From: Dehalococcoidales bacterium
GTDB taxonomy: Bacteria; Chloroflexota; Dehalococcoidia; Dehalococcoidales; CSSed11-197
Length of the DNA stretch: 37,821 nt
Assembly: GCA_028717385.1 (NCBI GenBank)
Contig: JAQUNW010000011.1
Span: 1 to 37,821, forward strand
Direction: 5' to 3'
Shown here: piece by piece, positions 1 to 37,821 of the stretch
Numbering within the stretch: the stretch's first letter is position 1
Layout of the letters: each line of letters starts with the position of its first letter
The notes under the pieces: model-generated
The model's input: only the letters and a program-made list of their open reading frames with translations
What the model was told of the DNA's origin: nothing
Database searches by the model: none
Translations under genes and position numbers: made by a program

Positions 1-112
1 TTACCCTTGCCTCGATTTCCTTTGACTTGGGGTGAGAGAGTATATCGTTGATCTTTTGCATCCAACGACTATAGCCTCTCGGGTAATAACTTTCCACATA
101 TATCTGTTTCAT
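1..112 (-). CDS. Probable transposase/integrase, N-terminal fragment (cut by window edge)
   Basis: An open frame starts at ATG 112 on the minus strand and runs off the window after about 37 codons. The protein begins MKQIYVESYYPRGYSRW and continues with a basic, helical stretch. From memory this opening resembles integrase-core transposases that carry an N-terminal helix-turn-helix, but no catalytic residues lie inside the window, so family and function are inference. The start is supported by the ATG lying just after a hairpin that holds a GGAGGTG sequence. It could instead be an unrelated DNA-binding protein. Confidence 0.45.
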   Translation of the reverse strand, partial: MKQIYVESYYPRGYSRWMQKINDILSHPKSKEIEARV

Positions 113-147
113 TAAAAAGACTCCCGGTTATCACCTCCCCGGGAGTC
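113..147 (-). terminator. Terminator-like hairpin with a Shine-Dalgarno sequence in its loop, before the transposase-like gene
   Basis: Bases 119-127 (GACTCCCGG) pair perfectly with 139-147 (CCGGGAGTC). Read on the minus strand, the 9-bp stem is followed by a run of five T and then by the ATG at 112. The 11-nt loop (128-138) reads GGAGGTGATAA on the minus strand, a near-perfect ribosome binding site, but it lies about 19 nt from the ATG in linear distance. The structure could stop read-through transcription or occlude translation, both known strategies in insertion sequences. Its role here is inferred. Confidence 0.5.
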
Positions 148-215
148 CAATATGTATCTGAACTTTTGCAGAATGAAGATAGCTTTGTATTTACGAGTTA
201 CGAGATGCCTGGAGT

Positions 216-245
216 TTGATTTCAATACGATGGGGCCTGTAGAAT
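216..245 (+). promoter_or_regulatory. Possible promoter and palindrome before the cation antiporter gene
   Basis: TTGATT (216-221) and TAGAAT (240-245) are separated by 18 nt and resemble a sigma-70 promoter. Downstream, 252-260 (ATTAGTTTG) and 263-272 (CAAATCTAAT) form an imperfect palindrome between the -10 and the ribosome binding site GGAGG (277-281), which could be an operator. Nothing else was recognised in the 147-292 gap. Confidence 0.3.
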
Positions 246-292
246 GTTCAGATTAGTTTGACCAAATCTAATACTTGGAGGCATTCTGACTG

Positions 293-1285
293 ATGGTATG
301 GCTAAAACTGATTTTGTGTTGCGCCATTATATTGATAGCGGGTACGAAGTTAGCCCGTTATGGAGACGCCATTTCTGAGAGAACCGGCTTGGGAGGTATG
401 TGGATAGGCCTGGTTTTAATTGCACTTGTAACATCCATGCCAGAAATGGTAACAGGTATAAGTTCAGCTGCGATTGTAGGCAAACCCGATATGGCACTGG
501 GGAATTTCTGGGGGAGCTGTACATTTAACCTCACCATACTTGCTATTCTTGACATAATGAATAGAAAAGCCCCGGCGTTGTCCTTGGCTAATAGTCGCAA
601 CATATTACCAGCCGTGATGGGAATCATTTTAATATCATTTGCCGGACTCACCATTTTGATCGGTGATCCGGTTACCAAGCTTTCTATTGGCTGGCTGGCA
701 ATCACCAGTATTGTCATTTTTGGCAGTTATTTATTCGGTATAAGACAAATGTTTATCTATGACCAGAAGCACCCAGAACCGAAAGTTGAAGAGTCGGATA
801 AATATTCACATTTAAGCAGTATTCGAATATATGGAACTTTCGCACTGGCGGCTCTGGCGATTATCGGGGGCGGCATCTGGTTATCACTGATCGGAGATGA
901 AATTTCAGTAACCTATAACCTCAGTGCCAACTTTGTTGGAAGTCTGTTTCTGGCAATCGGCACGTCTTTACCCGAACTTGTGGTAGCCATAACAGCGCTT
1001 CGAATGGGGAGTATTGACCTGGCAGTAGGCGATATACTAGGTGCCAATATGTTGAATACCGCCAACATTTTTATAACTGATCTTTTTTATACCCCCGGCC
1101 CTTTGTTGGCAGAGGTATCACTGCGTAATCTTTTCACAGCAGGCACTATGGTAGTGATGACATTGCTCGTAATCGCCGGATTAAAGTTAAAAATGAAACG
1201 AAAAACATTTGGTTTTATCAGCTGGAATACTCTGCTAATTATAATCCTTTACTTGTCAATTTCATTCGTTTTGTTTTATTATTAG
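293..1285 (+). CDS. Ca2+/Na+ antiporter-like membrane protein (CaCA family)
   Basis: A 330-aa, highly hydrophobic protein with about ten membrane segments and an internal duplication typical of the sodium/calcium exchanger family. The alpha-1 repeat is visible as TSMPE (47-51) and GNFWGS (70-75), and the alpha-2 repeat as GTSLPELV and GDILGANMLN around residues 222-258. These repeats carry the acidic and polar ion-binding residues in known members, so exchange of Ca2+ or another divalent ion for Na+, K+ or H+ across the inner membrane is likely. A central hydrophilic stretch (KHPEPKVEESDK) separates the halves. Length is normal for the bacterial family. The start at 293 is preceded by GGAGG at 277-281, an 11-nt spacing that is somewhat long. 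The gene appears monocistronic. The transported ion cannot be assigned from sequence alone. Confidence 0.85.
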   Translation: MVWLKLILCCAIILIAGTKLARYGDAISERTGLGGMWIGLVLIALVTSMPEMVTGISSAAIVGKPDMALGNFWGSCTFNLTILAILDIMNRKAPALSLANSRNILPAVMGIILISFAGLTILIGDPVTKLSIGWLAITSIVIFGSYLFGIRQMFIYDQKHPEPKVEESDKYSHLSSIRIYGTFALAALAIIGGGIWLSLIGDEISVTYNLSANFVGSLFLAIGTSLPELVVAITALRMGSIDLAVGDILGANMLNTANIFITDLFYTPGPLLAEVSLRNLFTAGTMVVMTLLVIAGLKLKMKRKTFGFISWNTLLIIILYLSISFVLFYY

Positions 1286-1298
1286 CATCTGTTTTCAC

Positions 1299-1332
1299 TT
1301 GCTGGAAGACGTTCAAAAATTATTTCCAGCAA
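1299..1332. other. Inverted repeat after the antiporter gene
   Basis: TTGCTGGAA (1299-1307) and TTCCAGCAA (1324-1332) can form a perfect 9-bp stem with a 16-nt loop just downstream of the antiporter stop codon. There is no T-run after it, so it may be a weak or factor-assisted terminator. The rest of the gap to the tRNA holds only the putative tRNA promoter. Confidence 0.3.
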
Positions 1333-1373
1333 TCATAATTACCGAATCTCATCCTTGAACCAGTTAGTGAACA

Positions 1374-1403
1374 TTGCTTAAACTTTAAGCTATAGGGTAA
1401 AAT
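1374..1403 (+). promoter_or_regulatory. Putative promoter of tRNA-Arg(CCG)
   Basis: TTGCTT (1374-1379) and TAAAAT (1398-1403) are 18 nt apart. The expected transcription start lies 5-10 nt before the tRNA 5' end at 1414. With no obvious terminator after the tRNA, this promoter could also feed the oxidoreductase operon. Confidence 0.4.
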
Positions 1404-1413
1404 TAGCGGATAC

Positions 1414-1485
1414 GCCCCTGTAGCTCAGAGGATAGAGCACCGGCCTCCGGAGCCGGTTGCGAGAGTTCGAGTCTCTCCAGGGGCG
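1414..1485 (+). tRNA. tRNA-Arg (anticodon CCG)
   Basis: A complete cloverleaf can be folded by eye. Acceptor GCCCCTG (1414-1420) pairs with CAGGGGC (1478-1484), with discriminator G1485. The D-arm is GCTC/GAGC, the anticodon arm is CCGGC-CTCCGGA-GCCGG with anticodon CCG, and the T-arm is GAGAG-TTCGAGT-CTCTC. The variable loop is short (4 nt) and the CCA end is not encoded. It decodes CGG. Confidence 0.95.
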
Positions 1486-1520
1486 GTGCTTATTAAAAAA
1501 CAAATAGCGGGAGGCTCATT

Positions 1521-2090
1521 ATAGTTACCAAACATAATATTATTGGAATCCGGTGGCACGGTCGGGGTGGCCAAGGGGCGGTAACTTCAGCCGAACTTAT
1601 AGCGAGAGCAGCCATCGAAACCGGTGGATATGCCCAGGCATTCCCAGCATTCGGGCCAGAAAGGCGCGGAGCGCCGGTTCTTGCCTTTGATCGAATTAGT
1701 TCCGGCCCGATACGTAGCCGTGCCGAAGTTAACGATCCGAATATTGTCGTTGTTCTCGATCCCCGCCTGATGGACGCGGTAAACGTAACAGCAGGTATGG
1801 AACACAATGGATTGATTATAGTCAACACCAGGCTTAATCCCGATGAAATCAGCGCCCGTTATGATAACCGATTCCGGGTAGCTACAGTAGATGCTAATAC
1901 CATTGCCAGAGAGGTTCTGGGGGTTCCTATTGTCAATACAACCATGATGGGAGCACTTATAAAAGCCAGCGGCATATTAAAACCCGAAGATCTGGTTGAG
2001 CCTCTTAAAGACCGTTTTGGCCGTCTGGCAGAAAAGAATATTAACGCCATGAACCGGGCATTTAAAGAAACCATGATAAAGGAGCAGTAG
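1521..2090 (+). CDS. porG: 2-oxoacid:ferredoxin oxidoreductase, gamma subunit (non-canonical start)
   Basis: The frame encodes a full-length gamma subunit of about 189 aa with the family N-terminus HGRGGQGAVT near residue 15, followed by AFPAFGPERRGAP. In four-subunit pyruvate/2-oxoacid:ferredoxin oxidoreductases this domain helps bind CoA. Notably, the frame has no ATG, GTG or TTG ahead of these conserved residues: the first ATG, at 1770, would remove about 83 residues. An in-frame stop at 1494 limits the N-terminus. The best start is ATA at 1521, 6 nt after GGGAGG (1509-1514); ATT at 1518 (3 nt spacing) and GTT at 1524 are alternatives. It lies 35 nt after tRNA-Arg(CCG) and is the first gene of the operon. 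The product identity is firm; the exact start is not. Confidence 0.85.
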   Translation: MVTKHNIIGIRWHGRGGQGAVTSAELIARAAIETGGYAQAFPAFGPERRGAPVLAFDRISSGPIRSRAEVNDPNIVVVLDPRLMDAVNVTAGMEHNGLIIVNTRLNPDEISARYDNRFRVATVDANTIAREVLGVPIVNTTMMGALIKASGILKPEDLVEPLKDRFGRLAEKNINAMNRAFKETMIKEQ

Positions 2091-2091
2091 A

Positions 2092-2385
2092 TTGGCTAAA
2101 CCAGACAACGAACTTACCTGGCAAGACATTGAAATAGGGGCTATAGTCACGACCCCAGGCAATGCCAGCCAGTATCGCACTGGCGACTGGCGTTCCCAGC
2201 GGCCAGAGTACATATTTGATCGATGTATCAAATGTGGAGTATGTGCCATTTATTGCCCCGAAGGCTGCATAAATCAAAACAAGGAAGGCTTTTTTGAGGC
2301 TGATATGTTCTATTGTAAAGGGTGCGGCATCTGCGCCACTGAATGCCCCGTATATGTAATTAGTATGACAGAGGAGGTTGAATAA
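2092..2385 (+). CDS. porD: 2-oxoacid:ferredoxin oxidoreductase, delta (ferredoxin-like) subunit
   Basis: A 97-aa ferredoxin-like protein with two classical [4Fe-4S] motifs: C45, C48, C51, C55 and C75, C78, C81, C85. In four-subunit enzymes the delta subunit carries electrons from the TPP site towards ferredoxin. Translation starts at TTG 2092, supported by AAAGGAG a few bases upstream at the end of porG; there is no ATG at that position. Its stop codon overlaps the ATG of porA (TAATG), a sign of translational coupling. Gene order gamma-delta-alpha-beta matches the well-known four-subunit arrangement. Confidence 0.95.
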   Translation: MAKPDNELTWQDIEIGAIVTTPGNASQYRTGDWRSQRPEYIFDRCIKCGVCAIYCPEGCINQNKEGFFEADMFYCKGCGICATECPVYVISMTEEVE

Positions 2386-3560
2386 TGGCTAAAAGAGTCG
2401 GTATTGAAACCTCCATAGCAATCAGCGAAGTAGCCGCTGCTTGCGATGTAGACGTGGTAGCCGCATATCCGATTACACCACAAACTCACATCGTGGAACA
2501 TCTGGCCGACCTGGTTGCAAATGGCGAGCTTGACGCAGAATATATTCCCGTTGAATCAGAGCACTCTGCCATGAGTGCGTGTCTGGGCTCAGCTGCATCA
2601 GGAGCCAGAACTTTTACAGCTTCGGCAGGGCAGGGTCTCGAGCTAATGCATGAAGTTCTATTTGTAGCCAGCGCGATGAGGCTGCCAGTAGTTATGGCGG
2701 TTACCAACCGCGCTGTTTCATCTCCTCTAAGTGTTTGGGGTGACCATTCAGACGTGATGGCTGCCCGAGATGTAGGATGGATTCAGTTATTTGTTGAAAA
2801 TGGACAGGAAGCCGTTGATAATATAATCTGCGCCTTCAGGATGGGCGAAGATCCCAACGTGTTACTTCCAGTGATGGTAAACCTTGATGGGTTCCATCTA
2901 TCTCATATGATAGAACCCATTATTATCCCTGAAAAAGAAGAAGTAAGTCGGTTTTTACCCCCAAACAACTACCCATTACCGCTTCATCCCGATAAGCCAG
3001 TAGCCATGGGGGACTTCGCGCCACCCTTCATCTTTACCGAGGCAAAATGGGCACAAGAAGTCAATCTAAAAAATTCATATGACACAATAATAAAAACCTG
3101 GCATGAATTCGGCCAGCAATTTGGCCGTTATTATCAGCCTGTTGAGCAATATCTTACAGATGAAGCTGACACCTTGCTGCTTACAATGGGGAGCTTCAGT
3201 GAAACTGCCATGACGGCTATTGACAGTCTGCGCGAACAAGGCCATAAGGTTGGCTTGGTGCGCATCAGATTATGGCGCCCGTTTCCTTTTGAGGAGCTAA
3301 GAAAGGCCGTTGGCGGCGTTAAAACCCTTATCGTTTTAGATAGGGCAATCTCAACCGGTGGCCCGGGGGGACCGGTTGCCAGTGAGGTTAAAGCAGCCCT
3401 TTACAACGAGCCGAAAAAGCCTGCAATTGTCAGTTTTGTTGGCGGCCTTGGTGGGCGTGATATCACCCGAGAAGGCTTTGAGACCATAATACTCCGCGGA
3501 CAAGAAATTGCAAGGAACGGAAGTCCAAATGAATATGAAATTTTCGGCGTGAGGAAATAA
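2385..3560 (+). CDS. porA: 2-oxoacid:ferredoxin oxidoreductase, alpha subunit (pyruvate-type)
   Basis: A 391-aa subunit with the pyrimidine-binding domain signature AYPITPQT (27-34), the conserved VESEHSAM segment and a C-terminal transketolase-like domain. It combines with the beta subunit to form the TPP active site that oxidatively decarboxylates pyruvate or another 2-oxoacid to acyl-CoA, reducing ferredoxin; the reaction can run in reverse for CO2 fixation. The start ATG overlaps the porD stop, with GAGGAGG upstream. Length is normal. Overall similarity feels closest to pyruvate enzymes, but the substrate (pyruvate, 2-oxoglutarate or branched 2-oxoacids) cannot be fixed by eye. Confidence 0.93.
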   Translation: MAKRVGIETSIAISEVAAACDVDVVAAYPITPQTHIVEHLADLVANGELDAEYIPVESEHSAMSACLGSAASGARTFTASAGQGLELMHEVLFVASAMRLPVVMAVTNRAVSSPLSVWGDHSDVMAARDVGWIQLFVENGQEAVDNIICAFRMGEDPNVLLPVMVNLDGFHLSHMIEPIIIPEKEEVSRFLPPNNYPLPLHPDKPVAMGDFAPPFIFTEAKWAQEVNLKNSYDTIIKTWHEFGQQFGRYYQPVEQYLTDEADTLLLTMGSFSETAMTAIDSLREQGHKVGLVRIRLWRPFPFEELRKAVGGVKTLIVLDRAISTGGPGGPVASEVKAALYNEPKKPAIVSFVGGLGGRDITREGFETIILRGQEIARNGSPNEYEIFGVRK

Positions 3561-4490
3561 ATGATAGGTCAAAGTGTATATGTCCCACGGTTGCTACCAG
3601 AAATTGAAAGCCTTGCCCCAGGTCACCGGGCTTGCATCGGTTGCGGTGAAGTGCTGGCCATCCGGCAGGCTTTTAAAGCTATCGGACGTAACGCAATAGT
3701 AGTTAATGCCACCGGCTGCATGGAGATTATCGCCAGCCAGCTACCATATACTTCATGGCGGTTACCATGGATACACACACTATTTGAGAATACAGCTGCA
3801 GTTGCATCAGGAGTAGAGGCTGGATTAAAAGTAATGGCACGCAAAGGCCGTTACAATCACCAGAATACTAAAGTAGTAGCCATAGCCGGTGACGGTGCAA
3901 CCGTTGATATTGGGCTTCAAGCTTTATCCGGAGCCCTGGAAAGAGGTCATGACTTTGTTTATATCTGCCTGGACAATGAAGGGTATATGAATACTGGTAT
4001 CCAGCGCTCTTCTGCCACGCCCTACGGAGCCACTACCACCACTTCTCCTGCTGGTAAAAAAAGCATTGGTCAATTCAGCTGGAAGAAAGACCTTCCAGGA
4101 ATAGCAGTTGCCCATCGTATTCCTTACGTAGCTACTGCCTGCCCCAGTTATCCGGTTGACCTGATTGAAAAAGTGAAGAAAGCAGTTGCCACAAAAGGGC
4201 CGTCTTACATCCATATCTTTTCGGGGTGCCCCACAGGATGGGGATGCGCTACCAATTTAACCATCAAGCTTGGACGACTGGCAGTAGAAACAGGCGTGTT
4301 TCCTTTATATGAAGTTGAGAACGGCAAATATACCATTACCTACAAACCAGAAAAGCTGCGCCCGCTCACCGATTACATGAAACCACAGCGGCGTTTCCGT
4401 CACTTGACCGAAGATACCATCAAACTGATCGAAAAGCGAGTCGCTGAGGAATATTACAAACTCTTGGAGAAAGACGAATGTCAGAAGTAA
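3561..4490 (+). CDS. porB: 2-oxoacid:ferredoxin oxidoreductase, beta subunit (TPP and 4Fe-4S binding)
   Basis: A 309-aa subunit carrying the TPP/Mg2+ motif GDGA (110-113) followed by DNE (138-140), and CIGCG (25-29), which supplies part of the [4Fe-4S] cluster ligands together with later cysteines such as those in SGCPTGWGC. The NEGYMNTGIQRS segment is typical of pyruvate-type beta subunits. It starts immediately after the porA stop with a GAGGAA ribosome binding site. Its 3' end overlaps the following NuoE-like gene by 13 nt, so the redox module downstream belongs to the same transcript. Confidence 0.94.
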   Translation: MIGQSVYVPRLLPEIESLAPGHRACIGCGEVLAIRQAFKAIGRNAIVVNATGCMEIIASQLPYTSWRLPWIHTLFENTAAVASGVEAGLKVMARKGRYNHQNTKVVAIAGDGATVDIGLQALSGALERGHDFVYICLDNEGYMNTGIQRSSATPYGATTTTSPAGKKSIGQFSWKKDLPGIAVAHRIPYVATACPSYPVDLIEKVKKAVATKGPSYIHIFSGCPTGWGCATNLTIKLGRLAVETGVFPLYEVENGKYTITYKPEKLRPLTDYMKPQRRFRHLTEDTIKLIEKRVAEEYYKLLEKDECQK

Positions 4491-4945
4491 GTGTTAAAGA
4501 GGAGATCTTGGGGGATATTCTTGACAGATATAACCGAGACCGCGGACAACTCATTTCTATACTGCAGGACATACAGACTGAATACAATTATTTGCCCCGA
4601 GAAGCTATAAATTTTGTCAGCAGTGAACTTGGTATTCCTCTGAGTCAGGTTTACAGTGTTGCCACATTCTTCAAAGCATTCTCGCTTAAACCCAGAGGCC
4701 GTCATACCGTACATGTTTGTATGGGAACTGCTTGTCACGTCAGAGGTGCTACACAAATACTTGAGCAAATGGGTAATGAAATGAACGTAGGTTGTGGAGG
4801 TACCACCAAAGATGGCAAGTTTACTCTTGAAAGTGTTAACTGTGTTGGTGCATGTGCCCTTGGGCCGGTGGTTGTGGTCGACGGAGAGTATGCTGGTCAG
4901 ATGACGGTTAATAAGATAAAACCGCTACTGGAGAAATATGATTAA
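4478..4945 (+). CDS. NuoE/HndA-like [2Fe-2S] thioredoxin-fold subunit
   Basis: A 155-aa protein of the 24-kDa complex I subunit family. The four [2Fe-2S] ligands are C81, C86, C122 and C126 (CMGTAC and CVGAC), and the N-terminal helical region (LPREAINFVSSELGIP) is typical. In NADH-linked hydrogenases and complex I this subunit docks on the NuoF-like flavoprotein. A GGAG sequence precedes the ATG inside the end of porB. It forms one unit with the next two genes and presumably provides electron transfer between NAD(H) and the oxidoreductase. Regulation would be that of the operon. Confidence 0.92.
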   Translation: MSEVSVKEEILGDILDRYNRDRGQLISILQDIQTEYNYLPREAINFVSSELGIPLSQVYSVATFFKAFSLKPRGRHTVHVCMGTACHVRGATQILEQMGNEMNVGCGGTTKDGKFTLESVNCVGACALGPVVVVDGEYAGQMTVNKIKPLLEKYD

Positions 4946-4947
4946 CC

Positions 4948-6813
4948 ATGAGTAGAATAGTCAGTAAGTTAACCTCACTAAATGAACTTGAAAAAACGCG
5001 ATCGCTTATTGTTGCTGAACGTCCAAAGGCATCTACTATTTCCGTATGCTGTGGTACCGGTTGCCAGGCTTTTGGTGGGCAAAAAGTAGCAAAAGCCTTT
5101 AGGGATGCGATTGAATCGCACGGCCTGAAAGATCGTGCGATTGTTAAAACGACTGGTTGCCATGGTTTCTGCGAAAGAGGGCTGTTAGTTGTAATCAGGC
5201 CTCAAAACATCCTGTACCAGCATGTCCGGCCTGAGGATGTAGAAGAAATCGTCAGTGAAACTATCATGAAAGGCAAGGTGATCGAAAGATTACTTTACAT
5301 AACTTATGACAACGGTAATAAAATCGTTGCTGAAGAAGACGTGCCTTTCTACAAAAAGCAAATGAGGTTGGTATTTGGAGCCAACGGATACATAGATCCA
5401 ACCGAAATCGATGATTACATTGCCATAGGCGGTTATTCCGCTCTTGCCAAAGTTCTTTCTTCAATGAATCCCGAGCAGGTGATAGAAGAAATAGCAGCTG
5501 CCGGTCTTCGCGGTAGGGGAGGGGGCGGTTTCTTAACAGCTACCAAGTGGAAAAGCACGAAAGAAGCCCACGGCGAACCTAAATATGTTATCTGTAACTG
5601 TGATGAAGGCGACCCTGGAGCTTTTATGGACAGAAGCCTGATGGAAGGTAATCCACATAATATCCTGGAGGGTATGATAATCGGTGCTTACGCTGCCGGT
5701 TCCAGCATCGGTTTTATATATATACGTAATGAATATCCCCTGGCAGTTAAAAACGCTGAGATCGCCATTCGCCAGGCAGAAGAATACGGTTTACTGGGAG
5801 ATAATATTCTTGGTTCAGGCTTCAGTTTTAAGGTAAGCATTAACCGTGGAGGAGGTGCTTTTGTCTGCGGTGAATCAACCGCCCTCATGGCATCCATTGA
5901 GGGCAAGGTCGGAGAACCGCGCGCCAAATATGTACACACGTCTGAAAAGGGGTTGTATGATTGCCCAACAGTCCTTAACAACGTCGAGACCTGGGCTAAC
6001 GTTCCGCTGATAATCAATCGCGGTTCCGCATGGTACTCTTCGATTGGTACTGAAAACAGCAAGGGTACCAAGATCTTCTCCCTGGTTGGCAAAATAAATA
6101 ATACCGGCCTCGTTGAGGTTCCTATGGGTATTTCGCTCAGAGAAATTATATATGAGATTGGCGGAGGAATACCGGATAATAAAAAGTTTAAAGCAGTTCT
6201 CACCGGAGGCCCGTCAGGGGGCTGTATACCGGAGAGCCTGCTCGATCTGCCAGTTGACTTTGATGAGCTTACCAGAGTGGGCTCGATGATGGGATCAGGC
6301 GCCATGATCGTCATGGATGAAGACAACTGCATGGTAGACATTGCCCGTTATTTTCTCAAGTTTCTTGAAGAAGAATCCTGCGGCAAATGTGTTCCCTGCA
6401 GAGAAGGTCTGGACCGGATGAGGCAAATATTGGATGACATTAGTGAAGGAGAAGGCAAAGAATCGCACCTCGCACTGCTCGAAGAGATGTCAGCGGCAAT
6501 CCAGAATGGCTCATTATGTGGGCTGGGGCAAACAGCGCCCAACCCGGTTTTGACCACTCTTAAGTATTTTCGTGAAGAATATCTTGCGCATATCGTCGAT
6601 AAAACATGCCCTGCGGGCGTCTGCAAATCACTTGTCAGCTATAACATTGTGGATGAAAACTGTACGGCTTGCAGGTTGTGCGTGAAGGCATGTCCGGCTG
6701 AAGCTATTGAATTTATCGGCAAAAAGATTCCGGTCGTTCTTCATCAAGACAAATGCACGAAATGCGGCGCATGCATGAAAGCATGCAAGTTCAATGCAGT
6801 AGAAATAAGATAG
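4948..6813 (+). CDS. NuoF/HndC-like NADH-binding flavoprotein with extra ferredoxin domains
   Basis: A 621-aa multidomain flavoprotein. An N-terminal thioredoxin-like [2Fe-2S] domain has C34/C35, C39, C71 and C75. The NuoF core follows, with GLRGRGGGGF (186-195), CNCDEGDPGAF for FMN/NADH binding, and the [4Fe-4S] motif ESCGKCVPC near residue 476. Two C-terminal [4Fe-4S] motifs (CTACRLCVKAC and CTKCGACMKAC) extend from about 567 to 621. This architecture is that of HndC/HydB subunits of NAD(P)-linked or electron-bifurcating [FeFe]-hydrogenases, yet no hydrogenase catalytic subunit is present here. The likely role is NAD(H) oxidation or reduction coupled to ferredoxin and the upstream oxidoreductase; coupling is inferred from gene order. 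Confidence 0.92.
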   Translation: MSRIVSKLTSLNELEKTRSLIVAERPKASTISVCCGTGCQAFGGQKVAKAFRDAIESHGLKDRAIVKTTGCHGFCERGLLVVIRPQNILYQHVRPEDVEEIVSETIMKGKVIERLLYITYDNGNKIVAEEDVPFYKKQMRLVFGANGYIDPTEIDDYIAIGGYSALAKVLSSMNPEQVIEEIAAAGLRGRGGGGFLTATKWKSTKEAHGEPKYVICNCDEGDPGAFMDRSLMEGNPHNILEGMIIGAYAAGSSIGFIYIRNEYPLAVKNAEIAIRQAEEYGLLGDNILGSGFSFKVSINRGGGAFVCGESTALMASIEGKVGEPRAKYVHTSEKGLYDCPTVLNNVETWANVPLIINRGSAWYSSIGTENSKGTKIFSLVGKINNTGLVEVPMGISLREIIYEIGGGIPDNKKFKAVLTGGPSGGCIPESLLDLPVDFDELTRVGSMMGSGAMIVMDEDNCMVDIARYFLKFLEEESCGKCVPCREGLDRMRQILDDISEGEGKESHLALLEEMSAAIQNGSLCGLGQTAPNPVLTTLKYFREEYLAHIVDKTCPAGVCKSLVSYNIVDENCTACRLCVKACPAEAIEFIGKKIPVVLHQDKCTKCGACMKACKFNAVEIR

Positions 6814-6824
6814 CGGAGTAATAA

Positions 6825-7550
6825 ATGGTAACGCTTAAAATTGACGGAAGAGAAATTCAAGCGGAATCGGGTAAAACAGTTCTCGAAGCTGCTCAGGATA
6901 ACAATATATATATACCGACTTTATGTGTCAGTGAGGCAGTAGCCGCGTATGGAGCATGTCGTCTTTGTATGGTTGAAATTACTACTGGTAAACGCAAAAG
7001 ACTTGTTGCATCCTGCTTATATGAAGTATCCAATGGATTGGTAGTAGAAACACAAACAGAGCGGGTTTTAAACATAAGACGCCTGGTAATGGAATTACTG
7101 CTTGCCCGCTGCCCCAATTCGCCGGAAGTCATCGAAATGGCCCGGAGCGTCGGCATTGAAGCCAGCCGATTTCAGGCAGAAGAGGAAAACAATTTCTGCG
7201 TTCTATGCGCTTTATGCACTCGGGTTTGCCGTGAAGTTGTCGGCAAAAGCGCAATAAGCCTCGTCAGCAGAGGAACAGAGCGTAAAGTAGCACTACCGTT
7301 TTGTGATGATGCTGATGCGTGTATCGCCTGCGGATCTTGCGCTCAGATTTGTCCTACCGACGCAATTACGATGGAAGATCAGGGAGACAAACGAATCATT
7401 ACCTGGCCGAGTTCAAGTCATGAATTTAAAATGAAAAAGTGCGAATCCTGTGGAAACTATTTCGCACCGGAAAAGCAAGTTTCTTTTATGATGAAAAAAA
7501 GCGGTCTGGAGGCAGAGAAGTTCAATCTGTGCATGACTTGTCGCCCCTAA
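6825..7550 (+). CDS. HoxU/NuoG-N-like iron-sulfur subunit with a C-terminal Cys4 motif
   Basis: A 241-aa iron-sulfur protein. It begins with a plant-type [2Fe-2S] domain (C34, C45, C48, C64) and continues with two [4Fe-4S] motifs (C125, C128, C131, C135 and C166, C169, C172, C176). The histidine-ligated cluster motif of NuoG is not evident, and there is no H-cluster or molybdopterin domain, so it is an electron-transfer subunit rather than a catalytic one. The C-terminal 40 residues carry C206, C209, C236 and C239, a possible zinc ribbon or further cluster site. GGAG lies 6 nt before the ATG. It is the last gene of the operon; no clear terminator follows before the tRNA-Pro promoter. Confidence 0.88.
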   Translation: MVTLKIDGREIQAESGKTVLEAAQDNNIYIPTLCVSEAVAAYGACRLCMVEITTGKRKRLVASCLYEVSNGLVVETQTERVLNIRRLVMELLLARCPNSPEVIEMARSVGIEASRFQAEEENNFCVLCALCTRVCREVVGKSAISLVSRGTERKVALPFCDDADACIACGSCAQICPTDAITMEDQGDKRIITWPSSSHEFKMKKCESCGNYFAPEKQVSFMMKKSGLEAEKFNLCMTCRP

Positions 7551-7558
7551 CGATTGAA

Positions 7559-7587
7559 TTGAACCTTTAATCTTCCTTTGTTATACT
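7559..7587 (+). promoter_or_regulatory. Promoter of tRNA-Pro(TGG)
   Basis: TTGAAC (7559-7564) and TATACT (7582-7587) have an ideal 17-nt spacing. The predicted start point is about 5 nt before the tRNA 5' end. Because the antiporter operon follows on the same strand without an obvious terminator, this promoter may drive it as well. Confidence 0.55.
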
Positions 7588-7598
7588 CATGTATACAG

Positions 7599-7672
7599 CG
7601 GGGTGTAGCGCAGTTGGCTAGCGCGCAGCGTTTGGGACGCTGAGGCCGGAGGTTCGAGTCCTCTCACCCCGA
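7599..7672 (+). tRNA. tRNA-Pro (anticodon TGG)
   Basis: A full cloverleaf is visible. Acceptor CGGGGTG (7599-7605) pairs with CACCCCG (7665-7671), with discriminator A7672. The D-arm is GCGC/GCGC, the anticodon stem CAGCG/CGCTG encloses loop TTTGGGA (anticodon TGG), and the T-arm is GGAGG-TTCGAGT-CCTCT. CCA is not encoded. A T-rich stretch (7673-7677) follows and could give partial termination. Confidence 0.95.
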
Positions 7673-7693
7673 TTTTTATTATTTGGTTCTCGT

Positions 7694-8143
7694 ATGAAAC
7701 TTGACAAGTACAAATCAAAACGAGACTTCTCAAAAACTCGTGAACCTGACGGCTCCGGAACAAAAGAGAGCCCTCAGCAGTTCCAATTTGTCATTCAAAA
7801 ACATGATGCCAGCCACCTCCATTATGATTTCAGGCTTGAAATAGATGGAGTGCTTAAAAGTTGGGCAGTTCCTAAAGGGGTTCCCCTGGAGAGCAATATC
7901 AAAAGACTGGCAGTTCAGACAGAAGACCATCCTTTAGACTACATAAATTTTGAAGGCGAAATCCCCAAAGGTCAATATGGTGCCGGCACTGTCCATATTG
8001 TTGACAGTGGTAATTTCACTCTGCATAGCCATGATTTAAAAAAGATCGAATTTGAACTTGCCGGCAGCACGTATTTCGGAAAATATGTTCTGATTCATAC
8101 TAGCGAGAATAATTGGTTAATGTTTAGAAAAAAAGAAGCATAA
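7694..8143 (+). CDS. Stand-alone LigD-type DNA 3'-phosphoesterase
   Basis: A 149-aa single-domain protein matching the phosphoesterase domain of bacterial NHEJ ligase LigD. H37, H41, H43, D45 and R47 fall in the KHDASHLHYDFRLE signature, followed by SWAVPKG and EDHPLDYINFEG (H79), which supply the metal- and phosphate-binding residues in the family. Known members remove 3'-ribonucleotides and 3'-phosphates at DNA ends during repair. No ligase or polymerase domain is fused, and no Ku gene lies in the window. It starts 21 nt after tRNA-Pro and is followed 6 nt later by an unknown small gene. Assignment is firm at domain level; the in vivo role is inferred. Confidence 0.9.
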   Translation: MKLDKYKSKRDFSKTREPDGSGTKESPQQFQFVIQKHDASHLHYDFRLEIDGVLKSWAVPKGVPLESNIKRLAVQTEDHPLDYINFEGEIPKGQYGAGTVHIVDSGNFTLHSHDLKKIEFELAGSTYFGKYVLIHTSENNWLMFRKKEA

Positions 8144-8149
8144 GAATCA

Positions 8150-8461
8150 ATGACAATTGATACAATAGAAAGAAAAGTTAAGCTGGTAATTAATAATAGC
8201 GCTATAAAAAACAAACCATTTGTTGATGATTTTATTGCTGGAGTAGCTGACGGGCTGGTCTCCCCCCTAAACGGCAGTACATCTTATAAAAGAATGCAAA
8301 TTGTGATAGAAAAAGAGGAAGTATCGGTAATATTTGATCATCTTCCCGTTAAGACGGATGATTTCCTGGATACAATGATTAAATCAACAATAGTTGGCAT
8401 GGCGAGCATTCTCGGGGTTTCCGAGCCCGTAACTCATTTGGAAGTCCAGGTTGACCGGTGA
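8150..8461 (+). CDS. Hypothetical 103-aa protein
   Basis: I do not recognise a family. The protein is small and soluble (MTIDTIERKVKLVINN at the start), with no signal peptide, membrane segment or cysteine motif. An alternating hydrophobic pattern (QIVIEKEEVSVIFDHL, then THLEVQVDR) suggests beta-strands around a central helix. It sits between the phosphoesterase and the antiporter operon on the same strand, with gaps of 6 and 23 nt, so it is probably co-transcribed. No strong ribosome binding site is visible. It is likely real because the tight packing continues on both sides. Confidence 0.65.
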   Translation: MTIDTIERKVKLVINNSAIKNKPFVDDFIAGVADGLVSPLNGSTSYKRMQIVIEKEEVSVIFDHLPVKTDDFLDTMIKSTIVGMASILGVSEPVTHLEVQVDR

Positions 8462-8484
8462 TAATATTTCATTTAATTCCATGA

Positions 8485-9099
8485 ATGATGACCAATAAGG
8501 AAAACCAGAATATTCCAAAGGTGCCTAAAGGCAAAATCGCGGTCTTATTCAGTCTGCTACTGCAGTTTGTTCCGCTATATGCTTTATGGCTGGTACTATC
8601 AGAACATTACCAGCCATTTTATCTGATCAGCGGAGCATTGATATGCGGATTTATTGTATTCTTTAACCACGAAATGTTTGCCGATTTTCTCCCAACGGAT
8701 CGAAACAGTATGCTTACCATGCAGTCCGCTTTCCGGACTGCATTTAATCTGATGAAGTACCTTCCATGGCTTGTGTTTCAAATTATTAGAGATAATCTGC
8801 TTGTCGCCTATCTGGTTATCCATCCGAAGATGCCAATCGATCCCAGACTGCTAAGTTTTAAAACAGGGTACCACCGGTCAGCTAGCCAGGTTATTCTGGC
8901 AAATTCCATCACTCTTTCTCCGGGCACGATGACCATTTTGCTGGAAAACAATCATTACCTGATTCACGCGCTAATTCCCTCCTCTTGTGATAATCTCACC
9001 AGCGGAGAGACCCAGGCAAGGGTCGCAAAAATCTTTAATGAGGCACCAGAAAAAGCTCCCAAATCGGTATGTGGCTATACGTTTGAGGAAGTGGAATAG
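8485..9099 (+). CDS. mrpE: Mrp-type Na+/H+ antiporter subunit E (MbhA-like)
   Basis: A 204-aa membrane protein with N-terminal transmembrane helices and the family hallmark ILANSITLSPGT around residues 137-148. MrpE is a small accessory subunit of multisubunit cation/proton antiporters. It is the first gene of an operon in the order E-F-G-D'-E'-B-C-D, which is the order of the membrane arm of archaeal Mbh/Mrp complexes. Tandem ATGs at 8485 and 8488 leave the exact start open, and the upstream ribosome binding site is weak. The gene overlaps mrpF by one base (TAGTG). Confidence 0.88.
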   Translation: MMTNKENQNIPKVPKGKIAVLFSLLLQFVPLYALWLVLSEHYQPFYLISGALICGFIVFFNHEMFADFLPTDRNSMLTMQSAFRTAFNLMKYLPWLVFQIIRDNLLVAYLVIHPKMPIDPRLLSFKTGYHRSASQVILANSITLSPGTMTILLENNHYLIHALIPSSCDNLTSGETQARVAKIFNEAPEKAPKSVCGYTFEEVE

Positions 9100-9371
9100 T
9101 GGAAGGTTTTATTATATTTGCGGCCTTTTTCATTCTAATACTCAACGTGGTCTGCCTATATCGCGTGGTAAGAGGACCAAATGTATTTGACCGTGCATTG
9201 GCGGTTAGTGTGATTGGCAATAATACAGTTTTACTGATTGTTCTAGTCGGCTTCATATTCGAGCGAATTGATATGTTTTTTGATATCGCAGTGGCTTATG
9301 CACTGTTGAACTTTATGCTATCTATTGCGCTTGGTAAATACTTTGAACGTTGGGGCAAACGATCACGATGA
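9099..9371 (+). CDS. mrpF: Mrp-type antiporter subunit F (MbhB-like)
   Basis: A 90-aa protein with three predicted membrane helices and the MrpF features RVVRGPNVFDRALAV and IAVAYALLNF. It starts at GTG 9099, overlapping the mrpE stop, which implies translational coupling. Length is typical. In Mrp complexes F is required for assembly rather than carrying the ion path itself. It ends in an ATGA overlap with mrpG. Confidence 0.88.
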   Translation: MEGFIIFAAFFILILNVVCLYRVVRGPNVFDRALAVSVIGNNTVLLIVLVGFIFERIDMFFDIAVAYALLNFMLSIALGKYFERWGKRSR

Positions 9372-9736
9372 ATATCCTGGCTGCGGTTTTGATTGCTGCA
9401 GGGCTGTTCTTTTTGAGTATCAGCTGCTTCGGGTTAATCCGGCTGCCTGATTTTTATGCACGCAACCATGCAGCAGGCAAATCGGGAACCCTGGCAGCAA
9501 TGTTGATACTTGTGGGACTGGCAATTTACAACGGTTTTGATATTACTATATTGCGCCTGTTTATTATCCTGTTGTTTTTGGGTGTTTCCAGCCCTACTGC
9601 CACCCACGCCATTGCCCGAGCAGCTTATAAACTGGGGCTCGAACCGTGGACCCTGAAAAATCGCAATCCCGAATTCAGCCACGATGGGGGCACTCCGCAA
9701 GATGAGAGCAGTAGTTCAAACGAGGCACTACACTAA
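9368..9736 (+). CDS. mrpG: Mrp-type antiporter subunit G (MbhC-like)
   Basis: A 122-aa subunit with the MrpG pattern: a first helix, then GLIRLPDFYARNHAAGKSGTLA and FLGVSSPTATHAIARAA. I chose the ATG at 9368, which overlaps the mrpF stop as ATGA; a TTG 18 nt further upstream (9350) is also open but would overlap more. The C-terminal 25 residues are hydrophilic and serine-rich (DESSSSNEALH). Small helical subunit of the membrane complex. Confidence 0.87.
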   Translation: MNILAAVLIAAGLFFLSISCFGLIRLPDFYARNHAAGKSGTLAAMLILVGLAIYNGFDITILRLFIILLFLGVSSPTATHAIARAAYKLGLEPWTLKNRNPEFSHDGGTPQDESSSSNEALH

Positions 9737-9982
9737 ATGCTAGGCAATTTTGATTTTTGGTTATTGGCTTTTCTGATTGGGATGGCTCTTGTTGCCCTCA
9801 ATATGAGAGATTTGATAGGGGCGGTACTGGTGCTATCTGCTTATAGCTTATGCATGGCTTTACTGTTTGCACTTTTAGGAGCGGTTGATGTCGCGCTGGT
9901 GGAAGCCACCCTGGGTGGAGGCATCACCAGCGTTATCTTGATTGCTGCTGTACTCCACATGAAAAGGAGGTCAAAGGATTGA
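9737..9982 (+). CDS. MbhD-like antiporter subunit (DUF4040; equals part of the MrpA C-terminus)
   Basis: An 81-aa protein of three helices with MRDLIGAVLVLSAYSL and VALVEATLGGGITSV, features of the DUF4040/MbhD family. In bacterial Mrp systems this region is fused to the C-terminal part of MrpA; here it is a separate gene, as in archaeal Mbh and Mbs complexes. It follows mrpG without a gap. The glutamate in VEATLGG is a conserved buried charge of the family. Confidence 0.83.
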   Translation: MLGNFDFWLLAFLIGMALVALNMRDLIGAVLVLSAYSLCMALLFALLGAVDVALVEATLGGGITSVILIAAVLHMKRRSKD

Positions 9983-10257
9983 AGGCTATTGCTACTATAA
10001 TTATCGCAGCTTTTGCCGCAGTAATGATATACGCGACCTCTGGTTTATCTGTACCAGGAGATCCGGAATCCCCTGCAGCGGGCAATGTATCGGAATTCTA
10101 TATCGAAAATTCAATGGAGGATATGCATACTCCGAATATTGTTACTTCAGTCCTTGCTGACTATCGTGGCTTTGACACTCTGGGCGAGACACTGGTGATT
10201 TTTACAGCCAGCCTCGCCTGTGTACTTATATTAACCAGGAGAGTTGACCGTGATTGA
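9979..10257 (+). CDS. MbhE-like antiporter subunit (MrpA C-terminal tail / MrpB-N type)
   Basis: A 92-aa protein with an N-terminal helix, an extracytoplasmic-type loop (MEDMHTPNIVTSVLADYRG) and a second helix containing GFDTLGETLVIFTASLA, a motif shared by MbhE and the end of MrpA. It starts at TTG 9979, 8 nt after a strong AAAGGAGG, and overlaps the preceding stop by 4 nt. With the preceding gene it represents a split version of the MrpA C-terminus. Confidence 0.8.
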   Translation: MKAIATIIIAAFAAVMIYATSGLSVPGDPESPAAGNVSEFYIENSMEDMHTPNIVTSVLADYRGFDTLGETLVIFTASLACVLILTRRVDRD

Positions 10258-10687
10258 GCGCTATGACAGCATCATTGTCGACATTACCTGCCGCATAATG
10301 GTTCCTTTTATTCAACTTTTTGGCATGTACGTTATTTTTCACGGGCATTATAGCCCAGGTGGAGGGTTCCAGGGTGGAGTGTTACTGGCTTCCAGTATGA
10401 TCCTTCATCGTTTAAGCCTGGGTTATAAAGAGTCCTATTTAAAGTTGCCCCCGGCTAGAGCGTCCGTCCTGGGAACCGGTGGCATGTTTCTTTTTATCTT
10501 GACAGCCCTCACCCCGATTTTTTTTGGTGGAGTATTTTTAGATTATGGTTTTTTGCCTATACCAGGATTGGAACCTGCAGAACTTAGATATTACGGCATT
10601 CTTATTGCTGAAATTTGGATTGGTATAGCTGTATTTGGCTGCCTGGTAGTAATTTTTGACCGGCTGACAGAAAGAAGATTGGATTAG
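10250..10687 (+). CDS. mrpB: Mrp-type antiporter subunit B (MbhF-like)
   Basis: A 145-aa four-helix protein with the MnhB/MrpB signature HGHYSPGGGFQGGVLLA. I prefer GTG 10250, which has AGGAG at 10237-10241 with 8-nt spacing and overlaps the upstream stop; TTG 10244 lies only 2 nt from that ribosome binding site. Subunit B belongs to the conserved membrane part of Mrp complexes. It ends one base before mrpC. Confidence 0.87.
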   Translation: MIERYDSIIVDITCRIMVPFIQLFGMYVIFHGHYSPGGGFQGGVLLASSMILHRLSLGYKESYLKLPPARASVLGTGGMFLFILTALTPIFFGGVFLDYGFLPIPGLEPAELRYYGILIAEIWIGIAVFGCLVVIFDRLTERRLD

Positions 10688-10688
10688 T

Positions 10689-11054
10689 ATGGGAGATATT
10701 GCGTTTCACTATAGTTATATTATGATTATCATTCTTCTGGTTATCGGACTATATGGTATGCTCGGAAAACGCAACCTTATAAAAAAGATAATCGGACTTA
10801 ACATTTTTCAAACAGCTATATTCCTTTTCTTTATAGAAGGCGGTCTTAAAGACGGAGGTACAGTTCCAGTGATCGATCCGGCATTGGGCACTGAAGCCGC
10901 CATCTATTTCAACCCTCTGCCTCATGTAATGATTCTGACTGCAATTGTTGTTTCTGTTGCAACTACAGGAGTTGCGATGGCTTTATTACTGACGATTTAT
11001 CGAAATTACACGAGTCTTGAAGAAGACATCATTTTGGAGCGTATGGGAAAGTGA
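10689..11054 (+). CDS. mrpC: Mrp-type antiporter subunit C (NuoK-like)
   Basis: A 121-aa, three-helix NuoK-type subunit. Family features are GLYGMLGKRNLIKKIIGLN, the loop with DPALGTEA and PLPHVMILTAIVVSVATT. NuoK/MrpC subunits carry buried acidic residues of the lateral proton path. The stop overlaps the GTG start of the following large subunit, so the two are likely coupled. Confidence 0.88.
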   Translation: MGDIAFHYSYIMIIILLVIGLYGMLGKRNLIKKIIGLNIFQTAIFLFFIEGGLKDGGTVPVIDPALGTEAAIYFNPLPHVMILTAIVVSVATTGVAMALLLTIYRNYTSLEEDIILERMGK

Positions 11055-12523
11055 TTGAACATCTCCCAGCTCTTATACCCATAAGCTTGATATTGTTTGC
11101 CTTTATTGCCGGTATACTCGGAATGATGAAGTACAGGCTTAGCCGATATTTGGCGATATTGGGAGCCGTAGCAGCGTTTGGTTTATCAGTCACCAGTACG
11201 ATTCATGTTTTACAAACCGGGACTATGAGCTACCACTTTGGTAATTGGCCGCCGCCATATGGCATTGAATTTGTCATGGATACATTAACGTGTTTTATGG
11301 TGCTGGTTATCACTGGCATCGGATCCATTCTTCTCATGTTCCCTACCAAGCCTGGATTTATGATCGACGAGCAAAAAAGCGCAACCCTATATACTTTGGT
11401 ATTGTTATTCATGGCCGGGTTGTGCGGAATGGTTATGGCCGGAGACCTGTTTAACCTTTATGTGTTCCTGGAAATTTCCTCACTTACAACTTTTGCGCTG
11501 GTGTCAATTGGAGGAGGAAAAGCCTCTGTTGCCAGTTTCCGATACCTGATAATGGCCAGTATCGGGGGGTGTTTTTACCTTTTGGGAGTTGGGTTTATTT
11601 ACTTTTCCGTAGGGTCGATCAACATGGCAGATGTGTTTCAATTACTGCCCGCTGTATATGACTCGCCTTCTGTAATTGGCGGAGCTTTTCTCATAATAAC
11701 TGGATTGTGCCTTAAAATGGCTTTATTCCCCTTTCATACATGGCTACCAGATTCTGATACATACGCCCCTCCCGTTGTTGCCGCTTTTTCGGCTGCTGTG
11801 CAGATAGAAGTCCCTGCATACGTAATCACAAGATTGCTACTGAACGTATTTTCCCAAGATTTCATGGTAACATTGACCCCAATAACTGATATCATTGCCT
11901 GGATTTCTGCTGCAGGAATTATTATTGCCTCAATATTAGCAATCGCTCAAAATAATTTCAGGCGAATGCTTGCTTATAGCAGTGTAGCCCAAGTTGCTTA
12001 CATAGGTCTCGGAATCGGTCTTGCCAATCCTTTGGGAATAGTCGGTGGAATTTTCCATATTATGGCACATTCCCTAATGAAAGGAAGCTTATTTTTAATT
12101 GCAGGCGGCCTTCATCACCATAACGGTATATGGAATATCCAGGGCTTCCAAGGTCTCGGTCGGCGCATGCCTTGGACTATTGGCGCTTTGACGATCGCAG
12201 CTCTCGGAATGATCGGTATACCGCCAACTGCCGGGTTTTTTAGCAAGTGGTACCTTCTGTTAGGGAGTATTGATAGCGGCAAGTGGGTCTTTGTTGCAGT
12301 AATGTTGATAAGCAGTCTTCTGAATGCAGTTTATTTTTTCCGTATTATCGAGAAGGCATTTACCCCGCTAAATAACCAGGCAGCATCCTCTGATAATCCT
12401 CGGGAGCTTCCAGGAAAAATGCTGGCTCCTATTTTAATCCTCGCAACGGGAATCCTGGTAGCCGGAGCATTAAATGTCGTTATAATAAATAACCTGATTA
12501 TGCCGGTGGCGGAAGGCTTATAG
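11051..12523 (+). CDS. MrpD/NuoN-like antiporter subunit, copy 1 (D1)
   Basis: A 490-aa protein with about 14 helices of the proton-conducting NuoL/M/N/MrpD family. The helix-5 glutamate is present (LYVFLEISSL), as is the helix-7 lysine (LCLKMALFPFHTWLP). In the helix-8 segment, where the family usually has lysine (ALVVKVGAY type), this copy reads AAVQIEVPAY, placing glutamate E253 at that position by my alignment. This could change its ion or proton coupling. Its position directly after mrpC is that of MrpD/MbhH. GTG start at 11051. Confidence 0.88.
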   Translation: MIEHLPALIPISLILFAFIAGILGMMKYRLSRYLAILGAVAAFGLSVTSTIHVLQTGTMSYHFGNWPPPYGIEFVMDTLTCFMVLVITGIGSILLMFPTKPGFMIDEQKSATLYTLVLLFMAGLCGMVMAGDLFNLYVFLEISSLTTFALVSIGGGKASVASFRYLIMASIGGCFYLLGVGFIYFSVGSINMADVFQLLPAVYDSPSVIGGAFLIITGLCLKMALFPFHTWLPDSDTYAPPVVAAFSAAVQIEVPAYVITRLLLNVFSQDFMVTLTPITDIIAWISAAGIIIASILAIAQNNFRRMLAYSSVAQVAYIGLGIGLANPLGIVGGIFHIMAHSLMKGSLFLIAGGLHHHNGIWNIQGFQGLGRRMPWTIGALTIAALGMIGIPPTAGFFSKWYLLLGSIDSGKWVFVAVMLISSLLNAVYFFRIIEKAFTPLNNQAASSDNPRELPGKMLAPILILATGILVAGALNVVIINNLIMPVAEGL

Positions 12524-12525
12524 AA

Positions 12526-14013
12526 ATGAGTGGTATTTTAGCCTTCCTGCCTTTAGCTGCAATATTAGTTTCGTTTGTTGCATTCATATTAATCATTCTT
12601 CTTAGAAACAATCCAAACGCCCGCGAAGCCGTTACCATCATTGCTGCGGTGAGTAAATTTACCATTGTTTTTTCTATGCTGGAAAAGGTTCTGGCTGGGA
12701 ATTATCCTGAAATCAAACTACTCAGTCTTTCACCCGGGATAGAACTTGCTTTGAAGGTTGATGAGGCGGGTATTATTTTTGCCTTATTAGCTTCTTTCCT
12801 CTGGATTGTAACCTCTTTTTATTCGATAGGATATATGCGAGGGCTTTCCGAAACGCACCAAACCAGGTTCTTTGCCAGTTTTGCATTGTGCCTTTCATCA
12901 ACCATTGGCTTGGCTTTCTCGGTGAACCTGCTGACTTTTTATCTTTTTTACGAAATACTCACAGTTGCTACCTACCCATTGGTGATTCACAAAGGAACCC
13001 CCGAATCTTTAAAAGCCGGCCGCAAATACCTGGCTTATCTTATCACCGGAGGGGTAATTCTACTGGCAGCTATTATATATACCTATCAGATTAGCGGCAC
13101 ATTAGATTTCAAACCTGGGGGTTTCTTGCCAGAAGCAGCCAGTTTTACCCAAATTGCCACACTATTCAGTCTCTTCTTTTTAGGTTTTGGTTTCAAAGCA
13201 GCAATCATACCACTCCATAGCTGGCTTCCTTCAGCGATGGTAACCCTAACACCGGTTAGCGCTCTTCTTCACGCAGTTGCTGTCGTTAAAGCCGGAGTAT
13301 TTGGGCTGGTAAGAGCTACTGGATTTGTCCTTGGACCGGAAAAATTATTAAATATCGACGCGTCCTGGGTTATGGCAGCACTGGCGTCGTTTACAATTAT
13401 TGTCGCATCATTGTTGGCTTTTCGCCAGGATAACCTTAAGCTTCGGTTGGCTTATTCTACAATTGCACATCTCTCATATATTATATTAGGGCTTGCTTTA
13501 TTTTCCGAAGCTGCCTGGAGCGGAGCGTTGCTTCATATTGTCAATCACGGCGTTATGAAGATAACTCTTTTCTTCTGCGCCGGTGCTATTTACGTTAAAA
13601 CCCATCTGGCCAACATCAGCCAGCTTGACGGCATTGGTAGAAAAATGCCCTGGACAATGGCAGCATTTACAATTGCAACCATGGGTCTTGCTGGCATGCC
13701 TCCAGTTGCGGGATTTGTCAGTAAGTTCTTATTGGTAGAAGGGGCGTTTGCTGATGGGCGGGCAGTTTTTGGAATTGTGTTACTCATAAGCGGCTTACTC
13801 AATGCAGGATACTTTTTCCCGATCGTTTATCGGGCGTTTTTCAAGAACTCGCCTGACGGTGATGGTACCAAAGAAGCTTCACCTATTATGCTAATGCCTA
13901 TTGTTGTTACTGCTGGTTTGTCTCTGTTTTTAGGTATATTTCCCGATGGAATTTTCCACTTCTTTAATCTGGCTGAAAACATTGCAAGGCAAGTAGTGGG
14001 GATTATCTGGTGA
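12526..14013 (+). CDS. MrpD/NuoM-like antiporter subunit, copy 2 (D2)
   Basis: A 495-aa proton-conducting membrane transporter, 2 nt after the preceding subunit. It keeps the complete set of charged residues: glutamate in FYLFYEILTV, lysine in GFKAAIIPLHSWLP, and lysine in LHAVAVVKAGVFG. By sequence it is therefore the most conventional antiporter module of the three large subunits in this operon. A helical bundle of about 14 segments is predicted by hydrophobicity. Its end overlaps the next small gene by 4 nt (GTGA). Confidence 0.88.
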   Translation: MSGILAFLPLAAILVSFVAFILIILLRNNPNAREAVTIIAAVSKFTIVFSMLEKVLAGNYPEIKLLSLSPGIELALKVDEAGIIFALLASFLWIVTSFYSIGYMRGLSETHQTRFFASFALCLSSTIGLAFSVNLLTFYLFYEILTVATYPLVIHKGTPESLKAGRKYLAYLITGGVILLAAIIYTYQISGTLDFKPGGFLPEAASFTQIATLFSLFFLGFGFKAAIIPLHSWLPSAMVTLTPVSALLHAVAVVKAGVFGLVRATGFVLGPEKLLNIDASWVMAALASFTIIVASLLAFRQDNLKLRLAYSTIAHLSYIILGLALFSEAAWSGALLHIVNHGVMKITLFFCAGAIYVKTHLANISQLDGIGRKMPWTMAAFTIATMGLAGMPPVAGFVSKFLLVEGAFADGRAVFGIVLLISGLLNAGYFFPIVYRAFFKNSPDGDGTKEASPIMLMPIVVTAGLSLFLGIFPDGIFHFFNLAENIARQVVGIIW

Positions 14014-14237
14014 AGAAAAAGATTATTCTTGTTATCATTTTTATTGCCGTATTCATGCTACTGGATCAAGTGTTTCACCTTACCCACGGAGAAGGATGGT
14101 GGGCACAGGTACCGGCATTTTTTGCATTTCTTGGTTTTCTTGGAGGTCTTTTGATTTTCTTTTTGGGAAAAATTGTAATCAGCGCGCTTTTACATCGCAA
14201 CGAGAATTATTATGAGTCTGACAGAAATAATCAATAG
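14010..14237 (+). CDS. Small two-helix membrane protein inside the antiporter operon
   Basis: A 75-aa protein with two hydrophobic segments (IILVIIFIAVFMLL near the N-terminus and VPAFFAFLGFLGGLLIFF in the second half), separated by a loop with HLTHGEGWW, and ending in a charged tail. It starts at GTG 14010 overlapping the previous stop, and overlaps the next gene by 26 nt, which argues that it is translated. I cannot assign a family. Its place between two large subunits suggests a small structural subunit of the complex. Confidence 0.72.
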   Translation: MKKKIILVIIFIAVFMLLDQVFHLTHGEGWWAQVPAFFAFLGFLGGLLIFFLGKIVISALLHRNENYYESDRNNQ

Positions 14238-15981
14238 CGTTCCCCCTGTATCGGTGTTTTTTATTGTGGCACTGGTAATGCTTTTTGCGCCTTCACGTAC
14301 CAGGGCGATTTTATTTCTTATCTCCTCTCTACTAGTTTTTCTCTCGCTTCCGCTTCTTCAGGATGGCAGCCTGTTAACAATAACTTTTTTAAATTTTGAA
14401 CTTGTGCCATTTTCAGTAGACCGGTTAAGCGTAGCTTTTGCTTATGTATTTTGTCTTATTGCTTTTTTTGGTGGCGTATATGCCTTTCATTTAAAGGACC
14501 GGGGCCAGCAAATTGCGGCTATGGTCTATGCTGGCGGTTCGCTTGGTGCCATATTTGCCGGCGATCTGTTTTCTTTATTTGTATTTTGGGAAATAATGCT
14601 GGCTGGTTCCGCATACCTGATTTGGGCAAGGAAAACCCCCGAAGCTGCCGGGGCGGGGATGCGTTATATCATTGTTCATCTTGCCGGTGGCAGCTTTATG
14701 CTCGCCGGTATAATATGGCATTTGGTTCAAACAGGTTCTCTTGAATTCGGTCTTTTGGATGGTGCGCCGTCATATCTGATTCTAATAGGCTTCCTGGTAA
14801 ACGCAGCGGTCCCCCCGTTACACGCCTGGCTCCCAGATGCATATCCTCAATCAACCGTGACCGGCAGTGTATTCCTAAGTGCTTTTACCACCAAAGTAGC
14901 TGTTTATGCATTAGTGCGTGGCTTCGCCGGGTTGGAACTGCTGATATGGGCAGGAGCTATAATGGCAGTTTATGGTGTGATATATGCGTTCCTGGAAAAT
15001 GATATCCGTAAAATTCTCTCACATCATATAGTTAGCCAGGTAGGATTTATGGTGGCGGCAATTGGCATTGGTTCGGCGCTGTCTGTAAATGGAGCAGTTG
15101 CTCATGCTTTCACCAATATCCTCAACAAAGGGCTACTGTTTATGGGAACGGGAGCGATTCTCTACTCAACTGGAAAGAGCAGGTTAAATGAACTTGGTGG
15201 ATTGTTAAAACAAACACCATACGTTTTTGTACTATATATGGTAGGAGCTGTCTCTATATCCGGACTCCCTTTGTTTTGTGGTTTTGTCAGCAAAGGAATG
15301 GTCACATACTCAGCAGAAACCGCAAATTATATCCCGGCGTTTTTAATGCTAAATCTGGCTTCAGTGGGTACTTTTTTAAGCGTCGGTTTAAAACTGCCGT
15401 ATTACACATGGCTCGGAAAGCCCTCGCAAGCAGATATAGTCAAGCCCATTCCTGTGGGGATGTACATTGGGATGGCTTTAACAGCTGTGAGTTGCGTTGT
15501 ATTGGGGATTTTTCCAGGTCTTCTTTTCGATTTATTGCCATATGACGCACTTTACCAGCCCTATACAATTGGCCATGTCTGGGAAACGGTATCTATTGTA
15601 TTGTTTTCCGGCTTAATGTTCTGGGTATTGATAGACTGGATTAAACCCAAGCCGGGTATCACCCTGGACTTTGACTGGTTTTACCGTCGTCCAGCACCTC
15701 TGATATATCAAATATTTGTTAAATTACCATCGAATGTCTTTAGCGCTACAGCCAGTGCTGCTAATATAATTGTAAGCAAGATTGTAACAATATCTGGAAA
15801 TCCGGTTGGTTATTGCTTCTGGCACTTCAATAACATTATCAGTAAATTGAAAAACCAACCTTCTCCGCCACGTGAACCCGCGCAGTTTGATCCACATCGA
15901 TATCGTACCCCTCTCGGATTTATGGTACTCGTGCTAATGTCCGGCTTTATTATTTTCGTCTGTATAAATGCTTTGGCGTGA
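14212..15981 (+). CDS. MrpD/NuoL-like antiporter subunit, copy 3, long form (D3)
   Basis: A 589-aa member of the same family with a longer C-terminus: after the core of about 14 helices comes a hydrophilic segment (about residues 480-565) and a last helix near the end. The helix-5 glutamate is present (FSLFVFWEIML) and the helix-8 lysine is present (SAFTTKVAVYAL). The helix-7 lysine is replaced by asparagine (LVNAAVPPLHAWLP). The extended tail recalls the lateral helix of NuoL or MrpA, but the similarity is only architectural. Last gene of the operon; two hairpins follow. Confidence 0.86.
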   Translation: MSLTEIINSVPPVSVFFIVALVMLFAPSRTRAILFLISSLLVFLSLPLLQDGSLLTITFLNFELVPFSVDRLSVAFAYVFCLIAFFGGVYAFHLKDRGQQIAAMVYAGGSLGAIFAGDLFSLFVFWEIMLAGSAYLIWARKTPEAAGAGMRYIIVHLAGGSFMLAGIIWHLVQTGSLEFGLLDGAPSYLILIGFLVNAAVPPLHAWLPDAYPQSTVTGSVFLSAFTTKVAVYALVRGFAGLELLIWAGAIMAVYGVIYAFLENDIRKILSHHIVSQVGFMVAAIGIGSALSVNGAVAHAFTNILNKGLLFMGTGAILYSTGKSRLNELGGLLKQTPYVFVLYMVGAVSISGLPLFCGFVSKGMVTYSAETANYIPAFLMLNLASVGTFLSVGLKLPYYTWLGKPSQADIVKPIPVGMYIGMALTAVSCVVLGIFPGLLFDLLPYDALYQPYTIGHVWETVSIVLFSGLMFWVLIDWIKPKPGITLDFDWFYRRPAPLIYQIFVKLPSNVFSATASAANIIVSKIVTISGNPVGYCFWHFNNIISKLKNQPSPPREPAQFDPHRYRTPLGFMVLVLMSGFIIFVCINALA

Positions 15982-16045
15982 ATATCCAACCCATACCCAT
16001 TACTGAATTGACATATATTCCCAAGATGTAGTACATTGATTTTAA

Positions 16046-16100
16046 TACGGTAATCATTTACCGTAGCGTTGCGGGTTAAGTAGATCTCATTGACCCGCAA
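16046..16100. other. Two adjacent stem-loops between the antiporter operon and gdh
   Basis: TACGGTAA (16046-16053) and TTACCGTA (16058-16065) form a perfect 8-bp stem with loop TCAT. Next, TTGCGGGTTAA (16069-16079) and TTGACCCGCAA (16090-16100) form an 11-bp stem with one G-U pair and a 10-nt loop. No T-run follows either stem. They could be weak terminators of the antiporter operon or operators; the second one overlaps the -35 of the gdh promoter. Confidence 0.45.
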
Positions 16101-16120
16101 TTATGTTGAAAAGATATAAT
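16090..16120 (+). promoter_or_regulatory. Putative gdh promoter
   Basis: TTGACC (16090-16095) and a consensus TATAAT (16115-16120) are 19 nt apart, slightly longer than ideal. The -35 lies in the right arm of a stem-loop, so a protein binding that palindrome would compete with RNA polymerase. The start codon is 50 nt downstream of the -10. Confidence 0.5.
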
Positions 16121-16170
16121 CCAGAAAGGGAAATAAACTTTACATAATATTTAAGGAGAGAACCACTAGA

Positions 16171-17442
16171 ATGACAAATAATTGCAGCACGTCGCCAAAA
16201 AGTGAAAACCCGTTTGATATCGTACGCCAGCAAATTGATGCGTCTGCGGCTATTTTAAAACTGAAGCCCCAGGAAATAGAAGTATTAAAACACCCGTTAC
16301 GCGAACTCCATGTATCTTTACCGGTGCGAATGGACGATGGAACTACCAAAGTATTTCAGGGGTATCGAGTTCAGTATAATGATGCACGCGGTCCCGGCAA
16401 AGGCGGTATCCGGTTTCATCCGCAGGAGACGATTGATACCGTGCGTGCTCTGGCTGCTTGGATGACCTGGAAAACTGCTCTTCTTGATTTACCACTGGGC
16501 GGGGCAAAGGGCGGCGTAGTATGCAATCCAAAAGAGATGAGCCAGGCTGAACTGGAAAGGTTGAGCCGTGCTTATGTCAGGGCGGTTTACCAGTTTATAG
16601 GCCCTGACAAAGACGTGCCTGCTCCCGATGTATATACCAATCCTCAGATAATGGCCTGGATGGCGGACGAATATTCAATTATTTCTGGTAAACCGCAGTT
16701 TGGGGTAATAACCGGAAAACCCATTAGTCTTGGCGGTTCGCCTGGTCGCGGAGATGCAACTGCTCGGGGAGGTATGTACGCAATCAGAGAGGCAGCTAAA
16801 GTGCTAGGTATAGACTTAAGCAAGGCAACTGTGGCAATTCAAGGTTTTGGAAACGCTGGTTACCATGCCGCCAAGCTGTGCAAAGAGCTTTTCGGAGCCA
16901 AAATCGTAGCTGCTTGCGATAGCCAGGGTAGTATTTATTGTGAAAATGGAATCAATCCGGATGAAGCCTATGCCTGTAAATCCTCTACCAGTTCGGTGTG
17001 TAACATGGAAGGTGTAGAGAATATCTGTGGAGACGATCTATTAAGCCTGGATGTAGATATACTCATACCAGCAGCCATAGAAAACGTCATTACCGACAGG
17101 AATGCCGGTGAAGTGAAAGCCAAAATAATTGCCGAGCTCGCCAACGGACCGACAACACCAGAGGCAGATGCTATTCTATACGACAATGGCATTCATGTAA
17201 TTCCGGATTTTCTCTGCAATGCAGGCGGAGTTACTGTCTCTTATTTTGAAATGGTACAAAACTTCTATATGTATCGCTGGGATGAGGAAGAAGTACGGCA
17301 GAAGCTGGATAAAAGAATGTCCGGAGCATATCATTCCGTATGGAACGTAAGCCGGGAGTATAATATTAACATGCGTCAGGCTGCCTATGTTTTAGCACTG
17401 CAAAGAGTTGTAGAAGCAATGAAACTGCGTGGGTGGGTTTAA
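16171..17442 (+). CDS. gdhA: Glutamate dehydrogenase (Glu/Leu/Phe/Val dehydrogenase family)
   Basis: A 423-aa enzyme of normal length for the hexameric type. The catalytic lysine signature is clear (LGGAKGGV, K113), the substrate-binding GPGKGGIRFHP and the PDKDVPAPDV segment precede or follow it, and the dinucleotide-binding GFGNAG lies near residue 228. It interconverts 2-oxoglutarate plus ammonium and glutamate using NAD(P)H in the cytoplasm. AAGGAG at 16153-16158 precedes the ATG. It stands alone, with its own promoter and terminator. Substrate preference among glutamate, leucine and others cannot be proven by eye, but the length and N-terminus favour glutamate. Confidence 0.92.
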   Translation: MTNNCSTSPKSENPFDIVRQQIDASAAILKLKPQEIEVLKHPLRELHVSLPVRMDDGTTKVFQGYRVQYNDARGPGKGGIRFHPQETIDTVRALAAWMTWKTALLDLPLGGAKGGVVCNPKEMSQAELERLSRAYVRAVYQFIGPDKDVPAPDVYTNPQIMAWMADEYSIISGKPQFGVITGKPISLGGSPGRGDATARGGMYAIREAAKVLGIDLSKATVAIQGFGNAGYHAAKLCKELFGAKIVAACDSQGSIYCENGINPDEAYACKSSTSSVCNMEGVENICGDDLLSLDVDILIPAAIENVITDRNAGEVKAKIIAELANGPTTPEADAILYDNGIHVIPDFLCNAGGVTVSYFEMVQNFYMYRWDEEEVRQKLDKRMSGAYHSVWNVSREYNINMRQAAYVLALQRVVEAMKLRGWV

Positions 17443-17474
17443 TAGCTTTACATATTATTTTTCAATGATTTTCT

Positions 17475-17505
17475 ATAAAGGAGAAGCTAAATGCTTCTCC
17501 TTTAT
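17475..17505 (+). terminator. Terminator of gdhA (possibly bidirectional)
   Basis: A perfect 13-bp stem: ATAAAGGAGAAGC (17475-17487) pairs with GCTTCTCCTTTAT (17493-17505) around a 5-nt loop. It starts 32 nt after the gdhA stop. A moderately T-rich tail (TCGTTTTA) follows. It may also serve the minus-strand Rieske operon approaching from the other side. Confidence 0.8.
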
Positions 17506-17750
17506 TCGTTTTATGGATATTCAGTGCATACAATAACTTGGACAGGTGACTGACGCTAAGAATTATTGTTGATATTGATCATGACTATAAAATCAAAATA
17601 ACAACCAGCTCTGATGGTGATATATGGCTGTTGGTGAGCGCTGACTCTGGTTTTTAAGGATTAACCTGTAGTTACTATCTTGCGAAAGAGGCAACTATAC
17701 AACCGGCCGCGTAGAATCGAAATACAGACGAAAGAACATCAGTGTGAGTA
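17506..17750. other. Intergenic stretch with no recognised gene
   Basis: About 245 nt between the gdhA terminator and the convergent Rieske gene. On the plus strand 17550-17657 is an open stretch of 35 codons with protein-like composition (IVDIDHDYKIKITTSS), but it follows a stop codon directly and has no plausible start, so it may be a gene remnant. No tRNA, strong hairpin or repeat was seen. Confidence 0.35.
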
Positions 17751-18107
17751 TTACTGGTCTAATACCACCCTAATTTCGCCATCTTTTATTACCACAGGAT
17801 AGGTTTTTAAGGATTTTGGTTTTTTAATGGCGCTGCCTATTGCTTTGGTTAAACCGCCAAATTCTGTCCATTGAAGCACCTTGCCGTCAACCAGGTCAAA
17901 CTTGGAATTATGAACCGGGCAGGTCACTTCGTGTCCGTTCAGTGTGCCCTTGGAAAGGTTGCCACCCATATGCGGACATTTGTTATCGGCGGCGTAGAAT
18001 GTGTCCCCCTGGCGGGCTATTAATATTTGCCTCTTACCTATAGCAAAGCTTTTCATTTCACCAGGTTTTATTTGGTTGACTGTTGCAACTATTATCGACT
18101 CTGTCAT
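17751..18107 (-). CDS. Rieske-type [2Fe-2S] ferredoxin
   Basis: A 118-aa soluble Rieske protein with cluster ligands C44 and H46 (CPHMGG) and C63 and H66 (CPVHNSKFD). No membrane anchor or signal peptide is present, so it is of the cytoplasmic ferredoxin type found with oxygenases or other reductases rather than the bc1 type. AGGAG lies 9 nt before the ATG. It is the second gene of a pair with the FAD/NAD reductase upstream (13-nt gap), its likely electron donor. The final acceptor is not in the window. Confidence 0.92.
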   Translation of the reverse strand: MTESIIVATVNQIKPGEMKSFAIGKRQILIARQGDTFYAADNKCPHMGGNLSKGTLNGHEVTCPVHNSKFDLVDGKVLQWTEFGGLTKAIGSAIKKPKSLKTYPVVIKDGEIRVVLDQ

Positions 18108-18120
18108 TAAAATATCTCCT

Positions 18121-18831
18121 TTACTTGTATCCTGTAAATATATCCATACGAATGGCCTTGCTGTTTATACCCAGTTGGGCAACCTGTAATCCAATTGCTT
18201 CGACCATCGACGGTGGCCCAGACAGAAAAAACATGCGTTCTGTATGATCGGTAATAAGCGTTTCGATTGCAGCCTTGTTAATAAAACCGTGGTGAAAACA
18301 AGGCGCATTAGGTGATGGGGAACCAGACAAAAAGTGGTTTATCCTGATGCCGGGATATCCGGCCAACTGTTCTAGCTCATGTTTAAAGATAATGCTATCC
18401 GCGTTTGTGTTAGAATATAACAGTATGCAATCAAATGAAAGCTGTTTATGTTTTACATAATCCAGCATGCTTTTAACAGGAGTAATCCCGATACCTCCGC
18501 ATATGAAAGCAATCTTCTTTATCTTATTTGGTAAAGTAAATCTGCCTTCGGGGCCTTCTATCATAGCCCAGTCACCAGGTTTAATTTCATCCAAAGCTGA
18601 AGAATAAGCGCTGTCGGTGATTCTCTTGGTGAACTCGATATAATTGCTCTCGGTAGGGGAGCTGGAAAACGAAAAATGGTGCACCATCGGTTTGGAATCA
18701 ACCTTGATTGTAACGTAGAAATATTGCCCCGCCCTGTAACGCAAATTCAGCCCTTTTTTGGGAAAGCGAAAGGACTTTACCCTGGGAACTCTTTCAATGA
18801 CCTCGTAAAATTGTGTTTCTAACTGCCACAT
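18121..18831 (-). CDS. FAD/NAD(P)-binding ferredoxin reductase-like protein
   Basis: A 236-aa FNR-family flavoprotein: an N-terminal FAD domain with YRAGQYFYV (residues 32-40) and HHFSFSSSP (51-59), then an NAD(P) domain with CGGIGITP (111-118) and, near the C-terminus, FLSGPPSMVEAI. In place of the usual arginine of the RxYS FAD motif there is histidine. I start at ATG 18831 because a TTG at 18873 lies inside the apparent -35 hexamer. No [2Fe-2S] domain is fused, in contrast to CDP-6-deoxy- and oxygenase-type reductases; the separate Rieske protein would fill that role. Probable direction: NAD(P)H to Rieske ferredoxin. Confidence 0.85.
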   Translation of the reverse strand: MWQLETQFYEVIERVPRVKSFRFPKKGLNLRYRAGQYFYVTIKVDSKPMVHHFSFSSSPTESNYIEFTKRITDSAYSSALDEIKPGDWAMIEGPEGRFTLPNKIKKIAFICGGIGITPVKSMLDYVKHKQLSFDCILLYSNTNADSIIFKHELEQLAGYPGIRINHFLSGSPSPNAPCFHHGFINKAAIETLITDHTERMFFLSGPPSMVEAIGLQVAQLGINSKAIRMDIFTGYK

Positions 18832-18844
18832 CTTAACTCTCAAC

Positions 18845-18873
18845 AATATATTATTTAGGGTAGAACAAGTCAA
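18845..18873 (-). promoter_or_regulatory. Promoter of the reductase-Rieske pair
   Basis: On the minus strand TTGACT (18873-18868) and TATATT (18850-18845) are separated by 17 nt. The predicted transcription start would be only about 7 nt before ATG 18831, so the mRNA may be nearly leaderless. Alternatively the true start codon lies further in. Confidence 0.45.
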
Positions 18874-19013
18874 GAGTAAATAAAAAAAAATAGCTGAAAA
18901 TTATGTAAAGTATTGGGTGCTTCACGTTTAAAGTAGTGACATAACATATATAGTGCGAATATTATTTGGTACTTTTAATGTTACATAACGAGGGCATATT
19001 TATAAGAAAGCGG

Positions 19014-19064
19014 AAATAAAAATTACCGCGGAGCGTTATTTTGTTGCAAATGCTCCGCGGTAAT
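19014..19064 (-). terminator. Rho-independent terminator of ftsZ
   Basis: A 13-bp perfect, GC-rich stem (19022-19034 with 19052-19064, core CCGCGGAGC) with a 17-nt loop, followed on the minus strand by TTTTTATTT (19022 downwards). It lies 33 nt after the ftsZ stop codon. The stretch 18874-19013 between it and the reductase promoter is AT-rich and holds no recognised gene. Confidence 0.88.
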
Positions 19065-19096
19065 AGTTGCGTGTAGTTTATCTGATGAGAAGCCAG

Positions 19097-20200
19097 TTAT
19101 CTTCTCGTTGTTACATATTGTGGTGTACGACGATTATTCATAAAACCACCCAACCGCTGAAAACTCGGTACTTCCAGCTCTGCTTCAGTGCGAATGTTTT
19201 TTAACACACGATTGATCTCTTTATCCCGATTTTGAGCAGTCGTAGGCCTATTCACTGCAAAACCAGTTGCAATTAAAGTCAGGCGAACTTCAGAATCCTG
19301 ACGCGGATCATTAGTTACACCAAAAATAACGTTAGCCTGTGGATCTACTTCCTGGCGTATAATTTCTGCCGCTTCGTTAACTTCAAATAGAGTCAAGTTA
19401 TCACTGCCAGATATGTTGAATATCACACCTTTAGCTCCATTGACCGATACGTCCAATAAGGGGCTGCTCAGAGCATTCTGAGCAGCTGCAACAGCACGAT
19501 TCTTCCCGGAGCCCTTTCCGATACTCATCCAGGCCGGGCCTGCATCCTTCATTACTGCCCTTACGTCGGCAAAATCCAGGTTAATGATTCCGGGGACCGT
19601 GATAACTTCGGCGATAGCCTGAACGCCATGGCAAAGCGTTTCATCTACCAGCTTGAAGGCTCCGTCCATTCCACATTTGGCATCACATATGGAAAAGAGC
19701 CTTTCGTTGGGGACAATAATCATAGTATCTGTATTACCAACCAGGTTTTCAATGCCTTCTTCAGCTACCTGAGCCCTTCGTGTTCCCTCAAAAGCAAACG
19801 GTTTGGTTACTACTCCTATTGTTAAAGCCCCACATTCTTTGCTCACTCTAGCTACTACAGGAGCAGAGCCAGTGCCGGTACCGCCACCCATTCCAGCGGT
19901 GATAAAAACCATGTCAGCGCCTTCTACAAGCTTCTTGATCTCACTGATGCTTTCCTCTGCGGCTTCCTCGCCTTTCTTATTATTGCCGCCGGCCCCCAAT
20001 CCTCGAGTGCAGCGCTCGCCCAGTTGGATACGGGTTGGTGCTTCTGTAATTGCCAAGTGTTGAGCATCCGTATTCATCGCGATAAATTCTACGCCGCGAA
20101 TTTGCTCTCTAACCATTCTTGTGATGGCATTACATCCGGCACCACCAAGTCCTATGACCTTAATTTTTGCTCCATTTGGAACATAGCTTATTTTCCCCAC
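19097..20200 (-). CDS. ftsZ: Cell division GTPase FtsZ
   Basis: A 367-aa tubulin homologue. N-terminal GTPase motifs are GLGGAGCNA (17-25), NTDAQHL (43-49) and the tubulin signature GGGTGTGS (105-112); the T7-loop residues appear in NLDFADVR. FtsZ polymerises into the division ring at midcell. The C-terminal linker is short, and the usual FtsA-binding peptide seems to be EVPSFQRL, followed by an extra basic tail of about 16 residues (ending TTRR). The start is GTG 20200 with AGGAG about 11 nt upstream. It is 33 nt downstream of ftsA and is followed by a strong terminator. Confidence 0.96.
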
Positions 20201-20233
20201 TGACGGTAATTCTCCTTTAAAATAAATAGATTT

Positions 20234-21460
20234 TTATTTGCCGAATATTCTTATTACCCGGGATAATACTCCCGTGTTTTTAAAAATCCTGTTATTCATC
20301 TTCTGACGATAATGAGCCTCTGGTGTCTCCATTTTCCACAATAATAAACCAAAGCTTGCAGCATATTCAGGCCCCGATATGCTATCAGCGATACCGGACA
20401 CTCTGGGAGGATAACCAATTCTGCATGGCGCTTGAGTAACTTGCTGTGCCATTTCGGCTATCCCGGGAAGGTTAGCGGTACCTCCCGTGAAAACTATTCC
20501 TGCCGGTAATGTGGATGGGTCCAGCTCGCCGCCTGTATCATTATTTACCTGCAAAAGTACCAGGCGCAGCAATTCTTCAGTACGTATGTGTATTATGTCA
20601 AATAAATCCTCGTAGGCAATTTCTTCCCCGTCAACAAGCAAGGGCTTGAGTTTCTCTGTTTGCGGCAAGGGAATCAGTGAGCCATAACGAACCTTGAGTT
20701 CTTCTGATAGCTCGGGGTTTAACCCGAGGCCAAGAGAAATATCTCTGCTAATCTGGTTACCTGCTACAGAAATCACAGAAGAATAATACACGCTATCATT
20801 TTTATATACGGCAATATTGGTGGTGCCGCCACCAATATCTGCCAGCAGCACGCCATCACGTTTTTCGTCTTCAGTCAGGACGCTAGCCGCACTGGCTAGA
20901 GGTTCGAAAACCACATTGTCGATCTTTACTCCCGCTCCTACAACACACTTGGTCAGATTTTCCAAAGAGGTCACAGAGGCAGTGATGGTATGAGTTTCGA
21001 CATCCAGGCGGTATCCAAACATTCCAACCGGATCTTTGACTCCATCTTGCCCATCAACCCTGAAATACCTCGGTATCTGGTGCAGGACAGTCTCTTCTGG
21101 AGGCATATTTTCACTACGGGTAATTTCCAGCAGCCTTTCTACATCTTTTTTCTCTACCGTCTGTTTCCGATTGCCGGTTATACTGATTACTCCACGCTTA
21201 TTACCAGAACTGACGTGTTTACCTGACATGCTAACAACAGCGGAATCCATCCTGAAACCAGCGGTTTTTTCCGCAGCTCTGATTGAAGCACGTACGGATT
21301 CCCGCGCTTCGGCAATATTGACCACTTGTCCTTTTTGTAATCCTTTTGAAGGGACAGACCCAATACCAAGAACGCGCAGCCCTGTGCCATCAGTTTCGGC
21401 AATCAGAGAGCAAATCTTGGTAGTACCAATGTCAATGGCACCAATCTTATTGGTTTTCAA
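20234..21460 (-). CDS. ftsA: Cell division protein FtsA
   Basis: A 408-aa actin-like ATPase. Phosphate 1 motif GAIDIGTTKICSLI lies at residues 8-21, phosphate 2 is LLADIGGGTTNIAV, and the adenosine motif is IVFTGGTANLPGI. A positively charged, amphipathic C-terminus (NTGVLSRVIRIFGK) is the expected membrane-targeting helix. FtsA tethers FtsZ filaments to the inner membrane. AGGAGG lies just before the ATG. It sits between a small unknown gene and ftsZ in one operon. Confidence 0.95.
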   Translation of the reverse strand: MKTNKIGAIDIGTTKICSLIAETDGTGLRVLGIGSVPSKGLQKGQVVNIAEARESVRASIRAAEKTAGFRMDSAVVSMSGKHVSSGNKRGVISITGNRKQTVEKKDVERLLEITRSENMPPEETVLHQIPRYFRVDGQDGVKDPVGMFGYRLDVETHTITASVTSLENLTKCVVGAGVKIDNVVFEPLASAASVLTEDEKRDGVLLADIGGGTTNIAVYKNDSVYYSSVISVAGNQISRDISLGLGLNPELSEELKVRYGSLIPLPQTEKLKPLLVDGEEIAYEDLFDIIHIRTEELLRLVLLQVNNDTGGELDPSTLPAGIVFTGGTANLPGIAEMAQQVTQAPCRIGYPPRVSGIADSISGPEYAASFGLLLWKMETPEAHYRQKMNNRIFKNTGVLSRVIRIFGK

Positions 21461-21475
21461 AAAAACCTCCTGCTA

Positions 21476-21691
21476 TTACTTGTTGTTTGTATTGCGGAAA
21501 TGTACGTTCCATTTGTTTGAAATCGAACTAATGAAGTTTTTTACTTCCGGGCTGGGAGCGCGATATAGCTCAGCCAGAAACCCATGTAATAATTCTCCCC
21601 CACTCATTCCAGCGACAGGTTCCTGGGGGCCGGGCAGGTTGATGTGGACAATTTCAGTCATTAGTTTTTGATATTCTATTGCTGATCCCAT
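21476..21691 (-). CDS. Hypothetical 71-aa protein, first gene of the ftsA-ftsZ operon
   Basis: A short soluble protein starting MGSAIEYQKLMTEIVHINLP, with a glycine/proline-rich middle and a mixed C-terminus. I recognise no family and see no membrane helix. The start at 21691 has AGGAG with 9-nt spacing; a longer reading to 21730 would begin inside the -10 box. It ends 15 nt before ftsA, so it is co-transcribed with the division genes. A division-related role is only guilt by association. Confidence 0.65.
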   Translation of the reverse strand: MGSAIEYQKLMTEIVHINLPGPQEPVAGMSGGELLHGFLAELYRAPSPEVKNFISSISNKWNVHFRNTNNK

Positions 21692-21729
21692 TTTTCCATG
21701 CTCCTTTTTATTTGAAGATATAGAAGACA

Positions 21730-21758
21730 ATTCTAGGCATGCAAATTCTACCCGTCAA
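21730..21758 (-). promoter_or_regulatory. Promoter of the 71-aa protein/ftsA/ftsZ operon
   Basis: TTGACG (21758-21753) and TAGAAT (21735-21730) on the minus strand are spaced by exactly 17 nt. A transcript start about 7 nt further on leaves a leader of roughly 30 nt containing the AGGAG site. Confidence 0.6.
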
Positions 21759-21855
21759 ATATTGTCCTGATTCGTCCAAGTTAGTGCCGGAATATTTTGA
21801 TGGTTGCAATAGTTTGTCCTTAGGTATAAAATTACCCATAATTTATGGAGGAATA

Positions 21856-22548
21856 ATGTCCGAAAATACCCGTAGGCAATTGCCACCTTATGTGTCATAC
21901 CGCTCTTTTTGGAATTTTCTAGACCGGCTACACCAAGCCGTTCCTGCAAGAATAGATCGTAGCTATTGGGGGGATAAATTCTCGGGCAGTACAGGCGCCC
22001 AGCTCATGCGAGCTTTGCGTTACCTTGACTTGATTGATGACAAGGGAATACCTACCACGCTGCTGAGAAACCTGGTCAATGCCCGGGATTTGCAGAGGGA
22101 CGACCTAATGGCTCAAATTGCACGTTCAAGTTACAGTTTTTTTCTTAATGGTCCCGTGGATTACAAGACTGCAACTTATGCTCAGTTTGAGGATATTTTA
22201 CATGCCAATTTTCAGGTTAATGCTGATGTTGCTCGCAAATGCATCAAATTCTTTATAGATTTTGCAACTGACGCCAGGATCCCGGTTTCGCCCTTTGTGA
22301 TCAAGAAAAATCGTAAGTCACGAACGCCGGTTACACCCCGCAGGACAAAAAGTAAAATCGAAAACAAAACGGAAATTCCATGTGCCGTAGACGACGCTGA
22401 AATAGTTCCAAATGGAACCGGTCTGGACAAACTTCTGGTAAACAAATTTCCGAACTTTGACCCTTCCTGGCCAGACGAACTAAAGATTAAATGGTTTTCT
22501 GCTTTCGACGAGCTGATAAAGCGTATACCGGCAGAAAAAAATTATTAG
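21856..22548 (+). CDS. DUF5343-like protein of unknown function
   Basis: A 230-aa soluble protein. The N-terminal 140 residues (LPPYVSYRSFWNFLDRL, then DRSYWGDKFSGSTGAQL and MRALRYLDLID) resemble the DUF5343 family as I remember it, a winged-helix-like domain of unknown role. A lysine/arginine-rich linker (KKNRKSRTPVTPRRTKSK) joins it to a short C-terminal helical segment. I start at ATG 21856, which has GGAGG 5 nt upstream; an upstream ATG at 21739 would add an unlikely 39 residues. It is flanked by a divergent ftsAZ operon and the convergent hflX, and appears monocistronic. Confidence 0.75.
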   Translation: MSENTRRQLPPYVSYRSFWNFLDRLHQAVPARIDRSYWGDKFSGSTGAQLMRALRYLDLIDDKGIPTTLLRNLVNARDLQRDDLMAQIARSSYSFFLNGPVDYKTATYAQFEDILHANFQVNADVARKCIKFFIDFATDARIPVSPFVIKKNRKSRTPVTPRRTKSKIENKTEIPCAVDDAEIVPNGTGLDKLLVNKFPNFDPSWPDELKIKWFSAFDELIKRIPAEKNY

Positions 22549-22572
22549 ACACAAAAAACTATGCCTGAGGTT

Positions 22573-23754
22573 TTAACCATTATCCCCGATCCCCTGTCGT
22601 AAATTGAGTATTGTGGATAGTATGGCTTCCCTAAGGCTATCTATACCCCAGGCACGTGTAGCAGATACAATCACTGTATTGGGTTGCTTTTCTTTGACGG
22701 TCTCCTGTATAAAAGCAATAGCTTCTTGCTCATTCCATGTGATTGAATGATCCAGGACACGGTCTACCTTGTTTAGAATCGTAATTCTGGGTTTTTGAAA
22801 AATGCTCATGTCTTCTAATATTTTTTCAACCGTTTCGCATTGTTCAGCAGCGCGAGGATTGGAAAAATCTACTACGTGGATCAAGATATCAGCCTGGTTT
22901 ATTTCTTCAAGAGTAGCTCGAAAAGCAGAGACCAAACCAGGAGGAAGCTTGCGAATAAAGCCAACTGTGTCGCTTATTAAAGCAACGCTGTTATCCGGTA
23001 AGGAAACTCGACGGGTGGTTGGATCAAGTGTGGCAAACAGTTTGTCTTCTGCCAATATGTTCGCACGGCTAAGTACATTTAAAAGAGTGCTCTTTCCTGT
23101 GTTAGTATAACCAACTAATGCTAAGATAGGGATTTTACTTTGCTTGCGTGTTTTCTGGTACAGCCTTCTCTGCTTTTTTATATCTTCTATCTGCTGTTTT
23201 AACCGGCTAATTTTTTTCTGTGCCAGCCGGCGGTCAGTTTCGATTTGGGTTTCTCCCGGACCTCGGGTGCCAATACCGCCACCCAACCTCTCAAGATGAC
23301 TCCATTGCCCTGCCAGGCGCGGTAGCAGGTATTCGCTCTGAGCTAACGCAACCTGTAAAATCCCCTCACGGGTACGAGCATGTTTAGCAAATATATCGAT
23401 AATTAAAGCCACCCGATCGATAATCTTTACGCCAATTTGATCTTCCAGATTCCGCTGCTGCAGAGCAGACAGTTCATCATCAAAAATGAGTAAATTATAG
23501 CCAAGGGAATCCTTGAGTTCCTTTAGCTCTTCCAGTTTTCCTTTACCAAGATAGTAGTTTTTTAGAGGACTGGAAATTTGCTGACTTAGCCTCCCAACAA
23601 CAGTAGCTCCTGCTGTAATAGCAAGCTGTTCAAGCTCATCCAGGGATTCTTTTACCGGCCAGTTATCTTTTTTTATCCCGGTATCCACCGCAACCAGCAC
23701 AGCCTTTTCTCTGACGGATTCAGTTGAAACAATTTCTTTTATGGTTTTAGCCAT
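22573..23754 (-). CDS. hflX: GTPase HflX
   Basis: A 393-aa GTPase with the HflX-specific N-terminal domain, the conserved GGGIGTRGPGETQIETDRR segment, and the G domain: P-loop GYTNTGKST near residues 214-222, the G3 SDTVGFIRKLP, and G4 NKVD. HflX binds the 50S subunit and rescues or splits stalled ribosomes under stress. It is the last gene of a long operon, 10 nt after dapL. No clear terminator was found in the 24-nt gap to the convergent neighbour. Confidence 0.95.
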   Translation of the reverse strand: MAKTIKEIVSTESVREKAVLVAVDTGIKKDNWPVKESLDELEQLAITAGATVVGRLSQQISSPLKNYYLGKGKLEELKELKDSLGYNLLIFDDELSALQQRNLEDQIGVKIIDRVALIIDIFAKHARTREGILQVALAQSEYLLPRLAGQWSHLERLGGGIGTRGPGETQIETDRRLAQKKISRLKQQIEDIKKQRRLYQKTRKQSKIPILALVGYTNTGKSTLLNVLSRANILAEDKLFATLDPTTRRVSLPDNSVALISDTVGFIRKLPPGLVSAFRATLEEINQADILIHVVDFSNPRAAEQCETVEKILEDMSIFQKPRITILNKVDRVLDHSITWNEQEAIAFIQETVKEKQPNTVIVSATRAWGIDSLREAILSTILNLRQGIGDNG

Positions 23755-23764
23755 TTTTTATTTA

Positions 23765-24955
23765 TTACCTGGTTTTTGCCTTAAATGGGTGTTTATCATC
23801 TTTCCAGCCGCTGAGCTTGGATAGTCCCTTGATAAGCAAAGCATCGTGAATAGTTAAAGAGAAGCGTACAAATCCTTCCCCATATTTTCCATACCCGGTA
23901 CCCGGCGTTACAGCCACACTGCATTGATCAAGCAAGCTATTGGTAAATTCCAGTGATGTATATCCAGGCGGAACTTTCGCCCAGATATACAAACCACCTT
24001 CAGGGGGGTTAATTTCCAGACCAATATCTGAAAGCACTTCGCATATCAGGTCGCGACGCTTGCGATATACTTCTATGTTGGCTTTTACAACATCCGAGGA
24101 GCTTTTAAGTGCGGTGATAGCAGCTCTTTGTATTGCTTGGGGAATTCCAGAATCCAGATTGGATTTCAGCGTACCGAGAGCTTTAACAATGTCCGGATTA
24201 CCCACTGCCATTCCAGCCCGCCAACCCGTCATATTATATGTCTTGGAAAGCGAGTGAAACTCGATTGAAATATCCTTTGCCTTGCTGACTTCAAGAAGGC
24301 TTGGTGGCCTGCGGTCAGAAAAATATATTTCAGAATAGGGATTATCATGGCATATTACTATGTCATTGCGCCGGGCAAAATCAACTGCACGAATAAAAAA
24401 ATCCAGCTGAGCAGTTGCACCGGTTGGGTTGTTGGGGTAATTTAGCCACATCACCTTTGCCTTCTTTAAAACTTCGGCGGGTATCGAATCAAAATCTGGC
24501 AAGAAGTTATTTTTTTCAAGGAGAGGCATATTATATGGCTCTCCTCCGGCAAGTGTTGTTCCTATACTATAAACCGGATACGCCGGGTCTGGTACCAGCG
24601 CGATATCACCAGCATCAATAAGGCAAAAGGCAATATGGCCAATACCTTCCTTTGAACCAATCAGAGGCACAACTTCAGTATTGGCATCTAGCTCTACCCC
24701 AAAACGGTTTTTATACCAAATTGCGATTGCCTGTCGCAACTCCAGCAAACCTATGGTTTCCGGATAACGATGGTTTTCTGCTTCGTGGGCAGCTGAACAC
24801 AAGCTCTCTATCACCGAAGATGGGGTAGGAATGTCCGGGTCGCCTATTGCAAAACTGATTACTTCTTCCCCGTTCGCTCTTTTCTGAGCAATTTTGCGGT
24901 TTATTTCCACAAATAAATATGGTGGCAAACTAGAAAGACGTTTGGATAATCTCAT
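23765..24955 (-). CDS. dapL: LL-diaminopimelate aminotransferase (class I/II aminotransferase)
   Basis: A 396-aa PLP enzyme with the fold-type I pattern: FAIGDPDIPTP, YPNNPTGA, and the Schiff-base lysine in HSLSKTYNMTGWRAG (around residue 236). LL-DAP aminotransferase converts tetrahydrodipicolinate and glutamate to LL-diaminopimelate in one step. The neighbouring dapF, which acts on exactly that product, strongly supports this over other aminotransferases. ATG 24955 has AGAGG with 9-nt spacing; a TTG three codons earlier abuts the site and is less likely. Confidence 0.88.
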   Translation of the reverse strand: MRLSKRLSSLPPYLFVEINRKIAQKRANGEEVISFAIGDPDIPTPSSVIESLCSAAHEAENHRYPETIGLLELRQAIAIWYKNRFGVELDANTEVVPLIGSKEGIGHIAFCLIDAGDIALVPDPAYPVYSIGTTLAGGEPYNMPLLEKNNFLPDFDSIPAEVLKKAKVMWLNYPNNPTGATAQLDFFIRAVDFARRNDIVICHDNPYSEIYFSDRRPPSLLEVSKAKDISIEFHSLSKTYNMTGWRAGMAVGNPDIVKALGTLKSNLDSGIPQAIQRAAITALKSSSDVVKANIEVYRKRRDLICEVLSDIGLEINPPEGGLYIWAKVPPGYTSLEFTNSLLDQCSVAVTPGTGYGKYGEGFVRFSLTIHDALLIKGLSKLSGWKDDKHPFKAKTR

Positions 24956-24973
24956 TGAATTCAACCTCTAAAA

Positions 24974-25846
24974 TTAAAAAGTGGTATTTAGTAATTGACC
25001 AGAATACACTGTGACAGCTTTTCCTGTGAGATACACTTCTCCAGGTTTATCCCAGTTAACCTCCAGGTTGCCGCCTGGTAGACTAATAGTAACCGGGTTA
25101 TCCGTCATGCTGATCAGTTGCGATACAACCCCGATAGCGCTTGCCCCGCTCCCACAAGCAAGTGTTTCCCCCGCTCCCCGCTCCCATACTCTTGCTTCAA
25201 TCAGGCGACGATTGATAACACGGACAACTTCAAAATTGGTTTTTTGCGGAAATATTTCCGCATTTTCAACCAGCGGACCTAAGCGAGTTAATGGAAATTC
25301 ACTAACCGGCTGCTTGGTAAAATAGATCGCATGAGGGTTACCCATAGAAACAAGTGCAAGGCTAAGCTCAAAATCGTCTATTTTCAGTGGGAAATCCAGG
25401 AAAACATTTATGTCAAGTACTTTACGCGGTTTAATATTTCCTGTTTTTACAGGAATTATGGCAGGCTCAAAACTGGGTTTTCCCATACTGGTTTCTATAG
25501 TCGTGCCAATGCTATCATTTTCTACAATACGCGCTTTGCGCATCCCGGCTTTAGTGACTATGGTCATATTTTCGCTATTAACATAGCCTTTATCAAAGCT
25601 AAACTTCGCCAAGCATCGTAAACCGTTGCCGCAAGCCTCCGCTTCTGAACCATCCGGGTTAAACATTTTCATACCGACATCTGCTTTGACATCCCTGGTA
25701 AGCACCAGTATTCCGTCGGAGCCAATACCAAAGCGGCGGTCACAGGCAAAGCGAGCAAACGCGGGGTAACTATCAATCGTTTCTGTTTCTTCTACCAGTA
25801 CGAAATCATTACCAGCACTTTGCATTTTAATAAACTTTATATTCAT
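24974..25846 (-). CDS. dapF: Diaminopimelate epimerase
   Basis: A 290-aa cofactor-independent epimerase, slightly longer than the usual 275. Both active-site cysteines are visible: C72 in EACGNGLRC and a second near residue 230 in LACGSGA. The N-terminal KMQSAGNDFV is also diagnostic. It interconverts LL- and meso-diaminopimelate for lysine synthesis and, in walled bacteria, peptidoglycan. It overlaps miaA by 4 nt (ATGA) and is followed by dapL after 18 nt. Confidence 0.96.
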   Translation of the reverse strand: MNIKFIKMQSAGNDFVLVEETETIDSYPAFARFACDRRFGIGSDGILVLTRDVKADVGMKMFNPDGSEAEACGNGLRCLAKFSFDKGYVNSENMTIVTKAGMRKARIVENDSIGTTIETSMGKPSFEPAIIPVKTGNIKPRKVLDINVFLDFPLKIDDFELSLALVSMGNPHAIYFTKQPVSEFPLTRLGPLVENAEIFPQKTNFEVVRVINRRLIEARVWERGAGETLACGSGASAIGVVSQLISMTDNPVTISLPGGNLEVNWDKPGEVYLTGKAVTVYSGQLLNTTF

Positions 25847-26757
25847 GGATTATTAATGAATCCTTTCACTTCACCGATTATCGTATCTGTGTAATCGGGC
25901 TGTGTTATATCAAACCATTTTATTCTTGTATCATGCAAGCTAAACCAATTGTACTGCATTCGCACCAGGCGGTGGCTATCGTTCTTTATGCTGATTATTG
26001 CTTCAGAAAGACTGCATTTTCCTTTCAGGTAACGAATAATTTGCCGATAGCCTATACCGCTCATGGAAGGTAAATCCGGAGAATACCCTAATCTTAGCAG
26101 CTCTTCTACTTCTTCTTTCAAGCCAGTATGAATCATGCGATCAACCCGTTCATCAATCATCTGGTAAAGCAAATTCCTGGGTGCAGTAAGACCTATAATC
26201 AAAGAGTTGTATTTGGGATTTTTTTCTTGTATCCTGGAAATTCCCCCGGTTATGGCTACCTCTAGAGCCCGTATTACCCGCCGTGTATTTCTTGGATCGA
26301 TTCGGGCGGCTGCTTCTGGACTTATTTCCTCAAGATCTCTATAAAGAGTATCTGCTTCACCTCTGGCAGCTCTTTCTTCAAGTTGATTGCGCAATTCTAT
26401 ATTTGGTTTAATCCTGGGTATTTCCCACCCTTCAATAATAGCCCATACATACTGACCAGTGCCACCAACCAGCAAAGGGATCTTACCTTTATGGCTGATT
26501 ACCTCTATTGCCTGCGCAACTATATCAGTAAAATTCGCCAGACTGAACGAATCATCAGGGTTAACTATATCGATTCCATAGTGGGGTATCTGTGCTCTTT
26601 TAGAAATGGCAGGTTTATCTGTACCGATGTCCATAGAACGGTAAACTTGTCTGGAATCTGCGCTGATTATTTCCCCGTCTAGTCTTTCACCTATTTCCAG
26701 GGCTAAGCGGCTCTTGCCGACGCCAGTTGGCCCTAATATGGCAACCAGTTTTTTCAT
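25843..26757 (-). CDS. miaA: tRNA dimethylallyltransferase
   Basis: A 304-aa enzyme with Walker A GPTGVGKS (9-16), the ISADSRQVYRSMDIGTDKP segment and the IGYRQ motif, all typical of MiaA. It transfers a dimethylallyl group to A37 of tRNAs that read codons beginning with U. The donor DMAPP derives from the pathway started by dxs in the same operon. Length is normal. Translationally coupled to dapF by the ATGA overlap. Confidence 0.95.
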   Translation of the reverse strand: MKKLVAILGPTGVGKSRLALEIGERLDGEIISADSRQVYRSMDIGTDKPAISKRAQIPHYGIDIVNPDDSFSLANFTDIVAQAIEVISHKGKIPLLVGGTGQYVWAIIEGWEIPRIKPNIELRNQLEERAARGEADTLYRDLEEISPEAAARIDPRNTRRVIRALEVAITGGISRIQEKNPKYNSLIIGLTAPRNLLYQMIDERVDRMIHTGLKEEVEELLRLGYSPDLPSMSGIGYRQIIRYLKGKCSLSEAIISIKNDSHRLVRMQYNWFSLHDTRIKWFDITQPDYTDTIIGEVKGFINNP

Positions 26758-26767
26758 AAGCCTGATA

Positions 26768-27529
26768 TTAGCAACCGACTTGTGAAGCTTGTTTCACTAT
26801 ACCTGTAAACTGTTGAGCTTTAAGACTAGCTCCCCCTACAAGAGCACCATCAATTGTACCACTAGACAGGTAATCAATTGCATTGTGACTGTTTACGCTT
26901 CCCCCATAAAGCAGGCGAAGCCTTTCAGCCGATGGCTGGCCATAAAAATCAGAAATGGCTCGCCTTATGGCATCCATGATCAGACTTACTTCATTAACAC
27001 CGGCATTAATGCCGGTCCCAATCGCCCAAATCGGCTCATAAGCAATTACCATGCTGCTAATATCACGAATATTGCCTAATGATGCCCTTAATTGATTGAT
27101 TATCATCTTTTCAGCACACCCGGAATTACGATGCTCAAGCGTTTCACCAAGGCAAAGGATCGGTGTTATGCCAACCTCCAATGCTTTTTGCAGTTTCTTA
27201 TTAATAATTTCGTTGGTCTCTCCGAAAAGTTGGCGCCGTTCGGAATGTCCAATGATGACGTATTTACAAAAAGGTTTTAGCATCAAGGCTGAAATCTCAC
27301 CGGTGAATGCTCCTTTTTCTTCATAGTGCATATTTTGCGCGCCAAGGCTTATGATACTCAAGCTAACCAAATCGTACAGTGGAATAAGGGAGATAAAAGG
27401 CGGGCAGAGTGTTACTTCTACATTGGTGCTCTTTTCAAGCTCGGCTAACATTTCTTTCACCAGACTCACAGCTTCGTCAGTGCTGGTATTCATTTTCCAG
27501 TTTCCAGCAATTAAGGGTTTTCTTTTCAT
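26768..27529 (-). CDS. tpiA: Triosephosphate isomerase
   Basis: A 253-aa TIM barrel with AGNWKMN (residues 8-14, catalytic K12), the catalytic histidine in YVIIGHSERR, and the glutamate base in AYEPIWAIGTG, followed by the phosphate-binding LLYGGSVN. It interconverts dihydroxyacetone phosphate and glyceraldehyde 3-phosphate. It lies in a glycolytic run with apgM and pgk, 9 nt after apgM and 10 nt before miaA. Confidence 0.97.
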   Translation of the reverse strand: MKRKPLIAGNWKMNTSTDEAVSLVKEMLAELEKSTNVEVTLCPPFISLIPLYDLVSLSIISLGAQNMHYEEKGAFTGEISALMLKPFCKYVIIGHSERRQLFGETNEIINKKLQKALEVGITPILCLGETLEHRNSGCAEKMIINQLRASLGNIRDISSMVIAYEPIWAIGTGINAGVNEVSLIMDAIRRAISDFYGQPSAERLRLLYGGSVNSHNAIDYLSSGTIDGALVGGASLKAQQFTGIVKQASQVGC

Positions 27530-27538
27530 TTTCCCTCA

Positions 27539-28732
27539 CTAAGCTCCATACTTTCCCAATTTTTCCGCATTTGCCATCGCCAGCGGCATGATGCTGGTAG
27601 CAGGTATCGTTCCTAATCCGCCAGCAAGACATGATGCCTCTGAGAATGACAGGGTATTATCTGGACGGCAATACTCCGCATGAAGTAATAGCGGTACCGG
27701 GTGCCAGCTATGGCCTTTAAGCATAGCTGGGGTGGAATGATCACCTGCAATCACCAGCACATCCGGTTTTAGTGCCAGTATGCGTGGAAGGTAACGGTCG
27801 ACTTCTTCTATCACCCGTACTTTTCGTTGAAAATCGCCATCTTCGCCGGCAGAGTCAGCACCCTTCACGTGCAGGAAGAAAAAGTCATGCGAAGCAAAGG
27901 CTTCTTCAAGAGTTTTGATTTCATCCGCTAAGGTTAGCCCTGTTGACAGTACATCCATACCAACCAACCGGGCTAGTCCGCGATACATCGGGTAGCTGGC
28001 AACAGACGCTGGCTGGAGTTGATATATCGATTGCATCGTAGGTATATTCGGCATGGAAGAAAATCCTCTGAGGAGAATCATATTAGCTGCCTTTTGCCCA
28101 GCGAGAATTTTAGTTGCACTAGTGATAAATTGGTTAACAGCTCTGGCTGTTCTTTCTGCTCTCAGCGAAGTGACAAAAGCTGCAAGCGGTGCAACTCCTA
28201 CTTGTTGTGGATCAGTATCTTTAACTTCATCACTCAATGTTTCATTTGAACGCATTAAAACCACAAAGCGGTGTTCTCGAACTGGCCGCACTATAAATTC
28301 AATCCCGTCGATTATCTGTCCATCCAGGGCTTTACACAGATCTGCGGCTTGTTGGCTTTCAATCCGCCCTGCTCTCCGATCGGTTATTAAACCACCAGGA
28401 TTAACAGTACAAAAATTTCCCCTGGCAGCAACATCTCCTTGACGGACATCCATATCGATACCAACAGCTTCAAGTATTCCCCTGCCAATGACATATGAAA
28501 GTGGATCGTAACCGAACAAACTCAAGTGGCCCGGCGCACTGCCAGGGGTAATTCCTGGTAATACTGGTATGGAAAATCCGCAAACGCTTTTTCTTGCCAG
28601 GGAATCCAGATTAGGCTTTTCGGCAGTTTCCAACTCAGTTCTTCCAGAATCGGGATCAGGAACTCCCCCAAGGCCATCAATAACCAGCAGAACTATTTTT
28701 TTATCATTTTGCAGCGATAAGGACCGGATCAA
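27539..28732 (-). CDS. apgM: Cofactor-independent phosphoglycerate mutase, archaeal type
   Basis: A 397-aa alkaline phosphatase-superfamily enzyme of the ApgM type: the metal and nucleophile region LLVIDGLGGVPD (D19), PGITPGSAPGHLSLFGYDP, and the late metal motif AGDHSTP. It converts 3- and 2-phosphoglycerate, the step after pgk. The shorter length and lack of the second large domain exclude the bacterial GpmI. The start is TTG 28732 with no strong ribosome binding site; it begins 20 nt after the pgk stop, and the exact start is uncertain. Confidence 0.92.
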   Translation of the reverse strand: MIRSLSLQNDKKIVLLVIDGLGGVPDPDSGRTELETAEKPNLDSLARKSVCGFSIPVLPGITPGSAPGHLSLFGYDPLSYVIGRGILEAVGIDMDVRQGDVAARGNFCTVNPGGLITDRRAGRIESQQAADLCKALDGQIIDGIEFIVRPVREHRFVVLMRSNETLSDEVKDTDPQQVGVAPLAAFVTSLRAERTARAVNQFITSATKILAGQKAANMILLRGFSSMPNIPTMQSIYQLQPASVASYPMYRGLARLVGMDVLSTGLTLADEIKTLEEAFASHDFFFLHVKGADSAGEDGDFQRKVRVIEEVDRYLPRILALKPDVLVIAGDHSTPAMLKGHSWHPVPLLLHAEYCRPDNTLSFSEASCLAGGLGTIPATSIMPLAMANAEKLGKYGA

Positions 28733-28752
28733 TTCGATTTGGTTATGACTAA

Positions 28753-29991
28753 CTATAATGCTGCACCTCGCTGATCTCGAATATATTCCACAGCTTCTCC
28801 GTCCCTTTCTTTATCCATTAGAACAGAAACGCCAGGCAATGGTTCACCGCTTAAAAACTCAAGAGATGCCCCGCCCCCAGTGGAAACAAATGTCATTTTT
28901 TCCGCCAGTTTCATTTCAGTCATAATTTCAGCGGTAGATCCGCCACCCACAATTGTAGTTGCTAATAAGTTCGACATCACCCGGGCGATGGTGCGTGTTC
29001 CTTCAGAATATTGCGGAATTTCATAAATACCCATAGGTCCGTTCCAGAAAACGGTGCGGCACTTCTCAAGGACTCCGGTAAATTTGGTAATCGTAAGTGC
29101 ACCGATATCAACAATCATCTTATCTGGTGGTATTTGTGATATTGGAACATTAATTGGATGAGTTGGCGGATTAATGCTGTCCACAACCATAACATCATCA
29201 GGCAGAATCAGCTTGACTCCATTACCAGCAACTTTTTCAATCAGCATTTTAGCGATTTCCAGGGAACCATCTATCAATGACTTGCCCACCTCGTAGCCCT
29301 GGGCTTTCAAGAAAGTCGCTGCCATGCCGCCACCAACAATTATGAAGTTCACCTTATCCATGGTGTTTTCCAGCAGCTTTACTTTATCGCTCACTTTGGC
29401 TCCACCAAGAAGCACTCCAAAAGGCCGGTTGGGTTTTTCCAGAACCAGACCCAGAGAATTTATTTCCTTCTCCAGCAGTAGTCCAGCTACTGACGGAAGA
29501 AATTCAGTAATACCCACAATTGATGCATGCTTGCGATGAGATGTTCCAAAAGCATCATTTACATAGATATCTCCGAGCTGAGCCAGTTTATACGCAAAAT
29601 GTGGATTGTTCTCTTCTTCATTCGGATAAAAGCGCAGGTTTTCAAGTAATAATATCCCGGAGTTCTGCAAATTATCAGCCAGATGTTCCACCTCCAGGCC
29701 GATACAGTCCGATGAAAATTTAACTTCTTCCCTAAGAATTTGACTCAACCTGCTGGCAACTGGTTCCAAACTATATCTCAAATCTCGCTTTCCCTTAGGC
29801 CTTCCCAGATGAGAGCACAAGATTACTTTTGCGTCATTGTTTATGAGATATTCAATTGTCGGTAAAGATGCTCTGATGCGGCTGTCATCAGTAATTTCTC
29901 CAGTCTGTTCGTTAATTGGAACATTGAAATCAACGCGCACCAACACGCGACGATTGCAAACGGGAACATCCCTCACTGTTTTCTTATCCAC
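28753..29991 (-). CDS. pgk: Phosphoglycerate kinase
   Basis: A 412-aa kinase of usual size. The substrate-binding RVDFNVPI (D21, N23), the LLLENLRFY segment, GGAKVSDK, and the nucleotide motif GGGSTAEIM near the C-terminus are all visible. It transfers phosphate between 1,3-bisphosphoglycerate and ADP. The start is GTG 29991, preceded by GGGTGG. It is 39 nt downstream of dxs in the same operon. Confidence 0.97.
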   Translation of the reverse strand: MDKKTVRDVPVCNRRVLVRVDFNVPINEQTGEITDDSRIRASLPTIEYLINNDAKVILCSHLGRPKGKRDLRYSLEPVASRLSQILREEVKFSSDCIGLEVEHLADNLQNSGILLLENLRFYPNEEENNPHFAYKLAQLGDIYVNDAFGTSHRKHASIVGITEFLPSVAGLLLEKEINSLGLVLEKPNRPFGVLLGGAKVSDKVKLLENTMDKVNFIIVGGGMAATFLKAQGYEVGKSLIDGSLEIAKMLIEKVAGNGVKLILPDDVMVVDSINPPTHPINVPISQIPPDKMIVDIGALTITKFTGVLEKCRTVFWNGPMGIYEIPQYSEGTRTIARVMSNLLATTIVGGGSTAEIMTEMKLAEKMTFVSTGGGASLEFLSGEPLPGVSVLMDKERDGEAVEYIRDQRGAAL

Positions 29992-30030
29992 TTTCCACCC
30001 TTGTTAATAATATTTATATATTGTGAAAAA

Positions 30031-31953
30031 TTAAAGACGCCTGATATCACTCGTCGAGTTTCGATCCGAACAGTCAATGCAAGAACAACAGTCAATAGGA
30101 TTTTCAAGCAACTGCCGGGCATGAAATAAAATGCCCTGGCTATCAAGATAGTAATTTTTCCTCAGTACGTCCTGTGGACCGTGTTCGGTAAACTCGTCGT
30201 TAACCCCAATGTTTTTTAGATTAATTCCCGAAAAGCCATTGTTATGTAAAGCTTGTGATACACTGCTGCCCAATCCACCGGATAATACATTTTCTTCAAC
30301 GGTCAATATATTAGTAGTTGTATGCGTAATATGTTCGAGCAAGGCTTCGTCCAGAGGTTTAATGAACCTCATATTTATTACTGCCACCTCCCTCCCCTCA
30401 CCAGCAAGAGCATCAGCGGCGAGTATAGCCGGATGTACGGTGGCACCGGCGGCCAGTATAGCAAGATCGTGCCCCTTCCTCACGATTTCTGCCTTTCCAA
30501 TGGGCAGCTTATGCAATGGATCTTCAAGCGTAACGCCATACCCGCAACCTCGCGGATATCTGACCGCCATGGGAGCATCATTATAGATAGCGGTAAACAG
30601 GAGATGCCTCAGCTCATTTTCATCCATCGGTGTAGCGATAGTCATATTTGGTATAAGATTAAGGTAGGAAAGATCAAGTGTACCCTGATGCGTCTTGCCA
30701 TCTTCTCCTACTATTCCCGCTCTGTCAATCGCAAACGCAACAGGCAGTTTTTGAATACAAATATCATGAACGATCTGATCGAAGGCTCTCTGTAAAAAAG
30801 TTGAATAAATTGCTACGATCGGTCTATATCCCTGCGTTGCCATACCTGCGGCAAAAGTCACTGCATGTTGCTCACAAATCCCTACGTCTATTACCCGTTC
30901 GGGAAATTCTGCCTGCACTCCGGTAAGACTATTACCCTCCGGCATAGCTGCAGTAATAACCACTACCCTCGAGTCATTTTTCATGATTTCGAGGCATGTA
31001 TCGGCGAATACCCTGCTATAACTGGGCGCAGAGGCTTTTTTACCGTTAGAGGGAGGAATGCCATGGAAACAAACAGCGTCGTCTTCAGCCGGCCCATATC
31101 CCTTGCCCTTGGTACTTATAACATGAAGTAAAACAGGCTTACGGCTATATGACTGGGCATATTTGAAAGCTTTTTCTAATTCAATCATATTATGCCCATC
31201 TACTGGACCAAGGTAAGTAAACCCAAACTCTTCCCATAACCGGGTAGGCATGAGCAATCCTTTAAGGGCACTCTTAAACCGCCGAGCGAGTTTCCACCAA
31301 AAATCAGAAAAGGGAACAGATTTTATAATACGCCGACCACGTTCAACCGCACGGTTATAATTATGGGTGAAACGAATACGATCAAGCATTCGCGCTATAG
31401 CACCAACGGAAGGTGATATTGACATACCATTATCGTTTAGTATCACAATAATTTTTGAACCTAATTGTGTAGTACTATTGATGGCTTCAAGTGCCATCCC
31501 TCCACCGATAGAACCATCACCAATAACGGCAATTACGTGATAATTTTGACCACTTAAATCCCTGGCTTTCGCCATACCCAATGCTGCCGATATGGATGTA
31601 GAAGCGTGGCCAGTGCCGAAGTGGTCATGAGGGCTTTCACTGATGTTTGGAAAGCCGGAGAGACCCCCATACGTCCTGATAGATTTGAAGGCGTCTTTAC
31701 GACCTGTGATAATTTTATGAGCATAAGACTGATGTCCAACGTCCCATATAATCTTATCTTCAGGACTATCAAAGACGCGATGCAAGGCCAACGTAAGCTC
31801 AACAGACCCAAGGCTGGAAGCCAGATGCCCTCCGTTGCTAGTAACAACGCTAATTAGTTCGTTGCGGATTTCCTGAGCGAGGGCTTCGAGCTCCTGGGGG
31901 TCTAAAGCCTTGACATCAGCTGGCGAACTAACCCTATCCAGTAAACTTGACAT
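30031..31953 (-). CDS. dxs: 1-deoxy-D-xylulose-5-phosphate synthase
   Basis: A 640-aa TPP enzyme. The N-terminal domain has GHQSYAHK, HFGTGHAS and the TPP motif GDGSIGGGM from residue 145 with its downstream asparagine. The middle domain has the catalytic glutamate region VDVGICEQHAV and DRAGIVGEDGKTHQG. It condenses pyruvate with glyceraldehyde 3-phosphate, the first step of the MEP isoprenoid pathway. The last 22 residues are unusual: CCSCIDC followed by a polar tail, beyond the typical end of the family. It is the first gene of the eight-gene operon; the ribosome binding site is weak. Confidence 0.96.
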   Translation of the reverse strand: MSSLLDRVSSPADVKALDPQELEALAQEIRNELISVVTSNGGHLASSLGSVELTLALHRVFDSPEDKIIWDVGHQSYAHKIITGRKDAFKSIRTYGGLSGFPNISESPHDHFGTGHASTSISAALGMAKARDLSGQNYHVIAVIGDGSIGGGMALEAINSTTQLGSKIIVILNDNGMSISPSVGAIARMLDRIRFTHNYNRAVERGRRIIKSVPFSDFWWKLARRFKSALKGLLMPTRLWEEFGFTYLGPVDGHNMIELEKAFKYAQSYSRKPVLLHVISTKGKGYGPAEDDAVCFHGIPPSNGKKASAPSYSRVFADTCLEIMKNDSRVVVITAAMPEGNSLTGVQAEFPERVIDVGICEQHAVTFAAGMATQGYRPIVAIYSTFLQRAFDQIVHDICIQKLPVAFAIDRAGIVGEDGKTHQGTLDLSYLNLIPNMTIATPMDENELRHLLFTAIYNDAPMAVRYPRGCGYGVTLEDPLHKLPIGKAEIVRKGHDLAILAAGATVHPAILAADALAGEGREVAVINMRFIKPLDEALLEHITHTTTNILTVEENVLSGGLGSSVSQALHNNGFSGINLKNIGVNDEFTEHGPQDVLRKNYYLDSQGILFHARQLLENPIDCCSCIDCSDRNSTSDIRRL

Positions 31954-31997
31954 TTGCTAGCTGTAAAGCTAAAAGAAGCTTGGTTGAAACCTTCATA

Positions 31998-32027
31998 ATA
32001 CTAGCAGTGCCACTCAGGTTGTGTCAA
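31998..32027 (-). promoter_or_regulatory. Promoter of the dxs-to-hflX operon
   Basis: A consensus TTGACA (32027-32022) and TAGTAT (32003-31998) on the minus strand are 18 nt apart. The transcript would start about 38 nt before the dxs ATG. It is the only good promoter I see ahead of the eight co-directional genes. Confidence 0.6.
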
Positions 32028-32101
32028 GCTGTTAGTAAACACTTAGGGTTATGAAAAGACCGCTCAAATTTCCAGATGCAATGGTATAAAATAACCATGG
32101 T

Positions 32102-32131
32102 TTGACGAACCGATTTTACCTTTGCTACACT
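32102..32131 (+). promoter_or_regulatory. Promoter of the small exporter gene
   Basis: TTGACG (32102-32107) and TACACT (32126-32131) are 18 nt apart. It is placed correctly for a start codon at 32159 and faces away from the dxs promoter, about 75 nt apart. Confidence 0.45.
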
Positions 32132-32158
32132 TCGAAAGTTAGTAAAATCGAGGCGCTC

Positions 32159-32713
32159 TTGTCAGCAGAAAAAATAAGTGAAGCACTGATTTCGGCCGGT
32201 ATCCCCCCAGAACTGGTCATTGTAATTATTGCCGCACTCCCCATAATTGAACTAAGAGGGGCCATCCCCTTTGGTATCAACCTGTTGGGCATGCCATGGT
32301 ATACCGTTTTACCCCTGGCAATACTCGGGAATATGCTCCCCGTACCATTAATCCTGATCTTTATTGAATTCGTGGCCGGCTGGTTAAGCCGCATGCCAGT
32401 ATTTGACAAGTTTTTTAACTGGCTTTTTGAAAGAACTCGTCGAAATAGCGGCATTATAGAAAAATACAAGCGTATTGGCCTTGCTTTGTTCGTAGCAGTA
32501 CCTATTCCAGCTACAGGAGCATGGACAGGTTCTCTTGCGGCAGTTCTTCTTTCTATCGAGCGAAAGTGGGCAGGACTAGCGATCCTGACGGGGGTTATAA
32601 TTGCCGGTATAATTGTTACAATCCTTAGCCTATTGGGGTGGACAGGGGCAATTATTGCCGGGGTAGCCTTATGCCTGCTATTGGTCTATGGTTTTTGGCG
32701 CTCTGCTCGTTAG
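32159..32713 (+). CDS. Small multidrug-export-like membrane protein (COG2426 type)
   Basis: A 184-aa membrane protein with the family hallmark PIIELRGAIPFGI in the first helix, then four or five further helices and PIPATGAWTGSLAA. The family is annotated as putative small multidrug exporters, although transport has been shown for few members. I choose TTG 32159 with GAGG 5 nt upstream; an upstream TTG at 32102 coincides with the promoter -35. It is convergent with a small minus-strand gene whose stop lies 3 nt away. Confidence 0.8.
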   Translation: MSAEKISEALISAGIPPELVIVIIAALPIIELRGAIPFGINLLGMPWYTVLPLAILGNMLPVPLILIFIEFVAGWLSRMPVFDKFFNWLFERTRRNSGIIEKYKRIGLALFVAVPIPATGAWTGSLAAVLLSIERKWAGLAILTGVIIAGIIVTILSLLGWTGAIIAGVALCLLLVYGFWRSAR

Positions 32714-32716
32714 CTG

Positions 32717-32875
32717 CTACAATTCTGCGGTATCATAACCTCCATTTAATCTATTTAATAATACCTTCTCCAGAATTAATTGAGCGCGAATTTGTAACAC
32801 CCTGTGTTTTCTTAGTCCATCCAAATCAGCATCATCAGCCTTTCTTCCCTTTGAAGCCGATAATAATTTCTTCAT
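32717..32875 (-). CDS. Small hypothetical protein (52 aa)
   Basis: An open frame with ATG at 32875, an AGGGA about 10 nt upstream and a charged, helical product (SASKGRKADDADLDGLRKHR near the start). A TTG at 32929 would extend it to 70 aa. I know no matching family. The charge pattern and its ending exactly at the convergent neighbour suggest a real gene, but it could be chance. Confidence 0.35.
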   Translation of the reverse strand: MKKLLSASKGRKADDADLDGLRKHRVLQIRAQLILEKVLLNRLNGGYDTAEL

Positions 32876-33011
32876 AGGGACGTTTTCCCTGAACCATTTG
32901 AGGGTGATAAAATCGTAGAATAATGACAATAACGGTAGGCAGAGTTCGCTTTTGGTTGAACAGTCTTTTTACTATGTTATACCCACTACTCAAAAAGAGT
33001 AGGGATGTAAT

Positions 33012-33338
33012 ATGGATTTTATCAAAGAAAAACTACTTAATAAAACTGCAATTACAGGCATATCAGCTATTATTTTATCTTCCGCTTCATTCATTGCTCA
33101 ATTCATGCTTGAGGGCTGGGAGATGGTAATATCACAATGGCTTTCACCAATGGGCATAGCATCAATTATATTATTTCTACTTGGCAGTGTGCTTATTATA
33201 TGGAACACTTTTAGAAGGGAATTAACCTTTGAACAAAAAGGAGAAATTGTTGCAGATAGAGAAATATATTTACCGCAACTTGTTCTAACAGTAGATAGCC
33301 TATCGAATCGTAAGGAAGAACTTGCGGAAAACCAATAA
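33012..33338 (+). CDS. Hypothetical two-helix membrane protein (108 aa)
   Basis: A 108-aa protein with two hydrophobic segments (ITGISAIILSSASFIAQFML and MGIASIILFLLGSVLIIW), then a charged C-terminal tail of about 40 residues with a helical pattern. No family recognised. The start is preceded by a weak AGGG, which lies in the right arm of a small hairpin (CTACTC 32986-32991 and GAGTAG 32997-33002), so translation might be affected by that fold. It lies in an accessory-looking stretch before the integrase remnant. Confidence 0.55.
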   Translation: MDFIKEKLLNKTAITGISAIILSSASFIAQFMLEGWEMVISQWLSPMGIASIILFLLGSVLIIWNTFRRELTFEQKGEIVADREIYLPQLVLTVDSLSNRKEELAENQ

Positions 33339-33380
33339 GGGTACATAAAATATAATATCCTCCCTTGAAAATTTTACTAA

Positions 33381-33686
33381 AACCCCCGCCCTGAATTAAC
33401 CAGTATATTCACAGGAACGGGGGTTAAAAACGTGAGGTTTAGTTGTTTAAGGCATAAATTTCCGAGACTTATGCTTTTCATAGGTGTATCTCCTAAGGTT
33501 ATCAGAGAGGCCGTGGGGCACATCCTAGTTGCCTTTACACTCGACAACTATTCCCATATAATTAATGGCATTCAAGAGAAAGCCATGTTGTTGTTAAATG
33601 AAGTGATACCGGAAGGTGTTTTAAATCAAATTAACACAAAATTAACACAAAAAGTTAATGAAGGGTTTCTAAATAACCAGTTTTAG
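33381..33686 (+). pseudogene. Tyrosine recombinase (phage integrase) C-terminal remnant
   Basis: The frame preserves the C-terminal half of a site-specific tyrosine recombinase. LRHKFPRLML corresponds to the usual HDLRHTFATLML, with the first histidine changed to serine. VSPKVIREAVGH matches the VxPKVVxExLGH segment, and FTLDNYSHII keeps the nucleophile tyrosine. A stop at 33378-33380 ends the open frame upstream, and no N-terminal domain is found, so the protein cannot be functional as is. An internal ATG or GTG at 33432 could give an 84-aa fragment. It lies 6 nt before tRNA-Arg(TCT), a typical attachment locus, pointing to a decayed integrative element. Confidence 0.75.
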
Positions 33687-33692
33687 CTTCAA

Positions 33693-33768
33693 GTCCCTGT
33701 AGCTCAGTGGATAGAGCGGCTGCCTTCTAAGCAGCGGGTCGTGGGTTCGAATCCCTCCAGGGACGCCA
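33693..33768 (+). tRNA. tRNA-Arg (anticodon TCT)
   Basis: A complete cloverleaf. Acceptor GTCCCTG (33693-33699) pairs with CAGGGAC (33758-33764), with discriminator G33765 and an encoded CCA (33766-33768), unlike the other two tRNAs in the window. The D-arm is GCTC/GAGC, the anticodon arm is GCTGC-CTTCTAA-GCAGC (anticodon TCT), and the T-arm contains GTTCGAAT. It decodes AGA. Confidence 0.95.
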
Positions 33769-33965
33769 TTTATTTCTTTCACTCTCCCCGTTCAATTCGA
33801 ATCATCGAATTCAAACTCCAGAAGGCTACCCAACCTATCCTCCCCGTATTGATTCTTCTTTACCTTTTTCCGCACTCGTTACTTGTGGAGTGTATGTTAT
33901 TGATGTCCGCGGTAAAAGATCAGAGGGTTTGAAAAGAAACCAGATATTTGTAATGGAAAGTTAGC

Positions 33966-33993
33966 TTGACATCTTGTTCCATGGTGATATAAT
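33966..33993 (+). promoter_or_regulatory. Near-consensus promoter with TTCCATGG repeats, before the XRE regulator
   Basis: TTGACA (33966-33971) and TATAAT (33988-33993) match the sigma-70 consensus exactly, with 16-nt spacing. TTCCATGG lies inside the spacer (33977-33984) and again, as the perfect palindrome TTCCATGGAA, at 34014-34023 next to the ribosome binding site. These are plausible operators for the regulator encoded immediately downstream. The stretch 33769-33965 holds no recognised gene. Confidence 0.7.
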
Positions 33994-34035
33994 AGAGATA
34001 TGTAAAGCAGACTTTCCATGGAAGGGGGTGGGATC

Positions 34036-34236
34036 TTGAAAAATAGACTAGAGGAAATCCGAAGAGCTAAAGGTATAAAGCAAGAGGATTTAGCCTCAGC
34101 TCTTGAAGTTTCAAGGCAAACAATTGGCTCGTTGGAAAACGGTCGGTATAACCCTTCAATCGTTCTGGCTTTTAAAATAGCCCGGTATTTCGGGTTAAGC
34201 ATCGAGGAAGTTTTTATTTACCAGGAGGAACAGTAA
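34036..34236 (+). CDS. XRE/Cro-family transcriptional regulator
   Basis: A 66-aa protein that is little more than a helix-turn-helix: KNRLEEIRRAKGIKQEDLAS, then VSRQTIGSLENGRYNPS, ending EEVFIYQEE. This is the compact family often encoded with a small membrane protein. I start at TTG 34036, which has GGGGGTG upstream; ATG 34018 would translate the binding site itself and break the family pattern. It is followed one base later by the membrane protein gene. It may repress its own strong promoter through the TTCCATGG sites. Confidence 0.85.
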   Translation: MKNRLEEIRRAKGIKQEDLASALEVSRQTIGSLENGRYNPSIVLAFKIARYFGLSIEEVFIYQEEQ

Positions 34237-34237
34237 G

Positions 34238-34675
34238 ATGAAACAATATAAGGTTGCTCGGCACTTTATCCTGGCGGCAATCGGATTTTTTATATTTGCT
34301 GCAGGTTTAGCGCTCATTAAACTGTTTCCCGATACAGACGGTATATTAAAAACCCTTCCGTTTATATGTATAGGGTTAGGTTCAGGGATCTTTGGTGGAA
34401 ATATCGGAACAGCAATTAATAACAAAGCCATGCTAAAAAACCCACAATTAGCAAAACAAAAGGAAATCGAGCAAAAAGATGAGCGGAATCAAGCTATCAG
34501 TAATAAGTCGAAGGCACGAGTGTACGATCTGATGATCTTTGTGTTCGCTGCAATAATAGTTGCTTTTGCACTTATGCAAGCTGATATACATGTGATCCTT
34601 GCATTGGTAGCGATCTATCTGTTCTTTATATTTTCAAATGTTTATTATTTTTACAAATACAACCAGGAAATGTAA
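34238..34675 (+). CDS. Four-helix membrane protein paired with the XRE regulator
   Basis: A 145-aa integral membrane protein. Two helices lie in the N-terminal half (ILAAIGFFIFAAGLALI and FICIGLGSGIFGGNIG), a charged central loop follows (NPQLAKQKEIEQKDERNQAI), and two helices lie in the C-terminal half. The KDERN-type loop recalls DUF2178/DUF6442-like proteins that accompany small XRE regulators in other bacteria; function unknown. AGGAGG overlaps the end of the regulator gene, so the two are co-expressed. Confidence 0.75.
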   Translation: MKQYKVARHFILAAIGFFIFAAGLALIKLFPDTDGILKTLPFICIGLGSGIFGGNIGTAINNKAMLKNPQLAKQKEIEQKDERNQAISNKSKARVYDLMIFVFAAIIVAFALMQADIHVILALVAIYLFFIFSNVYYFYKYNQEM

Positions 34676-34679
34676 GTGT

Positions 34680-35902
34680 TCAAATGGGGTGCTTCCCCTG
34701 CCGGGTACAAATATACCAAATTCAGTAATTTGGACATATTAAGTCAATATAAGCATAACTGGTACTGGAATTTTGTCTTAACCATGGGCGATTCTACGAA
34801 TATTTGAAATAAGCAACCTGAATGATTTCTTGTTTACCCCAAACCCCGATGGTAACTTTGACTCGCAATCCGTCAACTGTACAACTCAGTGTGGTTGAAT
34901 CACCCTGGGTTTCCGCTTTGACTGTCTCGGTATAATCCTCCGCATCTTTGAGCATAGCCCGGTAATGCTCTATTGCTTCCAGGCTGGTACCTTTATAACT
35001 GAACATTTTAGAAGACAGTATTGACCCATTGGGAGGATTGCTGTTGCAAGCATAATGTTCCTGCCAAGTTTCATCTGGTTTGTAAAGATCGCCAAGCCAC
35101 TCAGGGAAATCGGTCTGCAGGTAATTTTCAGTTATCCCAAGATTGTTTGGCAGTAATACTGAAAGGTATACAATGGTATCACTGCTCCAGTCATCCCAGC
35201 GTGCGCTAACCTCATAACCATCTATCGTGCCAAGGGCATCATAAAAATTGGATTCCTCTGCTGTTTGCAAAAGATCTCTATAGTAAACCTGTATTTCTTC
35301 TCTGGTTTTGTCAGTTACGTAGATAACACTGAAGTTGTTGTAGTAACCATCCCTGCCGTTATTATAAGCCGGAAATTGGATGTCCAGCGAACAGAGGTCG
35401 ATAGCTAAACTACCATACACTGGCCATATGTCTTCTGGGTATCCTTCAAGAAGGTAACCATGATAACTCTGCATATAAGGATCAATACTAGTGGTAGGCG
35501 GGGGAGGGGTTGTTGTCGAGGTTGGGGGAAGGGTTGTTGTCGAGGTTGGGGTAGCAGTGGGAGCAGTTGTTGTTGTCGTAGTTGGCTTGGGGGTATAAGG
35601 TATTTGCGTAGTTGGACCTGCGGTTGTCAAAGAGTTGGTTGTTGTCACTGGGTTCGAACTAGTTGGAGCGCCCGGTAAAGAAGTAGTAAAGACAGGAGGA
35701 GTGCTATATACCGGTGTAGTTGCAGGAGTGTCAGACTTACAACCAGAAAATGGTACAGGCGCCAGAACTATGCCCAAGGCAACAATCGCAGTGAAAATTT
35801 TATTCATTAACAATTCCCTCAAATATAATATTTTAACGGGTCATTATACATTAAGTATTTTGATAAAACTAGATAGATCGCCTTTATGAGCACCCCATTT
35901 GA
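34680..35902. repeat. 14-bp inverted repeat bracketing the lipoprotein gene
   Basis: TCAAATGGGGTGCT at 34680-34693 recurs as its exact reverse complement at 35889-35902. The single gene between the two copies is the minus-strand lipoprotein gene. The match does not extend beyond 14 bp on either side, and I found no flanking target duplication. Confidence 0.5.
34794..35807 (-). CDS. Secreted lipoprotein with Thr/Pro-rich linker and duplicated C-terminal domain
   Basis: A 337-aa protein with a signal peptide and lipobox (VPFSGC, cysteine about residue 22), so it is predicted to be anchored outside the cytoplasmic membrane. Residues 25-110 are a low-complexity Thr/Pro/Ser linker of the kind that is often glycosylated or spans an outer layer. 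The rest looks like two related units: each has a FPxxLxxxY-like start, a TxxxxxxxYRxxLxxAE helix (residues near 180 and 290) and a closing strand. I know no named family. ATG 35807 has GAGGG 8 nt upstream; an upstream start at 35822 is less likely. Confidence 0.75.
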   Translation of the reverse strand: MNKIFTAIVALGIVLAPVPFSGCKSDTPATTPVYSTPPVFTTSLPGAPTSSNPVTTTNSLTTAGPTTQIPYTPKPTTTTTTAPTATPTSTTTLPPTSTTTPPPPTTSIDPYMQSYHGYLLEGYPEDIWPVYGSLAIDLCSLDIQFPAYNNGRDGYYNNFSVIYVTDKTREEIQVYYRDLLQTAEESNFYDALGTIDGYEVSARWDDWSSDTIVYLSVLLPNNLGITENYLQTDFPEWLGDLYKPDETWQEHYACNSNPPNGSILSSKMFSYKGTSLEAIEHYRAMLKDAEDYTETVKAETQGDSTTLSCTVDGLRVKVTIGVWGKQEIIQVAYFKYS

Positions 35903-36074
35903 CTATAATCAAACATCAAAAACTTCAGGATTAATTTCTTCCTCACGGATAAAAATGTGCGAATTCACACTGGTTTTACAGTATAATGGTAACGCTTGTC
36001 AGCGGTAGATTATACAAGCTCTGCCCTGGCAAATAATAATAAGTAAAAAAGCCGTTTACTGGAGGGCGATATTA
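35808..36074. other. Divergent intergenic region with possible operator and -10 element
   Basis: Between the divergent lipoprotein and ATPase genes I see one arm of the inverted repeat (35889-35902), an imperfect 14-nt palindrome GTGCGAATTCACAC (35957-35970, one mismatched pair) and a TATAAT (35982-35987) without a good -35. A TATAAT also occurs on the minus strand near 35844 for the lipoprotein gene. No coding frame was recognised. Confidence 0.35.
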
Positions 36075-37821
36075 ATGGAAAACTACGAAAAGCTGGGTGT
36101 CTTTTACCTGGGCAAGAATTATGATTTGAAAAGCAAACAGAACCAGGAGCAGCTGCTGCTGTATGACTCGAAAGATCTGGTAACCCATGCCGTATGCGTT
36201 GGTATGACCGGCAGTGGAAAGACAGGTCTTTGTGTTTCTCTCATAGAAGAAGCAGCTATGGATGGCATTCCAGCTATTTGTATAGACCCCAAAGGGGATC
36301 TTACCAATCTTCTGCTGACTTTTCCAGATTTGGCGCCAGAAGATTTTTTACCCTGGATTAATAGTGACGATGCCCGTAAAAAGGGGTTAACCGATCAAGA
36401 ATATGCGATAAAGCAAGCAGCATTATGGAAGAATGGTCTTGCTTCATGGGATGAAAGCGGTGATCGAATACGAAAACTCAGGCAATCTGCCGATTTCTCT
36501 ATTTACACTCCAGGCTCAACCGCAGGTATTCCCGTTTCAATTATTAAGTCCTTCGATGCACCACCACAAGCAATAATTGAAGATGGCGAACTGTTTCAAG
36601 AGCGAATAAGCACCACAGCTACAAGCCTTCTCGGTATTATCGGTATTGACGCCGATCCTATAACCAGCCGGGAGCACATACTTATTTCCACCCTACTTAA
36701 TCATGCCTGGAGCAAGGGGCAGGATATGAGTATCGCGGGCTTGATATCACAAATTCAGTCCCCACCTGTAAGTCGCATCGGAGTGATGGATTTAGATTCT
36801 TTTTTCCCGGCTAAAGACCGGTTTGCTCTGGCGCTTGCTTTCAATAATCTGTTGGCGGCACCAGGATTTAGCTCCTGGCTTGAGGGAGAAGCTCTTGATA
36901 TACAATCCATACTTTACACGCCATCTGGAAAACCAAGAATAGCTATCTTTTCTATTGCCCACCTCAGCGATTCGGAAAGGATGTTTTTTGTATCTCTTTT
37001 ACTAAACCAGATTTTAGGATGGACTCGCTCACAATCTGGTACTACCAGCCTGAGGGCTATCGTATACATGGATGAAATATACGGTTTCATTCCTCCGGTT
37101 GCCAATCCACCTTCCAAGACCCCGTTTCTTACAATGCTAAAACAGGCCAGGGCATTTGGGGTTGGAGTAGTACTGGCTACCCAGAACCCGGTTGACCTGG
37201 ATTACAAGGGGTTATCCAACGCAGGCACCTGGTTTATCGGGAGGCTGCAGACCGAAAGAGATAAGTTGAGAATGCTGGATGGCCTGGAAGGTATTGCGGC
37301 ATCCAGCGGCATGAAGTGGGATCGGGGCAGTATGGAACAGACTCTGGCAGGTTTGAGCAGTCGAATATTTCTTTTAAACAATGTTCATGAGGACTCACCG
37401 GTTATTTTCCAGACTCGCTGGGCGATGTCTTATCTGCGTGGCCCCCTTACCCGCACACAGATCAAACAACTGATGGATCCAATAAAAGAAGCACAGAATG
37501 CAGCTTCGCCATCTGGCAATGCATTACCTGATAACTTGCACAAGCAAGCGGCGCACGTGAAAACTAATCAATTAGCGCCGGAGCCGGTGGCGATTCAGCA
37601 TAACCGCCCGGTTCTGCCGCCCAGGATAGCTCAATATTTTGTGCCAGCCCGTGGCAGTCAACCCGGAGGGGCAAGCCTGTACTATCGGCCTGAGGTTATT
37701 GGTTCTGGAAAGGTACATTTCTCAAGTGTAAAAGCCGGGGTGAATTTTGTAAAAGACGTGTTCTACCGGGCGCAGGTGAGCGACGCTCCAGTTCCGGTTG
37801 ATTGGGAAACGGCGGAAGAGG
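36075..37821 (+). CDS. HerA/VirD4-like P-loop ATPase, 3' end beyond the window
   Basis: The frame is open from ATG 36075 (GGAGGG 9 nt upstream) to the window edge, 582 codons without a stop. Walker A is GMTGSGKTG (residues 43-51), followed by CIDPKGDLTNLL, and the Walker B-like AIVYMDEIYGF is near residue 330, then QARAFGVGVVLATQNP and SNAGTWFIGRLQTERDK, a pattern of HerA/FtsK-superfamily ATPases with DUF87/DUF853-type domains. Such proteins are hexameric DNA or protein pumps, but this subfamily is uncharacterised to my knowledge. The C-terminal part past residue 500 begins a separate region (PPRIAQYFVPARG-like). Not obviously part of a conjugation or phage-defence operon in what can be seen. 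Confidence 0.85.
   Translation, partial: MENYEKLGVFYLGKNYDLKSKQNQEQLLLYDSKDLVTHAVCVGMTGSGKTGLCVSLIEEAAMDGIPAICIDPKGDLTNLLLTFPDLAPEDFLPWINSDDARKKGLTDQEYAIKQAALWKNGLASWDESGDRIRKLRQSADFSIYTPGSTAGIPVSIIKSFDAPPQAIIEDGELFQERISTTATSLLGIIGIDADPITSREHILISTLLNHAWSKGQDMSIAGLISQIQSPPVSRIGVMDLDSFFPAKDRFALALAFNNLLAAPGFSSWLEGEALDIQSILYTPSGKPRIAIFSIAHLSDSERMFFVSLLLNQILGWTRSQSGTTSLRAIVYMDEIYGFIPPVANPPSKTPFLTMLKQARAFGVGVVLATQNPVDLDYKGLSNAGTWFIGRLQTERDKLRMLDGLEGIAASSGMKWDRGSMEQTLAGLSSRIFLLNNVHEDSPVIFQTRWAMSYLRGPLTRTQIKQLMDPIKEAQNAASPSGNALPDNLHKQAAHVKTNQLAPEPVAIQHNRPVLPPRIAQYFVPARGSQPGGASLYYRPEVIGSGKVHFSSVKAGVNFVKDVFYRAQVSDAPVPVDWETAEE

Follow-up and report, generated by a model that had tools for sequence, protein, structure and literature searches.

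Translation of porG, the gene for the gamma subunit of pyruvate:ferredoxin oxidoreductase, in an uncultured Dehalococcoidales bacterium very likely starts, judging from the nucleotide context and its conservation, at ATA, a codon usually shunned for initiation, at position 1521 of the window, i.e., the whole stretch of 37,821 nucleotides that was analysed (contig 11 of 71 in a draft genome of 1.37 Mb). This start is of a known kind, in which a non-canonical codon is accompanied by a strong Shine-Dalgarno (SD) sequence, and it represents a new and unusually old example: as the orthologues indicate, the AUH start (AUA, AUC or AUU) is a long-maintained trait of this gene and not a sequencing error. 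In addition, porG is one of a small set of non-canonical-start genes in this genome.

The 5' end of porG in the window

The features of the region, with the evidence for each of them, are the following.

1413-1486 (+): tRNA-Arg, anticodon CCG, with no encoded CCA, ending 34 nt before the start codon (ARAGORN)
1494-1496 (+): in-frame stop TAA, upstream bound of the open frame (sequence)
1509-1514 (+): Shine-Dalgarno GGGAGG, 6 nt before the ATA (sequence and genus orthologues)
1521-1523 (+): putative start codon ATA, the sole well SD-placed start-like codon
1521-2090 (+): porG/porC, pyruvate:ferredoxin oxidoreductase gamma subunit, 189 aa
1557-1586 (+): conserved motif HGRGGQGAVT, 5' of the first ATG (sequence and alignment)
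1770-1772 (+): first canonical in-frame codon, ATG, an internal Met rather than a start
2092-2385 (+): porD, delta subunit (ferredoxin), TTG start (TIGR02179, 92.9 bits, cut-off 60.05)
2385-3560 (+): porA, alpha subunit, ATG start (NF040682, E 8e-140)
3561-4490 (+): porB, beta subunit, ATG start (NF008819, 408.3 bits, cut-off 405)
4478-4945 (+): NuoE-like subunit (NF005722, 145.1 bits, cut-off 141)
4948-6813 (+): NuoF-like subunit with extra ferredoxin-type domains (TIGR01959, E 1.6e-138, under its cut-off)

The gamma-subunit gene lies in an operon with those of the delta, alpha and beta subunits (porD, porA and porB, at 2092, 2385 and 3561). In profile searches its product matches PF01558 (E 2.7e-39, 135.6 bits, cut-off 27.4) and TIGR02175 (199.9 bits, cut-off 81.1), with a profile match spanning residues 8-185, and its nearest solved structure is chain E of PDB 9bt4 (E 1.2e-50). 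From the TAA at 1494-1496, the frame reads AAA ACA AAT AGC GGG AGG CTC ATT ATA GTT ACC AAA CAT AAT ATT ATT and continues after the second ATT of this final pair with GGA ATC CGG TGG CAC GGT CGG GGT GGC CAA GGG; as the earlier note had stated, there is no in-frame ATG, GTG or TTG between that stop and the ATG at 1770, and the conserved N-terminus HGRGGQGAVT is indeed encoded in this frame, from 1557. The same note had estimated that an annotation starting at 1770 would cost about 83 residues, and exactly 83 codons are lost when counted from 1521: the Pfam POR domain, whose profile positions 1-172 are covered by the full-length protein, is cut to positions 71-172, and the TIGR02175 score falls to 73.9 bits, under the cut-off.

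ATA 1521 or ATT 1518, with GTT 1524 as a further possibility, had been put forward as the start, and ATA 1521 is the best placed of them. Counted after the last G of GGGAGG, ATT 1518 lies at 3 nt, ATA 1521 at 6 nt and GTT 1524 at 9 nt. The relatives retrieved by name from a wider contig set are Dehalococcoidales or other Dehalococcoidia (Chloroflexota), the nearest being JAQUQL010000002.1 with 88% protein identity. Six members of the genus have the gene, and the alignment with orthologous operons that had been proposed as a check brings back the same SD, spacing and ATA: GGAGG-N6-ATA-GTT-AC(C/T)-AAA is kept in five of the six (L001-L005), the sixth and more distant one (L031) has GGGGGTGAAATT ATA, and ATA stands at the putative start position in all of them. 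ATT 1518 is unlikely because it is so close to the SD and because its position is taken by ACT or GCC in two genus members.

Start codons of porG across the order

A search of 156 genomes of the order recovered the gene in 127, and its start context was read in 125 loci. The scripted best calls were ATG (35 loci), TTG (28), GTG (25), ATA (20), ATC (9) and ATT (8), four of which were later adjusted by eye (L015, L019, L027 and L111); about 37 of the 125 loci, some of them ambiguous, are called AUA, AUC or AUU, and the remainder TTG, GTG or AUG. All of ATG, GTG, TTG, CTG, ATA, ATC and ATT occur as porG starts in the order, and since many relatives use TTG, GTG or AUG, an AUH codon is not essential to function. 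From the tRNA end or the in-frame stop to the motif, 24 of the 125 loci contain no ATG, GTG or TTG at all, and these loci fall in nine families (f1, f2, f8, f9, f14, f20, f26, f38 and f39). The leader of family f2 reads TGGAGGTGA-AAT-ATT (L066, L070 and L072), with an in-frame TGA, one codon before the ATT, that overlaps the extended SD, and therefore no upstream codon can serve; in genus g51, the GGAGG leaders are followed by ATC (ATT once). The Dehalococcoides-like genus g9 has GGGAGG-ACTACCACC-ATA-GAC-ATG, where an ATG stands two codons past the ATA, and its three loci are ambiguous because the residue numbers given in the literature (K166 of CbdbB16, a gamma subunit detected in the proteome of Dehalococcoides mccartyi CBDB1; PMC7918482) fit the ATG, the SD spacing of 9 nt for the ATA vs 15 nt for the ATG favouring the ATA. 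The called start lies 13-16 codons from GGQG in nearly all loci, and the tRNA-to-start distance is random modulo 3.

The same procedure, applied to the same genomes, found no AUH start lacking a canonical one in 124 porA, 125 porD, 62 porB and 14 nuoE loci (the porB and nuoE sets being partial, due to motif and contig limits), and of 79 porG loci in a wider contig set only two lack a canonical codon, both from Dehalococcoidales. As for porD, it starts with TTG in 62 of the 125 order loci, i.e., in about half of the genomes, and therefore a tendency toward weak starts is shared by porG and porD, the operon's first two genes. On a tree of porG+porD+porA, parsimony gives at least eight changes between the canonical and the non-canonical state, and at least 31 changes when seven states are distinguished, with about five from AUH to AUH and about 1.5 from AUH to AUG; the midpoint root, which is not an inferred root, falls among AUA lineages. 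The median SD-anti-SD energy is -10.5 kcal/mol for AUH starts vs -6.5 kcal/mol for AUG starts (rank test, p 1.6e-10, a value that ignores the relatedness of the rows), a correlation that is partly built in because in some loci the start call itself took the SD into account. This pattern fits either a constant modest initiation with compensation or a selection for a weak start.

In 116 of the 126 order loci a same-strand tRNA-Arg(CCG) gene precedes porG (the exceptions are mostly contig ends), at a distance of 18-175 nt with a median of 27. This gap is of 35 nt or less in 80 of the 116 loci, hardly enough to accommodate a promoter. Given this proximity, the por mRNA probably belongs to the tRNA precursor, from which it would be freed by tRNA 3' processing. 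The pair is conserved through the order and occurs also in other Dehalococcoidia, constituting an old tRNA-protein gene pair, and all 21 tRNA-linked porG loci of the wider set belong to Chloroflexota. A similar arrangement is that of E. coli tufB, which sits directly behind a tRNA gene but, unlike porG, starts canonically.

Initiation machinery and other apparent non-canonical starts of the genome

In the initiator tRNA (C28:744-818), the GGG/CCC anticodon stem and a C1xA72 mismatch are both present, the 16S 3' end (GGATCACCTCCTTT) is normal and complementary to the porG SD, and IF3 can be aligned over its length with bacterial IF3s of solved structure. Since all three look ordinary, a loss of start fidelity caused by an altered machinery was rejected. 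A general use of AUH starts was rejected as well, given that a scan of 758 gene models, covering 1.26 of the 1.37 Mb, left only about six genes with no canonical start near the conserved N-terminus, a count made by inspection, with selenocysteine cases and overlong frames set aside, and which misses genes having a spurious upstream canonical codon. Besides porG, this set comprises ruvB (ATC), purM (ATT), nadB (ACG), an ABC-transporter gene (CTG) and a radical-SAM-like frame (ATT, weak).

The gene that the earlier note had invoked as an analogy, infC, turns out to be a fitting one, in a sense that the infC of this very genome also apparently starts with AUA (C41:1017, L154). An in-frame GTG lies three codons upstream of it here and is absent in L136, where the ATA stays, and in almost every order locus that could be read AUA is the apparent infC start (L127-L156). 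According to tallies made by eye, ruvB (C33:9836 in this genome; L318-L338) has an apparent ATA or ATC start in 15 of the 20 order loci that could be read, and purM (C2:102394; L317 and L339-L358) an apparent ATT, ATC or ATA in 13 of 21, with an in-frame TAG immediately 5' of the ATT in L343 and L351. The apparent start of nadB (C2 near 23723, minus strand; L359-L364), also tallied by eye, is ACG in all six genus members, five of which have an SD 6-8 nt upstream, and in L361 an in-frame TAA adjoins the ACG; elsewhere in the order nadB has ATT in a few families and mostly ATG in others.

Two further observations were made during the scan. The ABC-transporter gene, which encodes an ATP-binding protein (C15, minus strand, near 5253), shows GGAGG-N6-CTG and 35 codons with no canonical start, although a nearby ATG in another frame means that a frameshift could also explain it. 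In-frame TGA codons precede conserved formate-dehydrogenase-like, SelD-like and peroxiredoxin-like sequences (C7:21905, C2:30197 and C5:25869); a tRNA-Sec gene is present, and these TGA-containing frames are likely selenoproteins.

Probable initiation at ATA, its alternatives and its known counterparts

Against the initiator anticodon CAU, an AUA codon forms two standard pairs and a third-base mismatch. Weak pairs at the third base are disfavoured by IF3 (PMC10158994), and AUA and AUU starts with an extended, strong SD yield about 10-30% of the AUG output in S. aureus (PMC13009471). The reading that we consider probable is that ATA 1521 acts as an SD-compensated fMet start that gives a low, IF3-sensitive initiation of the pyruvate synthase operon. 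The ordinary initiator fMet-tRNA would read the codon as fMet, the perfect and well-spaced SD would bring the AUA into the P site and offset its weak third-base pairing with the anticodon, and IF3 would discriminate against that pairing; the outcome would be a low and IF3-sensitive rate at the leading gene of an operon that is probably transcribed as a tRNA-Arg-porGDAB precursor, from which its mRNA is then released. By analogy, the output of porG is likely reduced, and we infer that its initiation would be sensitive to IF3; that the ATA start throttles a central-metabolism operon, as had been suggested from the sequence, is plausible and agrees with reporter measurements on other AUA starts. 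A regulatory benefit could possibly lie in the coupling of pyruvate formation to the translational capacity.

The main rival is drift with SD compensation, which also takes ATA as the start but assigns no regulation to it: start codon and SD would drift together under stabilising selection for a constant modest rate, and AUH would be tolerated with a perfect SD. We give this explanation substantial weight, somewhat short of an even chance. The co-variation of start class and SD strength, the changes among seven start codons within the order and the often weak starts of porD speak for it, whereas the excess of AUH-to-AUH over AUH-to-AUG changes is weak evidence that AUG is avoided, and infC, the classic IF3-controlled gene, carries the same codon class. 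It is improbable that the weak start serves to protect the maturation of the tRNA-Arg, on the premise that ribosomes loading quickly at an SD some 20 nt past the tRNA would interfere with the processing of its 3' end. The frequent and close tRNA-Arg(CCG) neighbour agrees with this idea, as does the wider set, where tRNA-linked loci are all from Chloroflexota and the lack of a canonical start is confined to Dehalococcoidales, but ATG is the start at many porG loci whose gaps are just as short, and infC, ruvB, purM and nadB have non-canonical starts while located away from the tRNA-Arg. A causation of the start variation by the tRNA is likewise not supported, as the other AUH genes sit elsewhere in the genome.

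The remaining alternatives deny that ATA is the start or that it is genuine. Initiation at another non-standard codon (e.g., GTT 1524, ATT 1518 or ATT 1539/1542) has a small probability: PDB homologues such as 9bt4 chain E begin a few residues further in and the GTT is conserved in five genus members, but, apart from the position and poor conservation of ATT 1518, the codons at 1539/1542 have no SD, and the position of the ATA stays AUH across families while the codon that follows it varies widely. A base error that destroyed an ATG or GTG was a worry in a draft assembly of 71 contigs; it is dispelled, to the point of being extremely improbable, by the same ATA context in five separate genus genomes and by AUH codons in many more genera. 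Equally negligible is a frameshift from an upstream out-of-frame start, as no conserved start of this type was seen in the loci compared and the GGAGG-to-AUH spacing is near-fixed, or an A-to-I editing of AUA to AUI, as relatives have AUC and AUU at the same site, which are not editable in that way.

The SD-compensated, IF3-sensitive ATA start has several known counterparts. The gene for IF3, infC, starts with AUU in E. coli and with AUA in S. aureus, and the AUH class is known for IF3 autoregulation. The AUH start and the strong SD are common to infC and porG, and the infC start is discriminated by IF3; unlike infC, porG encodes no initiation factor, and therefore no autoregulatory loop is expected at it. 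The S. aureus genes ccpN (AUA), cvfC1 (AUU) and citZ (AUA) combine, as porG does, a non-canonical start with a strong, well-spaced SD (PMC13009471), and citZ belongs to central metabolism too. Unlike these three, porG follows a tRNA gene and is the leading gene of an operon for a multisubunit enzyme, and across an entire order its start codon switches between AUA, AUC and AUU. The translation of E. coli pcnB is limited by its AUU start (Binns and Masters 2002, via PMC13009471); it is another gene from another lineage, whereas in the present genome the trait extends to several genes. With no canonical start, a conserved non-canonical codon and a strong, well-spaced SD, porG has the sequence features of the infC/pcnB/ccpN kind. 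No report of non-canonical starts in Dehalococcoides was found in the open-access literature, which makes for a weak absence.

To our knowledge, very few bacterial genes are recognised as having a conserved non-canonical start. In this case, such a start of porG is kept order-wide with exchange among AUA, AUC and AUU, and a handful of other housekeeping genes of the genome share the trait. In practical terms, porG, ruvB, purM and nadB of these genomes will come out truncated or misplaced wherever a gene caller accepts only ATG, GTG and TTG. A speculative extension, which we regard as rather unlikely, is that the AUH and ACG genes behind strong SDs (infC, porG, ruvB and purM, plus nadB with ACG in the genus) form an old initiation-codon regulon that follows the supply of free IF3 or ribosomes; if true, it would link pyruvate, purine and NAD synthesis to the translational capacity. 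The order-wide conservation of these starts provides a natural setting, beyond the model bacteria, in which to test IF3-dependent start selection.
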